A DNA stretch of 64,000 nt from Gluconacetobacter liquefaciens (lineage in GTDB: Bacteria > Pseudomonadota > Alphaproteobacteria > Acetobacterales > Acetobacteraceae): NCBI RefSeq assembly GCF_003350405.1, contig NZ_QQAW01000005.1:186001-250000 (forward strand), in the 5' to 3' direction. Every line of letters starts with the position of its first letter. Within the stretch, counting starts at the first letter, position 1. Below, in pieces: positions 1 through 64,000 of the stretch. A program made the position numbers and the translations under genes. The notes below the pieces were generated by a model. It saw only the letters and a list, made by a program, of their open reading frames with translations, did not search any database and was not told the origin of the DNA.

Positions 1-272
1 ATGTGCTGCGAGAAGGACTGGCCGAGATCGCCGCGTGCGATGCGGGCGATATAGAGGCCGTATTGCACCGCAAGCGGGCGATCGAGCCCGTATTCGTGGC
101 GGGCGGCGGCGATGGCCTCTGGCGTGGGGTTGGCCGAGGCACCGCCGAGAATGGCGGTGACCGGATCGCCCGGTGTGAGGTGCAGGGCGGCGAAGGTCAG
201 GCTGGCGGCTGCCAGCAGCACCAGCAGGCCACCCAGCAGGCGCCATGCGGCGCGGTGGAGAAGGTGGGTCAT
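1..272 (-). CDS. ABC transporter permease, DppB/OppB type (partial, N-terminal part)
   Basis: Only the first 90 codons are in the window; the gene continues beyond position 1. The start ATG (270-272) overlaps the stop of the upstream substrate-binding protein in an ATGA arrangement, so the two are translationally coupled. The visible protein has a basic start followed by a first transmembrane helix (about residues 10-30) and then the TPGDP motif typical of the first permease of peptide/nickel/opine ABC importers, with a following periplasmic segment ending GDLGQS. This is the inner-membrane pore subunit that would work with the lipoprotein encoded at 269-1927. Substrate cannot be read from this fragment. 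Confidence 0.8.
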   Translation of the reverse strand, partial: MTHLLHRAAWRLLGGLLVLLAAASLTFAALHLTPGDPVTAILGGASANPTPEAIAAARHEYGLDRPLAVQYGLYIARIARGDLGQSFSQH

Positions 273-1927
273 CGCGTCACCCATGCATCGTAAAGGCTGG
301 TCACGTTCAGCGAGGGTTCGAGCCGCACGTCATGCACCGCGCGCGACAGGGCGAGGCGGGTGCTCTGCGGATAGGTCGTGATTTGCAGGAAGTTCTGTGC
401 CGCAATCGTCTGGGCTTGCAGATACAGCGCGCGCCGTTTGTCCGGGTCGGTGGTCAGCAGGGCGTCGTTTACGATCTGGTCGAAGGTGGGATCGCTGAAA
501 CCCGCCTCGTTCTGGTGGTGGCCGCCGACGCCGGCGGCGCCGAGAAAAGCGGAGGAAAAGACGATGCGCAGCACGTCGGCGGTGTTGGTGTTCCAGTAGC
601 CGATGCGGACGTCGTAATCCCAGTGGCCCTCGCGTTCCTGGATCGACGTGTCGTCGCCATTCTCCAGCCGAACGTCGAAACCGGTGGTGCGTGCCGTGGC
701 CTGAACCTGTTCCCACAGCGTGCGTTCGGCGGCGGAAAGCGAGGCCTTGAGCGGGATGTGGACAACCAGTGCGTGCCCGTCTCGGGTGCGGATGCCGTCC
801 TCTGTGCGGCCGGTCCAGCCGGCCTGGTCCAGCAGGGTGCGCGCCCGGTCGGGGTCGTAATCGGCGTGATGTTCGAAGGTTGGGCTATAGAAAGGAGTGG
901 TCGGGCTGAGCGGTCCGCCGGCGCGGCGGTAGTGGTGGAAGAAGACGCTGGCCAGCGCGCCGTCGATGTCGGCGGAGCGGATGAAGGCCTCGCGCACCCG
1001 GATATCGTCGAAGGGCGCGCGCTTGATGTTCAGCGTGCCGTTTGTAGGATTGCCGGGACGGTCGGCCATCAGCAGCCATAGGTCGGGATTGCGCTGTGCC
1101 GGGGTTTCGGCCTCGGGCGGCAGGGAGTCGATGACATCGACCTCGCCGGCTTGCAGGGCGGCGAAGCGCACCGAGGCTTCGGGGATAATGCGCCATTCGA
1201 TGCGGTCCAGGCGCGCCGGGCCGGTGTGGAGCGCTGTGGGCGGGCCCCAGCGATAGGCCGGATTGCGCTCCAGGACGATCTGGCTCTGGTGGTCCCAACG
1301 CACGATGCGGAACGGGCCAGATCCGACCGGATTCTGGCAGTTTTCGTCGCGCGGGCGGGCCAGGGCGCGGGGGGATTCGATGCCGAGGAAGCCCTGGGCC
1401 AGCACTTCGAGGAAGGCGGCATAGGGCGTTTTGAGATGCACCGCGGCCGTGTAGGCATCGATGATGTCGGTGCCGGCATATTGCTTGATGTAGCCGCCGG
1501 CGGTGCTGGATTGGGTGTGGGGATCGACCATGTGATCCAGGTTTGCGCGCACGGCCTCGGCGGTGAGTGGCGTGCCGTCGGTGAAGGTGACGTCGTGGCG
1601 CAGGTGGAAGATGTAGGTTCGTCCGTCCTCCGAGACCGTCCAGTCGGTGGCCAGCCAGGGCAGGATGTGGCCTGAACTGTCCATCGCCACCAGCGAATCG
1701 AGATATTGTTCGGCCAGGAAGACCTGCGGCATGTCGCCCTGCACGTGCGGGTCCAGGCAGATCGGTTCGCGGTCGGTCGCGTAGATCAGGGTGCCGCCCT
1801 GGACCGGTTCGTGCGCCTTGGCGTGGGAATCGTGGCGGCGGCACCCCGTTGTGGCCAGCAGCAACGCGGCGGCGCCCAGCCATAACGCGTGGCCCGAGAT
1901 GCGGCGGAGGGGAGGAGGCATCGACAT
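269..1927 (-). CDS. ABC transporter substrate-binding lipoprotein, family 5 (peptide/opine/nickel type)
   Basis: 552 residues. The N-terminus has a basic stretch, a hydrophobic segment and a lipobox ending ATTGC, with Cys29 as the predicted lipidated residue, so this should be an envelope-anchored lipoprotein. The body has family 5 (SBP_bac_5) features: an early YATDREP segment, LDPH, and W-x-V-S-E-DGRTYIFHLR near residue 95. Family 5 proteins bind oligopeptides, nickel, opines or similar small molecules. It is divergent from a run of organosulfur monooxygenases, with 400 bp between, so a sulfur-containing substrate is plausible. This is inference, because sulfonate importers normally use a different (SsuA/TauA) binding-protein family. 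Confidence 0.88.
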   Translation of the reverse strand: MSMPPPLRRISGHALWLGAAALLLATTGCRRHDSHAKAHEPVQGGTLIYATDREPICLDPHVQGDMPQVFLAEQYLDSLVAMDSSGHILPWLATDWTVSEDGRTYIFHLRHDVTFTDGTPLTAEAVRANLDHMVDPHTQSSTAGGYIKQYAGTDIIDAYTAAVHLKTPYAAFLEVLAQGFLGIESPRALARPRDENCQNPVGSGPFRIVRWDHQSQIVLERNPAYRWGPPTALHTGPARLDRIEWRIIPEASVRFAALQAGEVDVIDSLPPEAETPAQRNPDLWLLMADRPGNPTNGTLNIKRAPFDDIRVREAFIRSADIDGALASVFFHHYRRAGGPLSPTTPFYSPTFEHHADYDPDRARTLLDQAGWTGRTEDGIRTRDGHALVVHIPLKASLSAAERTLWEQVQATARTTGFDVRLENGDDTSIQEREGHWDYDVRIGYWNTNTADVLRIVFSSAFLGAAGVGGHHQNEAGFSDPTFDQIVNDALLTTDPDKRRALYLQAQTIAAQNFLQITTYPQSTRLALSRAVHDVRLEPSLNVTSLYDAWVTR

Positions 1928-2327
1928 GCTTTCGGGGATGAACCGCTAAAAAATATCGTTAATTTCGTCCGGACTCTGACGATATTTATCGTGTTATTTT
2001 TCAATCTCAAGGCAAAATATATCATTCGGCGTTGTGTAATGTTCGGGTGCGCTCCTCCATGGGCTGGGAGTGGCATCCGACGATGAGGACATGTGTGGTG
2101 CCGCCGTGTATGCGTCAATCGCATGCAGCGTGATGTCGGGGCTGAGTAGAAAAGTGGGCTTGTAATTTTTATTATGTAATTCAATAAGATGACAAAAATT
2201 CCACGACTGAATTTTGGAGAATTGGTGATATCCTTATTGACTCAATGCGAATCGTTTATAATTCTCCAGAACACGTAAATTAATTACGTTAATTTTTGTT
2301 GTTTATGGCGGAAGGCCTCGGAAGACG
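1928..2327. promoter_or_regulatory. AT-rich divergent intergenic region
   Basis: This 400-bp gap between the divergent binding-protein and SfnB-like genes is strikingly AT-rich for this genome and holds no supported gene. It contains the short palindrome CGATATTTATCG (1980-1991), on the side of the minus-strand gene. On the side of the plus-strand gene are an inverted repeat (GGAGAATT at 2216-2223, AATTCTCC at 2260-2267) and a TATAAT at 2257-2262. It probably carries the promoters of both transcription units. No LysR-type regulator gene is adjacent. Confidence 0.5.
2216..2267. promoter_or_regulatory. Inverted repeat, candidate operator for the SfnB-like operon
   Basis: GGAGAATT (2216-2223) and its exact reverse complement AATTCTCC (2260-2267) flank a segment containing TTGACT (2237-2242) and TATAAT (2257-2262). 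The 14-bp spacing between the two hexamers is short for a sigma-70 promoter, so the exact promoter is uncertain. The symmetry and position 60-110 bp before the start codon suggest a regulator binding site. Confidence 0.3.
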
Positions 2328-3566
2328 ATGGACGCATTGACACAGAATGCGCCGGCCTCAGCCCCTCTGACGGAGGGAGGTCTGCGAGGGGTGTTCGAGC
2401 GGATTGCCGAGGGTGCGGTGGCGCGCGAGCAGGGGCGGAACCTGCCCTATGAGGCGGTATCGTGGTTGCGTGAGGCGGGGTTCGGGAGGTTGCGCGTGCC
2501 GCGCGAGGCTGGGGGCGCGGGCGTGGGGCTGGTGGAGACGTTCCGCCTGCTGACCGAACTGGCTGCCGCGGATTCCAACCTGCCGCAGATCGTGCGTGCG
2601 CATTTTGCCTTCATCGAAGGACGGCGGCGGGACGCCGACCCGGCGCGATCCGCTGCCTGGTATGCCCGCATCGTGGATGGCGCGCTGTTTGGCGCGGCGA
2701 TGGCCGAACTGACCGACAGCACCGGTACCAGCACCACGCTGACGCGGCAGGGCGATGGCTGGCGGCTGGACGGGACCAAATATTATTCGACCGGCACGCT
2801 CTATGCCGACTGGATCATCGTTGTGGCCGACGAGAACGGCGAGCGTGTGCATCTGGCGGTGCCTGCGACCGCGCCCGGCGTGACCCGGCAGGACGATTGG
2901 GACGGGTTCGGCCAACGGCTGACCGGAAGCGGGACGACGCGCTTCGACGGCGTGGCGATTGCGGAAGATCAGATCCTGGCGCGTTCGTCCTTCGACCATG
3001 TGCCGAGCAGCAGCTTCCTGACCGCCTATTATCAGTTGTTCCATCTGGCGGCGCTGGCGGGGATCACCCGTGCGGCCCTGCGTGACGCGGTGGCGTTCGT
3101 GCGGCCGCGCACCCGGACCTTCGGCGTGCCGGGCAAAGTCAGCCAGCGCCATGATCCGCTGGTGCAGCAGGTCGTAGGACGGCTGTCGGCGCTGGCTTAT
3201 TCGACGTCCGCGCTTGTCGAGGATGTGGCGCGGGCGCTGGAGCGTGCATCCGAGGTTTGGGATTCGGGTGTGCTGGAACACCCGCTTTATGACGAGGCCG
3301 AGCGCATTGCCTTCCAGGCCCAGCAGATTGTGCTGGAGCAGGCGCTGGAGGCGACGACGCGGCTGTTCGAGGTCGGCGGGGCTTCGGCCACGTCGTCTTC
3401 GCTGGGGCTGGACCGACACTGGCGTAATGCGCGTGTGCTGGCCTCGCACAATCCGGCGGTGCAGCGCGCGCGGGCGCTGGGCGACCAGGAACTGAACGGC
3501 ACGGCGCTGGATGCGATCTGGCGGCCTGCCGCCACCACCGCGCCGGGCACGGAGCAGTCGGCATGA
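2328..3566 (+). CDS. SfnB/DszC-family flavin-dependent monooxygenase (acyl-CoA dehydrogenase fold)
   Basis: 412 residues with the acyl-CoA dehydrogenase fold seen in SfnB, DszC and related FMNH2-dependent monooxygenases of sulfur acquisition. It has an N-terminal helical part, the central segment MAELTDSTGTSTT that corresponds to the flavin/substrate loop, and the C-terminal helical domain containing RLFEVGGAS. The family oxidises small organosulfur compounds using reduced flavin supplied by a partner reductase; one is encoded at 6205. The stop overlaps the next start by 4 bp (ATGA), indicating an operon. The protein contains no cysteine and only one methionine besides the initiator, which fits expression during sulfur limitation. 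The exact substrate is not readable. Confidence 0.85.
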   Translation: MDALTQNAPASAPLTEGGLRGVFERIAEGAVAREQGRNLPYEAVSWLREAGFGRLRVPREAGGAGVGLVETFRLLTELAAADSNLPQIVRAHFAFIEGRRRDADPARSAAWYARIVDGALFGAAMAELTDSTGTSTTLTRQGDGWRLDGTKYYSTGTLYADWIIVVADENGERVHLAVPATAPGVTRQDDWDGFGQRLTGSGTTRFDGVAIAEDQILARSSFDHVPSSSFLTAYYQLFHLAALAGITRAALRDAVAFVRPRTRTFGVPGKVSQRHDPLVQQVVGRLSALAYSTSALVEDVARALERASEVWDSGVLEHPLYDEAERIAFQAQQIVLEQALEATTRLFEVGGASATSSSLGLDRHWRNARVLASHNPAVQRARALGDQELNGTALDAIWRPAATTAPGTEQSA

Positions 3567-5002
3567 GCACCCACGAGACCGCGCCGAGACAACTACACGT
3601 CAATCTGTTCGAGATGGCGTGCGTGGGCCACATCGTGCATGGCATGTGGCGGGCACCCGGCAATAACCGCCATCGGTTTTCCGAACTGTCCTACTGGACG
3701 GAGGTGGCGCAGCTTGCCGAGCGCGGGCTGTTCGATGCCGTATTTCTGGCCGATGTCGTGGGGACCTATGACCGGTTTGGCGATGGCACGGCGGCGGCGC
3801 TGAGGCAGGCGGTGCAGATTCCGAATCTGGACCCGCTGATGCTGGTGCCGGCGATGGCGGCAGTGACGAAACATGTTGGTTTCGGCGTGACCTTTTCGAC
3901 CACCTATGAGCCGCCCTTTGCCTTCGCGCGGCGCATGGCGACGCTGGATGTGCTGACGAACGGGCGCGTGGGATGGAATGTCGTGACCTCCTACCTGCAA
4001 TCCGCCGCGCGGAATTTCGGGCTGGAAGACGAGATTCCGCATGACGAGCGCTATGTGATCGCCGATGAATATATCGACGTTCTGTACAAGCTCTGGGAGG
4101 GAAGCTGGGACGACGAGGCGATTGTCGCCGATCGGGCGGCCGGCATCTTTACCGATCCGGCGCGGGTGCGGGCCATCGACCATCACGGCGCGCATTTCAA
4201 GGTTGCCGGCCCGCATCTGGTGCAGCCGACGCGGCAGCGCACACCGGTGCTCTTTCAGGCGACCGGGTCGGCTGCGGGGCTGGAATATGCTGCCCGCCAT
4301 GCCGAAGTGGTGTTTATCGGCGGGCAGACGACCGAGGATGTGCGCCGCAATATCGCCGCGACCCGTCGCCGGGCACAGGCTTTCGGCCGTCGGCCCGACG
4401 ATATCCGCTTTATTGTTCAGGCGGGCATCATCACCGGTTCGACCGAGCAGGCGGCGCAGGAAAAGCTGAAGGCTTACCGCGAATTTTACAGCCTTGAAGG
4501 TGCGTTGATCCATGCACAGTCGGAAGTGGATCTGCGCAGCTACGACCCGAACGATACGATCGCCAGCGTGCTGAAGCGTGAAGGTGCGCGCTTTGGCAAT
4601 ATGGGGCGGCGGTTCCGGCCCGAGCAGACGGTGGGCAGCGCGTTGGAGCAGATCGGCCGCTTCGACGAAGGACGCTATTTCATCGCCGGCGCGCCGGGGC
4701 GGGTGGCCGATGCGATCGAAGCCTGGCTGGATGTGGATGGCATCGACGGTATCAATCTGCGCCAGTACCATTCCTTTGATACCGCGCGGGACTTCATCGA
4801 CCTGATCGTGCCGGAGTTGCAGGCGCGGGGGCGGTATCGCACCGCCTATGCGCCGGATGAAACCCTGCGCGAGCGGCTGTTCGGCGCCGGCCATGCCCGG
4901 CTGCCCGACCGGCATGCCGCCGCGCGCTATCGCGACCCGGCGGCGCTGGCCACGCCGACACCGCCGCTTTTTCCTGACCTGATCCAGAACAAGGCATCCT
5001 GA
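3563..5002 (+). CDS. LLM-class flavin-dependent monooxygenase, NtaA/SnaA/DszA family
   Basis: 479 residues, a bacterial-luciferase-like TIM barrel of the two-component, FMNH2-dependent NtaA/SnaA/DszA group. Family features include N-L-F-E-M near the N-terminus, [19 protein letters not shown], the R-M-A-T-L-D-x-L-T-x-GR-x-GWN-V-V-T-S segment around residues 125-145, and the ERY-x-I-A-DEY region. These enzymes oxygenate sulfones, chelating amines or similar substrates and depend on a separate flavin reductase. The gene overlaps its upstream neighbour by 4 bp and is followed one base later by ssuD. In this context a sulfone or other organosulfur substrate is likely, but that is inference. A paralogue lies at 9181. 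Confidence 0.88.
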
Positions 5003-5003
5003 C

Positions 5004-6179
5004 ATGAGTGTCGCGATCCCCGAGAAAATCAATGTGCTGTGGTTTCTGCCGACCCATGGCGATTCCCGTTACCTGGGCACGCAGAAAGGCGGCCGGCCGG
5101 TCGACCTGCCTTATCTGCAGCAGGTGGCACGGGCGGCGGATGCGCTGGGCTATTACGGGGTACTGATCCCGACCGGGCGGAGCTGCGAGGATAGCTGGGT
5201 GGTGGCGTCGGCGCTGGCGCCGAGCACGGAGCGGCTGAAATTTCTGATCGCGGTGCGGCCGGGCCTGCAATCGCCCACGCTCTCCGCACGGATGACGGCG
5301 ACGCTGGACCGGATTTCGCACGGGCGGCTGCTGATCAATATCGTGACCGGCGGCGACCCGAAGGAAAATGCCGGTGACGGGTTCTTTGCCGACCATGCCG
5401 AGCGTTATGCGATTACCGATGAATTCCTGGAGATCTATCGCGCCCTGCTGCGTGGCGAGACCGTGAACCATGAGGGGCCGCATTTCCGCATCGAGGACGG
5501 ACGCTTGCTGTTCCCGACTTTTCAGGAAAATGGGCCGCCGCTCTATTTTGGCGGGTCGTCGCCGGCGGCGGTGGATGTCGCGGCCACGCATATCGATAAA
5601 TATCTGACCTGGGGCGAGCCGCCGGCCCAGGTGGCGGAGAAGATCGCCACTGTGCGCCGCAAGGCCGAGGCGCAGGGGCGTGAAGTCTCGTTCGGTATCC
5701 GGCTGCATGTGATTGTGCGCGAGACCAACGAGGCGGCTTGGGCGGAGGCGGACCGGCTGATTTCGTATCTGGATGATTCGACCATTGCCGAGGCGCAGAA
5801 GGTGTTTGCGCGGATGGATTCCGTGGGGCAGGCGCGGATGAGCGCGCTGCATGGCGGACGGCGCGACAAGCTGGAAATCAGCCCCAATCTGTGGGCGGGT
5901 GTCGGGCTGGTGCGTGGCGGCGCGGGGACCGCGCTGGTGGGCGACCCGGCGACGGTGGCCGAGCGGATCGACGAATATCGCAGGTTGGGAATCGATAGTT
6001 TCATTTTCTCCGGCTATCCGCATCTGGAAGAGGCCTATCAGTTCGGTGAACTGGTGCTGCCGCTGCTGCCGACGGCGCATCCGGTGCGTGGGGCGGCCTC
6101 GATCAGCAATATGGGGCCGTTCGGCGAGACGATTGCCGGCGACCATCGGCCCGGCGATTCCGGCCATCGTGCCGCCTGA
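5004..6179 (+). CDS. ssuD: FMNH2-dependent alkanesulfonate monooxygenase
   Basis: 391 residues, close to the usual SsuD length. The N-terminus reads [15 protein letters not shown], characteristic of SsuD. Later parts include [25 protein letters not shown] near residue 75 and INIVTGGDP near residue 112, all classic SsuD signatures. SsuD desulfonates C1-C10 alkanesulfonates to aldehyde and sulfite using O2 and FMNH2. It starts 1 bp after the preceding NtaA-type gene and is followed after 25 bp by a flavin reductase, so enzyme and FMNH2 supplier are co-expressed. The usual SsuABC importer genes are absent from the window. Confidence 0.93.
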
Positions 6180-6204
6180 TAAATGACCCGAAGGATCGGC
6201 TGAC

Positions 6205-6738
6205 ATGAATGTTTCCGTAAAAGCCCCTGTGCCCGACGTGCTTGCAGCCGAAGCCGGGCAGCGGTTTCGCGATGGCATGGCACTGCTGGCGGGTGCCGTG
6301 ACCATCGTGACCACCGACGGCGAGAATGGCCGGCACGGCTTTACCGCAACCGCCGTGTGCAGTGTGTCGGATACGCCGCCGACCCTGCTGGTCTGCATCA
6401 ATCGTACCACCAGCGCGCATCCGCATGTTCTCGATCATGGGGTGCTGGCGGTGAATGTGCTCGGCGGGGCGCAGCAGACGCTGTCCTCGGCTTTCGGCAG
6501 TCGGTCGAAGACGATGGATGAGCGTTTCGAGGGCGCGCGCTGGCGGCGGGGCGTGACCGGGGCGCCGCTGCTGGAAGAGGCGCTGGCGACCTTCGAATGC
6601 CGGGTCGAGCGCGTCGTGGAGGCGGGCACCCATACGGTGGTGTTCGCGCAGGTGCTGGATGTGCATCTGGCCGGGGAGCAGACGGATGGGCTGGTGTGGT
6701 TCGCGCGGCGCTACGCTGTGGTGCCGACATCCTGTTGA
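6205..6738 (+). CDS. Flavin reductase family protein (FMNH2 supplier)
   Basis: 177 residues with the split-barrel flavin reductase domain (HpaC/DszD-like): RDGMALLAGAVTIVTT at the N-terminal strand pair, GFTATAVCSVSDTPPTLLVCI, and the H-x-H-V-L-D-H-G-V-L-A-V-N-V-L region. Such enzymes reduce free FMN or FAD with NAD(P)H and pass it to partner monooxygenases. An AAGGA ribosome-binding site precedes the start. Its place after three flavin-dependent monooxygenase genes makes it the likely reductase for the SfnB-like, NtaA-like and SsuD proteins of this operon. Confidence 0.9.
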   Translation: MNVSVKAPVPDVLAAEAGQRFRDGMALLAGAVTIVTTDGENGRHGFTATAVCSVSDTPPTLLVCINRTTSAHPHVLDHGVLAVNVLGGAQQTLSSAFGSRSKTMDERFEGARWRRGVTGAPLLEEALATFECRVERVVEAGTHTVVFAQVLDVHLAGEQTDGLVWFARRYAVVPTSC

Positions 6739-6907
6739 CGGGAGGGAAGGCGCGTCTTTGGCGTGCCTATAATTCACGATAGAAATTGCAAATATAAAAA
6801 GAAACAAAGCGGAATTGTGCTTTTCGCTGCGCGGAAAATAACGACGACCAGCATTGCTGAATCGGATCGTCACCGCTTGTTTCATCAGAATCTGGAAATC
6901 GTGTGCC

Positions 6908-9169
6908 ATGCCCCGTTCCTTTTCGCGTCGTCTTGCCCTGTCCAGGCGGGTGGGACCGTTTTCGCAATCTGCCCGGCTGCTTCTTGGCCCGTCGGCGCTG
7001 GCCCTGATGCAGGCAGGGCCGCTGGCGGCGAGTGCCTGGGCCGATGATGCGGCCGTGCGCCGGCCTGCCGAACATGTGGCCCATGCCGCACCTGCACCGA
7101 AGAAGTCCTCGGCCGTGGCGGCGCCGCGTGTGAAGGGCGAGGATATCGTGGTGGCGACCCATCGGCTGTCGCCGGCCGATCTGGCCCGGGCGCAACTGGA
7201 CAGCCTGCCGGGGGCGGCGACGGTGATCGACGCCAAGCAGGTACTGCGCGGGCGTAACCTGACCAACGCCGATGCTCTGGCGTTTCAGCCCGGTGTGTTT
7301 GCGCAATCGTCTGGCGGGGGGGACGGGTTGCGGCTGTCGATCCGTGGATCGGGGATTCAGGTCGGCACCAATTATTTCCGCTCGGGCATCCTGATGATGT
7401 TCGACGGGTTGCCGGTAACGACGCCGGCCGGGACGCCCTATGAATTGTTCGAACCGCTGGGGCTGCGCTACACGGAAGTACTGCGGGGCGCGAATGCCTT
7501 CGATTATGGCGGGCTACAACTGGGCGGCGGCATCAATTACGTGACCCAGACCGGCTATGACGCCCAGACCTATCAGGCGCGCGTGGAAGCCGGCAGCTTC
7601 GGCTATACCAAGGAGCAGCTGAGTTCGGGCAAGGTGATCGGCAAGGCGGATTACTATATCAGCGTGACCAACTCCTATCGGGGTGGGTACCAGACCGAGA
7701 CGCAGGCGAACAGTTTCGGCGTGAATGCCAATTTTGGCTATCGCTTCAATGACCGGGTTTCGACGCGCTTCTTCTTCCGCTATCGCCAGACGCGCAACGG
7801 GTATCCGGGATTTCTGACCCGGGACCAGATTCTGACGAACCCGAAGCAGGCGCAGTCGCCCTATCGGGCGTGGCATTCCGTGCGCATTCAGCCTGGTACG
7901 AAGTTTTACGGGAACACGACTTCGATCCGGATCGACGACCAGTCGAAGCTGGATCTGGGGTTCGATTACCAGGATGCGCCGATCGATATCCAGAACACCA
8001 GTTTCAGCCAGATCTGGGGTTACAAGACGGTTGCCGCGACGCTGAACTATACGCGCCATGACGTGTTGGCCGGGCACAAGAGCGACACGCAGTTCGGCTT
8101 CATGGATACGTCGGACCTGGAAGCCTGGCAGACCAACCGGGTGCGGGTGCAGACCGGGCATCTGGCCGGATTGCCGATGGGGCAGATCCTGCGCCATGTG
8201 ACCTATGGCGGGACGGAAAACTACTTCCATCTTCGGAACAACACCGAACTGTTCCATGATTTCTGGCTGACGACGGCGGCGGCGGTGGCGTTTATCCAGA
8301 AATCGTCCGGCGTGCCGTATCCGTACACGGCGGCCGGAGCGAACTTCAAACAGTCTTCGGTCGATTTCGTGCCGCGCGGCGGGTTTCGCTATGTCATCAG
8401 CCCGCATGTGGAACTGTATGGCAATGTGAGCCGCAGCATCCAGCCGCCCAACGACTGGAACCTGAATTACGCAGGCCCCTATTTTACCGGCAATATTCCG
8501 CAATCGGGCATGAATTCGGGCGCGGGGAGACTGCGCAACCAGACGGCGACCACATATGAAATCGGCACCACCGGGCAAGCGTGGCGGAACAAGTGGAGCC
8601 TGACCTACTATTATTCCAATGTGCGGAACGAATTGCTGTCGGTGATGACACCGCAGTCGCAGGCGGTCGGGGCCTCGATCTATGGCAATGCGTCGCCGAC
8701 CACGCATCAGGGTGTGGAAGCGTCTCTGGAGACCACGCTGTATGAATGGGCGGGGAACCGGTTGTCGCTACGGCAGGCCTATACCTGGCAGAACTTCCGC
8801 TTTCGCCATGATGCGGTGTTCGGCAGCAACCGGCTGCCGGGGATTCCGGAGCATTTCTATCAGGGCGAGATTCATCTGGACACCAAGGCCGGGTTTTATG
8901 CCGGTTTCAATGCCCAGGTGTCGTCGAAGGTCGGCGCCGCGTATGACGAAACCTATTTCGCGCCGTCCTATCACATCTATAATCTGAATGTCGGTTATGA
9001 ATGGCCGGGCAAGCATCGGCAGGTGTTCCTGAGCGTCAACAATCTGGCCAATACGCATTATGCCGCCATCGTGGTGCCGGGTTATATCGCGGCGGGCAAG
9101 CAACTGGCGGTGATGCAGCCGGGTGATGGGCTGGGCGTGTTCGCCGGCGTGTCGCTGGGCTTCAACTGA
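6908..9169 (+). CDS. TonB-dependent outer-membrane receptor
   Basis: 753 residues from the chosen ATG at 6908; a TTG at 6854 would give a poor signal peptide. A basic start and a hydrophobic segment ending SAWA-DD form a signal peptide. The plug domain follows (DLARAQLDSLPGAATVID, LRLSIRGSG, ITYVTQTG-like segment), then the 22-strand barrel ending with the aromatic-terminal F-N expected of outer-membrane proteins. There is no N-terminal STN signalling domain, so it is a transporter rather than a transducer. No cysteine was seen. Lying between organosulfur monooxygenase genes, it probably brings an organosulfur compound or sulfate ester across the outer membrane. A 169-bp AT-rich gap before it suggests its own promoter. 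Confidence 0.88.
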   Translation: MPRSFSRRLALSRRVGPFSQSARLLLGPSALALMQAGPLAASAWADDAAVRRPAEHVAHAAPAPKKSSAVAAPRVKGEDIVVATHRLSPADLARAQLDSLPGAATVIDAKQVLRGRNLTNADALAFQPGVFAQSSGGGDGLRLSIRGSGIQVGTNYFRSGILMMFDGLPVTTPAGTPYELFEPLGLRYTEVLRGANAFDYGGLQLGGGINYVTQTGYDAQTYQARVEAGSFGYTKEQLSSGKVIGKADYYISVTNSYRGGYQTETQANSFGVNANFGYRFNDRVSTRFFFRYRQTRNGYPGFLTRDQILTNPKQAQSPYRAWHSVRIQPGTKFYGNTTSIRIDDQSKLDLGFDYQDAPIDIQNTSFSQIWGYKTVAATLNYTRHDVLAGHKSDTQFGFMDTSDLEAWQTNRVRVQTGHLAGLPMGQILRHVTYGGTENYFHLRNNTELFHDFWLTTAAAVAFIQKSSGVPYPYTAAGANFKQSSVDFVPRGGFRYVISPHVELYGNVSRSIQPPNDWNLNYAGPYFTGNIPQSGMNSGAGRLRNQTATTYEIGTTGQAWRNKWSLTYYYSNVRNELLSVMTPQSQAVGASIYGNASPTTHQGVEASLETTLYEWAGNRLSLRQAYTWQNFRFRHDAVFGSNRLPGIPEHFYQGEIHLDTKAGFYAGFNAQVSSKVGAAYDETYFAPSYHIYNLNVGYEWPGKHRQVFLSVNNLANTHYAAIVVPGYIAAGKQLAVMQPGDGLGVFAGVSLGFN

Positions 9170-9180
9170 GGGGCCGGGCG

Positions 9181-10551
9181 ATGTCCGAGATTCGGCTGAA
9201 TGCCTTTGACATGAATTGCGTGTCGCACCAGGCCAGCGGCCTGTGGCGGCATCCGCGCGACCGGTCGGGGACTTACAACACCATCCGCTACTGGACCGAT
9301 CTGGCGCGGCTGCTGGAGCGTGGCCTGTTCGACGGGCTGTTCCTGGCCGATGTGCTGGGCGTGTATGACGTGTATGGCGGCAATGCGGATGCCGCCCTGC
9401 GCAATGCGTCGCAGGTGCCCGTCAACGATCCGGCGATGCTGATTTCGGCCATGGCGGCGGTGACGGAGAACCTGGGATTTGGCCTGACCTCTACGTTGTC
9501 TTTCGAGCCGCCCTATCCGTTCGCGCGGCGCATGTCGACGCTGGATCATCTGACGCAAGGGCGGATCGGCTGGAATATCGTGACCGGCTATCTGGACAGT
9601 GCGGCGCGGGGTACCGGGCAGGCGCGACAGGTGGCGCATGACACGCGCTATGACATTGCCGACGAATATCTGCATCTGGTCTATCGGCTGTGGGAAGAAA
9701 GCTGGCAGGACGATGCGGTTCTGCGCGATGCGGCGCGGGGGATCTTTACGGACCCGGCGAAGGTGCGGCGGATCGTGCATGAGGGCGAATATTTCAAGCT
9801 GGATGCGATCCATCTGTGCGAGCCTTCGGCGCAGCGGACGCCGGTTCTCTATCAGGCCGGGGCGTCTTCCCGTGGCCGGGCTTTCGCCGCGCGGCATGCG
9901 GAGTGTGTGTTCGTCGCCGGGCCTTCGGCGCCGGTGGTGGCGAACGCTGTCGCGGATCTGCGGGCGCGGGCCCGGCAGGAAGGGCGGCACGCGGGGGACC
10001 CGCTGATCTTCTCGCTGCTCACCATCATTACCGGATCGGATGACGAGGCCGCGCAGGCCAAATGGCAGGAATATCGGCGGTATGTGAGCCTGGAGGGGGC
10101 GCTGACGCTGCTGTCGGGGTGGACGGGGATTGATTTTGCGCAGTACGCGCCGGACGATCCGGTGCGGCATATCCGCAATGACGCGATCCATTCCGCTGTC
10201 GATGCGCTGACGGTAGAGGACCCTGGCCGGGTGTGGACGGTGCGGGAACTGGCGGAACATGCTGCGATCGGCGGCATGGGCACCACCATTGTCGGCGGGC
10301 CGGAGCGGGTTGCCGACCTGCTGGAGGAATGGATGGTGCGGACCGGTGTGGACGGGTTCAATCTGGCATATGCCGTGACGCCGGAAAGCTTTGCCGATGT
10401 AGTGGAGTATGTGGTGCCGGTGCTGCAACGGCGTGGCATCTACAAGCGGGATTATCGGCCCGGTACCCTGCGTGAGAAACTGTTCGGGCGTGGAGACCGG
10501 CTGGGTGTGGACCATCCGGCCAGCCGCGTGCGCCATACGGAGACGGCATGA
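9181..10551 (+). CDS. LLM-class flavin-dependent monooxygenase, NtaA/SnaA/DszA family (second copy)
   Basis: 456 residues, a paralogue of the protein at 3563. The same family segments appear: LNAFDMNCVSHQASGLW at the start, WTDLARLLERGLFDGLFLADVLG, RRMSTLDHLTQGRIGWNIVTGY, and ERVADLLEEWM-x-x-TGVDGFN near the C-terminus. It needs reduced flavin from a partner reductase. It begins 11 bp after the TonB receptor and overlaps the following FAD-protein gene by 4 bp. Two DszA-type enzymes beside SsuD suggest that several organosulfur or sulfone substrates are handled by the island. The individual substrate is unknown. Confidence 0.88.
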   Translation: MSEIRLNAFDMNCVSHQASGLWRHPRDRSGTYNTIRYWTDLARLLERGLFDGLFLADVLGVYDVYGGNADAALRNASQVPVNDPAMLISAMAAVTENLGFGLTSTLSFEPPYPFARRMSTLDHLTQGRIGWNIVTGYLDSAARGTGQARQVAHDTRYDIADEYLHLVYRLWEESWQDDAVLRDAARGIFTDPAKVRRIVHEGEYFKLDAIHLCEPSAQRTPVLYQAGASSRGRAFAARHAECVFVAGPSAPVVANAVADLRARARQEGRHAGDPLIFSLLTIITGSDDEAAQAKWQEYRRYVSLEGALTLLSGWTGIDFAQYAPDDPVRHIRNDAIHSAVDALTVEDPGRVWTVRELAEHAAIGGMGTTIVGGPERVADLLEEWMVRTGVDGFNLAYAVTPESFADVVEYVVPVLQRRGIYKRDYRPGTLREKLFGRGDRLGVDHPASRVRHTETA

Positions 10552-11981
10552 CGGATTCAGTGCCCAGGATTGCCATTATCGGCGGCGGTTTCAGCGGGGC
10601 GGCGATTGCGTGGCATCTGACGAACGGGGACGCTTCGCTACCGCCTGTAACGGTATTCGAGCCGCGTGAGGCTTTGGGGCAGGGGGTGGCGTATGGGGCG
10701 CGCGATCCGCGCCACCGCATCAATGTGCCGGCCGCGCGGATGAGCCTGACCACGGCCGTGCTGGACGATTTCGACGGCTGGTTGCGAGCGGATGGTGCGC
10801 TGGAGGCTGACCCCGACGCCGTGTTGCCCAACGGCGCGGCCTATCCCGCGCGGTCGGTGTTCGGGCGGTATGTGGCGGCGCGGCTGGCACCGCGCCTGGC
10901 CAGCGGGCAGGTGGTGCATCGGCGGGTGCGCGTGACGGAGGTGACGCCCCGGCCGGGAGGCGGGTGGTGGATCGCGACCGATGACGGCGAACGGACTGAG
11001 GCCGGGATCGTGGTGATTGCGACCTCGCACCCCGCCCCGGCACCGCCGGTGGCGCTGGCCGGGCTGGCTGGGGACGGGGGGCGGCTGGTTGTCGACCCGT
11101 GGGCTGTCGGGGCGCTGGAGGCGATCGGCACGGAGGACCGGGTGCTGATCGTGGGCACCGGGTTGAGCATGGCGGATGTGGTGGCGTCGTTGGATGCGGC
11201 CGGGCATCGGGGAGAGATCGTGGCCCTGTCGCGCCGGGGGCAGGTGTCGCAGGCGGATCTGAGCGACGTGACCGATGCTTGGGGGGATTTTTCCACCGAC
11301 CCGGAGACGACCGCGCGCGGGGTGCTGGGCAGGGTGCGGCGCGCTTTGGGCGAGGACCCGGCGCGGCCGTGGCAGACGGTCTTCAATGCCGTGCGCCGGC
11401 AGGCCGGGGCGATCTGGGCGGCGTTGCCGGTGGTGGAGCGGCGGCGGCTGGTGCGGCATGCGCGCCCGTTCTGGGATACGCGGCGCTTTCGCATCGCGCC
11501 GCAGGTGGAGCAGGTGCTGCGGCGACGGATCGCGGAGGGCACGCTGCATGTGCTGGCCGCGCGGATCGATGCCGCCGCCCGTGACGGGGACGGGTTTGCC
11601 GTGACGCTGCGCCGGCGGGGTGGCGAGCAGGAGGTTGCCTCGTTCGATGCGGTGGTGACGACGACCGGGCCGGATCATGCGCGTATCCTGTCATCCCAGC
11701 CGTTTCTGGCCGGGTTGGCCCGGCGGGGGTTGCTGCGGGCCGACCCGGTGGGGCTGGGGGTGGACACCGATCGGGAGGGCCATGCGCTGTCGGCGGACGG
11801 TGTGGCCGAGGCGAGCCTGTTCGTCGCCGGGCCGCTGTCGCGCGGGACGTTCGGGGAACTGATGGGCCTGCCTGAAGTGACGGCGAATGCGGAGATGATC
11901 GCGGCGACCATCCTGCGGGCGGTGGTACCGGTGACGCCGCCGGGTGAGCGGGCGGTGGTGGGGCTGCCGTCCGGCGTGTAG
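10548..11981 (+). CDS. FAD/NAD(P)-binding protein (YdhS-like, NAD_binding_9 family)
   Basis: 477 residues. The N-terminus has a Rossmann motif IAIIGGGFSGAA, followed by the HRINVPAARMSL segment typical of YdhS-like FAD/NAD(P)-binding proteins. A second nucleotide-binding motif, VLIVGTGLSMADVV, lies near residue 200. The family is poorly characterised; its members look like flavoprotein oxidoreductases or hydroxylases. The ATGA overlap with the upstream NtaA-type monooxygenase shows co-translation and implies a shared pathway, perhaps reduction or hydroxylation of an organosulfur intermediate. No cysteine and only five methionines are present. It ends 43 bp from the convergent PepSY gene. Confidence 0.8.
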   Translation: MTDSVPRIAIIGGGFSGAAIAWHLTNGDASLPPVTVFEPREALGQGVAYGARDPRHRINVPAARMSLTTAVLDDFDGWLRADGALEADPDAVLPNGAAYPARSVFGRYVAARLAPRLASGQVVHRRVRVTEVTPRPGGGWWIATDDGERTEAGIVVIATSHPAPAPPVALAGLAGDGGRLVVDPWAVGALEAIGTEDRVLIVGTGLSMADVVASLDAAGHRGEIVALSRRGQVSQADLSDVTDAWGDFSTDPETTARGVLGRVRRALGEDPARPWQTVFNAVRRQAGAIWAALPVVERRRLVRHARPFWDTRRFRIAPQVEQVLRRRIAEGTLHVLAARIDAAARDGDGFAVTLRRRGGEQEVASFDAVVTTTGPDHARILSSQPFLAGLARRGLLRADPVGLGVDTDREGHALSADGVAEASLFVAGPLSRGTFGELMGLPEVTANAEMIAATILRAVVPVTPPGERAVVGLPSGV

Positions 11982-12024
11982 GCGGTTTCGGACGCGGTGG
12001 GGAGGCGGCGCTGCCTATCCGGGC

Positions 12025-13209
12025 CTATCCGGTGGCGGTGGTCGTTTCGTCATCGGGTGCGCGGCCGAGGGCGCGCAGGCGTGGTTGGGCGGGAAGCCTG
12101 TGCTTTCCGACCCACAGAATGAGGCCGCTGACCAGGACCATGATGGTGCCGAGATCGAGCATGGCCCAGATGATTTTCAGGGGCATGGCGCCATAATCGC
12201 CGAAATGCAGGGGGCGGGAGATTTCGAGGGCCCGCAGATACCAGGGCATGGGCACGATCGCCGTGACCCGGCCGGTGCGTGCATCGACCAGGAGCGGGGT
12301 AAACAGGCGGGCGGTCAGGGGCGTGTTGCCTTTGGTCCATATGACATAATGATAGGGCGTGCCCATGCGCGAGCCGGGGAAGATCGCGCTGATGACCCGG
12401 CGATCCGGCAGAGCGGCCTGTGCGGCGCGGAAGGCGGCGTCGAGTGACGTGCGGTCGGCGGCGGCTATGGGTGGGCGGCCCCGCCAGGTGCGCAACATGG
12501 CCTGTACGTCCGATGCCTGCCAGACGGCGAACAGGGGCGTGGAAAGCTCGTTCAGCGTGCCTGTCAGCCCGACCACGCCCATCCATGCCGCGAGCACGAT
12601 GCCGAGCAGGTTGTGCAAGTCCAGCCATGCCATGCGGGTGCCGCGATCGCGCCGCAGGGTGCCGAAGGGCAGGCGCTTCATGAACGGTCGGTACAGAACG
12701 ATGCCGGACAGGATGGCGGCCGCGAGGAAGAGGGACATGAGACCCATGAACAGGTTGCCGGGCAAGCCTGTGAACAGGTCCGTATGCACATGCAGCATGA
12801 GGGGCAGAAAGCCGCTCCGCGCGCCGCTGAAGGCGGTGCTGTCGCGGAGAAGCATGCCGGTATGGGCATCGAATTTCAGGAAATGGGCGATGCGCGGGTC
12901 CTGGTTGTATGCGGGCCATGACGGCGCCATGCCGATCACGATCCGGGGGGCGTCGTCATCGACGAAGGCCGAGACGACGACCTGGTCCGGATTGTGCCGG
13001 CGTGCCGAATCCAGCACCGTTTCGACGGGCTGCGTGGGTGTGCCTGGCGCCACCTGCGCGTAGGGCTGCGACGTATCCAGCCAGTCGCTGATTTCCTCGC
13101 GGAAGATCAGCGGCAGGCCGGTGACGCAGATGAGCAGCAGGAACAGCGTGCTGACGAGGCTGGTCCATTTGTGAACGAGAAACCAGCAGCGCAACGTGTG
13201 GGCCTTCAT
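12025..13209 (-). CDS. PepSY-associated TM-helix membrane protein
   Basis: 394 residues from ATG 13209, which has a GGGACAG sequence upstream; the earlier ATG at 13248 lacks a ribosome-binding site. The first helix (about residues 10-35, HKWTSLVSTLFLLLICVTG) and later helices (NLFMGLMSLFLAAAILSGIV, LHNLLGIVLAAWMGVVG, C-terminal IIWAMLDLGTIMVLVSGLILWVG) frame periplasmic PepSY-like segments. Proteins of this family are usually encoded beside TonB siderophore receptors and are thought to act as inner-membrane reductases or accessory factors in ferric-siderophore use. Here it follows the STN-type receptor on the same strand, 55 bp downstream, consistent with that role. Confidence 0.88.
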   Translation of the reverse strand: MKAHTLRCWFLVHKWTSLVSTLFLLLICVTGLPLIFREEISDWLDTSQPYAQVAPGTPTQPVETVLDSARRHNPDQVVVSAFVDDDAPRIVIGMAPSWPAYNQDPRIAHFLKFDAHTGMLLRDSTAFSGARSGFLPLMLHVHTDLFTGLPGNLFMGLMSLFLAAAILSGIVLYRPFMKRLPFGTLRRDRGTRMAWLDLHNLLGIVLAAWMGVVGLTGTLNELSTPLFAVWQASDVQAMLRTWRGRPPIAAADRTSLDAAFRAAQAALPDRRVISAIFPGSRMGTPYHYVIWTKGNTPLTARLFTPLLVDARTGRVTAIVPMPWYLRALEISRPLHFGDYGAMPLKIIWAMLDLGTIMVLVSGLILWVGKHRLPAQPRLRALGRAPDDETTTATG

Positions 13210-13264
13210 CGTTCTGTCCCGTGGTCTGTTCCGGTGTCGGGCTGTCATGGGATGGCGTGTGTTT

Positions 13265-15712
13265 TCACCACCGGTATTTCAGTCCGCCGATGATCTGGCG
13301 GCCGGCGGCCCAGGTGCAGAAGGATGTGGAACTGCACGACGAAATATAGTGATTGTCGGCCAGGTTGGTCATGTTGAAGGACAGGGTGGTGCCCCTGAGC
13401 GTCGGGACGGCGTTGCCGAGTTCGTAGCGCACGGCGAGGTCGGCGACGACGGCTGACGGCACCTTGAGCGTGTTGTCGACGCTGCCGTAGGAACTGCCGA
13501 CATAGCGGGCGCCACCGCTGAGTTGCAGGCCGGTGAAGGCCCCCCGGTCGACCGTATAGTCCAGCCATAGGGATGCGGCGTTGCGTGGGATGCCGACCGG
13601 GGATTTGTCGTGCGCGGTGTTGCTTCGGGTATTCAGAAGATCGGTGTATGTATAGGAGCCGATCAGTTGCAGGTTTTTCGTCAGGTCGGCATGGGCCTCG
13701 ACCTCGAAGCCCTGCGAGCGGATCTGGCCTGTCAGGATGCTGAAGCCGGCATGGAGCGGATCGGTGGTGGCGACGTTGTTCTGCATCAGGTGAAAGGCCG
13801 AGGCCGTGACGAACGCATTCATGCCCCGTGGCTGGAACTTGATGCCGGCCTCGTACTGTTCACCCGTCGTCGGTTTGAAGACGTTGCCGCCATAGTCGGA
13901 ACCCGTCTGCGGCTGGAAGGATGTCGCGTAGCTGAAATAGGGGGCCAGGCCGTTGTCGAACTGGTACACGCCGCCGGCGCGCCAGGTGAAGGCGCGGGTG
14001 AACTGGTCGTAGGTCGTCTTGCCGGTCTTGAAGGAGCGGAAATCGAGGCCGGCCCAGTCTTCGCGCAGACCGAGAAGGAAGGACCAGTGCCTTATGTCGA
14101 TCTGGTCCTGGGCGTAGAGGCCGGCCTGCTGGAGGGAAAAGGCGCCCGATGTTGCCAGCATCGTCCCCAGCGCCGGCGAGGGAATCGATAATCCATAGAC
14201 GGGATGAAGGATGTTCAGGGCCGGGGCGGACGATCCGGCATAGAAATCGTGATCGTAGGCCATGTTCTGGTAATCGACGCCGACCAGGATGTGCTGGGAA
14301 ACCGGGCCCGTGCGGAACCTGGCGGAAAACTGGTTGTCCAGCGTGTGGGCGTTGACCGTGCCTTGGTTGAGATAGGGGATGCGGGCCAGGCTGGTCTGGT
14401 CGGCGGTGGCGTAGCCGTTGGTCTGCAGATACGCGATCTTGGCCGAATTATGCAGGAAGCGGTAACTCTGCCGGAACGAGAAGATATGGCTGAAGCGATG
14501 TTCGAAGATATAGCCGATCGATTCCTGCATCTTGTGAAGGCTGTCGAAGGACGGGTCGCTGGCGTCGAGCCGTCGTGGGATCGAAACCTTGCCGGGCAGG
14601 ACGGTGCCGACCGCGGGGACCGAGTTGTAGCTGCCGGCATCCGGGTCGGCCTGATACTGGGCATAGACCGTCAGGCTGGTATCGGCCGTGGGACGCCAGG
14701 TGAGGCTGGGGGCGACGGCGAAACGTTCGTTGTGGATGTGGTCGATCGCGGTGCCGGTCCGAAAGGCGTCGAACGTCAGCCGATAGAGCCATTTCTGTTG
14801 CCGGTCGATGGCGCCGGCGAAATCCATGAAGCCCTGGACGCGGCCGTAATTGCCGGTTTCGACCCCGATTTCGTGCAATCGGGTGGCCGTCGGCATCTTG
14901 CTGACCAGGTTGATCGTGCCGCCGGGTGAGCCCTGGCCGTACAGGACCGAGGACGGGCCGTGCAGAAATTCGACCCGTTCGAGCAGGTAGGGATCGTAGG
15001 TCGTGACATTGTAGCCGAAGCCGCCCAGCGGGCCGGGGGTGTGCAGGCCGTTCCAGAATTCGTCGACGAGGAAGCCCCGCGCATAGAGATACTGGAGGGC
15101 GTTGTTGTTGGTGCCCCGGACTTCGGAATTGACGCCGGCCGTGTAGCGCAGGGCTTCGGCGACGCTCTGGACGTTCTGCAACCGCATCTGGTCGTTCGTG
15201 ACCGAGGAGATGAATTGCGGGACCTTGATGAGCGGTGTGTCGGTCTTGGTGCCCGATATGCCGTCATGCGCCACCATGCCGGTAACGGGCCGGCCGAGTA
15301 TCGCCGTGGTTGCGTCCTGGCGTTCGGGCGCCGCACCCTGGACCCGTACCGGGCCGAGGGTGATGGTGTCGGTGGCCTTGCCGACGATGAAATAGCCCGG
15401 GCGGCTCTGCCGTGCCGCCAGCCCGTGGCCGGCGAGGATCTGCCCCAGTGCCGAGGGAATGGAATACACTCCGTGCAGGCCGGGCGACGTCATGCCCTGT
15501 ACCGCGTCGGCGTCGTATTGGAGTTTGGTGCCGGTGCTGGTTGCGAACTGTCGCAGGACACCGGCGAGCGGGCCTGCCGCGATGTCGAGCCTGACAAGCG
15601 GGGCCTGTGCGGCCGGCGTATCGGCGCATGCCGGACCGGCGATACCGGCGAGGACGCCGCATGTCACGACCACGGCCGCGCCGAAGCGGGCTGTGGAGCC
15701 AGAGATACCCAT
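13265..15712 (-). CDS. TonB-dependent siderophore receptor with STN signalling domain
   Basis: 815 residues. A signal peptide ends at about residue 31 (GPACA-DTP). It is followed by a secretin/TonB N-terminal (STN) domain (about 38-115: LDIAAGPLAGVLRQFA, ALGQILAGHGLAARQ), a plug domain (LIKVPQFISSVTNDQM, YLYARGF, VEFLHGPSSVLYGQGSPGGTINLVSK) and a beta-barrel ending in aromatic Trp (GGLKYRW). This is the architecture of signal-transducing ferric-siderophore receptors such as FecA and FpvA. The STN domain would contact the FecR-like protein encoded at 15960-16967, upstream on the same strand, which in turn controls the sigma factor at 17077. Substrate is probably a ferric siderophore, identity unknown. 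Confidence 0.93.
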   Translation of the reverse strand: MGISGSTARFGAAVVVTCGVLAGIAGPACADTPAAQAPLVRLDIAAGPLAGVLRQFATSTGTKLQYDADAVQGMTSPGLHGVYSIPSALGQILAGHGLAARQSRPGYFIVGKATDTITLGPVRVQGAAPERQDATTAILGRPVTGMVAHDGISGTKTDTPLIKVPQFISSVTNDQMRLQNVQSVAEALRYTAGVNSEVRGTNNNALQYLYARGFLVDEFWNGLHTPGPLGGFGYNVTTYDPYLLERVEFLHGPSSVLYGQGSPGGTINLVSKMPTATRLHEIGVETGNYGRVQGFMDFAGAIDRQQKWLYRLTFDAFRTGTAIDHIHNERFAVAPSLTWRPTADTSLTVYAQYQADPDAGSYNSVPAVGTVLPGKVSIPRRLDASDPSFDSLHKMQESIGYIFEHRFSHIFSFRQSYRFLHNSAKIAYLQTNGYATADQTSLARIPYLNQGTVNAHTLDNQFSARFRTGPVSQHILVGVDYQNMAYDHDFYAGSSAPALNILHPVYGLSIPSPALGTMLATSGAFSLQQAGLYAQDQIDIRHWSFLLGLREDWAGLDFRSFKTGKTTYDQFTRAFTWRAGGVYQFDNGLAPYFSYATSFQPQTGSDYGGNVFKPTTGEQYEAGIKFQPRGMNAFVTASAFHLMQNNVATTDPLHAGFSILTGQIRSQGFEVEAHADLTKNLQLIGSYTYTDLLNTRSNTAHDKSPVGIPRNAASLWLDYTVDRGAFTGLQLSGGARYVGSSYGSVDNTLKVPSAVVADLAVRYELGNAVPTLRGTTLSFNMTNLADNHYISSCSSTSFCTWAAGRQIIGGLKYRW

Positions 15713-15750
15713 CCGTGAATCCTTCCCGGGCGTGCAGGCCCGGAATCGTC

Positions 15751-15768
15751 GTTAAGAAAAATTCGCAA
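15751..15768 (-). promoter_or_regulatory. Fur-like motif upstream of the siderophore receptor
   Basis: On the minus strand the site reads TTGCGAATTTTTCTTAAC. It lies 39 bp before the receptor start codon. It closely matches the site TTGCAAATAATTCTTAAT found upstream of the sigma-factor gene in the same iron-uptake unit. The repeated sequence and gene context suggest an iron-responsive repressor (Fur-type) operator; the assignment is inference. Confidence 0.4.
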
Positions 15769-15959
15769 TTGCAACTGCTAGACGGGATCGGAAGGGCGAG
15801 AGTTAACAGGGGACGGCGATTTTTTTTGTCGTGCGCCGCATGCAGGCTTGGTGCCCGTGACGAGCGGCGAGGATGCGGAGGTAGCGAGGCATGGCGTGGG
15901 GATCGCCGGCCGCCAGCCGTGGCGCCTGTGCGGGACTGGCGCTATGGGCCATCAGGCCA

Positions 15960-16967
15960 TCAGGGCGTGCGCGGCGTGTCTCGGAAGGACATGACGAGCA
16001 GATGGCCGCCAAATTCGCTGACCGATGCGCCGTGTGCCTCGCCCAGCATCCGCAGGGCATCGGCCGGGTGTCGCAGGTCGTAGACGCCGCCGACGCGCTG
16101 CATGGCGGGAAGGGGGCCGTGTACCACCACATATCCGGGATAATAGCGGCGGAACGTCGCGATCAGATCGGCCAGGGACGTGCTGTCGACGGACAGCAAT
16201 CCGGAATGCCACGACCCGATGGTCGCGGGATCGACGTGCTGCCGGCCGATATGCGCCGAGCCTTCCGTCAGTTCGATCTGCTCGCCGGTGGCAAGACGTG
16301 TTTCTTCCGGCAGGCCCGCAGTGGGCGCCATGACGCCGACCATGCCTTCGCGAACCGCGACGCGGCGGCGGGGGCCGTTTCTTTCCACCTCGAAGATGGT
16401 GCCGATATCGCGGGTGGTCATGGAACCGGCGCGGACCAGGAAGGGGCGGCGGTCGTCGTGCCTGACCGTAAAAAGGGCCTCGCCCCGGATCAGCGTGACC
16501 TGGCGCCGGTCTGCCGCCATGCGGATGGAAATCGCGGTTTCCGCACTCAGCAGGATCTCGGACCCGTCCGCCAGCGTGAGCTGGCGGCTGCCCGCGACGC
16601 CGGTCGTGTAGTCGGCCCTGAACCGGTCATAGAGCGTGGGGCCCAGGGAGACGGCCATGACCAGTGTCGCCGCGATCGCCGTGGCGGCGGCGAGAGGCCG
16701 GCGGAAAGGCGGTCGGCGCGCGGAAATGGCCGGGATGGCGCGCGGGCGCGGAACTGAGTGGCGAGGGGCGGCGCCTTCCGCCCTGACGGCGGCACCTGCG
16801 AGCCGTCTGATACGCTCGGCCTTGCGCCAGGCCTGTCCGTTTTCCGGGCTGGCATCCTGCCATGCCTGGCAGGCAGCCCGTAGGGCCGGGTCGTCAGGCG
16901 CGTCCGTCAGGCGGATCTGCCAGGAAATGGCCTCATCCGTCGGGTCCGGTCCGGGATGCGTTGTCAT
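15960..16967 (-). CDS. FecR-family anti-sigma factor / signal transducer
   Basis: 335 residues from ATG 16967. A longer frame back to 17102 would add a proline-rich stretch with no family counterpart and would overlap the sigma gene. The N-terminal cytoplasmic FecR_N-like part (DEAISWQIRLTD, W-x-x-A-S-P-ENGQAW, about residues 10-50) precedes one transmembrane helix (about 95-112, AAATAIAATLVMAVSLG). The periplasmic FecR domain follows (G-SRQLTLADGS, VTLIRGEALFTV, FLVRAGSMTTRDIGTIFEV). FecR proteins sense the loaded receptor through its STN domain and control a cognate ECF sigma factor. Sigma, FecR and receptor lie consecutively on the minus strand. Confidence 0.92.
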   Translation of the reverse strand: MTTHPGPDPTDEAISWQIRLTDAPDDPALRAACQAWQDASPENGQAWRKAERIRRLAGAAVRAEGAAPRHSVPRPRAIPAISARRPPFRRPLAAATAIAATLVMAVSLGPTLYDRFRADYTTGVAGSRQLTLADGSEILLSAETAISIRMAADRRQVTLIRGEALFTVRHDDRRPFLVRAGSMTTRDIGTIFEVERNGPRRRVAVREGMVGVMAPTAGLPEETRLATGEQIELTEGSAHIGRQHVDPATIGSWHSGLLSVDSTSLADLIATFRRYYPGYVVVHGPLPAMQRVGGVYDLRHPADALRMLGEAHGASVSEFGGHLLVMSFRDTPRTP

Positions 16968-17076
16968 CACGCTCGTTCGTATTCGCGTCGGGCCGGAAAA
17001 GGAAGGGGGCCGGAGCGGCCGTGCCGGTGGAGGCGGGCAGCCGTGGGCAGGGATGATGGCGGCATCGGAGCGATCG

Positions 17077-17634
17077 TCACGCCTCCGCGTCGAATGCGTC
17101 ATTCAGGCGCCGGGCCGCCGTGCGGATCATGATGCTGACCCTGGGGCAGGATATGCCCAGTATTTCGGCGACCTCGCGCTGGGTGTGACCCTGGATCTGA
17201 TGCAGTTCGAAGGCCTGACGCGTGCGGGGCGGCAGGGTTTGCAGGATGGCGATCACCTTGCGCAGTTCGTCGCGGCCCGCGACCTCCTGTTCGGGCGTGG
17301 TGACGCCGGTGAGCGTGTCGCCGGGAGGGGGTGAGGCGGCCGACTGGCCTTCGTCCTCATGACGGCTGCGGGGGGATGCGCGGCGATGTTCTTCCCGCGC
17401 GATGTCGCGCCGGGCGTCGAGGGCAAGGCGGTAGACGACGCTCCACAGATACTGGAAGGGACGGCGTACGACGGAGCCCGCGGCCTGGCCCTCTGCGGCC
17501 CGCATGCGGAAATAGGCGTCCTGGACGATGTCCTCGCCCTTCCAGCGGCAGCCGACCACGCGGGTTGCGAGCGAGAGCAGCCGGGAGCGATGCGTGAGAT
17601 AGGCCTGCAGAAGCGGCTCATCCACATAGGTCAA
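17077..17634 (-). CDS. ECF sigma factor, FecI type
   Basis: 185 residues, starting at TTG 17634, which is preceded by AAGGAG with 7-bp spacing; no in-frame ATG is available near the conserved start. Sigma region 2 is visible (GEDIVQDAYFRM, PFQYLWSVVYRLALDARR) and region 4 follows (LPPRTRQAFELHQIQG, TQREVAEILGISCPRVSIMI). FecI-type sigma factors transcribe TonB receptor genes in response to a ferric siderophore. The downstream FecR and STN receptor genes are the expected partners. A Fur-like motif lies about 100 bp upstream, suggesting iron repression. Confidence 0.92.
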   Translation of the reverse strand: MTYVDEPLLQAYLTHRSRLLSLATRVVGCRWKGEDIVQDAYFRMRAAEGQAAGSVVRRPFQYLWSVVYRLALDARRDIAREEHRRASPRSRHEDEGQSAASPPPGDTLTGVTTPEQEVAGRDELRKVIAILQTLPPRTRQAFELHQIQGHTQREVAEILGISCPRVSIMIRTAARRLNDAFDAEA

Positions 17635-18002
17635 CGCTGGGCTCCTTTACCCGGAAACCTTCACGATCTCGGTTTCCCGCCATGTGCGGACCCTCTGGCC
17701 GCGCGGGTTCCGCAATGGCACGGGAAATTAGAGATTGCAAATAATTCTTAATACAGGCCCGGGCGAGGCAGGTGTGCCGTCCGTGGCCTTGAGTGGCCTC
17801 GATCCGCTGTCGTCGGTGATGTGGACCTGTGCGCAGGCCCGGGGGCCGTGAGGGAGCGACGTGCCCGTCGGGAACGGAGCGTGTTTCAGGCACGACATAT
17901 TCAGGACATACGGCAGCAAAGAAGGCCGATTAGACACGGGTGGCGGGATCGTTCGGTGCAAAGCGTGGGTGCCCGGCGACCGGAACCGGAAGGAGAAAGA
18001 CG
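17635..18002. other. Intergenic region upstream of the sigma gene and the small membrane protein
   Basis: 368 bp between the sigma-factor gene and the start of a small plus-strand gene. The only recognised element is the Fur-like site at 17735-17752. No larger open frame here has a credible ribosome-binding site. Confidence 0.5.
17735..17752 (-). promoter_or_regulatory. Fur-like motif upstream of the ECF sigma gene
   Basis: TTGCAAATAATTCTTAAT as read on the plus strand, inside a locally AT-rich stretch about 100 bp before the sigma start codon. It matches, in the other orientation, the 15751-15768 site in front of the siderophore receptor at most positions. Repetition before two iron genes supports a shared iron-responsive operator. 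Confidence 0.4.
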
Positions 18003-18227
18003 ATGACTGTTTATCCGTGCTGCACGACGCAAGCCGTCGCGCCGAGCGCCGACGCTGCCGCGATCAGGCCATCACGCATGAAAGCAGGGAGGATCATGAC
18101 GGGAGTGATCCGATATGGCGTCGCATTCGTCTTTTCCGCCTTTCCTTGGATATTTATTGTCTTTTACATGGTGATATCCATATCTGCTTCGATTTCTTTC
18201 ATGTATCTGACGCATTCGCAGAAGTGA
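18003..18227 (+). CDS. Small predicted membrane protein (74 aa)
   Basis: 74 residues. The start ATG at 18003 is preceded by AAGGAG with ideal spacing (AAGGAGAAAGACG), one of the best ribosome-binding sites in the window. The first 30 residues are polar or alanine-rich. From about residue 34 to 68 the chain is strongly hydrophobic and aromatic (VAFVFSAFPWIFIVFYMV, then ISISASISFMYL), predicting one or two membrane passes, with a short polar C-terminus. No family is recognised. It stands alone 375 bp upstream of the response-regulator gene on the same strand. It could be an orphan membrane peptide connected with the two-component system or the iron locus; both are guesses. Confidence 0.5.
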   Translation: MTVYPCCTTQAVAPSADAAAIRPSRMKAGRIMTGVIRYGVAFVFSAFPWIFIVFYMVISISASISFMYLTHSQK

Positions 18228-18602
18228 CCGACGATTTTCCTGGGAGCGTTCTTTCCGGAAACATGTGGAAATGACTGTCATCGTGACCTTCATAAAAAAG
18301 ATAATATGGATTTCTTTGGTATTTTACATGACCCTGGAGAAGGTATCCGAGTCGGTCTGCCGCATGGGCTCGGCACAGGGACCGCGGTCGTGAGGAACGG
18401 GGCAATGCAGAGAGTCCACGATGCCTGGCGTGGCGGGGTGTCGGGTTCCGTGTTCATTCTGCCGATCGGGCCGCAGGTCCCGTCATGTTGATGGTGCAAA
18501 CCGGGGAGAGCAGGTGGTGTGTGGGGGAAATTTCTTTTGTGTCCGGTCTGAAACAACGTTTCCTGCGCCGGACATCATCGGGGGCTTCGGTCGTGTTACG
18601 GA
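18228..18602. other. Intergenic region before the two-component genes
   Basis: 375 bp with no gene that I can support and no clear terminator or promoter. It presumably contains the promoter for the response-regulator operon. Confidence 0.4.
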
Positions 18603-19328
18603 ATGGCGATGACCACCATGCCCACGCTTCTCGTTGTCGATGATGACAGGGATATCCTCGATCTTCTGACCGGCTTTTTACAGAAGCACGGCTATCAGGT
18701 CTCGGTTGCCGAAGGCGGGCAGGACATGTTCGCGACCCTTGAGGCCGAGGCTATCGACCTTGTGATCCTCGATATCATGCTGCGCAAGGAAGACGGGTTC
18801 ACCTTGTGCCAGAAGCTGCGCAGCACATCGAACATTCCTGTGATCATGCTTTCGGCGATGGCCGACCATACGGACCGCGTCGTGGGACTGGAAATCGGGG
18901 CCGACGATTATCTGACCAAGCCTTTCGACCAGCGGGAGTTGCTGGCCCGGGTCAAGGCGGTTCTGCGGCGGGTCAGGGACAAGGTGGCGGGAAATGGGGA
19001 ACCGGCGCGCCCGGTCCTGTGCTTCGGGTCCTGGCGGCTGGATGTCACGCGGCGCGAGCTGCGATCGGCTGACCAGTCGCTGGTCCTGCTGTCGGGCGGC
19101 GAGTTCGAACTTCTGCTGGCCTTTGTCGAACATCCCCAGCGTGTGCTGACCCGCGACCAGTTGATGGACCTTGCGCGTGGACCGTCGCATGCGGCCTATG
19201 ACCGCAGCATCGACGTTCAGGTGAGCCGGTTGCGCCACAAGCTGGAGGACGACCCCAAGAGTCCGGAGATTATCCGTACCGTTCGCAATGGCGGCTATAT
19301 CTTCGCCTCGCCGGTAAGCAGGGCATGA
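18603..19328 (+). CDS. OmpR-family response regulator
   Basis: 241 residues. The receiver domain spans about residues 8-120, with acidic pocket Asp13/Asp14, probable phospho-acceptor Asp57 (LVILDIMLR), and the conserved Lys in DDYLTKPFD. The C-terminal winged-helix DNA-binding domain spans about 140-238 (LLSGGEFELLLAFVEHPQRVLTRDQL, then SIDVQVSRLRHKLEDDP). It starts at ATG 18603, but ATGs at 18609 and 18618 are possible and would only remove up to five residues. It overlaps the histidine kinase gene by 4 bp (ATGA). The RR-HK order and overlap make it a standard two-component operon. Confidence 0.93.
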   Translation: MAMTTMPTLLVVDDDRDILDLLTGFLQKHGYQVSVAEGGQDMFATLEAEAIDLVILDIMLRKEDGFTLCQKLRSTSNIPVIMLSAMADHTDRVVGLEIGADDYLTKPFDQRELLARVKAVLRRVRDKVAGNGEPARPVLCFGSWRLDVTRRELRSADQSLVLLSGGEFELLLAFVEHPQRVLTRDQLMDLARGPSHAAYDRSIDVQVSRLRHKLEDDPKSPEIIRTVRNGGYIFASPVSRA

Positions 19329-20767
19329 GGCGCGTCCTGTTGCTGGAGGACACGATCGCCCGGCGACTGGTGATTGCGGTGGCGCTCGCCGCCGGTGTTA
19401 CGCTGCTGCTGCTCCAGCTTTTCTTCACCTTCGGCGGAACATGGGCCAAGCCTGATATTCAGGCGACGGGGTTGGTGCAGCAGGTCGCGACCGTCATCCG
19501 TTTGGTGGATGCCGCCAGCCCGTCCGAGCGGGCGCGCATGGCGATGGCGGCCAGTACCGATACGATCCATTACGGGTGGTACGATGTGGGGAGCACCGTG
19601 TCCGGCGAACTGGAACATGGGCGGTATGTGGAGTTCCAGATTCAGCAGAGCCGTGCCTTCCTTGAGCCTTTCCTGGCCCGTAGGCCGGACAGGATCGTCG
19701 TCTTTCAGGAGGACAACCCCGTCTCGCGTGCCCCCGGGTTGCCCTATGACCGGATACGCAATCCCGATGCCTATTTCGTCGGCGTCCGCCTGTCGGACGG
19801 AAGCTGGATTCTGGGCATCGCATTGCAGAGGTTCTGGGGGTTCTATCCGTTCGAGCGTCTGCTGCTGCAGATCATGATGCTGACGCTCTGGGTGGTTGCC
19901 GTCTCAATGATCGCTTCGCGCCAGCTTTCCCGCCCGATCGAAGATCTGGCGGATTCCGTTCGGCAGCTCGGGCATCAGCCGCCGAGCGCCGCCATCGAAG
20001 AAGCCGGGCCGCGAGAGATAAGGCTGGTGGCCCGGACCATCAACGGCATGCAGGCGCAGATCCAGCGCTTCATCGCCTACCGCACGACGATGCTGGCGGC
20101 GATCTCGCATGATCTGCGCACGCCGCTGACGCGTATCCGCCTGCGTGGCGAGTATATCGACGACAGGAAGCAGCAGGCCGACCTGTTTCGCGATGTCGAT
20201 GAAATGCAGGCCATGATCGACGGCGCGCTGGCGTTCTTTCGTGACGATGCGGCCGGGGAAGCCAGCACCATGTTCGATCTGCCCGGACTGCTTCAGACCA
20301 TCGCTTATGACTACAATGATCAGGGACATGCGGTGGATTATCATGGACCGAACAAGGCCTGTTACGTCGGACGGCTTTATGCCCTGAAAAGGGTTTTTAC
20401 GAATCTTGTTGAGAATTCGATCAAATACGGAACGCCGCCCACGATCGACCTCGAACAGCAGAAGGATGGCAGACTGATCGTTTATGTCCGCGATCGTGGC
20501 CCCGGCATTTCTCAGGAGGCGCTGCCGCGCGTGTTCGATCCGTATTTTCGCGTGGATACGTCACGCAACCGGCAGACGGGTGGCGTGGGGCTCGGGCTGA
20601 CGTCGGCGCAGGCGATCGTCCGCTCGCATGGCGGCGAGATCGAGATGGAGAACCGTGAGGGTGGTGGCCTGGAAGTCCGCGTTCTGCTTCCGTCCATAAG
20701 GCAGAATGGTCGCAATGTTTCCGAGCCCACACATATGGGACACACGCGAGAAAAAACGGCTCTCTAG
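19325..20767 (+). CDS. Sensor histidine kinase (EnvZ-like)
   Basis: 480 residues. TM1 spans about 15-34 and TM2 about 178-198, enclosing a periplasmic sensor of some 140 residues. HAMP follows (RQLSRPIEDLADSV). The HisKA H-box (AAISHDLRTPLTRIRL) has phospho-accepting His262. The HATPase domain shows the N box (NLVENSIKYG), G1 (DRGPGIS) and G2 (GGVGLGLTSA). It overlaps the response regulator gene by 4 bp. The signal is unknown. A DUF3313-like lipoprotein follows 92 bp downstream and may belong to the same response. Confidence 0.93.
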   Translation: MRRVLLLEDTIARRLVIAVALAAGVTLLLLQLFFTFGGTWAKPDIQATGLVQQVATVIRLVDAASPSERARMAMAASTDTIHYGWYDVGSTVSGELEHGRYVEFQIQQSRAFLEPFLARRPDRIVVFQEDNPVSRAPGLPYDRIRNPDAYFVGVRLSDGSWILGIALQRFWGFYPFERLLLQIMMLTLWVVAVSMIASRQLSRPIEDLADSVRQLGHQPPSAAIEEAGPREIRLVARTINGMQAQIQRFIAYRTTMLAAISHDLRTPLTRIRLRGEYIDDRKQQADLFRDVDEMQAMIDGALAFFRDDAAGEASTMFDLPGLLQTIAYDYNDQGHAVDYHGPNKACYVGRLYALKRVFTNLVENSIKYGTPPTIDLEQQKDGRLIVYVRDRGPGISQEALPRVFDPYFRVDTSRNRQTGGVGLGLTSAQAIVRSHGGEIEMENREGGGLEVRVLLPSIRQNGRNVSEPTHMGHTREKTAL

Positions 20768-20859
20768 TCTGGCTCCATCGAAACACGACCGTATTGGAGG
20801 GCTCCGTCGCGGCTGGCAATGCCACGGCGGAGCCGTTCCTGCGGCAAGCGGAGCCATCC

Positions 20860-21609
20860 ATGATTTCCACCTCTTCCTGCGGGGCCGGGACGCGCCGTCT
20901 CCGCCTGGTTGCAACCTCTCTGATCGCCTGCGCGGCGATCGCGACGCTTATGGGGTGTGCCGGGCAGAAACTGACCCGGACAGGCTTCATTCCGCCTGAA
21001 ACCTATGCCCAGATGACCCCTACGAAAGATCACACCGACGATCTGATCTACGTTAATCCGAACATCGACGTTGTGCGGTATCATACCGTCATGATCGAAC
21101 CGGTGATCTGGAAGCCGGTGGCCAAGGCGCCGAAGCTTCCCCCCAAGGCCGAAGCGCGCATGACGGCGGCCTTCCAGAAAGAGCTGGGCGAGGCTTTGGG
21201 GCATGACTTCCGGGTTCTGCCCGCCGGCGATTGCGGTGCCTGTACGGACGTGATCCGCGTTCGGGCTGCCATCACGAATATCCGGCGCAGCAAATGGTAC
21301 TATAACGCGATACCGGTCGTTGCCGGGTTCGCGGCAGGAGCCGCGGGTGGCGGCATGCCGCCGATCCCGCCGCCGTTTCCAGGTGGCGCGAGCGAGGAAC
21401 TTGTCGCGGCCGATGGTGTAACGGGTGAGGCGCTGGTTGCCGTTGCGACATATAATAACGGCATGCCGTGGAACCCGCTGGGACAGTGGTTGCCCTATGC
21501 CCATGCCCGGCGGGCTTTTCATCTTGCATCGTTACTGCTGGATGAGCAGTTCAAAAAAGAGAAGAAAAAGGAACTGGCGGCACAGGCCGTTGCATCGGCG
21601 GCGAACTGA
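20860..21609 (+). CDS. DUF3313-like outer-envelope lipoprotein
   Basis: 249 residues from ATG 20860, chosen because it gives a compact lipoprotein signal peptide with lipobox ATLMGCAG; the earlier ATG at 20794 would add 22 residues before it. The mature part begins GQKLTRTGFIPPETYAQM, resembling DUF3313 lipoproteins, and contains a YVNP-x-IDV-x-RYHTVMIEPV segment. A Gly/Pro-rich stretch (AGAAGGGMPPIPPPFPGG) precedes the last third, and the C-terminus is Lys-rich. Function of the family is unknown. Its placement just after a sensor kinase suggests an envelope-response role. Confidence 0.7.
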   Translation: MISTSSCGAGTRRLRLVATSLIACAAIATLMGCAGQKLTRTGFIPPETYAQMTPTKDHTDDLIYVNPNIDVVRYHTVMIEPVIWKPVAKAPKLPPKAEARMTAAFQKELGEALGHDFRVLPAGDCGACTDVIRVRAAITNIRRSKWYYNAIPVVAGFAAGAAGGGMPPIPPPFPGGASEELVAADGVTGEALVAVATYNNGMPWNPLGQWLPYAHARRAFHLASLLLDEQFKKEKKKELAAQAVASAAN

Positions 21610-21693
21610 TACGGACGGAGCGGGTTCCCTCACGATCATGGAGACCGGGGCGGGATGCCGCCCGGTTGCCGAGCGGGGGAAGCCATCGACGGG

Positions 21694-23790
21694 TCATTGA
21701 TGGTTGTGCTGCTGCTTTTTCTCCCATGCCGCGCGGACTTCGGCGGCGGATTTCCGTTCTTTGGCCCCGGACGTTCTGGCCCGGCCGGCCTTGGCGGCAG
21801 CCGAGGGGCGGGGGCCGGTGGTGGCGCCGGGGGCGATGCCGGCGGCGGGATGGGCGTAGGCCTGTTCCACTGCCTGTTCGCAGGCCGAGCCCTTGCCGAC
21901 GCCAAACTGGATGGTGGGGATGATGGCGGCGGGGGGGAATACCGCCGCCAGCGCGCCCGTCGCGGCCAGGCGGCCGGCGATTTCCGCACCCGGCAGAATG
22001 GTCGGGCTGTGCAGCGGGCCGGTGATGTGGACCGCGCCAGGGAACGAGGCGATGGTGAAGTGGATGGCGCGGGTCGTGATGGCGTAATCCAGCGTGTTGT
22101 TGCGGAAGTTTATCGTGCCGTCGCCTGTCGTGCGGGTATCGCCGGTCTGGAGCAGGAAGGCGTTTGTGGAGAGGATGCCGTCCTTGAGCGGCATGTCTGC
22201 GATGAAGCATTGCAGCGGGGTCCGGTCGGGGAGGCCCAGTGCCGAAAGGAGGGCGTTGCCCAGTTGCAGCCCCAGCAGGTCTGGCAGGATGGCGGACAGG
22301 TGGCCGCCCTGATCGAGCACGAGCGTGATGCCGCCTGTACCGTTGGCGACCAGGTTGGCGACCGAATGGCCGGTGGAGGACAGCGTGACATGGCCGCCGA
22401 TGGTGCCCTGGCCTTCGAGGGAGCCGGCGCCCTTCATCAGGCGCGTTACCGGGACGCGCGAGACATCCAGCTTGAAGCGCGTGCTGAAATCGTTGTTCGC
22501 GGCGGGGTTGAGGGTGGCGGTGGAGGCGAGGGTGCCGGTGCCGACGGCGAAGTTCAGCTTGCGGACGTCGATCGCGCCGTCCTGGACCGTGGCGTCGACG
22601 TCGATATTGTCCAGGGGGATGCGTTTGTTTTCGATATGATCGCCATGATAGGCGATGTGGGCATTGACCGCATTGAGCTTGGGCACGTTGATGCGCTGGT
22701 CGGGCAGGACGTTGGTGTCTGCCGTGTTTTCGGCTTTCGTATGGCCGGGTTCGCCGCCGACGAAGCCGGCGAGGTCGGCTAGGTCCACGAGGTGGGAGTG
22801 CAGGGCGGCGTCGACGAAGGGGACTTTCTGGTGCGGATCGACGATGATGTCGCCGCCGATATCCGAGCTGCCGAGGTGACCATCGAAACCGGTGAAGCGG
22901 ATTTTTGCCGCCGTATAATCGAGTTTTCCTGCAATGGAATAACGCGGCGTCTGCGGGATGGGGATGCCGATCAGCGGATAGAGCAGCGACATGTCCGGGC
23001 CGGCGAGCTTGAGGTTGAGCTGCGCGCCGGCGAAATGGAGCGGGTCATCGACCGTGCCGCGCAGGGTGACCGATGTGGGGCCGTTGGCGATGGACAGATC
23101 GACCGGGTAGGGGTTCTGTGCATTGGCCAGCGTCAGGAGCGCGCCGCCGACGAAATGGCCGGTGATCGGCTGGGCGGCGTATCGGCCCTTGGCATCGGCG
23201 ACGATGGTGCCCGGCTTGCCGTCCGCCGGAGGCGTGGTGTGGACCGCCAGACGGAAATCGCTGCGCAGTCGCGCCAGGGCGATGCGGATATCGCCGTCGG
23301 TGATGCGCAGTTCGTCGATATGGGGCAGGGAGGTGGGTGACCCGTCATCGGGGGCCGGCTTGCCGTCTGCCGTGAAGGTATAGTTGTTGCGTCCGTCCTT
23401 CAGGGCCACGATATCGCCGCGTGGGGTGTCGAGCGCGATCAGCGGGAACGTGAGGCCGTGGCCGACGAGATAGGGCCATGGCTTGATCGCGATGGTCAGG
23501 GACCTGGCGCTGGCGAACTCTTCCTTCTCTGACGTGAAGCCTTCGGGCTGCCCGATATGCGGATCGTCCAGCGTGATCGTGGTCGTCCAGCCAAGTTGGA
23601 CATGCAGGTGGGCGACTGTTACCGGACGATGCAGGGCCGCAGAGGCCCTGCGGTTGATCGTGGGTACGAACCAGTCCCAGTTCCACAGCGCGATCAGCAG
23701 GATGATGGCCAGCGCGAACACGCCGGCCAGGATGGCCAGGGTCCGGCGGATCGGGGACGGGCGGGGAGGGGTACCGGGCTGTGGGGTCAA
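21694..23790 (-). CDS. AsmA-family protein
   Basis: 698 residues if translation starts at TTG 23790, which has GGAGAG six bases upstream; the first in-frame ATG (23883) lacks a ribosome-binding site and adds 31 residues before the conserved part. One N-terminal transmembrane helix (about 18-38, AILAGVFALAIILLIALWNW) is followed by an AsmA-type periplasmic domain (AALHRPVTVAHLHV, GDIVALKDG). The C-terminal AsmA_2-like region has FITDMPLKDG-like (FIADMPLKDGIL) and TRTTGDGTINF segments. AsmA proteins bridge the periplasm and are implicated in phospholipid transport and outer-membrane homeostasis. A Lys/Ala-rich tail ends the protein. It is convergent with the lipoprotein gene. Confidence 0.85.
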   Translation of the reverse strand: MTPQPGTPPRPSPIRRTLAILAGVFALAIILLIALWNWDWFVPTINRRASAALHRPVTVAHLHVQLGWTTTITLDDPHIGQPEGFTSEKEEFASARSLTIAIKPWPYLVGHGLTFPLIALDTPRGDIVALKDGRNNYTFTADGKPAPDDGSPTSLPHIDELRITDGDIRIALARLRSDFRLAVHTTPPADGKPGTIVADAKGRYAAQPITGHFVGGALLTLANAQNPYPVDLSIANGPTSVTLRGTVDDPLHFAGAQLNLKLAGPDMSLLYPLIGIPIPQTPRYSIAGKLDYTAAKIRFTGFDGHLGSSDIGGDIIVDPHQKVPFVDAALHSHLVDLADLAGFVGGEPGHTKAENTADTNVLPDQRINVPKLNAVNAHIAYHGDHIENKRIPLDNIDVDATVQDGAIDVRKLNFAVGTGTLASTATLNPAANNDFSTRFKLDVSRVPVTRLMKGAGSLEGQGTIGGHVTLSSTGHSVANLVANGTGGITLVLDQGGHLSAILPDLLGLQLGNALLSALGLPDRTPLQCFIADMPLKDGILSTNAFLLQTGDTRTTGDGTINFRNNTLDYAITTRAIHFTIASFPGAVHITGPLHSPTILPGAEIAGRLAATGALAAVFPPAAIIPTIQFGVGKGSACEQAVEQAYAHPAAGIAPGATTGPRPSAAAKAGRARTSGAKERKSAAEVRAAWEKKQQHNHQ

Positions 23791-24017
23791 GAAGGGCTCT
23801 CCGTGCGGGCCCGCCGGGCGGGCGAGGGGCCGGAAGTGTAAAACCGGCCTTAACGCGATGATGTTCCACTCTTTACGGTTCAAGGCGGGTGAGGTTCCCC
23901 TTTATGGCCTGTGGGGACGGAAGGTGGCGGTCGTGCATTGTGATTGCATGGGCTGGTCCCGCCATGAGAGAGGATGGCAACGGGCGTGCGTGTTTCGTCC
24001 CTTGCCGGAGGTGCATG

Positions 24018-24587
24018 ATGGCAGACCAGGTTCCGCTTCAGTTCGTGACGCTGGTGGGGAGCCTGCGCAGGGCTTCGCTCAATGCTGCCGTGGCGAAGGC
24101 CTTGCCCGCGCTGGCGCCCGAGGGGGTGAGCATCAGCGCGCTGGGCTCGGTCGGTGCGTTTCCGCTCTATGATGCCGACGTGCAGGATCAGGGGTTTCCG
24201 GCGCCCGTTCTGCTGATGGCGGAACAGATCCGCGCGGCGGATGGGGTGATCATCGTGACGCCCGAATATAATTACTCGATGCCCGGTGTGCTGAAGAATG
24301 CCATCGACTGGCTGTCACGGGTGACGCCGCAGCCGCTGGCGGGAAAGCCGGTGGCGATACAGACCGCTTCGCCGGGTGCGATCGGCGGGGCACGGGCGCA
24401 GTATCATCTGCGCCAGAGCCTGGTCTTTCTCGATGCCATGGTGCTCAACCGGCCTGAGGCGATGATAGGGCTGGCCGGACAGAAGATCGACGCGGAAGCG
24501 CAGGAACTGACCGATGGCGCGACACGCGATTTCCTGGCGCGGCAATTGGTGGCGCTGGCGGCTCTGGCACGGAAGCTGAAGGCGTAG
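24018..24587 (+). CDS. NADPH-dependent FMN reductase (NAD(P)H quinone reductase type)
   Basis: 189 residues. The second of two tandem ATGs was chosen (24018) because GGAGG lies six bases before it. The flavodoxin-like fold shows the FMN phosphate-binding loop GSLRRASLNAAVA near the N-terminus and PEYNYSMPGVLKNAIDWLSR around residues 78-97, hallmarks of the NADPH-dependent FMN reductase/chromate reductase family. Such enzymes reduce quinones, chromate or free FMN, and protect against oxidative stress. The gene is monocistronic between a divergent AsmA gene and a convergent oxygenase gene. A link to the flavin-dependent enzymes at 2-11 kb is possible but not shown. Confidence 0.9.
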   Translation: MADQVPLQFVTLVGSLRRASLNAAVAKALPALAPEGVSISALGSVGAFPLYDADVQDQGFPAPVLLMAEQIRAADGVIIVTPEYNYSMPGVLKNAIDWLSRVTPQPLAGKPVAIQTASPGAIGGARAQYHLRQSLVFLDAMVLNRPEAMIGLAGQKIDAEAQELTDGATRDFLARQLVALAALARKLKA

Positions 24588-24637
24588 GCGACTGGCCAAG
24601 GCGGTTGTGCCTTGGCCGGGTGTTCGGGCTGGTGGCG

Positions 24638-25510
24638 TCAGGCGGCAGGCAGGGCGCCAGTGGCGCCGTAGCGGACCTGTTTCTGCTTCAGCCAGCGGCG
24701 GTAGGTGACCGAGAGGGAATCCGCACGGGTCGGGATTTCGGCGCGGGCGTCCAGCGGCAGCAGGCGGGGGCGCTGGTTTTCGAGAATGATCCGGTCCTGC
24801 AGGAAGATCTTCTGCTGAAATTGGATCAGGTCGGCCTGGGTCGAGAAATCGTCGATCAGAAACATGACAGGGTGGGCGCGGCAGCGCTCGGGCTCGGTCG
24901 GCTGGACGAACAGGGCGATGACGTCGGGGCGCAGCGTGTCGTTGGGGCAGGTCTTGTACAGCAGGGTCACGAAGGGCGAGGCGACGCGGTAGATATAGCC
25001 CGTGTCCTGACCGCCCACGGCCGACAGCGCGGCCTGCGGCTGGTGGAAACGGCAGTCGGTGGCCCAGATTTCATCGACGTCGCGCCGCGATTCGGTGTGG
25101 TAGCGCAGGACTTCTGTCTGGGGTTCGGCGCCCAGGATGTTGGTGTGGACGAAGGGGAAATGTGCCATGTCGAGGAAGTTCTCGACCACGCGCAGGCCCG
25201 AGGCGTGGACGTCGATCGAGCCGCAGCAGACCAGGCGGCGGTCGGGCTCGTCGGCTTCCGGGATGGCGAGTGGGGTGGCTGGTGGGGTGCCGAGGCTGGT
25301 CCAGAGGCAGCCATAGCGCTCGGCGACCGGCAGGGGGGTGTCGTGTCCCTGGGCGCGGATGGTTATCTGGGCGTCCACGTTGCGCTGGATCGTCAGGTCG
25401 ACGCCCAGCAGGCGGGTATGCGTGGGGGCTGTGCCCAGTGTTTCGAGAAAGCCGACCGCGTGCCAGGAATCCAGCACGGCGCAGTCGTTCTGGTCTGCGC
25501 GATGGGTCAT
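24638..25510 (-). CDS. Ring-hydroxylating oxygenase catalytic subunit lacking the Rieske cluster (NdmC-like)
   Basis: 290 residues with AAGGAG before the start. The mononuclear-iron site is intact: NFLDMAHFPFVH gives bridging Asp114, His117 and His122, and Asp239 (FLQDRIILE) is a candidate third ligand. The N-terminus aligns by eye with Rieske domains (WHAVGF...TRLLGVDL...AERYGCLWTSLG) but the segment that should hold C-x-H and C-x2-H is missing. It therefore cannot carry its own Rieske centre and needs one from another protein; the candidate is at 31355. NdmC, the 7-methylxanthine N-demethylase, is known for the same loss. It is the last gene of the BMP-importer operon, 10 bp after a permease. 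Substrate is unknown. Confidence 0.82.
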   Translation of the reverse strand: MTHRADQNDCAVLDSWHAVGFLETLGTAPTHTRLLGVDLTIQRNVDAQITIRAQGHDTPLPVAERYGCLWTSLGTPPATPLAIPEADEPDRRLVCCGSIDVHASGLRVVENFLDMAHFPFVHTNILGAEPQTEVLRYHTESRRDVDEIWATDCRFHQPQAALSAVGGQDTGYIYRVASPFVTLLYKTCPNDTLRPDVIALFVQPTEPERCRAHPVMFLIDDFSTQADLIQFQQKIFLQDRIILENQRPRLLPLDARAEIPTRADSLSVTYRRWLKQKQVRYGATGALPAA

Positions 25511-25520
25511 GGGATTCTCC

Positions 25521-26459
25521 TTACCGGACGTCGCGGTGATAGGGGACGCCGAGTGCCGCCGGGGCGGCCATGATGCGGCGCATGCGATGCCAGACGACCA
25601 CCGGCACGATGATGAATGCGATCGTGCCCAGATAGGGCAGCATGTTCAGGAAGGCGGGCGCGATCGGCCAGTTGCGGGCCTGCCCGACGAAGGAGAGCGC
25701 GGTGATGAGCCCGAACAGCAGGCCCGACAGGGTGGCGCCGAAGGGCCGGTAGCCGGCGAAGATGACCAGGGCCAGCGCGATCCAGCCCCGGCCTGCCACC
25801 AGCCCTTCCGACCAGACGGGGACGTAGGTGAGAGTGAGGTAGCCGCCGGCGGCTCCGGCGAGGCCGGCGCCCAGTGTGACGTACCAGAAGCGCAGGGCGG
25901 TGACCGGCAGGCCGGCGGCGTCGGCCGCCGCCGGGTTTTCGCCGACCGCGCGCATCGCCAGACCATGGCGGGTGTGGAACATGACCCAGTGTGCCAGGGC
26001 GGGCAGCACCAGATAGATGAGGTAGATCGGCAGGTTCTGTCCGAAGAAGGCCGGCCCGATGATCGGCAGGGAGGACAGGCCGGGGACGGGCACGCGGCCG
26101 AAGGTGGCGGGTGAGGGCACGCCCGCGTAATCATGGCCGATGCTGGCCGACAAGCCGAGGCCGAGAAAGGTGATGGCCAGGCCGCACAGCACCTGGTTGG
26201 CGCGGACGATGACGGTGGCGAAGGCGAAGAGCATGCCGCCGGTCGCCCCCGCCATGGTCGCGGCCAGCAGGCCCAGCCAGGGGTTGGGGGTGGCGACTAC
26301 GGTGATGATGGCGATGACCGCGCCCAGCGACATCAGCCCCTCGACGCCGAGATTGGTGACGCCCACGCGCTCGGCCAGGACTTCGCCCAGGGCGGCCAGG
26401 GCCAGGACGCCGCCGGCGAGGACGGCGGTGGAGAGCATGCCGGTCAGGAGTGCGATCAT
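25521..26459 (-). CDS. BMP-type ABC transporter permease (second)
   Basis: 312 residues from ATG 26459, which overlaps the stop of the first permease (ATGA). It is a multi-pass BPD_transp_2-type permease: LAGGVLALAALGEVLAERVGVTNLGVEGLM at the N-terminus matches the YufQ/NupC-type permease signature, and repeated hydrophobic helices continue to IAFIIVPVVVWH. It forms the membrane channel with the protein at 26456-27541 in importers of nucleosides, purines or related compounds. The oxygenase gene begins 10 bp after its stop, so uptake and oxygenation are likely coupled. Confidence 0.92.
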   Translation of the reverse strand: MIALLTGMLSTAVLAGGVLALAALGEVLAERVGVTNLGVEGLMSLGAVIAIITVVATPNPWLGLLAATMAGATGGMLFAFATVIVRANQVLCGLAITFLGLGLSASIGHDYAGVPSPATFGRVPVPGLSSLPIIGPAFFGQNLPIYLIYLVLPALAHWVMFHTRHGLAMRAVGENPAAADAAGLPVTALRFWYVTLGAGLAGAAGGYLTLTYVPVWSEGLVAGRGWIALALVIFAGYRPFGATLSGLLFGLITALSFVGQARNWPIAPAFLNMLPYLGTIAFIIVPVVVWHRMRRIMAAPAALGVPYHRDVR

Positions 26460-27541
26460 GGCCGGGCCTCCTTGCCGACGGTGATGGGGCCGACAGTAGC
26501 GGGGCGGACCGTCACGGGTTGGTAGTGCGCCAGTTCGTCGGCGATGGCGATCATGAACAGTACCAGTCCGGTGATGGCCAGCACGGTCGAGCCGGTCAGT
26601 TGCTGGGTTTGCAGCACGATGCCGGCATTGAGGATAAAGGCCATCAGCAGGGCGGCGGGCAGCACGTTGAGGCAGGACCCGCGTGCCAGAACCGCGACCA
26701 CGATACCGAAATAGCCGAAATTGTTGGCCAGCCCGCCTTGCAGCCGGTGCACGGTGCCGGCGACTTCGAACACGCCCGCCAGGGCGGCCAGGCCGCCGGA
26801 CAGCAGCATGACGCCCAGGATGCGGGCGCGCACCGGGATGCCGGCGTAGCGGGCGGCCTGCTCGTTCGCGCCGCCGATGGTGATCTGGTAGCCCCAGCGC
26901 GTGCGGGTGGTCAGCCAGGCCAGGGCGAGCACGATGACCAGCGCGATCGGGAAGCCCCAATGGACCACGCCCCAGATTTCGGGAATGCGTACCGGCAGGC
27001 GCCCGGTCGAGGCCAGCGCGCCGGTGACGCGGTCATGCCACGGGCCGACCGCCAGGTAGGTGGTGAGCAGGCCTGCGACGAAATTGAGCAGCAGGGTGGT
27101 GATGATCTCGTTGACGCCGGCATAGGCGCGGGCCAGGGCGGGGACCAGAATCCAGCCCATGCCGCAGGCGATGCCGCTGGCCGCCATCAGTGGCAGCACC
27201 AGCCACGCGGGACCGGGCAGGAACAGGCCGACCGCCGTGGCGCCGATGGCGCCGGCGTAAAACTGGCCCTCGGCGCCGATATTCCATACGCCGATCCGCC
27301 CGGTGACGGTGACGGCCGCGCCGGTCAGCAGCAGGGGGGTGAGGAACAGGGCGAGGTCTTCCAGCCCGAAGCGCGAGCCCACGGTGGAACGGACCACCAG
27401 GTCGGCCAGCAGGCGGGGGTCACGGCCCGAGAGCGCGAGGAACAGGGTGGTGATCGCCAGCGCGGTGACGACGGCACCCGCGCGCCAGGCCAGCCGGCGG
27501 GCCGGCGTGACGGTGGGTTGGCGTTGCAGCGTGCCGGCCAT
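26456..27541 (-). CDS. BMP-type ABC transporter permease (first)
   Basis: 361 residues, a BPD_transp_2-type permease similar to YufP/NupB. It has a first helix around residues 22-42 (AGAVVTALAITTLFLAL), the GAAVTVTGRIGVWNIGAEGQFYAG signature near residue 90 and roughly ten hydrophobic helices. Its ATG overlaps the stop of the ATPase gene by one base (TGATG), and its own stop overlaps the second permease (ATGA), so the three transporter genes are translationally coupled. Known importers of this class carry nucleosides, purines or riboflavin-like molecules. Confidence 0.92.
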   Translation of the reverse strand: MAGTLQRQPTVTPARRLAWRAGAVVTALAITTLFLALSGRDPRLLADLVVRSTVGSRFGLEDLALFLTPLLLTGAAVTVTGRIGVWNIGAEGQFYAGAIGATAVGLFLPGPAWLVLPLMAASGIACGMGWILVPALARAYAGVNEIITTLLLNFVAGLLTTYLAVGPWHDRVTGALASTGRLPVRIPEIWGVVHWGFPIALVIVLALAWLTTRTRWGYQITIGGANEQAARYAGIPVRARILGVMLLSGGLAALAGVFEVAGTVHRLQGGLANNFGYFGIVVAVLARGSCLNVLPAALLMAFILNAGIVLQTQQLTGSTVLAITGLVLFMIAIADELAHYQPVTVRPATVGPITVGKEARP

Positions 27542-29163
27542 CAGGCTTGTCCTCCGTCCTGTGTCGAGCCGCCATGTGGGGCGCCGTTATGGGCCGAGCG
27601 GCCGCCCATCAGCAGGCCGATCGTTTCCATGTCCGCCGTCGCGGCGTCGATCGTGGCCATCAGCCGGCCGTGGAACAGTACGCCGATGCGGTCGGCGACG
27701 TTCAGGAGTTCCTCCAGGTCCTCTGAGACCAGGACTACCGCCACGCCCTGGTCGCGCAGTTCTGTCAGGTAGCGCAGGACGGTGGCGATGGCGCCGATAT
27801 CGAGCCCCCGGCTGGGGTAGGCTGCGACCAGCACCCGGCTGGCGATGCGGATCTCGCGCCTTGCCACCAGCCTTTGCTGGTTGCCGCCGGACAGGTTGCG
27901 GATGGGGGTGGCGAGGTCGGGCACCCTGACCTCGGCGGCTTCGACGATGGTCTGGGCCAGATGGTTGGCGGCGGTATGGTCGTAGAGGCCGTGGCGGCCG
28001 ATCGGCGGGCGGTCATATTCGCGCAGCGCCATGTTGTCGGTGATGTCCAGCGCGGGGGCTAGGCCGCTGCGCAGGCGGTCTTCGGGGATGTGGCCGATGC
28101 CGGCGCGGGCGAAGGCGGCGGGGTCGGCCAGGGGGGCCGGGGTACCGTCGAGCAGGATTTCGCCCGCCGACAGGGGCATCATGCCGGTGAGGACCTGCGT
28201 GAGTTCGCGCTGGCCGTTGCCGGCGACGCCGGCGATGCCGAGGATTTCGCCACCATGCAGGTCCAGCGTGACGTCGCGCAGGGTTTCCACGCCGCGCGGG
28301 TCGCGGCAGGTGGCGCCGCGCAGGCTGAGGACCGGGGTGGGGGCGATGGGGGTGGCGCCGGGGGCACGGGCGCGCAGGTCGCGGCGGACGATCTCGCGTC
28401 CGACCATGGTGGTGGCGAGGCCGGCGGCGGTGCAGTCCGCCGTGCGGTAGGTGCCGACATTGCGGCCGGCGCGCAGGATGCTGATGCGGTCGGAGATGTC
28501 GATGACCTCGTCCAGCTTGTGGCTGATCAGGATCACGGCATTGCCCTGCGCGCGGAAGGCGCGCAGGGCGCGGAACAGGTCGCGCGTTTCGGCCGGGGTG
28601 AGCACCGCCGTCGGCTCGTCGAGGATCAGCAGGCGGGCCTGGCGGGCGAGGACGCGGAGGATTTCCACCCGCTGCTGCTCGCCGGCCGACAGGTCGGCCA
28701 CGATGGCGTCGGGGCGGACGGAGAAGCCGAACCGCTCCGACAGCGCACGGGTGCGGGTTTCCAGCACCTTCGACGAGGCCAGGAAAGGGGTGTCGCGCCA
28801 GCCCAGATGGATGTTCTCGGCCACCGTGAAGGCCGGGACCAGCTTGAAGTGCTGGTGGACCATGCCGATGCCGGCGCGGATGGCGTCCTGCGGAGCCGCG
28901 AAAACCTGGCCGTAGCCGTCGAGGATGATCTCGCCGCCGTCGGGCTGGTAGATGCCGGTCACCACGTTCATCAGCGTGGACTTGCCGGCACCGTTTTCGC
29001 CCAGCAGGGCGTGGATCTCGCCCGGTGCGATGTCCAGGCTGACATCCTGATTGGCGATCACGCCGGGGAAATATTTGCAGATGCCCTGCAATTGCAGGAT
29101 CGGGGGGGTGCCGGGGGGGATCGGCGGTGGCCCGTCGTTTCGGGCATGCAGCAGGTCAGTCAA
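27541..29163 (-). CDS. BMP-type ABC transporter ATP-binding protein (two ABC domains)
   Basis: 540 residues from TTG 29163, preceded by AAGGAG at 9-bp spacing and overlapping the stop of the binding-protein gene; upstream in-frame sequence is only a shadow of that gene. The first ABC domain has Walker A GENGAGKST (55-63), signature LSAGEQQRVEIL and Walker B LLILDEPTAVL. The second ABC domain has the degenerate P-loop GVAGNGQRE and signature LSGGNQQRL, as in YufO/RbsA-type ATPases. It energises the importer formed with the two following permeases. Confidence 0.92.
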   Translation of the reverse strand: MTDLLHARNDGPPPIPPGTPPILQLQGICKYFPGVIANQDVSLDIAPGEIHALLGENGAGKSTLMNVVTGIYQPDGGEIILDGYGQVFAAPQDAIRAGIGMVHQHFKLVPAFTVAENIHLGWRDTPFLASSKVLETRTRALSERFGFSVRPDAIVADLSAGEQQRVEILRVLARQARLLILDEPTAVLTPAETRDLFRALRAFRAQGNAVILISHKLDEVIDISDRISILRAGRNVGTYRTADCTAAGLATTMVGREIVRRDLRARAPGATPIAPTPVLSLRGATCRDPRGVETLRDVTLDLHGGEILGIAGVAGNGQRELTQVLTGMMPLSAGEILLDGTPAPLADPAAFARAGIGHIPEDRLRSGLAPALDITDNMALREYDRPPIGRHGLYDHTAANHLAQTIVEAAEVRVPDLATPIRNLSGGNQQRLVARREIRIASRVLVAAYPSRGLDIGAIATVLRYLTELRDQGVAVVLVSEDLEELLNVADRIGVLFHGRLMATIDAATADMETIGLLMGGRSAHNGAPHGGSTQDGGQA

Positions 29164-30280
29164 GGCCGGTGACTCCTTCGACCGCCCAGTCCCACTGATA
29201 GATCCGGGCATCGTCCATGACCTCGCCCGCCGGCACGCGCAGGCGGCCGGCGGCGTCGCGGATCGGGCCGCGAAACGGGTTGTAGCCGGCCATGATCCGC
29301 GTGCGCATGGCATCGGCCTGGGCTGCGATTTCGGGCGGTACGGTGCGGCCCCACGGGGCGCGGTCCACGCCGTTGCCCAATGTGAGGAAGTGGCCCTGGG
29401 GCTGCCAGGTGCCGGCCAGACGGGCGCGGACCTGGGAGACGTAGTAATCGCGGAAATCGAGCGTGACGGAACTGACATAGGCTTCGGGGCCGTACTGGCG
29501 CATGTCGGTGTTCCACATCGCGGCCTTGATGCCGCGCTGTTCGGCCACGCGCAGATAGGCCGGTTCGTCCATGATGCCGCACAGGAAATCGCAGCCATTC
29601 TCGGCCAGCGCGGTGCCGGCCTGGGTGGCCGCCTGCGGGTCGAACCACGCGTTGATCGAAATCGCCTGCACCGTGACCGCCGGGTTGACCGAACGGGCGC
29701 CCAGCAGCACCGCGTTGGTGCCGGCATAGACCGACGGGATGGGGAACGAGCCGATGAAGCCGATCTTGTTGGTGCGCGTCATCAGTCCGGCCGCGATGCC
29801 GATGACGTAGCTGGCATACCAGTGGGTGATGTAATACCAGCCCAGATTGCCGCTGACGGCGTGGCCGTCGCATTCCATGAAGGCGACGTCGGGCGCGCGG
29901 TCGGAGACGTCGCGGATGAAATCGCCGTAGTTGGAGGTGGCGATGACCATCTGCGCGCCCTCGGCCACGAACTGGCGGAAGATGCGGGTGGCGTCGGCCG
30001 AGTAGGGCACGCTTTCGACATAGATCGTGCGCAGGTTGGGGAAGGCCTTGCGCACGGCCTGGACGCCCTGATTGTGCATCATCGTCCAGCCGCCGTCGGT
30101 GACCGGGCTGGTATGGCCGAAGGCGACCAGCGCGTCGGCCTCGGCGATCGGGGGCAGGAGACGGGGCTGTGCCCGCAGGCCGGGTGGACGCAGGAACCCG
30201 CTGCCGGCCGCTCCGGCGGCCAGGCCCAGCATATGTCGTCGTGATGTTAGAAGCCGTCTGTTCGGCGCGTGCGTGGTCAT
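29156..30280 (-). CDS. BMP-family ABC transporter substrate-binding protein (Tat signal)
   Basis: 374 residues from ATG 30280. The N-terminus has a twin-arginine type signal (SRRHMLGLAAGAAGSG), so export of a folded or cofactor-bearing protein through Tat is likely. The mature part follows the basic membrane protein (BMP/PnrA-like) pattern: VAFGHTSPVTDGGWTMMHNQG, the VIATSNYGDF segment, NKIGFIGSFPIPSVYAGTNA and the C-terminal PFRGPI-x-DAAGRL. The family binds nucleosides, purines, riboflavin or similar compounds. The ATPase gene overlaps its end. It is separated from upstream pncA by 105 bp. Confidence 0.9.
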   Translation of the reverse strand: MTTHAPNRRLLTSRRHMLGLAAGAAGSGFLRPPGLRAQPRLLPPIAEADALVAFGHTSPVTDGGWTMMHNQGVQAVRKAFPNLRTIYVESVPYSADATRIFRQFVAEGAQMVIATSNYGDFIRDVSDRAPDVAFMECDGHAVSGNLGWYYITHWYASYVIGIAAGLMTRTNKIGFIGSFPIPSVYAGTNAVLLGARSVNPAVTVQAISINAWFDPQAATQAGTALAENGCDFLCGIMDEPAYLRVAEQRGIKAAMWNTDMRQYGPEAYVSSVTLDFRDYYVSQVRARLAGTWQPQGHFLTLGNGVDRAPWGRTVPPEIAAQADAMRTRIMAGYNPFRGPIRDAAGRLRVPAGEVMDDARIYQWDWAVEGVTGLD

Positions 30281-30385
30281 ACCTGACCCGGAATGGTCAT
30301 GATTCCGCTTTCCCCTCTCGATGCTCGCCCGCACCGGTCCCACCCGATGCTGGCGTTTCCCCCCGGAAACGGGTCGCCTCCTGTT

Positions 30386-30988
30386 CTACAGGCCGGCCAG
30401 TTCGCTGGCGTGGGCGCGGGTGATGCCGTGCCGGGCCAGGTCCTGCCATGTCGCCTGCGGATCGGAGCCGACCGCGCGGCATGCATCTTCGACCACGATC
30501 GTCTCGAAACCAAGGGCCTTTGCGTCGATGGCGGTGAAGCGCACGCAATAATCCAGGGCCAGTCCGGCGATGAAGACGCGGTTTATGCCCAGTCCCGCCA
30601 GCCACGAATCCAGGCCGGTGCGGGTGGCGCGGTCGTTGTCCATGAAGGCCGAATAGCTGTCGATATCCGGGTCTCGGCCCTTGCGAATCACCATGCTGAT
30701 TCGCGACTGGTGCAGGGCGGCTGTTATTGCCGCGCCGTGGGTGCCTGCCACGCAATGGTCGGGCCAGTGATCGGTCGTGGCTTTCCGCCCGTGGGTGCTG
30801 GCGAAGGAGATGTGGCCGTGGGGATGCCAGTCCTGACTGGCGGCCTGCTGGCCGAAGGGCAGGAGGGTCAGGTGATTGATGACCGGGATGACCGCGTCGC
30901 CCTGCGGGACCGCCAGCGCGCCGCCGGGCAGGAAATCGTTCTGGAGGTCGATGATCAGCAGCGCATCGTGGGATGTGACATGGATCAT
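30386..30988 (-). CDS. pncA: Nicotinamidase/pyrazinamidase
   Basis: 200 residues, strongly resembling bacterial PncA. The first strand LLIIDLQNDFLPGGALAVP carries catalytic Asp. The metal-binding segment is SQDWHPHGHISFASTHG, followed by HWPDHCVAGTHGA, DSYSAFMDN, and the nucleophile region GLALDYCVRFTAIDA with catalytic Cys. PncA converts nicotinamide to nicotinate for NAD salvage. GGAGAGACGCC precedes ATG 30988. It heads the minus-strand unit containing the BMP importer and the NdmC-like oxygenase, suggesting either NAD salvage or deamidation of an imported pyridine or purine-related amide. Confidence 0.93.
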   Translation of the reverse strand: MIHVTSHDALLIIDLQNDFLPGGALAVPQGDAVIPVINHLTLLPFGQQAASQDWHPHGHISFASTHGRKATTDHWPDHCVAGTHGAAITAALHQSRISMVIRKGRDPDIDSYSAFMDNDRATRTGLDSWLAGLGINRVFIAGLALDYCVRFTAIDAKALGFETIVVEDACRAVGSDPQATWQDLARHGITRAHASELAGL

Positions 30989-31080
30989 GGCGTCTCTCCG
31001 TTCGGTACGGTTTCGGAACAGGGATGGCACGTTTCGGGCGGTCGGGCTATCGGGGATTCGGGGGCAGGACGGAGGGTGGC

Positions 31081-31371
31081 ATGAGCCGGTGGGAGCGGAT
31101 GCGCCTGGAACTGGATGGATGCGCCGCGGTGGAGGCCATCGTGGGCTTTGCCCATGAGCGCGCGGCGCTGATGGCGCTGGAGTGCGCGGTGGTGGAGAGA
31201 GGGCCGGCGCGGGTGGTGCTTGACGTGGCGGGGCCGGAGCCGCTGGTCGGCGCTTTCGAGATGGCATGCAGTCTGGGGCCGGCGGAGTGCCTGGTGCCGG
31301 TGGTGCGCTGCCTGCCGCTGGCGGGGGATGACGGGGTTCAGGGGGAGACGGGACATGAGCGTGACGGGTGA
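31081..31371 (+). CDS. Uncharacterised 96-residue protein, ACT-like secondary-structure pattern
   Basis: 96 residues, with a strong ribosome-binding site (ACGGAGG) before ATG 31081. I do not recognise the family. By eye the order is strand (RMRLELDG), helix (CAAVEAIVGFAHERAALM), strands (LECAVVER, ARVVLDV), helix (PEPLVGAFEMACSLG), strand (CLVPVVRCL), the beta-alpha-beta-beta-alpha-beta order of an ACT or ferredoxin-like fold. It is the first gene of the plus-strand trio, overlapping the Rieske-domain gene by 17 bp, and faces pncA across 92 bp. It could be a small regulatory or assembly subunit for the split oxygenase; that role is inference. Confidence 0.65.
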   Translation: MSRWERMRLELDGCAAVEAIVGFAHERAALMALECAVVERGPARVVLDVAGPEPLVGAFEMACSLGPAECLVPVVRCLPLAGDDGVQGETGHERDG

Positions 31372-32038
31372 TGGCGGGTGGTATCCGCTGATGTTGTCGG
31401 CGGATCTGGAGCCTGGCACGGCGGCCGGCAGCACCATGCTGGGGCGCGACCTGGCGGTGTGGCGCGACGGGCTGGGGCAGGCGCATGTGTGGGACGATCG
31501 GTGCCCGCATCGGGGGATGCGGTTGAGCCTGGGGTTCGTGCGTGAGGGGGCGCTTGCCTGCCTGTATCATGGCTGGCGCTTCGGGGCGGATGGACGTTGC
31601 GTGCATATTCCGGCGCACCCCGATCTGTCGCCTCCGGGGACGATCCGGGCGGCGCCGCTGCGGGTTGCGGAGTGTTGGGGGCTGATCTGGGCTGCCGCTA
31701 CAGATGAGAGCGGTACGTTGCCGGAGGATGATCCGGCGCTGGCTGCTGTGCCGTGGGTGCCGGTACGGTCGTTGCGGATCGAGGCGCCGTGGCAGGGTGT
31801 GGCGGGTGCGATCGGGCTGCCGGAGGGGGAACTGGCTGCGGTGCTGGACCGTGATGTGGACGGGCGGGTACTGGCGGCGCTGCTGCCGGTTGGCGAGGGC
31901 GCGTGCATGCTGCACCTGCTGGCGGCGGAACCGGCGGAGGTGGCGCGCCTGCATGATCTGGCCGATTGGGGGCAGGATGTGCGGGCGCGGGCGGAGGAGC
32001 GGGCCGGGCAGGTCTTTCTGTCGGGAGCAGTGGCATGA
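31355..32038 (+). CDS. Rieske [2Fe-2S] protein lacking the catalytic iron site (partner half of a split oxygenase)
   Basis: 227 residues. An intact Rieske motif is visible: Cys50-Pro-His52 and Cys69-Leu-Tyr-His72, within DRCPHRGMRLSLG and CLYHGWRFGADG. The N-terminal domain matches ring-hydroxylating oxygenases. After about residue 135 (VRSLRIEAPWQ) the chain should continue into the mononuclear-iron domain, but the D-x2-H-x4-H motif is absent and the region is only about 90 residues long. This is the mirror image of the protein at 24638, which has the iron site but no Rieske cluster. It overlaps the preceding 96-residue gene and the following GST gene (ATGA). It probably delivers electrons to the 24638 protein. 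Confidence 0.85.
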   Translation: MSVTGDGGWYPLMLSADLEPGTAAGSTMLGRDLAVWRDGLGQAHVWDDRCPHRGMRLSLGFVREGALACLYHGWRFGADGRCVHIPAHPDLSPPGTIRAAPLRVAECWGLIWAAATDESGTLPEDDPALAAVPWVPVRSLRIEAPWQGVAGAIGLPEGELAAVLDRDVDGRVLAALLPVGEGACMLHLLAAEPAEVARLHDLADWGQDVRARAEERAGQVFLSGAVA

Positions 32039-32661
32039 GCGCGTTGGTGCTGTACGACGACGAACTGGACGAGGATTGCTATCGGGCCCGGCTGTTTCTG
32101 TCGTTTCTGGGGTTGCAGGCGCGTCGGGTCGTGGTCGATGTCGTGCCCGGTGGCGAGCAGGACAGCGCGGCTTTTCGGGCGGTTTCGCCGGCCGGGGTGC
32201 TGCCGGTGCTGCGCATCGAGGGACAGGCGGTCTGCGGCGCGGAGGCCGTGTTGCTGGCGCTGGCGCATGGACGGGCGGAATGGTTGCCTGAGGGGGCTGT
32301 CGATTTTGCGCGGGTTGCGCACTGGTTGCAGTTTGCCGGTGGGCCATTGCGCGCGGCCGTGCTGATGCGGCGGGCCAGTCTGTTCGCAGGGGCAGGAGAC
32401 GAACAGTCCGCCCGGCGGCGGGCGGCGGTGGCGGCGTTGCGGATCGTGGAGGACCATCTGGCCCATCGGCGGCTGGATGGGGGACTGTGGGTGGTGGGCG
32501 AGGGGCCCACGGTGGCCGATATCGCGTTGTTCCCCACCGTCGCGCTGTGTCGCGACTGGGGAGAGGAGCATTCCGCCTACCCGGCGCTGCGGCGCTGGGT
32601 GCGGGCGGTGCGGGCGCTGCCGGGCTTCGTGACCATGCCCGGCATTCCCGATTACGGCTGA
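32035..32661 (+). CDS. Glutathione S-transferase family protein (NdmE-like context)
   Basis: 208 residues. The N-terminal thioredoxin-like domain has LYDDELDEDCYRARLFL, with Cys15 near the usual active-site position, and the cis-Pro loop AGVLPVLRIEG near residue 57. The C-terminal all-helical domain has the conserved GEGPTVADIALFPTVAL segment. It is coupled to the Rieske-domain gene by an ATGA overlap. In the caffeine-degrading Pseudomonas system, the GST-like NdmE is needed to hold NdmC and NdmD together. Gene context here suggests the same structural role, but enzymatic glutathione transfer is not excluded. Its end overlaps the convergent CNNM/CBS gene by 10 bp. Confidence 0.85.
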   Translation: MSALVLYDDELDEDCYRARLFLSFLGLQARRVVVDVVPGGEQDSAAFRAVSPAGVLPVLRIEGQAVCGAEAVLLALAHGRAEWLPEGAVDFARVAHWLQFAGGPLRAAVLMRRASLFAGAGDEQSARRRAAVAALRIVEDHLAHRRLDGGLWVVGEGPTVADIALFPTVALCRDWGEEHSAYPALRRWVRAVRALPGFVTMPGIPDYG

Positions 32662-33998
32662 TCGGTTTCCGGGCGGCGGGGACGGCGCGTGACCAGGAGC
32701 TGGTTGATGCGGAAGCCTTCGACGTCCACGACCTCGAATAGGAAGTTGGCGGCTTCGACCTTGTCGGCCTTGCGCGCCATGCGGCGCAGGCGGTGCATGA
32801 CGAAGCCGCCGATCGTATCGAAATTGTGGCTGTCGGGCAGGTCCGGGACGCCGAGTTCGCGGATCACGTCGCCGATCGGGGCGGCGCCGTCGATCAGCCA
32901 GGAGTTTTCGTCGCGGCGGACGATGGCCTGTTCCTCGAACGGGTTGGCCAGGCCGTCCATCAGCGCGCCCATGATGTCCTTGAAGGTGATCAGCCCGACC
33001 ACAAGGCCGTATTCGTTGACGATCAGGGCGAAACCGGCGCCGTGGGTGTCGAACTGGGCCAGCGTATCCCACAGGTTGAGCGTATCGGGGAGCGAAAGCA
33101 CGTCGCGCCGCATGCGGGTGATCTGCTTGGCCACCGGCAGGATGGTTGCCGTGGGGTCCACGTCCTCGGGCTTTTCCACCACGGCGGCCAGGACGTCCTC
33201 GGCGCGGATCGAGCCGATGACGTTGTCCAGCCCGCCATTGCAGAGCGGATAGCGGGAATAGGGCTTGGCCCGCACCTTGTCGCGCTGGCTTTCGGCACTT
33301 TCCTGCATGTCGAGGAACACGATCTCGTCGCGCGGGGTCATGGCCGAGGTGACCGAACGGTCCTGCAGGCCGAGGACGTTCTGGATCATCTGGTGTTCCT
33401 GCTCCAGCAGGACGCCCGAGGCGGTGCCGGCGGCGAGGATGGCGCGCAAATCTTCCGGTGTTACCGGCTCGACGGCCGAGGCGGCCGGGATTTTGAGTGC
33501 GCGCAGGATGACGTCGGACATCTTGGAGAAGATCCAGACGAACGGGTACAGCACCTTCAGCGCGATGGCGGGGAACCAGCCGATGCTGAGTGCCACGCGG
33601 TCGGGCGCGTTCATGGCGATGCGCTTGGGCAGCAGGTCGGCGAACAGCACGAACAGGCCCGTGATCAGCACGAACGACAGGGTGGAGGCGACATGTCCGG
33701 CGACAGCCTCTTCCAGCCCGGCGTGGCGCAGGATGTCGGCAAGCGGCGGGGTGACCATGTCGCTGCTGATCACGCCGCCCAGCACGCCGACGGCGTTGAG
33801 GCAGATCTGGAGCACTGTGACCACCTGGCCGCTGTTGCGGCGCAGGCGGAGGAAATTGACCGCCCGGCTGTCGCCGGCCTCGGCCCGCGTGCGCAGGCGC
33901 ACCTCGCGTGCCGCTGCGAACGAGATCTCGGACAGGGCGATCAGGATGCTGAACCCGATCAGGATGACGACCGCGACCAGTCCGGCCAGCAGCATCAT
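32652..33998 (-). CDS. CNNM/CBS/CorC-domain membrane protein (hemolysin family)
   Basis: 448 residues from ATG 33998 with GGAGG upstream. An N-terminal DUF21/CNNM domain of three to four helices (LLAGLVAVVILIGFSILIALSEISF; VASTLSFVLITGLFVLFADLLPKRIA) is followed by a CBS pair (SAMTPRDEIVFLD, later LAQFDTHGAGFALIVNEYGLVVGLITFKDIMGAL). A C-terminal CorC_HlyC domain (DENSWLIDGAAPIGDVIREL, then FDTIGGFVMHRL) ends the protein. Such proteins are implicated in magnesium or cobalt efflux and are often mislabelled hemolysins. It is monocistronic and convergent with the GST gene. Confidence 0.92.
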   Translation of the reverse strand: MMLLAGLVAVVILIGFSILIALSEISFAAAREVRLRTRAEAGDSRAVNFLRLRRNSGQVVTVLQICLNAVGVLGGVISSDMVTPPLADILRHAGLEEAVAGHVASTLSFVLITGLFVLFADLLPKRIAMNAPDRVALSIGWFPAIALKVLYPFVWIFSKMSDVILRALKIPAASAVEPVTPEDLRAILAAGTASGVLLEQEHQMIQNVLGLQDRSVTSAMTPRDEIVFLDMQESAESQRDKVRAKPYSRYPLCNGGLDNVIGSIRAEDVLAAVVEKPEDVDPTATILPVAKQITRMRRDVLSLPDTLNLWDTLAQFDTHGAGFALIVNEYGLVVGLITFKDIMGALMDGLANPFEEQAIVRRDENSWLIDGAAPIGDVIRELGVPDLPDSHNFDTIGGFVMHRLRRMARKADKVEAANFLFEVVDVEGFRINQLLVTRRPRRPETDQP

Positions 33999-34179
33999 GG
34001 CCGTGCCTCCGCCCGTGCGGCGAGGCCGGGGCAGGGTGCGGGGAGGGCTGCGGGACGGCGGATGGGGGCCGGGTGCCCCTGGGCGGGATGGGTCATGAGG
34101 CGGGCAATCTAGCGCATCCGCGCGCCTTTCGGCCAGCCGGATGAATATTGGGGGTATCTGCGGGGTGAAGATCACGAAT

Positions 34180-34185
34180 TTGACA
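34180..34185 (+). promoter_or_regulatory. Candidate -35 element (TTGACA) before the GH39 gene
   Basis: A perfect TTGACA hexamer 55 bp upstream of the glycosidase ATG, in an AT-richer pocket. The expected -10 region about 17 bp downstream (near 34202-34208) matches the consensus poorly, so this is a weak promoter prediction. Confidence 0.28.
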
Positions 34186-34240
34186 AGTCGACATTCACTG
34201 CGATGCTGTCGCGCTTCCTCAACTTGGAGTGTCGGTGTTG

Positions 34241-35854
34241 ATGAAGAGGGTGGTGGCGGTTCGGATTGTGCGGGTCTGTTCGGCGGTGATCGGCCTGTTG
34301 GCCTGCGGTGTGTCGGGGGCGGCATGGGCCGGGGCGCCCGATGCCGTGTCTTCGATAGAGGTCGATGCGTCCGTGGGCGGAACGCCGTTCCGCCATAGCT
34401 GGGAGCAGGCGTTCGGTTCGGACCGTGCCGACATGGCGCTGACGGAGAGTTACCTGCGGAACGCGGACCGGACGCGGGAGGCGACCGGTTTCCGGTATGT
34501 GCGGTTCCACGGCATCTTCGACGACACGATGGCCATCATGGCGCCGGATGGGGCGGGCCGTATGCATTACAATTTCCGCAAGGTCGATGCCGTGTATGAC
34601 GGCCTGCTGGCACATCATATCCGGCCGCTGGTCGAGCTGTCGTTCATGCCCAGCGCCATCGGCAGTGACGTTCTGCGTCGCGACGGGGGGCTGGAGCCGC
34701 TGGTGAAGTGGAAGGCGGACGATCCGGCGAAACCCATTACGGACTATAGCGGCGGGACGCTGTGGTATCGGGCCAATGTGACGCCTCCGGCGCATATGGC
34801 GGACTGGAATGCGCTGATCCGCGCCTTCGTGGAGCATCTGGAACAGCGTTATGGCGCCGAGGAAGTTCGGCAATGGCCTTTCGAAGTCTGGAACGAACCC
34901 GATCAGGCAACCTGGGTGGGGCAGCCCCGGATGGAGAGCTATTTCGCGCTTTATGACAATACCGCCCGGACCATCAAGGCGGTCGACCCGGCGTTGCGGG
35001 TCGGTGGGCCTGCGACGGGGGCCATCCACTGGGTCGGGGATTTCGTCGAGCATGTCACGCGGGAGCATGTGCCGGTCGATTTCGTCTCGACGCATATCTA
35101 TGCCAACGATCCGCCCGATCTGCTCCGGTTGCCGAAATCGCCGGACAATACGGGGAATACTGTCTGCGACGCGACGCGGACGGCGCGGCGGGTGATCGAT
35201 CGGTCGGGGCACCGGGACCTGCCGCTGTATATCACCGAATTCGGGGCGGATTGGGATATTCATAACGGCAGCGCGGACCGCCCATGGATCGCACCGTGGA
35301 TTGCGCAGACGGTGCATGATTGTGACGGGCTGGCACCGATCATGTCCTACTGGACGTTCTCGGACGATTTCGAGGAGCAGGGGGTGATCGCCAACGAATT
35401 GCCAGGTGCATATGGGCTGCTGACGACCCACGGCATTGCCAAGCCGGCGTTCAATGCCTTTGCGCTGCTGCATCGTCTGGGAGAGCGGCGGTTGCCGGCC
35501 GGATCAGGCGGTGACGATGTGCTGGCGACGCGCCGGAAGGATGGGGCGATTGCTGTCGCGCTGTGGAACGGCGATCGGGAGCAGGGGCGGGAGCGTCATC
35601 TGGCCTTCAAGGGTGTGGGGTCGGTCAAAGGGGCGACGGTGGTCGTGATCGATCGCAGCCATGGCACGCCTGCCGCGTTGTTCGAAGCCATGGGGCGGCC
35701 GGTTTCGCCCACGCGCCAGCAGGCTGATGCGTTGATTGCCGCCGCCCGTCTGCCCGCGCCGCAGCCGGCGATTTGTGCGCAGGCGAACCGGTGTGACATC
35801 CGGCTGCCGCCCGAAAGTCTGGCTTTGTTGCTGGTGCCGGGTTCGCCCCAATGA
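34241..35854 (+). CDS. Secreted GH39-family glycosidase (beta-xylosidase-like)
   Basis: 537 residues from ATG 34241, which has GGAG 11 bases upstream; a GTG at 34229 is in frame but overlaps that site. A signal peptide (to about residue 30, SGAAWA) directs export. The GH39 catalytic barrel shows the acid/base motif EVWNEPDQATW with Glu219 and the nucleophile strand LYITEFGADWD with Glu333. An early F-R-Y-V-R-F-H-G segment is also family-typical. GH39 members hydrolyse beta-xylosides or alpha-L-iduronides. The downstream alpha/beta hydrolase, 34 bp away and also exported, may act with it on plant polysaccharide fragments. Confidence 0.88.
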   Translation: MKRVVAVRIVRVCSAVIGLLACGVSGAAWAGAPDAVSSIEVDASVGGTPFRHSWEQAFGSDRADMALTESYLRNADRTREATGFRYVRFHGIFDDTMAIMAPDGAGRMHYNFRKVDAVYDGLLAHHIRPLVELSFMPSAIGSDVLRRDGGLEPLVKWKADDPAKPITDYSGGTLWYRANVTPPAHMADWNALIRAFVEHLEQRYGAEEVRQWPFEVWNEPDQATWVGQPRMESYFALYDNTARTIKAVDPALRVGGPATGAIHWVGDFVEHVTREHVPVDFVSTHIYANDPPDLLRLPKSPDNTGNTVCDATRTARRVIDRSGHRDLPLYITEFGADWDIHNGSADRPWIAPWIAQTVHDCDGLAPIMSYWTFSDDFEEQGVIANELPGAYGLLTTHGIAKPAFNAFALLHRLGERRLPAGSGGDDVLATRRKDGAIAVALWNGDREQGRERHLAFKGVGSVKGATVVVIDRSHGTPAALFEAMGRPVSPTRQQADALIAAARLPAPQPAICAQANRCDIRLPPESLALLLVPGSPQ

Positions 35855-35888
35855 CATGGGGCGGGTGCCGTAAGACAGGATGGTGTTG

Positions 35889-36770
35889 ATGCGCTCTTTT
35901 CTTTTCCCGTTGTTCCTGACCGTTCCCGTTGCCGCGTTGGCGGCACCGCCTCCGGTTGCGGTGATTGCCGATCCGCCTGCTGACAGGCTGCATCCGGCGG
36001 CGATGGCGGCATTCGTGATCCCTGCGCAGGATGGCGCGCTGAATGCCGTGATGTATCGCGCGGCCGGGGTGGGGCCGCATCCGACGCTTCTGCTGCTTCA
36101 TGGCTTTCCGGGGAACGAGCAGAATCTCGATCTGGCGCAGGCGGCGCGGCGGGCGGGGTGGAATGTGCTGACATTCCATTATCGTGGTTCGTGGGGAAGC
36201 CCGGGTCGCTTCTCGTTCGCCAATTGCCTGCAGGATGGGGCGACCGCGCTGGCTTATCTGCGTCGGCCGGACGTGGTGGCCCGGTTCGGGATCGATCCGT
36301 CCCGTATCGCGGTGGCCGGACATAGCATGGGCGGCATGGTGGCGGCGCGGGTCGGTGCGGATGATGCGGGTGTGATCGGGACGTTCCTGATCGATCCTGC
36401 TGATTTTGCTGCGATCGGGCGTGGGTTTGTCGATCCGAAGAAGCGGGAGGCGTTTCTGCTGGGCGAGGTGCGTGGCGACATGCCGCCGCTGGCCGGCACC
36501 AGCGAAGAGGCGATCATGACCGAGACGGCGCATGCCGGGCGGCCGCTGGACCTGGTCGCCGCCATGCCGGCGCTGGCGGCGCGGCCGCTGGCGTTGATCG
36601 GGGCGACGCGGGGGATCGGGGCGATGGCCGAGGCGGCCGCGCGCCGGGCACGGGAGGCCGGTGCCCGGCATCTCGATGCCGAGACGTTCGAGACCGATCA
36701 TAGTTTTTCCGATGCGCGGATTGCTCTGGCCGGCAGGTTGGTGACGTGGCTGGCGCAGTTCCGGCAGTGA
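35889..36770 (+). CDS. Secreted alpha/beta hydrolase
   Basis: 293 residues from the second ATG (35889); an ATG three codons earlier (35880) is possible. A short signal peptide is visible (MRSFLFPLFLTVPVAALAA). The alpha/beta hydrolase core has the oxyanion loop LLLLHGFPGNEQ, the nucleophile elbow AVAGHSMGG with Ser146, and a late D/H pair (ETFETDHSFSD) that supplies the catalytic His. It could be an esterase or peptidase of the S9/dienelactone hydrolase type. It lies 34 bp after the GH39 gene on the same strand, suggesting joint expression. Substrate unknown; deacetylation of hemicellulose fragments is one possibility. Confidence 0.82.
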   Translation: MRSFLFPLFLTVPVAALAAPPPVAVIADPPADRLHPAAMAAFVIPAQDGALNAVMYRAAGVGPHPTLLLLHGFPGNEQNLDLAQAARRAGWNVLTFHYRGSWGSPGRFSFANCLQDGATALAYLRRPDVVARFGIDPSRIAVAGHSMGGMVAARVGADDAGVIGTFLIDPADFAAIGRGFVDPKKREAFLLGEVRGDMPPLAGTSEEAIMTETAHAGRPLDLVAAMPALAARPLALIGATRGIGAMAEAAARRAREAGARHLDAETFETDHSFSDARIALAGRLVTWLAQFRQ

Positions 36771-37029
36771 CGTCCGTTGTCCCCCACGCAGTGCGTGGAT
36801 CGGGACGGGTGGTCTACGCTTCCTGTTCTCGCTCGCCGGGTTTGTCGAATGTGCTGTAGCCGAGTTGGGGCGTTTTGCGGGCTTGCGAGCCGCTGTTCAC
36901 GATGCTCCGGCCGGTCTTATCGCGACCCTGAGTGAACTATGACCGTGAATGTATTTTTTGCCTGTTGTGCCATTATGGCTGATCGTTTGGTCTGGGTGCG
37001 AGGTTCATGATGTGTTGGCAGGTCGGCCT

Positions 37030-38118
37030 ATGAGAGAAGGCGTGCGGGGGGCTGCCGGGGTGGCGGGGGCAGGGCAACTGCCGGCCGTTGGGTGGGGGAT
37101 CGTGGGAACCGGTACGATTGCCGGGCATTTTGCCGAGGATATAGGCCACGCGCGCGGGGCGTATCTGGCGGCGGTTTCGTCACGTTCGGTCGAGAGGGCC
37201 GCGGCATTCACGGCGCGTCATGGCGGCAGGCCGTTTGGCGATATCGAGGCGCTGGTGCGGGAACCGGCGGTGCAGGCTGTTTATATCGCCTCCCCCAACG
37301 CCACGCATTTCGACATGGCACGGGCCGTCATGGCGGCGGGCAAGGCCGTGCTGGTTGAAAAGCCCCTTGTCTGCACAGCCGAAGATGCGGAACGCCTGGC
37401 GGCGTTGGCGGTGCAACACGGTACGTTCTGCATGGAGGGCATGTGGTCGCGCTTTCTGCCGGTTGTGGACCTGGCAGAGGAGAAGATTCGCTCGGGATCG
37501 ATCGGAACCGTAAAGCGCATCCGTGCCGAACTGGCCTTTGCCCACCCGTATGATCCTGACAGCCGGTTTTTCGATCCCGCACAGGGTGGGGGGGCGTTGC
37601 TGGACCTGGGGGTGTATCTGGTCTCGCTCTCCCAGGCGCTGATGGGGCGTCCGGACCGGGTGCAGGGGGGCTGGCGGGCCGCGCCGAGCGGCGTGGACAT
37701 GACGGCTGAGATCGTGCTGGGGTTTGGTGCGGTGGAAGCGCATCTGGCCTGCGGATTCGATCGTGACGGCACCAATCTGTTCATGATCGAAGGCAGCAGG
37801 GGGACGCTGGTGTTGCAGCCCCATTTCATTTCCAGCCGGCAGCTTCTGGCGGTGGGGCGTATTCCTGCGTGGGGGCTGTCCATGCTGCCGGGCGGGTCCG
37901 CGCCGTTGCGGCTGTTTTCGAAAGTGGCCAAGAGGAGCTGGCTGCCGGGCGTGCGCCGGTATGATTGTGCTTTTGACGGTTATGGCCTGCAATTTGAAAT
38001 CGAAGCGGCAAGCCGGGTCGTGGCCCAGGGACAGACGGCATCTTCCGTCATGCCGCTGGCGGACAGTATCGAGACCTTGCGGATCATCGAGCAGGTACGT
38101 GCCCGTCCCCCGGCCTGA
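37030..38118 (+). CDS. Gfo/Idh/MocA-family oxidoreductase
   Basis: 362 residues from ATG 37030; a GTG at 37012 with GAGG upstream is an alternative that adds six residues. The N-terminal Rossmann fold starts GWGIVGTGTIAGHFAEDI. The EKPL signature appears as VLVEKPLVC around residue 113, and the substrate domain has the D-L-GVYLVSLSQAL segment. The family uses NAD(P) to oxidise or reduce sugars, inositols or related compounds. It is convergent, 18 bp apart, with another member of the family at 38137-39267. A 259-bp gap before it has no recognised gene, only a small hairpin (CCACGC-AGT-GCGTGG, 36784-36798). Confidence 0.88.
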   Translation: MREGVRGAAGVAGAGQLPAVGWGIVGTGTIAGHFAEDIGHARGAYLAAVSSRSVERAAAFTARHGGRPFGDIEALVREPAVQAVYIASPNATHFDMARAVMAAGKAVLVEKPLVCTAEDAERLAALAVQHGTFCMEGMWSRFLPVVDLAEEKIRSGSIGTVKRIRAELAFAHPYDPDSRFFDPAQGGGALLDLGVYLVSLSQALMGRPDRVQGGWRAAPSGVDMTAEIVLGFGAVEAHLACGFDRDGTNLFMIEGSRGTLVLQPHFISSRQLLAVGRIPAWGLSMLPGGSAPLRLFSKVAKRSWLPGVRRYDCAFDGYGLQFEIEAASRVVAQGQTASSVMPLADSIETLRIIEQVRARPPA

Positions 38119-38136
38119 AGGGGACGGCCCGCAGCA

Positions 38137-39267
38137 TCAGGGCAGGTTCTTGACGGTATGATCGTGCAGCCCGCTGCTGAGGGCCAGGATGACTTCCGTC
38201 AGATGCAGGGAGACCCGACCCGAGAACAGGGGAGTCTGGCCTGAACGGATGGCTTCCGCCTGAACCTGGATGCCGCGTGCGAAGTCGATTTTGGACGGGT
38301 AGGGGGGAACCTGCGTGGCCGGCTTGCCCTTGGGGTAACGGATGGTCTGCCCGCGATAGAAGCGAATGGGCAGCTTGTGGCCCAGCTTGTTTTCCAGACC
38401 GTCGGTCAGGATATCCAGCAGGCCGCGGCGGTAGTTGCGTAGCAGGTGGATGGCCGAGCGGTTATCCCACAGATCGCGCACGGTCAGGCTGCCATTTTCC
38501 CCGAGGATGGTCAGGGAGCGATCTCGGGGGGCGGCGAGACCGCTTGTGAGGCGTGCGACCATACCGGAGCGGAAGGTGAGGCAGCCGACGGAAAAATCCG
38601 GCCCCAGCGGATGGTTGCCGATGCCCTTGTCGCGGAAGGTGAGGGCGGAATATGCCGCGACATGTTCGATCGGGCCGAAAAGCCCATACAGCCAACTGAG
38701 TGCGTAGCCCGCATGTTCGAGCGTGCAGCCCACTTCGAATTCATGCAGGCCGGGCCATGGTGCGCCCGAACGGCTGCGCCATTGCTGCCAGTTGCCGCGG
38801 AAGACCGGGCCGTCGTCCATTTCGGCATAGACCAGGTTGGGACGGCCGATCTCGCCCTTTTCCATCAGGCTGCGTGCCAGGGTGAAGGCGTCGCTCAGGC
38901 CGTTGGCGGGGGCGCCGCAGAGGATGAGATTTTTCTGTTCGGCAAGATGGGCCAGTGTCTCGGCCTCTTCCACGGACAGGGCCATGGGCTTTTCGCAATA
39001 GACGTGCTTGCCTGCGTTCAGTGCGGCCTGATTGACGGTGAAATGACTTTCGGGTGTCGTGAGATTGACGACAATATCCACCGTCTTGTCGTTGAGCAGT
39101 TCATCCAGCCCGTCGTAGGCCGTGACCGTATAGAAGGAGCAGAACTGGCGTAACCTTTTCGGGTCGCGATCCCATACGCCTTTCAGGCGCAGTTCGGGAT
39201 AGTTCTGCAAGGTGGTCATATAATAATCAGCGACGTACCCTGTTCCGACAAAGGCGATGTTGGTCAT
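38137..39267 (-). CDS. Gfo/Idh/MocA-family oxidoreductase (second, convergent)
   Basis: 376 residues from ATG 39267, chosen for the AGGA six bases upstream and because the Rossmann motif (NIAFVGTGYVADYYMTTLQ) begins right after it. The EKPMALSVEEAE signature lies near residue 95, and the C-terminal alpha/beta domain contains EFEVGCTLEHAGYALSWLYGLFG. It belongs to the NAD(P)-dependent sugar/inositol dehydrogenase-like group; the substrate is unknown. Sequence by eye differs clearly from the convergent neighbour, so they are not a recent duplication. It lies 90 bp downstream of ligA on the same strand. Confidence 0.88.
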   Translation of the reverse strand: MTNIAFVGTGYVADYYMTTLQNYPELRLKGVWDRDPKRLRQFCSFYTVTAYDGLDELLNDKTVDIVVNLTTPESHFTVNQAALNAGKHVYCEKPMALSVEEAETLAHLAEQKNLILCGAPANGLSDAFTLARSLMEKGEIGRPNLVYAEMDDGPVFRGNWQQWRSRSGAPWPGLHEFEVGCTLEHAGYALSWLYGLFGPIEHVAAYSALTFRDKGIGNHPLGPDFSVGCLTFRSGMVARLTSGLAAPRDRSLTILGENGSLTVRDLWDNRSAIHLLRNYRRGLLDILTDGLENKLGHKLPIRFYRGQTIRYPKGKPATQVPPYPSKIDFARGIQVQAEAIRSGQTPLFSGRVSLHLTEVILALSSGLHDHTVKNLP

Positions 39268-39357
39268 GATGTTCCTGCTGGCCATGGTGAAGCGGTATCG
39301 GGCTGGTATTTGCAATGAATACCAGACGAAAACCGCTTCGCCTACGGTTGTACTTGC

Positions 39358-43199
<3,842 letters not shown>

Positions 43200-43239
43200 C
43201 GGGTTGCCCCGTATGGCGCGAGGAAGGCCCCCGCGCCCG

Positions 43240-44208
43240 TCAGAAGACGGAGTGCCATACGCGCGAGAAGAAACCGCGTCGGGCACGGACCTCGGATGGC
43301 GGCGGCGGGGCCTTGGCCAGCGGACTGGCACCGTCGGCATCGGCCGACTTCGCGGATGCTTTGCCGGAGCCGGTATGCGGCGCCGGGGTGTCGGCGGAGA
43401 GCAGGTGCTTGCTGCGCAGCGTATCGTATGCGTAGCGGTACCATTTGCTGCCCGGATAATTGTAGGACAGCACGGAGGCGGTGCGGCGTGCCTGGTCGGT
43501 CAGGCCCAGGTCGAGATAGACTTCGACCAGCCGTTCCAGCGCTTCGGGTACATGGTTGGTCGTCTGGAAGTCCTGCACCACGCGCTGGTAGCGGTTGACC
43601 GCAGAGTGATAGGACCGCTGCTGCTGGTAATAGCGGCCGACCAGCATTTCCTTGCCGGCCAGATGGTCGCGGCAGAGATCGACCTTGAGCTGGGCGTCAC
43701 GCGCGTAGGGCGATTGCGGAAAGCGGGTGATGACCTCTTCCAGCGCGTTCATCGCCTCGATCGTGCCTTGCTGGTCGCGCTGCACCTCGGCGACCTGCTC
43801 GTAATAGCAGAGCGCGCGCAGGTAGAACGCGTAGGCGGCATCGGGGCTGGTGGGGTGCAGTTCGAGGAAGCGGTCGAGCTGCTGCACGGCCTCGGGGTAT
43901 TTGTCTTGCAGGTAATAGGCGTAGCCCGCCATCAACTGCGCGTTCGCGACGTAGGCGGAATAGGGGTAGTTCTGTTGCAGAACGTCGAATTCCGCCGCCG
44001 ACAGGGCGTAGCGCTGGTCGCGCAGGGCGTCGATGCCGTTATTGTAGAGCGTATCGACCGGAGGCACGTGCGATTCCAGGTCGTTGATCGTCTTCTTGTC
44101 GCCACTGCATGCCGCGAGCGACAGGATGACGGCGATCGAGGCGTATCGGGCGGCGCGACGGCCGGCCGAAGGGTCAACGGAATGGTTTCGAATGCTGCGC
44201 AGGGACAT
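43240..44208 (-). CDS. bamD: Outer-membrane protein assembly lipoprotein BamD
   Basis: 322 residues. A signal peptide ends with lipobox SLAAC. The mature part has the BamD/ComL TPR repeats: LYNNGIDALRDQRYALSAAEFDVLQQNYPYS, then AYYLQDKYPEAVQQLDRFLELHP and YARDAQLKVDLCRDHLAGKEMLVGRYY. A Pro/Ala/Lys-rich C-terminal extension (about residues 275-322) is longer than in enteric BamD. The protein is an essential part of the BAM complex that inserts beta-barrels. GGAAGAG precedes ATG 44208. A terminator-like hairpin separates it from the upstream lpxC gene. Confidence 0.95.
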   Translation of the reverse strand: MSLRSIRNHSVDPSAGRRAARYASIAVILSLAACSGDKKTINDLESHVPPVDTLYNNGIDALRDQRYALSAAEFDVLQQNYPYSAYVANAQLMAGYAYYLQDKYPEAVQQLDRFLELHPTSPDAAYAFYLRALCYYEQVAEVQRDQQGTIEAMNALEEVITRFPQSPYARDAQLKVDLCRDHLAGKEMLVGRYYQQQRSYHSAVNRYQRVVQDFQTTNHVPEALERLVEVYLDLGLTDQARRTASVLSYNYPGSKWYRYAYDTLRSKHLLSADTPAPHTGSGKASAKSADADGASPLAKAPPPPSEVRARRGFFSRVWHSVF

Positions 44209-44314
44209 GCCGGCTCTTCCAGTTCGGTCTGCCTTATATCATGCGGCGGGCCGGGGTGAAGGCCACGGCGTCGTTTTCAATGCGATCCGGCCTGAATTTG
44301 GTCGATTGAGGGAG

Positions 44315-44390
44315 GGAGCGGCCTTGATGGCCGCACGCATGGCGGCATGGAAAATGCGCGCCGAATCGCCGCCGGCGCGCATTTTCCGAT
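44315..44390. repeat. Partial copy of the intergenic repeat family between bamD and lpxC
   Basis: GGAGCGGCCTTGATGGCCG at 44315-44333 is repeated in the array between lpxC and ftsZ (45711, 45850 with one change, 45990). It is followed by the hairpin at 44349-44387, whose arms also occur at the end of the third array copy. It is a truncated dispersed copy of the same element. Confidence 0.65.
44349..44387 (-). terminator. Terminator-like hairpin after lpxC
   Basis: A perfect 15-bp inverted repeat: GGAAAATGCGCGCCG (44349-44363) and CGGCGCGCATTTTCC (44373-44387), with a 9-base loop. It begins about 17 bp after the lpxC stop codon on the transcribed strand. The arm ends in TTTTCC rather than a long U run, so termination is plausible but not certain. 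Confidence 0.55.
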
Positions 44391-44403
44391 AGGGGTAGGG
44401 GGA

Positions 44404-45384
44404 TCAGGCCGCGACGCGGAGGGGCTGGGGACGGAGCGTGCGCGTCTGAAAACGCCAATTGCCGGCCTCGGCGAACAGCGCCCGGAGCAGCCGGTTGTTC
44501 AGCGCGTGGCCGGATTTGTGGCCGGTGAAGACGCCGTTGATGGTGGCGCCGGCCAGATAGAGGTCGCCGACCGCATCGACCATCTTGTGGCGCACGAATT
44601 CGTCGGGGCGGCGCAGGCCGGCGGGGTTGAGGATCGCGGCGCCATCGACGACGACGGCATTGTCGAGCGAGCCGCCGCGCGCCAGGCCGGCGGCGTGCAG
44701 GGCCTCGATTTCCTGCCGCAGGGTGAACGTACGGCAATTCGCGATCTCGTCGCGGAAGCTCCGGCGGTCGAGCCGGGCGGTGAAGCTCTGTTCGCCGATG
44801 GCGGCGGCGGGGAAGGCGATGGACATGGCCAGAGCCAGTCCGGGCTCGCGCGCGGGCCGCAACTCGGCGAAGGCGTCGCCGTCGGTCACGCGGACGGGGC
44901 GCAGCACGTCGATCGCCGCGCGGGGGGCGGCCTGTTCGGCCAGCCCGGCGCAATCGAGCAGGAAGACGAAATCGGCCGCCGAACCGTCGAGCACCGGCAG
45001 TTCCGGCCCGTCGACGTCGATCAGCACATTGTCGACACCGGTGGCCGACAATGCGGCCATCAGGTGCTCGATGGTGGCGACGCGCAGGGCGGGGTTCGTC
45101 GGATCGCCGATGACGGTGGACAGCCGCGTGTCGACGACATGATCGAAGCGGCCGGGAATGGCGCGGCCGTCGAGATCGACGCGACGAAAGAGGATTCCGC
45201 TGTTTTCGGCCGCCGGATGAAGGGCCAGCCTGATCCGCAGGCCGGTATGCAGGCCGACGCCGACGCAGGAAATGCTCTGGCGGAGCGTGTGCTGGCGGGC
45301 GGCGCGCGTGGGGAGGGGACGGGCGGAAACGGTTTCGCCAGTCCGTGACGATTCCTGTTCCGACATCATCAGCATTCCGTCCAT
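44404..45384 (-). CDS. lpxC: UDP-3-O-acyl-N-acetylglucosamine deacetylase
   Basis: 326 residues; ATG 45384 has AGGGGA upstream. LpxC signatures are clear: RQHTLRQSISCVGVGLHTG at the start of domain I, the zinc-binding histidine region TIEHLMAALSATGVDNVLIDVDGPE, and HKMVDAVGDLYLAGATING with further zinc ligands in domain II, then GHKSGHALNNRLLRAL with the catalytic His. It performs the committed step of lipid A synthesis. As in many proteobacteria it lies directly after ftsZ, but here a 685-bp repeat-filled gap separates them and it probably has its own promoter. Confidence 0.97.
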   Translation of the reverse strand: MDGMLMMSEQESSRTGETVSARPLPTRAARQHTLRQSISCVGVGLHTGLRIRLALHPAAENSGILFRRVDLDGRAIPGRFDHVVDTRLSTVIGDPTNPALRVATIEHLMAALSATGVDNVLIDVDGPELPVLDGSAADFVFLLDCAGLAEQAAPRAAIDVLRPVRVTDGDAFAELRPAREPGLALAMSIAFPAAAIGEQSFTARLDRRSFRDEIANCRTFTLRQEIEALHAAGLARGGSLDNAVVVDGAAILNPAGLRRPDEFVRHKMVDAVGDLYLAGATINGVFTGHKSGHALNNRLLRALFAEAGNWRFQTRTLRPQPLRVAA

Positions 45385-45631
45385 TCCAGTCCCCTGCCGT
45401 TATTTCCGCTGCTTCTTGCTTGGTCGTTACAGAACCGACAGCACGACAGCATGATCTGTAATCGTATGAAAGCGGGAGAGCGAGTCACTGTTTATTGCCG
45501 ACTATTACGGCTTAACAAGTTGAAACAAAAAGAAAAAATAAAGTCACAAAATCGACGCGGTGGGAACCGGGACCGGTGATTCGAGTTACCGGCGGCCGGT
45601 TCGGAAGTTGGGGCGGGGAATGGGGAGGCGT

Positions 45632-45774
45632 GGCCGGAAAGGTGGGCTGGCGAGCGCGAGTTGTCCGTGAGGGTCGTGCGTGCCCGGCGTGTATTTGCGG
45701 GCCTTGTGGCGGAGCGGCCTTGATGGCCGTGGGCAACGACGCGCGGAAAGGTCGGGTCCGGAACGGGGGACCAT
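45632..45774. repeat. Intergenic ~140-bp repeat, copy 1
   Basis: Begins GGCCGGAAAGGTGGGCTGG and ends GGTCCGGAACGGGGGACCAT. It is the most diverged of three tandem copies in its first half, but its second half (from GGAGCGGCCTTGATGGCCG at 45711) closely matches copy 2. The sequence just before it (45590-45631) resembles the tail of a further degraded copy. Confidence 0.75.
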
Positions 45775-45914
45775 GGCCGGAAATGTGGGCTGGTGAGCGA
45801 GAGCGGCCCGTCAGGGCCGCGGCCGGCGTTGTATTTTGAGCATCGCAGCGGAGCGGCCTTGATGGCTGTGAGCAGCGAAGCGCGGAAAGGTCGGGTCCGG
45901 AACGGGGGGACCAT
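45775..45914. repeat. Intergenic ~140-bp repeat, copy 2
   Basis: 140 bp. The first ~53 bases, starting GGCCGGAAATGTGGGCTGG, are identical to copy 3, including the palindrome GCGGCCCGTCAGGGCCGC. The GGAGCGGCCTTGATGGCTG box is at 45850. Its tail matches copy 1. Confidence 0.8.
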
Positions 45915-46063
45915 GGCCGGAAATGTGGGCTGGTGAGCGAGAGCGGCCCGTCAGGGCCGCGGCCGGCGTGTATTTTTGAGCATCGCAGCGGAGCGGCCTT
46001 GATGGCCGTGAGCAGCGAAGCGCAGAAAATGCGCGCCGGATCGCCACCAGCGCGCATTTCCGG
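45915..46063. repeat. Intergenic ~140-bp repeat, copy 3 with hairpin end
   Basis: Nearly identical to copy 2 for about 108 bp. It then switches at about 46023 to the hairpin AAATGCGCGC / GCGCGCATTT, which is also found in the partial copy between bamD and lpxC. It abuts the 3' end of ftsZ. Confidence 0.8.
46027..46059 (-). terminator. Terminator-like hairpin after ftsZ
   Basis: Inverted repeat AAATGCGCGC (46027-46036) and GCGCGCATTT (46050-46059) with a 13-base loop, 10 bp past the ftsZ stop codon. Read in the ftsZ direction the stem is followed by TTTTC. It is the same hairpin as the one after lpxC, carried by the same repeat family. Confidence 0.55.
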
Positions 46064-46069
46064 CCATGG

Positions 46070-47515
46070 TCAGGGTTGGCGGCGTAGGAAGGCGGGAATA
46101 TCCAGCCCGACTTCCTCACCCGAGGCCGGGCGGACCGTGGCGGCGGGTTCCTGTTCCGGCAGGGCGGGTTCGGCGCGCTGGGCATCCGCTGCCGGGGCGG
46201 GACGCCCGCCGCGCAGGACGCCGGTGACGATGTTGAACAGGCTGCCGCGCTGGGCTGCCGGCTGGGGCTCGGGCGCGCGGGGCTGCTCGGAGAACAGGGA
46301 CGAGCGCGGGGACGGACGGGCGCCCTGATGCAGCGTCTGCTGCGGCATCGAATGGGGCGAGGGAGCCGCGACCGGCGGCGTGTTCATGAAATTCGGCGCC
46401 GGGTGACGGGCGGCGGCTTCGGCCTGGGCTTGCGCATGGGCCTGGGCTTCGGCGGCGGTGGGCTGTGCGGCGGCCGGGGCGGCGGCCTCGGCGGGCTGCG
46501 GGGGGGCGGCTTCGGTGGGCAGCGGCTCGGCCACGCGCGGCGGCGGGCTGTCGATACCCGTGGCGACGACCGAGACGCGGATGCGGCCGTTCAGCGTCTC
46601 GTCGATCGCCGAGCCGAAGATGATGTTCGCGTCGTCGGCCACTTCCTCGCGGATGCGGTTGGCGGCTTGATCGACCTCGTACAGCGTCATGTCGTCGCCG
46701 CCGGTGATGTTGATCAGCAGCCCGCGCGCGCCGGCCATGGAAGTATCTTCCAGCAGCGGGTTGGAGATCGCGTCCTCGGCGGCGGAAATGGCGCGGTTGT
46801 CGCCCTCGGCCTCGCCGGTGCCCATCATCGCCTTGCCCATTTCGGCCATGACGGTGCGGATATCGGCGAAATCGAGATTGACCAGGCCGGGGGCCATCAT
46901 GAGGTCGGTGACGCCGCGCACGCCCATATACAGGACGTTGTCGGCCATCTTGAACGCATCCTTCCAGCTCGTCCGTTCGGTGGCGAGGCGGAACAGGTTC
47001 TGGTTGGGGATGACGATGAGCGTATCGACATATTGCTGAAGCTCGGCGATGCCGGCATCGGCCGATTTGGTGCGGCGGCCGCCTTCGAAGGTGAAGGGCT
47101 TGGTGACGACGCCCACGGTGAGGATGCCGCGCTCGCGCGCCATGCGCGCGATGACCGGCGCCGCGCCCGTGCCCGTGCCGCCGCCCATGCCGGCGGTGAT
47201 GAACACCATGTGCGCGCCTTCGAGATGGCGCGCCAGTTCGTCGGCGGCTTCCTCGGCGGCGGCGCGGCCGATTTCAGGCTTGGCGCCGGCGCCAAGGCCC
47301 TGGGTGAGGTGCGGGCCAAGCTGGACGCGGCGATCGGCCTTGCTGTGGGACAATTGCTGCGCGTCGGTGTTGGCGACGACGAATTCCACCCCCTGGAGTT
47401 GCAGGTGGATCATGTTGTCGACAGCGTTGGTCCCGCCGCCGCCGACGCCGATCACGGTAATCCGCGGCGTGAAATCGGAGTGGCTCTGCTGCGGAATGCT
47501 GAGATTCAGGGTCAT
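46070..47515 (-). CDS. ftsZ: Cell division GTPase FtsZ
   Basis: 481 residues from ATG 47515 (GGAG seven bases upstream); the longer frame to 47569 lacks a good site. The N-terminal GTPase domain has [18 protein letters not shown] and the tubulin signature [10 protein letters not shown]. The T7 loop region is [12 protein letters not shown]. An Ala/Gln/Pro-rich linker of roughly 130 residues (from about 335) leads to the C-terminal peptide [11 protein letters not shown], which contacts FtsA and other partners. FtsZ polymerises into the division ring. It follows ftsA by 80 bp. Confidence 0.98.
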
Positions 47516-47595
47516 GGACGTCTCCCAGGACGAGTCGTTAGTGTCTCGATGCCGATTCGCGTGTAACATTTTAGGGGATATTCTGAATTATCTTC

Positions 47596-48987
47596 CTATA
47601 CCCTGTCTCGTATGAATTCCACGACGCGGCGAACGAAACCGCGTGGCCGGGGCTCGGAAAAATCCATGTCGCCCAGTGCGCCGCCGCCGCCCGCCGCCCA
47701 GGCCAGCAGGCCGGCCGACGTTGCGAAGGAGGGCCAGGCCGCCGGGTCCTCGGGCAGCCCGCGAATGCCGTTCGGCCGGCCCAGTCGCACCTGGCGGTTG
47801 AGGATGCGCGCGGCCATGTTGCCCACGCCGTCGAGCAGCGACGCGCCGCCCGTGAGCACCACGCGCCCGTCGGTGGCGCGGCCGACGCCCGCCGATTCCA
47901 GCCGGTCGCGGACCATCTCCAGCGTTTCCTCGATTCGTGGCCGGATGATGGAAACCACCTTGGAGCGGGAAATCGTGACGAATTGATGTTCGTTGTCGCC
48001 GATGAGCTGCACCGGCAGGAGGTCCATGTCGTCGTCGGCCGAGAGTTCGGCCGAGCCATACATGGTCTTCAGCCATTCCGCGCTGTCGATCGAGGTGGAC
48101 AGCACATGGGCGATGTCGCGGGTGACGTGCATGCCGCCGACTGGCAGGCAGGCGGTGTGCAGCAGGTGGCCCTCGCCGAAAATGGCGATCGAGGTGGTGC
48201 CGCCGCCCATGTCGACCACGGTGACGCCCAGTTCGCGCTCGTCTTCGTCCAGCACCGCCAGGCCCGAGGCGAGGGGGGCGGAGACCAGTTCCTCGATCTT
48301 GAGTTCGGCCCGTGAAAGCACGGTTTCCAGATTGCGCAGGGCGGTGGTCGAGGCGTCGATGACGTGCAGCCGCGAGGTGAGCTGGTCGCACAGATGGCCG
48401 CGCGGATCGGGGACGCCGGCGGTTTCGTCCACCGAGAAATCCAGCGGGATGGTGTGGATGGTCGAACGGCCTTCGGACATTGCCCGCATCTGGCCTTCGG
48501 TGACCACGCGCCGGACGTCCGAAGCCGTGATCTCGCGCCCGCCGACCGGCCAGCGGACATTGAACAGCCGGCTTTCCGGGTGGCCGCAGGACAGGTTGAC
48601 ATAGACGCGGTCCAGCCGGCGCTCGGCGGCGTCCTCGGCCTGGCCGACGGCGGCGCGGATCGCGGCCTCGGCCTCGTGCAGGTTGACGATGCCGCCGCTG
48701 CGCACGCCGTGCGAGCGGCGCCAGCCATGGCCCAGCACGCGCAGCGAGCCGTCGGCCTCGCCGCGCCCGATCAGGCACATGATCTTGGTCGAGCCGATAT
48801 CCAGCACCCCGAACGTGCCCTGCCGCCAGGCGCGCGGCGGCGTGGGGTCGTCGGGTGGCGGCAGGGCCACGCTGCGGCCGGAGTGGGTGGCCGGCACCAG
48901 GGCCTGTTCGCGCCGGCGGGCACGGCGGCGGCGCGCCGGGCGCGGGGCGGGTTCGGTACCCTGCGGGACAACGACCAGATCGTTCAT
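47596..48987 (-). CDS. ftsA: Cell division protein FtsA
   Basis: 463 residues with GAGGAGG before ATG 48987. An Arg-rich N-terminal extension of about 55 residues (APRPARRRRARRREQALV) precedes the actin-like fold, which begins TFGVLDIGSTKIMCLIG. Later parts include the 1C/SHS2-containing region (HVIDASTTALRNLETVL), the phosphate-2 loop VVDMGGGTTSIAIF and the adenosine loop VVLTGGASLLDGV. The C-terminal amphipathic helix (VRRVVEFIRDRV) should anchor it to the membrane. FtsA tethers FtsZ and recruits later division proteins. It overlaps ftsQ by 4 bp. Confidence 0.97.
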   Translation of the reverse strand: MNDLVVVPQGTEPAPRPARRRRARRREQALVPATHSGRSVALPPPDDPTPPRAWRQGTFGVLDIGSTKIMCLIGRGEADGSLRVLGHGWRRSHGVRSGGIVNLHEAEAAIRAAVGQAEDAAERRLDRVYVNLSCGHPESRLFNVRWPVGGREITASDVRRVVTEGQMRAMSEGRSTIHTIPLDFSVDETAGVPDPRGHLCDQLTSRLHVIDASTTALRNLETVLSRAELKIEELVSAPLASGLAVLDEDERELGVTVVDMGGGTTSIAIFGEGHLLHTACLPVGGMHVTRDIAHVLSTSIDSAEWLKTMYGSAELSADDDMDLLPVQLIGDNEHQFVTISRSKVVSIIRPRIEETLEMVRDRLESAGVGRATDGRVVLTGGASLLDGVGNMAARILNRQVRLGRPNGIRGLPEDPAAWPSFATSAGLLAWAAGGGGALGDMDFSEPRPRGFVRRVVEFIRDRV

Positions 48988-50117
48988 GTGCGCCTCCTCG
49001 CTTCGGGCTCGCCATTCGGTGGCAGGTTGGGGACTGGGGGAGGCAGGGCCTTGCGGGGCTGGGCCTGTCCGGATGGGAACGGTGGGATGGCGGCTGGCGG
49101 GGTCGGGGGTGGGACGTGCGGCCCGGCGGTCGGCGGGTGGGTGGAGGCCCGTTCCTCGGCCGGCGGGGCGTTGGGCGGTGCTTTGGGGGCGGGCCTTGGC
49201 GGCGCGGCGCCCTGCGGGCCGTCATGGGCGGCGGTCGGTTTCGACGCGCCCGGATTGGCCGGGGATTGCGGGTTTGCCGCCGGCTGGCCCTCGGGAGCGG
49301 GGGCGGCCGGAGGAGGCTGTTCCACGACCATCCGGTCGGGCAGGCGCAGGTCGATGCTGATGACCGGGCGGTCGAGCAGTTTCATGGCGGCCTGGAGCTC
49401 GGCCAGCCGTTTGAGGGCCGGGAGGTCCTCGCCTTCGGGGAGCAGGACGGTGGTGCCGTCGTGCAGCGTCAGGTTCCAGCGGCGCAGGCCGACGCGGACG
49501 GCGGCGGCCACATGGTCGCGCACCACGGGCTGGGTCGCCAGCGCGTCGACCAGCGATGCGGCGGCGGTGTTGGCGCCCAGCCCGACCACCAGCGGCAATT
49601 GGATGAACGCCTGCGCGTCCTTGCCCGTCATGCCCTGGTCGCGCACCTGGTTGCCGGCGCGGTCGATCAGCATGAAGCGGCCCTGGTTCTGCCACACCGC
49701 GAAGGGGCTGCGTTCGGTCAGGCGCACGACGATGGTGCCCGGCAGGTGGCGTTCGACCACCGAATGATCGACGAAGGGCAGGGCGTCGATCCGCTCGCGC
49801 GCGCCCTCGACCGAAAAGCCGAGGACCGGATCGCCCACGCGCACGCCCAGGGCCTCGCGCAGCGAATCCTCGTTGGTGAGGACGCGGCCGCTGATCTGGA
49901 TATCGGTGATACGCAGTGGCAACATGCTGACCAGCCGGGCGCGGATCGGGGCGAACCGTTCCTCGGACTTCATGTCGTGCACCACCACCGCGCCGCCGGC
50001 CGCGACGGCGAGCAGGACGATCGCCAGCCCGAGCGGGCGCACCATGCGCCGCTGCCGCCGCAGGAAGATCGACAGCCGTGAAGGGCGATCGTCGCGGTTT
50101 TCGCCTGGCCGTCTCAT
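48984..50117 (-). CDS. ftsQ: Cell division protein FtsQ with Pro-rich C-terminal tail
   Basis: 377 residues. A basic cytoplasmic start is followed by one TM helix (about 28-46, LGLAIVLLAVAAGGAVVV), a POTRA domain (ITDIQISGRVLTNEDSLREALG) and the FtsQ beta domain (VERHLPGTIVVRLTERSPFAVWQ...FMLIDRAGNQV). From about residue 270 on, a roughly 105-residue tail is dominated by Pro and Ala, with no known domain. FtsQ links early and late divisome proteins. No clear ribosome-binding site precedes ATG 50117; the upstream sequence is C-rich. The gap to ddl is 50 bp. Confidence 0.93.
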   Translation of the reverse strand: MRRPGENRDDRPSRLSIFLRRQRRMVRPLGLAIVLLAVAAGGAVVVHDMKSEERFAPIRARLVSMLPLRITDIQISGRVLTNEDSLREALGVRVGDPVLGFSVEGARERIDALPFVDHSVVERHLPGTIVVRLTERSPFAVWQNQGRFMLIDRAGNQVRDQGMTGKDAQAFIQLPLVVGLGANTAAASLVDALATQPVVRDHVAAAVRVGLRRWNLTLHDGTTVLLPEGEDLPALKRLAELQAAMKLLDRPVISIDLRLPDRMVVEQPPPAAPAPEGQPAANPQSPANPGASKPTAAHDGPQGAAPPRPAPKAPPNAPPAEERASTHPPTAGPHVPPPTPPAAIPPFPSGQAQPRKALPPPVPNLPPNGEPEARRRT

Positions 50118-50167
50118 CGAGGGGGCATGGGGGGGGTCATGGGAGCGTCAGTTGCCCGGCCGCGTGG

Positions 50168-51124
50168 TCATGTGCGGCATGTGGCGTGCTCGACCATCCA
50201 GCGGCAGAGCGGGCCGTAGCCGATTCCCTGCGTCTGGGCCTGTTCGGGCAGCAGGGAGGTGGGCGTCATGCCGGGTTGGGTGTTCACCTCCAGGATCACG
50301 AGGCGGCCGGGACCGTCGCCGCATTGCGTGTCGTCGTAGCGGAAATCGGTGCGGGTGGCGCCGGTGCAGCCGAGCGCGCGGTGAGCGGCGGCGGCGAGGT
50401 CCAGCGCCTGGGCGAAGGCGTCGGGATGAATGCGCGCGGGCAGGACGTGCTGCGATCCGCCGGCCTGGTATTTGGCGGCGTAGTCGTAGAATTCGTGCCC
50501 CGTGGCCGGGTTGGGGGTGATGTCGGTGACCGTCAGGGCGCGGTCGTCCATCACGCCGACCGTCAGTTCGCGGCCGGGGATGAATTCCTCGACCAGGGCG
50601 TGCGGGCCGTAGGTCCAGGCAGCGGTGATGGCGGCGCGGCGGTTGGAGCCGGTGCGCACGATCTCGACCCCCACGGACGAGCCCTCGTTCAGCGGCTTGA
50701 TGACGTAGGGCGTGGGCAGGGGATCGGCGGCGGGGAAATCGGCGATGTCGATCACCGTGCCGCCGGCCACCGGCAGGCCGGCGGCGAGGAAGACCGCGCG
50801 GGCGGCCGCCTTGTCCATCGCCGTTGCCGAGGCGCGGACGCCGGAATGGGTGTAGGGGATGTCCATCCAGTCCAGCACGCCCTGGATCGCGCCGTCCTCG
50901 CCCAGGCGGCCATGCAGGGCGTTGAACACCACGTCCGGCCGGTGGGTGGTGAGGTCGGCCACGATCGCGCCCAGGTCTGGGCCGGCATCGAGCACGTGGA
51001 CCTCGTACCCTTCCTCGCGCAATGCGGCGCTGATGCCGGCCCCGCTGGAGAGGCTGACCGTGCGCTCGGCGGAGATGCCGCCCATCAGGACGGTGACGCG
51101 CCGTGCCGGAGTGCGGGTGGTCAT
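50168..51124 (-). CDS. ddl: D-alanine--D-alanine ligase
   Basis: 318 residues from ATG 51124, overlapping murB's stop (ATGA). ATP-grasp ligase: VTVLMGGISAERTVSLSSG at the N-terminus, FNALHGRLGEDGAIQGVLD, the central PLNEGSSVGVEIV loop, and the metal-binding end LEVNTQPGMTPTSLLPEQA. It joins two D-alanines to make the dipeptide that MurF adds to the peptidoglycan precursor. Confidence 0.97.
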   Translation of the reverse strand: MTTRTPARRVTVLMGGISAERTVSLSSGAGISAALREEGYEVHVLDAGPDLGAIVADLTTHRPDVVFNALHGRLGEDGAIQGVLDWMDIPYTHSGVRASATAMDKAAARAVFLAAGLPVAGGTVIDIADFPAADPLPTPYVIKPLNEGSSVGVEIVRTGSNRRAAITAAWTYGPHALVEEFIPGRELTVGVMDDRALTVTDITPNPATGHEFYDYAAKYQAGGSQHVLPARIHPDAFAQALDLAAAAHRALGCTGATRTDFRYDDTQCGDGPGRLVILEVNTQPGMTPTSLLPEQAQTQGIGYGPLCRWMVEHATCRT

Positions 51125-52098
51125 GGTGTGTCTCCCGTGTCGGGCGATGCGGCGTCGGCGGGTGGGGTGGCGCGGCCGATGCGCTTGATTTCCCATTCCA
51201 GCAGGATGCCGGTGCGGGCCTGCACCCGCGCGCGGACCGTCTCGCCCAGTTCTTCCAGGTCGGCGGCGCTGGCGTGGCCGGTGTTGAGCATGAAATTGCA
51301 GTGTTTTTCGCTGATCTGCGCGTCGTGCAGGGCGAGGCCCCGGCAGCCGGCGGCGTCGATCAGTTCCCACGCCTTGCCGTGCTCGGGATTGCGGAAGGTG
51401 GAGCCGCCGGTGCGCGCCCGCGTGGGCTGCGACTCTTCGCGCGACTGGCGGATGGTGGCGATGGCCTGGCGGATTTCGGCCGGGTCGGCCGGGGTGGCGC
51501 GCAGGCGGGCGCGGGTGACGACGGCGCCGGCCGGCAGGCGCGAGCGACGGTAGCCGAAGCCCAGCGCCGGGCCGGACAGGCGGGCGGTGCTGCCGTCGCG
51601 GGTGACGATGTCCGCCCAGTCGAGAACGGTGGCGATGTCCGAGCCGTAGGCGCCGGCATTCATCGCCACCGCGCCGCCGATGGAGCCGGGGATGCCGGCG
51701 AGGAATTCCAGCCCCTTGAGGCCGGCGCCGGCCGCATGTTCGGCCACCACCATGTCCAGGGACGCGGCGCCGACGACCAGTCCATCGGGCTCGACCGTGA
51801 TGTCGGCGAAGCCGCCGCCGAGGCGGATGACCAGCCCGTCGATGCCGCCGTCGCGCACGATGACGTTGGAGCAGGCGCCCAGGATCGTGACCGGCAGGTC
51901 CGGCGGCAGGAGGCGCAGCGCGTCTGCCAGGTCGTCGGCGTCGGCCGGTTGCAGCAGCAGGTCCGCCGGGCCGCCGACGCGGAACCAGGTGCGCGGGCCC
52001 AGCGGCGCGTCCGCGTTCAGCCGGCCGCGCAGGCCGGCGAGGCTGGCGCGTACGCTGTCGGTCCAGCTCTGCTCCGTGGTGGCGGCCGGCGTGGTCAT
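51121..52098 (-). CDS. murB: UDP-N-acetylenolpyruvoylglucosamine reductase
   Basis: 325 residues from ATG 52098. FAD-binding features: [18 protein letters not shown], the [20 protein letters not shown] loop, [23 protein letters not shown], and the late GGSTFRNPE segment with the catalytic Ser. It is a type I/II-like MurB lacking the large enteric insertion. It reduces enolpyruvyl-UDP-GlcNAc to UDP-MurNAc with NADPH. It is linked by ATGA overlaps to murC upstream and ddl downstream. Confidence 0.97.
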
Positions 52099-53534
52099 GC
52101 CGCGCAGTCTCCCTTGCGGGCATTGGGGTTCTGCAGGGCGGCGAGCTGGGCGGGGAGGGCCTGTGCCCAGTTGGTGATGTTGCCCGCGCCGAGGCAGACC
52201 ACGAAATCGCCCGGCTTGGCGATGGCGTGGACCATCTCCGCCAGATGTTCCGGGTCGGGTAGCGGCACCACCGAACGGTGGCCGCGCTCGCGCAGGCCGT
52301 CGACCAGCGTGTCGCGGTTGATGCCGTCGATCGGGGCTTCGCCGGCCGCGTAGACATCGGCCACGATGACGGTGCCGGCGTCGTTCATGCAGGTGCAGAA
52401 TTCGCCGAACAGGGTTTGCAGGCGCGAATAGCGGTGGGGCTGCACGATGGCGATGACGTCGCGGGCGCCGGCCTGACGGGCGGCCTTGAGCACGGCGGCG
52501 ATTTCCACCGGGTGGTGGCCGTAATCGTCGATGACCGTGATGCCGCCGGTTTCGCCCGTGCGGGTGAAGCGGCGCTTGACGCCCCTGAAGCCGGCGAAGG
52601 CCGAGCGGATGGTGGCGTCGTCGATATCCATCTCCACTGCCACGGCGATCGCGGCCAGCGCGTTCTGCACGTTGTGGTGGCCCAGCATGGGCAGGCGGAA
52701 CGGCCCCGCGCGGCGGGTGCGGTTGCGGTTGCGGTTGGTGACCACGACCTCGAACGTCGCGCCCAGCTTGTCGGTGATGACTTTCTCGGCCCGGATGTCG
52801 GCCTGCGGCGAGAAGCCGTAGGTGACGATGCGGTGGTCGGACAGGCGGGGGATCATCTGCTGCACCGCCGGATGGTCGATGCACAGGACCGCGAAGCCGT
52901 AGAAGGGGATGTTCGACACGAACTGGTCGTAGGCCGCCTGCATGGCTTCCGCCGTGCCCCAATGGTCGAGATGTTCCGGGTCCATGTTGGTGACCACGGT
53001 GATGACCGAGGGCAGGTGCAGGAACGAGCCGTCGCTCTCATCGGCCTCGACGACCATCCAGTCGCCCGAGCCCATGCGGGTGTTGGTGCCGTAGGCCTCG
53101 ATGATGCCGCCATTGATGACGGTGGGGTCGAGCTTCGCGGCTTCCAGCACCGCCGCGACCAGGCTGGTGGTCGTGGTCTTGCCGTGGGTGCCGCCGACGG
53201 CGACCGACCAGCGCAGGCGCATCAGTTCGGCCAGCATTTCGGCCCGGCGCACGACGGGGATGAGGCGGGCACGGGCGGCCACGACTTCCGGATTGTCGCG
53301 CTTGACGGCGGTGGAGGTGACGACGACCTGCGCCTGGCCCAGATTGGCGGCATCATGCCCGATGGCGACCGGGATGCCGGCCGCGCGCAGGCGCAGCACG
53401 TTGGCGCTCTCGGCGATGTCCGACCCCTGCACGGCATAGCCCAGCATGTGCAGCACCTCGGCGATGCCGGACATGCCGATGCCGCCGATCCCGACGAAAT
53501 GAATGGTGCCGATGGAAAGGGGCAGGGCTCTCAT
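52095..53534 (-). CDS. murC: UDP-N-acetylmuramate--L-alanine ligase
   Basis: 479 residues. Mur ligase with N-terminal [25 protein letters not shown]-binding [19 protein letters not shown] (near residue 108), [11 protein letters not shown] in the central domain and the C-terminal [10 protein letters not shown] and QPHRYSR segments specific to MurC. It adds L-alanine to UDP-MurNAc. ATGA overlaps join it to murG upstream and murB downstream. Confidence 0.98.
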
Positions 53535-54718
53535 GAGGTGGTCTCCGTCTTGGCGGCTGTCGTCGATGCTGGCTGGGCGGCTGTCGGATAGGCGGGGTCG
53601 GGGCGGTGATGCAAGAGTCCTTCGACCAGATCGGCCAGGCGTTGTGCGGCATCGGGTCGGCCCAGGGATCGGGCGGCGGCTGCCGCGCCGGCCAGGATCG
53701 TGGGGTCGGACAGCAGGGATTCCAGTTGCTTCGCCAGGGATGGGGCGGTGAAATCGGGCTGGCGGATCATCCACGCGGCGCCGGCGGCGACCAGGGATGC
53801 CGCGTTGGCGCCCTGTTCGTCGCTGGCGGCGATGGGCAGGGGGACCAGGATCGCCGGGCGGCCGGCGTCGGTCAGTTCCGCCACCGAGGAGCCGCCGGCG
53901 CGGCCGATGACCAGATGGGCTGCCTTCAGCAGGTTGGGCACGTCGGCGAAGAAGGGGGAGATTTCGGCGGGGATGCCCAGCGCCGCGTAGGCGGCGCGCA
54001 CGCGCTCGATGTCCTCGGCGCGGGCCTGCTGGGTGATGCGCAGGCGCGCGCGCAGGGCGTCGGGCAGGCGGGCGATGGCGTCCGGCATCACGTCGCTGAA
54101 GACGCGGGCGCCCAGGGAGCCGCCCCAGACCAGCAGGCGGATTTCGGCCTCCGGCGGGGTGTAGGGTTGGTCGTGCAGGGCGGCGATGGCGTCGCGCACC
54201 GGCATGCCGGTCAGGGTTGTTCGGGCACCGTTGGGCAAGCGGGCGACCTGCGGGAACGAGGTGGCGATGCCGTCGGCGAAGCGGGCGAGTTGGGCGTTGG
54301 CCTGGCCCAGCACGGCGTTGCCCTCATGCAGGACGATCAGCGGGCGGTGGCGGCCGAGCAGGCGGGCGCCCAGCAGCGGCGGCACGGAGGGGTAGCCGCC
54401 GAAGCCGACCACCGCCGCCGCGTCGAGCCGGCGCAGGATCGTGCGGGCCTGGAGTGTGCCCTGTGCCAGGGCCAGCGCGGCGCGGGCGGCGCGGGCCAGG
54501 CCGTGGCCGGCGATGCCCGCGCCGGGCAGGACGAATTGCTGCCCCTGCGCGAAGATGCCGTGGTCGCGGGTGCCGGCGCGGCGGTCGGTCATGAGCGCGA
54601 TCGGGTGGCCACGGTCGGCCAGCGCGCGGGCGAGGGCTTCGGCGGGAATGAAATGGCCGCCGGTGCCGCCGGCGGCGATGACGATGGGGCGGCGCGCGGT
54701 CGGGAGAGGCATGTTCAT
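53531..54718 (-). CDS. murG: UDP-GlcNAc:undecaprenyl-PP-MurNAc-pentapeptide GlcNAc transferase
   Basis: 395 residues. GT-B glycosyltransferase: the N-terminal G-loop [19 protein letters not shown], the [16 protein letters not shown] region, and the C-terminal [18 protein letters not shown] and [17 protein letters not shown] motifs. The second G-loop has His-Phe where many MurGs have His-Val. It forms lipid II at the inner membrane. The C-terminal 30 residues are a low-complexity Thr/Ala tail. It is coupled to ftsW and murC by ATGA overlaps. Confidence 0.97.
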
Positions 54719-55878
54719 GCGGTGGCCTTTCGTGCCGCGAAGCTGGACCGGCCGCGTGGAATCCGGCTTTCGCCCATGCGGTGCCGCGTCAGGGCCAGCA
54801 CCATGCCGATGGTCAGCGCCACCGACATGGCCGAGGAGCCGCCATAGGAAATGAACGGGAGCGTCATGCCCTTGGTCGGGATCAGATGCAGGGTCGAGCC
54901 CATGTTGACGAAGGCCTGCAGGCCGAAACCCGTGATGAGTCCCACGGTTGCCACCACGATGAACGGGTCGTCCTCGCGCAGCAGTTTCAGCAGGGTGCGG
55001 ACCACGATCAGGCAGAAGACGCCGATGATGAACAGGCAGACCAGCATGCCGAATTCCTCGCCCGCGACGGCGAAGACGAAATCGGCGTGGGCGTCGGGCA
55101 GCAGGTCCTTCACCCGGCCCTCGCCGGGGCCGCGGCCCATCAGGCCGCCATTGCCGAAGGCGCGGAGTGCGGTGTCGATCTGGTAATGGTCGCCGACATT
55201 GGGGTGCAGGAAGCGTTCGACGCGCGAGCGGACATGGGGGAAGGCCACGTAGGCGCCTAGGAAGGCGGCCACCATGCAGCCGGCCCCGGCGCCGACGAAG
55301 AAGATGTTCAGCCCGTCGATGAAGAGTTGGGCCATGAACACCGTGGTGATGACGCTGAGCATGCCGATATCGGGCTGCGATTTGAGCAGCAGCAGAATGA
55401 CCGCGAACAGGCCCAGCGCGATGGGCATGCCCGGCAGCATGCGGCGGTAGCGGCGTTCGGTCAGCAGCCACGCGGTGACGACGGCGAAACAGGGCTTGAG
55501 AAATTCGGAGGGCTGGACCGACATCATCGGCAGGGCGATCCAGCGCCGGGCGCCCTTGATCTCGATGCCGTGGACCAGGGTGAGCGCGGTTGCGGCGGTG
55601 GCCAGGACGAAGCCCGCCAGCGCCAGGCGCCGGATGCCGCGCGGCGAGAGCAGGGAGGTTGCCACCACGATCAGCCCGGCCAGGGTGAGGAAAACCACCT
55701 GCTTGAGGATGAACATGTCGCGCGAGGCGCCGATGCGCGTGGCCACGGCCGGGCTGGCGGCCAGCATCAGCACATAGCCGAAGCCGATCAGGATACAGAC
55801 GCACGACAGCGTCACCCGGTCGACATTGCGCCACCAGCGGGCCAGGAAAGAGGTATCGACGCGCGAGATGGCGGGCAT
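54715..55878 (-). CDS. ftsW: Peptidoglycan polymerase FtsW (SEDS)
   Basis: 387 residues with about ten TM helices. SEDS-family segments include GARRWIALPMMSVQPSEFLKP (periplasmic/TM4), FLHPNVGDHYQIDTALRAFGNGGLMGRGPGEGRVKD (the large extracellular loop) and the C-terminal STLHLIPTKGMTLPFISYGGSSAMS. FtsW polymerises glycan strands at the septum together with FtsI. Its start overlaps the murD stop by 1 bp (TGATG), with GGGAG upstream. Confidence 0.97.
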   Translation of the reverse strand: MPAISRVDTSFLARWWRNVDRVTLSCVCILIGFGYVLMLAASPAVATRIGASRDMFILKQVVFLTLAGLIVVATSLLSPRGIRRLALAGFVLATAATALTLVHGIEIKGARRWIALPMMSVQPSEFLKPCFAVVTAWLLTERRYRRMLPGMPIALGLFAVILLLLKSQPDIGMLSVITTVFMAQLFIDGLNIFFVGAGAGCMVAAFLGAYVAFPHVRSRVERFLHPNVGDHYQIDTALRAFGNGGLMGRGPGEGRVKDLLPDAHADFVFAVAGEEFGMLVCLFIIGVFCLIVVRTLLKLLREDDPFIVVATVGLITGFGLQAFVNMGSTLHLIPTKGMTLPFISYGGSSAMSVALTIGMVLALTRHRMGESRIPRGRSSFAARKATA

Positions 55879-57272
55879 CAGCCTTCTCCCTTCGTTCCGG
55901 CCAGTCCGTGGACGAGGTCGGCGAAATGCCGGCCGCGATGTTCGAAGCTCTTGTACTGGTCGAAGCTGGCGCAGGCTGGGGAGAGCAGGACGGTGTTCGC
56001 GCCTGTCTGGCGGGCCAGGTCGTGCGCCAGGGGGACCGCGGCCTCCATTGTGCCCGCCAGCGTGTACGGGACGTGATGCGCGGCCAGCGTTTCCGCCAGG
56101 GCCGGGGCGTCCTGCCCGATCAGCACGGCGTGGGTGATGCGGGGGAAATGGGGCGCCAGATCCGCGATGCCGCCGGCCTTGGCGACGCCGCCGGCGATCC
56201 AGACCAGCCGGTCGTAGCAGTTCAGGGCACGGGACGAGGAATCGGCGTTCGTGGCCTTGCTGTCGTCGATGAACAGGACGCCCGTAATGGTGGCAACCGG
56301 CTTCTGACGGTGGGGCAGGCCGACGAAGGAGCGCAAGGCGGGGGCGATGGCGGTGCGGGGCACGCCCAGCGCCAGGGCCATGGCGGTTGCCGCCGCCGCG
56401 TTTTCGGCATTGTGCGCGCCGGGCAGGGCCGGGGCTTCGGCGAGATTGGCGATTTCGCCTGCCGCGTCGCGCAGGATGCCGCCTGCACCGGACAGGTCGG
56501 CATCCGGGGATTGGCCCGAGACGGTCAGCACCCGGTCGCCGCTGGCGGCCAGCTTGTCGACCATGCGGGGGACGGACGCGCCCGGTGTTTCGCCGAAGCC
56601 GATCACAGCGACGTCGCCGCTGCGCTGGCTGTCGAAGATGTGCCATTTGGCGTGCAGGTAGCCGTCCATGTCGCCGTGGCGGTCCAGATGGTCCGGCGTG
56701 AGGTTGAGCAGGCAGGCGACTTTGAAATGCAGGTCCTGCAGCCGTTCCAGCATATAGGACGACATTTCCAGTACATACACGCCGTTGTCCGGCAGGCAGG
56801 GCAGGGAGAGCGAGGCCGGCCCCAGATTGCCGCCCGCCGCCACCGGGATGCCGGCCGTGGCCAGCATGTGCGTCAGCAGGGCGGTGGTGGTCGATTTGCC
56901 GTTGGTGCCGGTGATGCCGGCGAAGCGTGCCTGTGAGCCGGCACGGCGCACCGCCTGATAGAGCAGGTCGGCGTCGGACAGGATGGGGATGCCGGCTTCG
57001 CGCGCCATCAGGGCCACCGGATGGGGCCGGGGCAGCATATGCGGGATGCCCGGCGACAGCACCAGCGCATCCATCCCTTCAAGGGATTCGAACGGGGCCA
57101 GGGTGACGCCGGGGATGTTGTCGAGAGCCTGGCGGGCGGCCGCGTTGTCATCCCACGCCCGGACCGAGGCGCCCATGGCGGCCAGCGCGCGGACCGCCGG
57201 CGCGCCATTATTGCCCAGGCCCAGGACGGCGTAGCGCCGCCCGGCGAACAGGAGGGCGGGAAAGGCGCTCAT
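55878..57272 (-). CDS. murD: UDP-N-acetylmuramoylalanine--D-glutamate ligase
   Basis: 464 residues. [17 protein letters not shown] begins the UDP-binding domain; [19 protein letters not shown] is the P-loop near residue 118; [21 protein letters not shown] is the central MurD motif. The C-terminal domain has INDSKATN-like [16 protein letters not shown] and [19 protein letters not shown]. It adds D-glutamate. ATGA overlap with mraY upstream and TGATG with ftsW downstream. Confidence 0.98.
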
Positions 57273-58360
57273 CGCAGTTTCAGCGTGGCGAGGCCACACA
57301 GGCCCAGCACGATGGAGACGATCCAGAAGCGGATCACGATCTTGGGCTCCTGCCAGCCTTTCTTTTCGAAATGATGGTGCAGCGGTGCCATCAGGAACAC
57401 CCGCCGCCCGGTGCGGCGGAACCAGAAGACCTGGATGATCACCGAAAAGGTCTCGACCACGAACAGGCCGCCGACGATGCACAGCACCAGCTCGTGCTTG
57501 ACCGCGACCGCGACCGCCCCCAGCGCGCCGCCGAGCGAGAGCGAGCCGGTATCGCCCATGAACACCGCCGCCGGCGGGGCGTTGAACCACAGGAAGCCCA
57601 GCCCCGCGCCCACCAGCGCCGAGCAGAAGACGCAGAGTTCGCCCGTGCCGGGCACCGCGTGCAGTTGCAGGTAGTCAGCGAAGACATGGTTGCCGACCAG
57701 ATAGGCGATCAGCCCGAAGACCAGGGCGGCGATGATCACCGGCACGATCGCCAGCCCATCCAGCCCGTCGGTGAAATTGACGGCGTTGCCGAAGCCGCTG
57801 ATCGTGATCATGGCGAAGATCGGGAAGGCGTAGCCCAGCGGCAGCAGCCAGTCCTTCATGAACGGGAAGGCCAGGTGGTTTGCCAGGTCCGCCGGCATCA
57901 GGCTTTGCAGCCAGTAGCCGCCGATCAGCGAGATGGCGAATTCGCTGCCCAGCCGGGCGCGCTTGGACACGCCGGCCGTGTTGCGGCGGGAGAGTTTGAG
58001 ATAGTCGTCGGCGAAGCCCACGGCGCCGAAGCCGAGCGTGATCAGCAGCACCGCCCAGACGAAGCCGTTGGTGAGGTCCGCCCACAGCAGGGTGGAGGCG
58101 AACAGGGCGATGAGGATCAGCACGCCGCCCATGGTGGGCGTGCCGGCTTTCTCCAGGATATGGCGTTCCGGGCCCAGGGCGCGGATCGGCTGGCCGCCGC
58201 GCTGGATGCGGCGCAGTTGCGCGATCAGCGGTTGGCCCAGCAGCAGCGAGATGACCAGAGCCGTCAGGCAGGCCGCGCCGGCGCGGAACGTGATGTAGCG
58301 AAACAGGTTGAGCGCCGAGATATGCGCGCCCGCGTGATGCTGGACCAGATCGTAGAGCAT
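57269..58360 (-). CDS. mraY: Phospho-N-acetylmuramoyl-pentapeptide transferase
   Basis: 363 residues, about ten TM helices. MraY motifs: [11 protein letters not shown], the catalytic GFADDYLKL with the Asp pair, [16 protein letters not shown], and [11 protein letters not shown] near the C-terminus. It transfers the muramyl pentapeptide to undecaprenyl phosphate, forming lipid I. The start overlaps the murF stop by one base (TGATG). Confidence 0.98.
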
Positions 58361-59754
58361 CAGTGCGCTTCCGTCTCGCCGGCGGTCAGGACCGAGATCA
58401 CGTCGCGCATGCGGCTGCCGAGGCTGCCCTTCACGAGGACGGTGTCGCCGGGGGCCAGGGCAGCCCGCACCGTGGGGGCCAGGCTGGCCGCGTCGGGCGC
58501 CCATGCGCCGCGTCGGGAAGAGGGAAGCAGGTCGAAGAGATATTGCATGTTCGGGCCGGAGCAGAAGACGAGGTCCGCATGTGCCAGGGCGGCGGACAGG
58601 AGGGATTCATGCTCGGCGCGCGCGAAGGCGCCGAGTTCGCGGATATCGCCCAGCACGGCTACGCGCCGGCCGGAGGCCAGAAGGTCGAGCACCGCGAGCG
58701 AGGAGCGGATGGAGAGCGTGGAGGCGTTGTAGCTCTCGTCGAGCAGCGCCGCCTGTCCGTTCAGGATGGGGGCCAGTTGGCCGCGCCCGGCGCCGGGGCG
58801 GAAGGCGGCCAGAGCTGCGGCGGCTGCCGGGATATCGGCGCCGAGAGCCGCCACGGCCGCCAGGACGGTGGTGGCGTTGCGTGCCAGATGGCGGCCGGGG
58901 GCGTTGAGGCGCAGCGGGAACGGCTGGCCGGCGATAGTGATGATGCAATCGCTGCCGTCGGCTGCGAGCGTGAGGCGGGACAGGGCGGCCATGCTGTCGG
59001 GCGCTTCGCCCACGCGCCACAGGCGGGCGCCGGCCCCGGCGGCCTGTTCGGCGAAGATCGGCTGGCCTTCGGCATCGTCGGGCACGATGGCGGTGCCGCC
59101 GGGGGGCAGGGCGGCGATCAGGCCGGATTTTTCGCGTGCGATGGCCGCAAGGCTACCCATATGGCCCAGATGCGCGCCGGCGATGGTGGTGATGAGCGCG
59201 ATTTCGGGGCGGACGAGGGCCGCCAGCGGGGCGATTTCGCCCGGATGGTTCATGCCCACCTCGCACACGCAGAACGCGGCGTCTTCCGGCAGGCGGGCCA
59301 GTGTCAGGGGCACGCCCCAATGGTTGTTGTAGGACGCGGCGGCGACATGGGTGGGGCCGAGGGCGCCCAGCGCCAGGCCGAGCATGTCCTTGGTCGTCGT
59401 CTTGCCCACGCTGCCGGTGACGGCGAGCATGCGGCCGGTGAAGCGGGCGCGGGCGTATCGGGCCAGGGCATTCAGCGCCGCCAGCGTGTCGGGGACGGCC
59501 AGCATGCGCGGGTCGGCCGGGTCGAGGCCGGTTGCCGCCGGGTCGTGGACCAGCACGGCCGCAGCACCGCGCTCGAGCGCCGTGCGGGCATGGGCGTGGC
59601 CGTCGCTGCTGTCGCCGACCAGGGCGACGAACAGGTCGCCGGGGGCGAGCGTGCGGGTGTCGATGGAAACACCGGTTACGCTAACGGGGGCGTGGCCGGC
59701 GAAATGGCCGCCGGTCGCGGCTTCCAGTGCGTCGCGGGTCCAGAGTGCGCTCAT
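58360..59754 (-). CDS. murF: UDP-MurNAc-tripeptide--D-alanyl-D-alanine ligase
   Basis: 464 residues. The N-terminal MurF substrate domain contains [18 protein letters not shown]. The ATP loop is [16 protein letters not shown] around residue 115, and the central domain has [19 protein letters not shown]. The C-terminal domain has [19 protein letters not shown] and [14 protein letters not shown]. It adds D-Ala-D-Ala to complete the pentapeptide. ATGA overlap with murE upstream and TGATG with mraY downstream. Confidence 0.98.
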
Positions 59755-61223
59755 GCGGCCACTCCGGCCATGTGGCGGATGACCGATACGTCGTCGAAGG
59801 GGTGGGTGGTGGTGCCGATGGTCTGGCCCTGCTCGTGGCCCTTGCCGGCCACCACCAGCACGTCGCCGGATTGCAGCATCGACAGGCCCTCGGCGATGGC
59901 GCGGGCGCGGTCGCCGATCTCGATCGCGCCCGGCGCGCCGGCCAGGACCTCGCCACGGATCGCGGCCGGGTCTTCGGTGCGGGGATTGTCGTCGGTGACG
60001 ATGGCGATGTCGGCGCGGTTGGCGGCTTCCCGGCCCATCAGCGGGCGCTTGCCGCGATCGCGGTCGCCGCCGGCACCGAAGACGGCGATCAGCCGGCCGG
60101 TTGCGTGGGGGCGCAGGGCGTCCAGCAGGCGGGCCAGGGCGTCTGGCGTGTGGGCGTAATCGACATAGGCGGCGGCGCCGTTGGGCAGCAGGGCCGCGCG
60201 CTCCATGCGGCCGCGCACGCCGGTGAGGGTGGGGAGAAGGGCGATGGCCTGGGCCAGTCCGTTGGCGCCCGGTGCGGCCAGGGCCGCGGCCAGCAGGGCG
60301 TTGTCGGCCTGGAAGCGGCCGGGGAGCGCCAGGGTGACCTCGTGGATGGTGCCGCCGGCTTCCAGCCGCAGGTGCTGGCCCTCGGGCAGCGGCGTGCTGT
60401 CCAGCAGGCGGATGGGGTCGCCTTGCGTGCCGACCAGCCGCAGGTCGAACCGGCGGCGGATGGCGATGGCGCGCAGGGCGGCGAGGGTTTCCGGCTCCAT
60501 GTCGGCATTGGCCGCCGCCAGCGCGCCCTCGGGCAGCAGTCGGTCGAACAGGGCCAGTTTGGCGGTGCGGTAGGCCTCCAGCGTGCCGTGATAATCGAGA
60601 TGGTCGCGGGTGAGGTTGGTGAAGCCGGCGGCGGTGAGGCGCAGCCCGTCCAGCCGGTGCTGTTCCAGCCCGTGGGACGAGGCTTCGATGGCGACGTCCG
60701 TCACGCCGCCGCGCGCCATGGCGGCGAGCGTGTCGGCCAGGCCAACGCTGTCGGGTGTGGTCAGGATGGGGCCGGTGGGGGGCAGGGCGACGGGGGCGAT
60801 GACGCCGAGCGTGCCGATGCTGGCGGCCCGGTGGCCCTGATAAGCCCAGATCTGACGCAGGAAATCGACCGTGCTGGTCTTGCCGTTGGTGCCGGTGACG
60901 GCGACGATCCGGCCCGGTTGCGCGCCCGCGAAGGCGGCGGCCAGCAGGGCCAGCGCCTGGCGTGGCTCGTCGGCATGGATCAGCGGGATGCCGGGTGCCG
61001 CCTCGGGCGGAACGTCGCGCGGGGCGACGATGGCAGCGGCGCCCGCCGCGATGGCGGCGGGGATGAAGGCGCGGCCGTCGGCCCGCGTGCCGGGGATGGC
61101 GACGAACAGCGTGCCGGGGCGCACCTTGCGGCTGTCGGCGGTGACCAGGCCGATCGCAGGGTCGCTGGCCAGGGGAGCGGACAGGCCGGCGGCGGCCAGC
61201 AGATGGGACAGGATGTGCGTCAT
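59751..61223 (-). CDS. murE: UDP-MurNAc-L-Ala-D-Glu--meso-diaminopimelate ligase
   Basis: 490 residues, with GGAGG before ATG 61223. N-terminal domain VTADSRKVRPGTLFVAIPG; P-loop AVTGTNGKTSTVDFLRQIW; central EASSHGLEQHRLDGL and FTNLTRDHLDYHGTLEAYR. The C-terminal DDNPRTEDP motif contains DNPR, the signature of meso-diaminopimelate-specific MurE, so the cell wall should be DAP-type. ATGA overlaps with ftsI and murF. Confidence 0.98.
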   Translation of the reverse strand: MTHILSHLLAAAGLSAPLASDPAIGLVTADSRKVRPGTLFVAIPGTRADGRAFIPAAIAAGAAAIVAPRDVPPEAAPGIPLIHADEPRQALALLAAAFAGAQPGRIVAVTGTNGKTSTVDFLRQIWAYQGHRAASIGTLGVIAPVALPPTGPILTTPDSVGLADTLAAMARGGVTDVAIEASSHGLEQHRLDGLRLTAAGFTNLTRDHLDYHGTLEAYRTAKLALFDRLLPEGALAAANADMEPETLAALRAIAIRRRFDLRLVGTQGDPIRLLDSTPLPEGQHLRLEAGGTIHEVTLALPGRFQADNALLAAALAAPGANGLAQAIALLPTLTGVRGRMERAALLPNGAAAYVDYAHTPDALARLLDALRPHATGRLIAVFGAGGDRDRGKRPLMGREAANRADIAIVTDDNPRTEDPAAIRGEVLAGAPGAIEIGDRARAIAEGLSMLQSGDVLVVAGKGHEQGQTIGTTTHPFDDVSVIRHMAGVAA

Positions 61224-63307
61224 CCCCGGACCTCCGGATGCGTGGGCCGTCCGGAGGCGGCCTGTTCGGCCCGCGCGGCGTGCAGACGCGCGCGCGGCGG
61301 CAGGGCAGCGGTGTGCGCGGCGTCATGGGCCGGCGTTTTCGGCGCTTTCGGCTGGTTGCGCGGGTCGCCGGGGTCGTTGCCCGGTCCCAGCGGGCGGTAG
61401 CCGCGCGGCACCGCCGGTTCCAGCGGGATCGCCATGGCGTCGTCGATCGCCTGCGCGTTGGTCGTGTTGGGGAACAGGCCGAGCATCGGGCCGATGCGCG
61501 TCACGATCTTCGACACGGTGGGCGCGGAGTTCCACGCGGCCGTGGTCCAGCCGTGGGTCTGCGGGGTGGGCTTAGGACTGTCGAGCATGACATAGACGGC
61601 GTAGCGCGGGGCGTTCATCGGAAAAATGCTGGTGAACGCGGCGATGTTGACATGCTTGAGGTAGCCGCCGTGCGGGCCGATCTTCTCTGCGGTGCCGGTC
61701 TTGCCGCCGACGAAATAACCGGGGGATTCCGCTGTCTTGCCGGTGCCCCTGGTGACGTCCAGACGCAGGATGCGGCGCAGCAGGGCCGAGGTTTCGGGCG
61801 AGATGACGCGCGTGGCCCCCGGCATGGTGGCGGCGTCCGCCTTGTCCTCGGCGGACGCCGCGGTGATGACGGCGGGCGTGAGGGTGGGGGCGGCGCCTTC
61901 AGCGACGGCCGGCGTGAGACCGGCGGGATCGTTTGCGTGGTCGGCGTCCCGGGCCATCAGGGTGGGATGGAGCAGGATGCCGCCGTTAACCGTGGCGGCG
62001 GTGCCGCGCACGATGGCCAGCGGGGGTTCGGCGACGCCATGGCCGAAGCCGACGGTCATGACCGTGGAAATGCCCCAGGTGCGGGGCACGATCGGCCGGC
62101 CGGCCTCGGGCAGTTCGATCGGTACCGGGGCGAAGAAGCCCATGTCGCGCAGCCAGGTCTGCTGACGCTGGGCGCCGACATCCAGCGCCATGTGGGCGGC
62201 GGCGGGGTTGGATGAATAGGCCATGACTTCGTTCAGCGTCAGCCATGGGGCGAAATGATCTGTCCTCATGTCCGAAATGGTGAAGCGGCCGATATGGATG
62301 GGGATGGAGGAAAACCGGTCCCACGGATGGGCGACGCCCAGTTGCAGCGCCATGGCGGCCGTCTGGAGCTTGAAGGTCGATCCCGGCTCGTACATGCCGG
62401 TGACGGCTCGGTTGAACCGGGCGTCGGGGTCGGCGCGGCCGAAATCGTTGGCGTCGTAGTCCGGCAGGCTGACCATGGCGATGATCTCGCCGGTATTGAC
62501 GTCCATGACGATCGCGCAGGCGCCGATGGCCTGGAACAGGTCCTTGGCCGCCGCCAGTTCCTCGCGCACCACCGCCTGGATACGCACGTCGAGCGACAGG
62601 CGCAGAGGGGTGCGGTCGCTGTCCAGGCGCTTGTCCATCGAGCGTTCGATGCCGGCCACGCCGTGGTCGTCGATATCGACCGCGCCCAGGATGTGGGAGG
62701 CGACGCGGCCCAGCGGATAATGACGGCGCTCGCCGGGTTCGAAATAGATGCCTGGGATGCCCAGATTGTTGATCGCGATTTCCTGCATCGGCGAGATATC
62801 GCGCGCCAGGTAGACGAACTGCTTCTTGGTCGACAGCCGGCGGATCAGCTCGGCCTCGTCCAGTTTTGGCAGGACGGTGCGCAGTTTTTTGGCCGTGTCC
62901 TGAGCGTCGATCATTTCCTGCGGGTTGGCGTAGACCTGCGCCACGGGCAGCGAGATGGCCAGGACCTGGCCGTTGCGGTCGGTGACCGTGGCGCGGTGGA
63001 CCTGCGGCAATGCGAAATCCCCGGCCATCATGCCCTTGGGATCGCTATGGGGAATCGGGGGGACCTGGGGGGCGATCTGCCGTTGTTCCGGCGCCATCGG
63101 CGCGATGACGGTGGCGAGCGACAGTTTGAGCGCCACCGCACCGAACAGGCCGAAGAAGCCGGCCGACATGATGAGCAGGCGCGACTGCGTGCGCTCGCGC
63201 GCCGTGCGGGTGCGCAGATCGTCGCCGGTGACCCGGACATCCATTCGCGCGGGCCGGGAAGGCCCGTCCCGCATATCGTCTGGTGTGTCGGTCGGGCCTT
63301 GGGTCAT
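61220..63307 (-). CDS. ftsI: Septal peptidoglycan transpeptidase FtsI (PBP3)
   Basis: 695 residues, longer than the enteric protein. A basic cytoplasmic N-terminus of about 45 residues precedes one TM helix (LLIMSAGFFGLFGAVALKL) and the non-catalytic pedestal (VTDRNGQVLAISLPVAQVYANP). The transpeptidase domain has active-site motifs EPGSTFK (SxxK), YSSN (SxN) and VGGKTGTAEK (KTG). A Pro/Ala/Arg-rich C-terminal tail of roughly 60 residues follows. It cross-links septal peptidoglycan with FtsW. The gap to the preceding ftsL-like gene is 18 bp; AGGTGAC precedes the ATG. Confidence 0.97.
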   Translation of the reverse strand: MTQGPTDTPDDMRDGPSRPARMDVRVTGDDLRTRTARERTQSRLLIMSAGFFGLFGAVALKLSLATVIAPMAPEQRQIAPQVPPIPHSDPKGMMAGDFALPQVHRATVTDRNGQVLAISLPVAQVYANPQEMIDAQDTAKKLRTVLPKLDEAELIRRLSTKKQFVYLARDISPMQEIAINNLGIPGIYFEPGERRHYPLGRVASHILGAVDIDDHGVAGIERSMDKRLDSDRTPLRLSLDVRIQAVVREELAAAKDLFQAIGACAIVMDVNTGEIIAMVSLPDYDANDFGRADPDARFNRAVTGMYEPGSTFKLQTAAMALQLGVAHPWDRFSSIPIHIGRFTISDMRTDHFAPWLTLNEVMAYSSNPAAAHMALDVGAQRQQTWLRDMGFFAPVPIELPEAGRPIVPRTWGISTVMTVGFGHGVAEPPLAIVRGTAATVNGGILLHPTLMARDADHANDPAGLTPAVAEGAAPTLTPAVITAASAEDKADAATMPGATRVISPETSALLRRILRLDVTRGTGKTAESPGYFVGGKTGTAEKIGPHGGYLKHVNIAAFTSIFPMNAPRYAVYVMLDSPKPTPQTHGWTTAAWNSAPTVSKIVTRIGPMLGLFPNTTNAQAIDDAMAIPLEPAVPRGYRPLGPGNDPGDPRNQPKAPKTPAHDAAHTAALPPRARLHAARAEQAASGRPTHPEVRG

Positions 63308-63325
63308 GTCACCTGTGGGGGGTCG

Positions 63326-64000
63326 TCAGTTGCTGACTGGAACGGGGGGAGGAAGTGCGCCGGAACGCGAGAAGCCGAGAGAGGAGCCTCTGCCGTATCC
63401 CCTTGCCTCCTCATACGGCTTGGGGGGCGCCGCCGGTCTCCAGGCCGCGACTGCGACCGGGAGCGGACGGACCGGTCTGGCCGATGCGTAACGAGGTTCG
63501 GAAGCGGCCGCTGGCGGTAGCACGGGGCGCGCGGCATGGGCAACGGAGACGGCGGCATGGCGATCGGCATTATGCGGCAAATCGGGCGAAACCGGGGCGG
63601 GGTGCGCCCTGGGGGCCGTGACATGGGCCGGGACCGCCGGAAGCGTGGCCTGGGCCATCACGATCGGGCGTTCGACCAGCCGCTCGGGGTGCGGCGCGGG
63701 CGGAGTCGAAGCGGCGACAAGGATTCGGTGCGTCGTGACCGGAGGCGGCTCGGCAGCCGGCGTCGCGGGGCGCTGCGCCGCAGCCACAACCATCGGAGCC
63801 TGGGTGACATGGGCCGGCGGGGCCGCCGCCGCCATCGGGGCGGGGGGAGCGGCCGGGCGCTCGGCGGGGGCCGGCGCATGGGAGGCCAGGCTGGCATCGA
63901 TATGCGCGCGGGGATCGACCGCCGCCAGCGGACGCGAGCCGGGAGCGGGCAGGCGTTCGGCCAGCGAGGCCATCTGGATGAACTGGGTGGGCGCCATCGG
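63326..64000 (-). CDS. ftsL: FtsL-like division protein with long Ala/Pro-rich C-terminal tail (partial; N-terminus outside window)
   Basis: Only the last 224 codons are visible; the coding frame runs past position 64000, so the true start is outside. The first visible residues, P-MAPTQFIQMASLAERLP, resemble the end of the FtsL periplasmic coiled coil (typically LGM-x-PP...QxxxL). The rest, about 200 residues, is Ala/Pro/Val/His-rich low-complexity sequence without a recognisable domain. Position directly before ftsI is the usual place for ftsL in alphaproteobacteria. Identity rests mainly on position and that short segment. Normal FtsL is about 100-120 residues, so the tail is unusual. Confidence 0.6.
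   Translation of the reverse strand, partial: PMAPTQFIQMASLAERLPAPGSRPLAAVDPRAHIDASLASHAPAPAERPAAPPAPMAAAAPPAHVTQAPMVVAAAQRPATPAAEPPPVTTHRILVAASTPPAPHPERLVERPIVMAQATLPAVPAHVTAPRAHPAPVSPDLPHNADRHAAVSVAHAARPVLPPAAASEPRYASARPVRPLPVAVAAWRPAAPPKPYEEARGYGRGSSLGFSRSGALPPPVPVSN

Follow-up and report, generated by a model that had tools for sequence, protein, structure and literature searches.

A Rieske oxygenase divided between two genes of Gluconacetobacter liquefaciens appears to represent the NdmCDE design without its fusion

Two genes of Gluconacetobacter liquefaciens encode proteins that each resemble part of a Rieske oxygenase, which raises the question of whether they belong to one enzyme, how they arose, and on what they act. 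Both lie in the 64,000-nucleotide stretch of DNA that was analyzed (the window). A first-pass annotation had read them as a duplicated oxygenase whose copies lost complementary halves and now act as one enzyme.

Complementary metal sites in two proteins

The gene at 24638..25510 on the minus strand encodes a 290-amino-acid protein (the catalytic half), which was assigned as an NdmC-type, Rieske-less oxygenase subunit from motifs, Pfam matches, homology, a tree, and an AlphaFold2 model. Its Pfam matches were VanA_C (1.4e-19) and, weakly, KshA_C; no Rieske model matched the protein. In an alignment of 58 sequences (A3; the window protein and 57 of 80 catalytic halves, thinned at 0.9 similarity), identity to the window protein fell to 53%, and N111, D114, H117, H122, and D239 were identical in all rows. 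By the residue roles of the family, H117, H122, and D239 are the iron ligands and D114 is the bridging residue; a 2-His-1-Asp triad with a bridging Asp is found in every one of the 58. When residues 1 to 110 were scanned, a lone CxH or Cx2H was seen in three catalytic halves and both parts of the Rieske motif together in none. These results indicate that there is no hidden Rieske motif, which the first-pass annotation had singled out as a finding that would tell against its reading.

The gene at 31355..32038 on the plus strand encodes a 227-amino-acid protein (the Rieske half) with a [2Fe-2S] site (C50/H52/C69/H72) and a helix-grip remnant, as judged from Pfam, alignment, and an AlphaFold2 model. 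Rieske (3.2e-23) was its sole Pfam match. The CxH...CxxH ligands were present in all 62 aligned Rieske halves (A4; the window protein and 61 of 78 Rieske halves, thinned at 0.9 similarity to 64, with L121, L122, and L123 excluded from the set), whereas the DxxHxxxxH iron motif was present in none. Identity to the window protein fell to 33% across this alignment. The remnant, at about residues 134 to 227, is a shrunken helix-grip in which H187 and R210 are invariant in the 62 sequences. Neither protein carries both metal centers in one chain. The earlier statements that one protein keeps the iron motif without the Rieske ligands, and the other the reverse, were thus borne out.

Predicted folds and the origin of the division

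The AlphaFold2 models of both halves align along almost the full length of complete oxygenases, and the predicted folds have complementary internal gaps. In these folds, both proteins retain the basal scaffold of the Rieske domain at the N terminus and the helix-grip scaffold at the C terminus. In addition, the alignment of the catalytic half to SxtT covers SxtT residues 5 to 46 (weakly, 5.9 bits) and 109 to 333 and skips the cluster-binding part, so that the traces of a lost half described earlier are seen in each protein. By sequence, the remnant in the Rieske half shows little likeness to the catalytic half (hhalign probability 7%, P 0.0048); the modeled fold alignment and the likeness to NdmD are the grounds for calling it a remnant. 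Because both proteins keep both scaffolds, duplication with complementary loss, as first proposed, fits better than simple gene fission.

Phylogenetic analysis placed the catalytic half and the NdmC-type proteins on one branch with support of 100/100 against whole oxygenases. The Rieske-domain tree (112 columns) did not recover the Rieske halves as a single clade: NdmD domains and one stand-alone Rieske half were placed among whole oxygenases (support 97/86), and a single clade of Rieske halves was not rejected (p-AU 0.56). Its columns are too few to decide on a single origin. Rows L001 and L002 were omitted from both trees because no DxxHxxxxH was seen in them, and L006 was not among the translated sequences. 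Long-branch warnings were given for both trees.

Comparison with NdmCDE and other systems

NdmCDE is the N7-demethylase complex of Pseudomonas putida CBB5 (PMC4408171, PMC8055839, PMC13237722). It was described as the first known example of an oxygenase whose Rieske domain has been separated from it and fused to the reductase (PMC4408171). Plasmid-borne ndm-type clusters stood in for CBB5 in our comparisons. The catalytic half shares 45 to 50% identity with six NdmC-type proteins over 274 to 297 columns, and its length is similar to that of the Rieske-less NdmC-type subunits of four ndm-type clusters (281 to 284 amino acids). NdmD-type proteins begin with a region built like the Rieske half, Rieske domain and remnant together, and this region is fused to a reductase; here, in contrast, the Rieske half has a gene of its own, and Pfam finds only a Rieske domain in the product. 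Both systems have a GST-like partner and a Rieske cluster housed in another protein. Where a catalytic half in an ndm-type cluster has no stand-alone Rieske partner, a Rieske-reductase fusion is present, and in Variovorax a mirror fusion joins the catalytic half to a reductase. The first-pass annotation had set NdmC/NdmD apart as a precedent with a different kind of donor, a contrast that these likenesses remove. With an NdmC-like catalytic half, an NdmE-like GST, and an NdmD N-terminus resembling the Rieske half, the window genes appear to follow the NdmCDE design in unfused form. No unfused NdmC-type pair was named in the accessible portions of the literature searched, which covers subscription journals thinly.

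Among solved structures, SxtT/SxtDIOX (GxtA) of the saxitoxin pathway is the best structural match of the catalytic half and the best sequence match of both halves, but unlike the split pair it has both metal centers on a single chain. A Rieske oxygenase in two polypeptide chains, the chlorophyllide a oxygenase of Micromonas pusilla, is reported to be active in vitro (PMC9615114). Its Rieske and iron centers likewise lie on two chains, a likeness in arrangement only. The Micromonas enzyme is eukaryotic, belongs to another oxygenase subfamily, and is not known to be linked to a GST or to purines.

Neighboring genes

Upstream of the catalytic half, and also on the minus strand, are genes for two ABC transporter permeases (BPD_transp_2; 25521..26462, at a distance of 10 nucleotides, and 26456..27541), an ATPase with two ABC_tran stretches whose start is not fixed (27541..29100), and a BMP/PnrA-type substrate-binding protein (29156..30343). 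The BMP gene scored above 100 bits in 61 of 80 related loci. On the plus strand, the gene for a small acylphosphatase-related protein (31081..31371; the longest ORF starts at 31024) shares 17 nucleotides with that of the Rieske half, and related ORFs were found in 68 of the 80 loci. Neither this protein nor its L069 relative matched PF00708; of three relatives annotated as acylphosphatase, two scored above the curated cut-off (30.1 and 23.7 bits) and one below (15.2 bits), and these three recovered the same ORFs in 64 to 66 of the 68 loci. The start of the gene for the NdmE-like, GST-like protein (32035..32661, plus strand) overlaps the stop of the Rieske half (ATGA). This GST is 35 to 38% identical to the GSTs of three ndm-type clusters, and 76 of the 80 loci have a GST match above 60 bits. 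A flavin reductase at 23889-24587 was considered as a conserved partner and rejected, with no match above 30 bits in the 80 loci.

Co-occurrence of the halves

Of the 22 genomes in the order sample that bear a Rieske half, 21 had both halves, as did all eight class-sample genomes bearing a catalytic half (E <= 1e-30). Rieske halves were counted at 111 bits or more in the order sample; in the class sample, 89.7 bits or more was required, together with a catalytic half on that contig. Both limits were chosen after the tables had been seen; four class-sample genomes at 82.6 to 89.4 bits, with frames of 342 to 427 amino acids, were counted as whole oxygenases. At all 80 named loci (75 contigs), both halves were present: 78 had the Rieske half within 10 kb, and for the other two a further search of their genomes found it elsewhere. 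The recurrence of the split pattern at 80 of 80 loci is far beyond chance, and physical linkage and kinship account for part of the co-occurrence. Halves occurring without each other, which had also been named as evidence against the pairing, were rare in the samples. The one clear exception, G141 (1 genome in 150), has a Rieske half, but the 15 kb that were read contain neither a catalytic half nor a GST, and the rest of the genome gave no catalytic-half match. In the sequence of plasmid L071, a catalytic half has no Rieske half within 10 kb. The divided enzyme is maintained as a pair in many alphaproteobacteria. The claim that the copies act as one enzyme proved too narrow, since one Rieske half is flanked by two catalytic halves in 12 of 12 genomes that were picked for a second catalytic half.

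Proposed function

On the basis of motifs, predicted folds, homology to NdmC and NdmD, overlapping genes, and co-occurrence, the two proteins are likely the catalytic and electron-transfer subunits of one heteromeric NdmC-family Rieske oxygenase. We infer the following for complex formation, electron path, GST role, and substrate. An ancestral oxygenase alpha subunit would have been duplicated; one copy would have lost the [2Fe-2S]-binding part of the Rieske domain and the other the iron-binding core of the catalytic domain, each keeping the outer scaffold. In ordinary alpha-3 trimers, electrons pass between neighboring subunits. Here they would pass from the Rieske half through the bridging Asp114 to the non-heme iron of the catalytic half, and the two proteins would form one active enzyme. 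The GST-like protein may hold the parts together, as proposed for NdmE. A modified purine, the most likely substrate, would be imported by the adjacent BMP-type ABC transporter and undergo N-demethylation or ring hydroxylation.

The gene neighbors point to purines, and the split enzyme probably breaks down modified purines. Where NdmCDE is accompanied by ndmA/ndmB and formaldehyde genes, the window has the BMP-type transporter and the small acylphosphatase-like protein, and related loci have deaminases. Across the 18 kb surrounding the genes in the window, no deaminase match was found. Formaldehyde genes scored above 60 bits in none of the 80 loci and above 30 bits in two, and a VanB-type reductase (one query) above 30 bits in none, so that demethylation and an electron donor are unsupported by the context. 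Hydroxylation of the purine ring instead (e.g. at C8, as annotated for HpxD on xanthine) is a real possibility, though less likely than not. In its favor, two of the cases tested have an 8-oxoguanine deaminase within the cluster, the 80 loci lack formaldehyde-detoxification genes above 60 bits, and there is 29% partial similarity to HpxD, which with HpxE acts on a purine by annotation. However, among relatives whose function has been studied, NdmC-type N7-demethylases are the closest, and HpxD, a whole oxygenase that carries a Rieske motif itself and has an adjoining VanB-type reductase gene, falls on a separate branch of whole oxygenases.

It is unlikely that the 227-amino-acid protein is an ordinary Rieske ferredoxin or carrier, with the catalytic half served by another donor and the proximity reflecting only a purine pathway. 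The genome does have a total of eight Rieske matches, a number of them in frames as long as an oxygenase, and a 364-amino-acid NAD_binding_1/Fer2 reductase (L201) on the contig of another oxygenase match. It also has two FAD_binding_6 matches, one of which is an FAD/NAD-binding protein that looks like a ferredoxin-NADP reductase, the other being a globin-containing, flavohemoglobin-like protein. The Rieske half, however, scored 97.6 bits against SxtDIOX and 25.5 bits against the ferredoxin CarAc. CarAc-type Rieske ferredoxins share the [2Fe-2S] domain but have about 100 to 115 amino acids and no catalytic-domain remnant; the 227-amino-acid protein is not such a small, Rieske-domain-only protein, having a second predicted folded region, with invariant H187 and R210, and oxygenase alpha subunits as nearest relatives. 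Furthermore, co-occurrence was near-complete in the samples, including three genomes in which the catalytic half is not adjacent to the Rieske half. That one or both halves are decaying, functionless copies is highly improbable: each is missing a domain that the family normally needs and the locus of G114 is decayed, but the 58 and 62 sequences, despite the divergence given above, do not vary at any metal ligand or at many further positions, the overlapping gene organization is maintained, and the models show the domains that remain as folded with confidence.

Beyond the heteromeric oxygenase itself, there is somewhat less than an even chance that two interchangeable catalytic subunits share one dedicated Rieske subunit as a plug-in source of electrons. 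Each catalytic subunit would lie beside its own purine deaminase (a guanine/8-oxoguanine type and an adenine-type-like amidohydrolase), and the GST and the acylphosphatase-like protein would act in assembly. On this view, NdmD arose later by fusion of the Rieske subunit to a reductase, and the Variovorax protein is the mirror fusion. The arrangement of one Rieske half with two catalytic halves, the acylphosphatase-like companion of the Rieske half, and the Variovorax mirror fusion appear to be new.

The divided oxygenase would show what the NdmCDE complex looks like at a natural stage without fusion and suggests an evolutionary route from duplication through complementary loss to optional fusion in either direction. 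With the metal centers on separately purifiable chains, the accepted inter-subunit electron path would become testable, since each chain could be metallated, mutated, or swapped alone. In addition, a role in purine degradation that can be tested is now proposed for alphaproteobacterial genes labeled in plasmid records as 'aromatic ring-hydroxylating dioxygenase subunit alpha' and 'Rieske (2Fe-2S) protein'.

Metal sites and domains of the two proteins

The first-pass annotation had described an oxygenase split between two genes, one (24638-25510, minus strand, a 290-aa open reading frame; catalytic half) keeping the iron motif and lacking the Rieske segment, and the other (31355-32038, plus strand, a 227-aa open reading frame; Rieske half) keeping the Rieske motif and lacking DxxHxxxxH. 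Both descriptions were borne out. The catalytic half matched VanA_C and KshA_C of Pfam without a Rieske domain, and the Rieske domain was the sole Pfam domain found in the Rieske half. N111, D114, H117, H122, and D239, which correspond to the iron ligands of the oxygenase family, were identical in 58/58 aligned catalytic halves, and C50, H52, C69, and H72, which correspond to the cluster site of the family, were identical in 62/62 aligned Rieske halves. DxxHxxxxH was present in none of these 62, and none of the 58 catalytic halves had both cysteine-histidine motifs together in its first 110 residues, so that no hidden Rieske motif was found in the 24638 protein. In sequence comparison, SxtT/SxtDIOX were the nearest solved structures to both halves. 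The catalytic half aligned with SxtT at 5-46 (weakly, 5.9 bits) and 109-333, missing out the cluster-binding segment, and the Rieske half aligned to residues 11-128 of SxtDIOX.

Co-occurrence of the two halves

Among 150 genomes sampled from the order, including the window's own, 21 had a full-length catalytic half and 22 a Rieske half, and all 21 of the former were among the latter (Fisher p ~1e-24, kinship among genomes not corrected for). The one genome that departs from this is G141, where a diverged Rieske half adjoins the transporter (locus L206, G141:C45) and neither a catalytic half nor a GST was found in the 15 kb analyzed. G100 keeps both halves, the catalytic half on one contig and the Rieske half and GST on another. 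In G114, short remnants of the catalytic half, Rieske half, and GST lie side by side (L207, G114:C1:28000-42000); this decayed locus adjoins full-length-looking BMP transporter and deaminase genes. In a class sample of 385 genomes, again including the window's own, 8 had a catalytic half with an E value of 1e-30 or lower, and in every one of the 8 the contig also carried a Rieske half.

We also examined 80 named loci carrying the catalytic half, which lean to close kin because they are the best 80 of 550 relatives found. They lie on 75 contigs and cover 30 named genera, with 16 loci lacking a genus (59 Hyphomicrobiales, 12 Acetobacterales, 7 Rhodobacterales, 1 Rhodospirillales, and 1 unplaced). 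A Rieske half was located within about 10 kb in 78 of these best 80. The remaining two loci (Mesorhizobium sp. BR1-1-16 and Kaistia dalseonensis) each hold a second catalytic half, and in both genomes a Rieske half and the first catalytic half lie together elsewhere. A catalytic half with 60% identity on plasmid pRA01 of Roseicitreum antarcticum (L071:9974-10840) has no Rieske half within 10 kb.

Twelve genomes were picked for a locus of the second catalytic type. In each of the 12, the number of catalytic halves at or below E 1e-30 was exactly two, and a single Rieske half (142-179 bits) lay between the two; no other listed Rieske match (E 1e-15 or better) scored above 80 bits, and these matches were in frames of >400 aa. 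In two Bradyrhizobium stretches (L194 and L210), catalytic half 1 is followed by a deaminase and the transporter, then by the group of small protein, Rieske half, and GST, and then by a LysR regulator, an amidohydrolase, and catalytic half 2. On pSymA of Sinorhizobium meliloti, one NdmD-type fusion lies beside two NdmC-type genes. A 4.7-kb stretch of a Xanthobacteraceae MAG (L123) accommodates one Rieske half and one GST together with two catalytic halves. Komagataeibacter nataicola pKNA08 has a second, very diverged Rieske-less/Rieske pair (L075:6704-8055; 273 and 178 aa), accompanied by a GST and a VanB-type reductase and adjoining a normal split pair.

Relationship with NdmCDE

The plasmid cluster of Pseudomonas putida MT178 is an ndm cluster, since two of its oxygenase genes match the solved NdmB (785 bits) and NdmA (765 bits) over their length. 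The window's catalytic half shared 44.8% identity with the NdmC-type protein of MT178, 46-50% with five further NdmC-type proteins, 25% with NdmA, and 23% with NdmB. In a 56-row tree, all 21 whole oxygenases were separated from the 29 catalytic halves and 6 NdmC-type proteins (support 100/100), with a long-branch warning from the program that included one whole oxygenase placed beside the catalytic-half/NdmC group.

The shrunken catalytic-domain remnant of the Rieske half matched the Rieske-to-reductase stretch of five NdmD-type proteins (hhalign probability 87%, P 3.8e-6), in two of which the Rieske, NAD-binding, and Fer2 domains were confirmed with Pfam. The Rieske tree placed the NdmD domains as sister to the Variovorax stand-alone Rieske half (98/91), and this pair among whole oxygenases (97/86). 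A single clade uniting all Rieske halves with NdmD was not shown by the tree, nor was it rejected (p-AU 0.56; 0.25 with the longest-branched Rieske half counted among the others).

On a Leptolyngbya boryana dg5 plasmid, two permeases related at 33% and 39% to those of the window are immediately followed by a whole oxygenase (L196:2189-3163) that matches the catalytic half at 36% across 227 columns; this oxygenase is possibly an unsplit relative in the same gene context. The chlorophyllide a oxygenase of Micromonas is reported to occur in two chains and is a precedent for two-chain oxygenases (PMC9615114).

Small protein, GST, and a second fusion

The Rieske half is accompanied by a small protein gene (31081-31371, plus strand). 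Of the best 80 loci, 68 contained a relative, which lay on the Rieske-half strand in 66 and had a computed overlap of exactly 4 nt in 17 of these 68 when starts were taken from the longest frame. In the window, the small protein gene and the Rieske half share 17 nt, and the stop of the Rieske half overlaps the start of the GST gene (32035-32661, plus strand) in an ATGA. The window's small protein had no Pfam match; three acylphosphatase-annotated proteins from clusters L072, L079, and L080 found the same ORFs in 64-66 of the 68 loci, and two of the three scored above the Pfam acylphosphatase cut-off. The GST exceeded 60 bits in 76 of the best 80 loci. In Variovorax paradoxus CP063167, a 604-aa protein (L076:10638-12452) carries the catalytic half at its N terminus and a reductase part with NAD-binding and Fer2 domains at its C terminus, and adjoins a separate Rieske half and GST. 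This fusion is the mirror image of NdmD, in which the Rieske domain is fused to the reductase.

Gene neighborhood and substrate

BMP transporter genes (25521-30343, minus strand, in the window) were present in 61 of the best 80 loci, and 37 of the 80 had a deaminase-type amidohydrolase that scored >250 bits with one of the three query proteins. Four deaminase-type proteins were tested against NCBIfam: two scored above the 8-oxoguanine deaminase cut-off (612.9 and 669 vs 532), one above that of guanine deaminase (419.9 vs 375.4), and one below both (best 364 vs 532). The amidohydrolase adjoining catalytic half 2 was above no cut-off, its best solved match being methylthioadenosine/S-adenosylhomocysteine deaminase. 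The neighboring transporter and deaminase-type genes point to purines as substrates, guanine-like and perhaps adenine-like. No deaminase match was found in the 18 kb of the window scanned around the split genes. Counting against a demethylase, no formaldehyde genes exceeded 60 bits in the best 80 loci.

An isochorismatase-family gene (30386-31021, minus strand), nicotinamidase-like by eye, separates the transporter from the Rieske operon and has a relative in 5 of the best 80 loci. Just past the window end, a 277-aa open frame contains a weak Rieske match (1.4e-4; L008, G000:C5:253619-253795).

In the open-licence literature searched, we found no stand-alone Rieske half with a vestigial catalytic domain, no arrangement of one Rieske half with two catalytic halves, no accompanying small protein, and no pair of opposite fusions. 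The assembly of the halves, the electron path, the role of the GST, and the substrate are inferred. That the split genes encode the NdmC/NdmD/NdmE design in unfused form, on two chains whose metal sites are conserved, is well supported.
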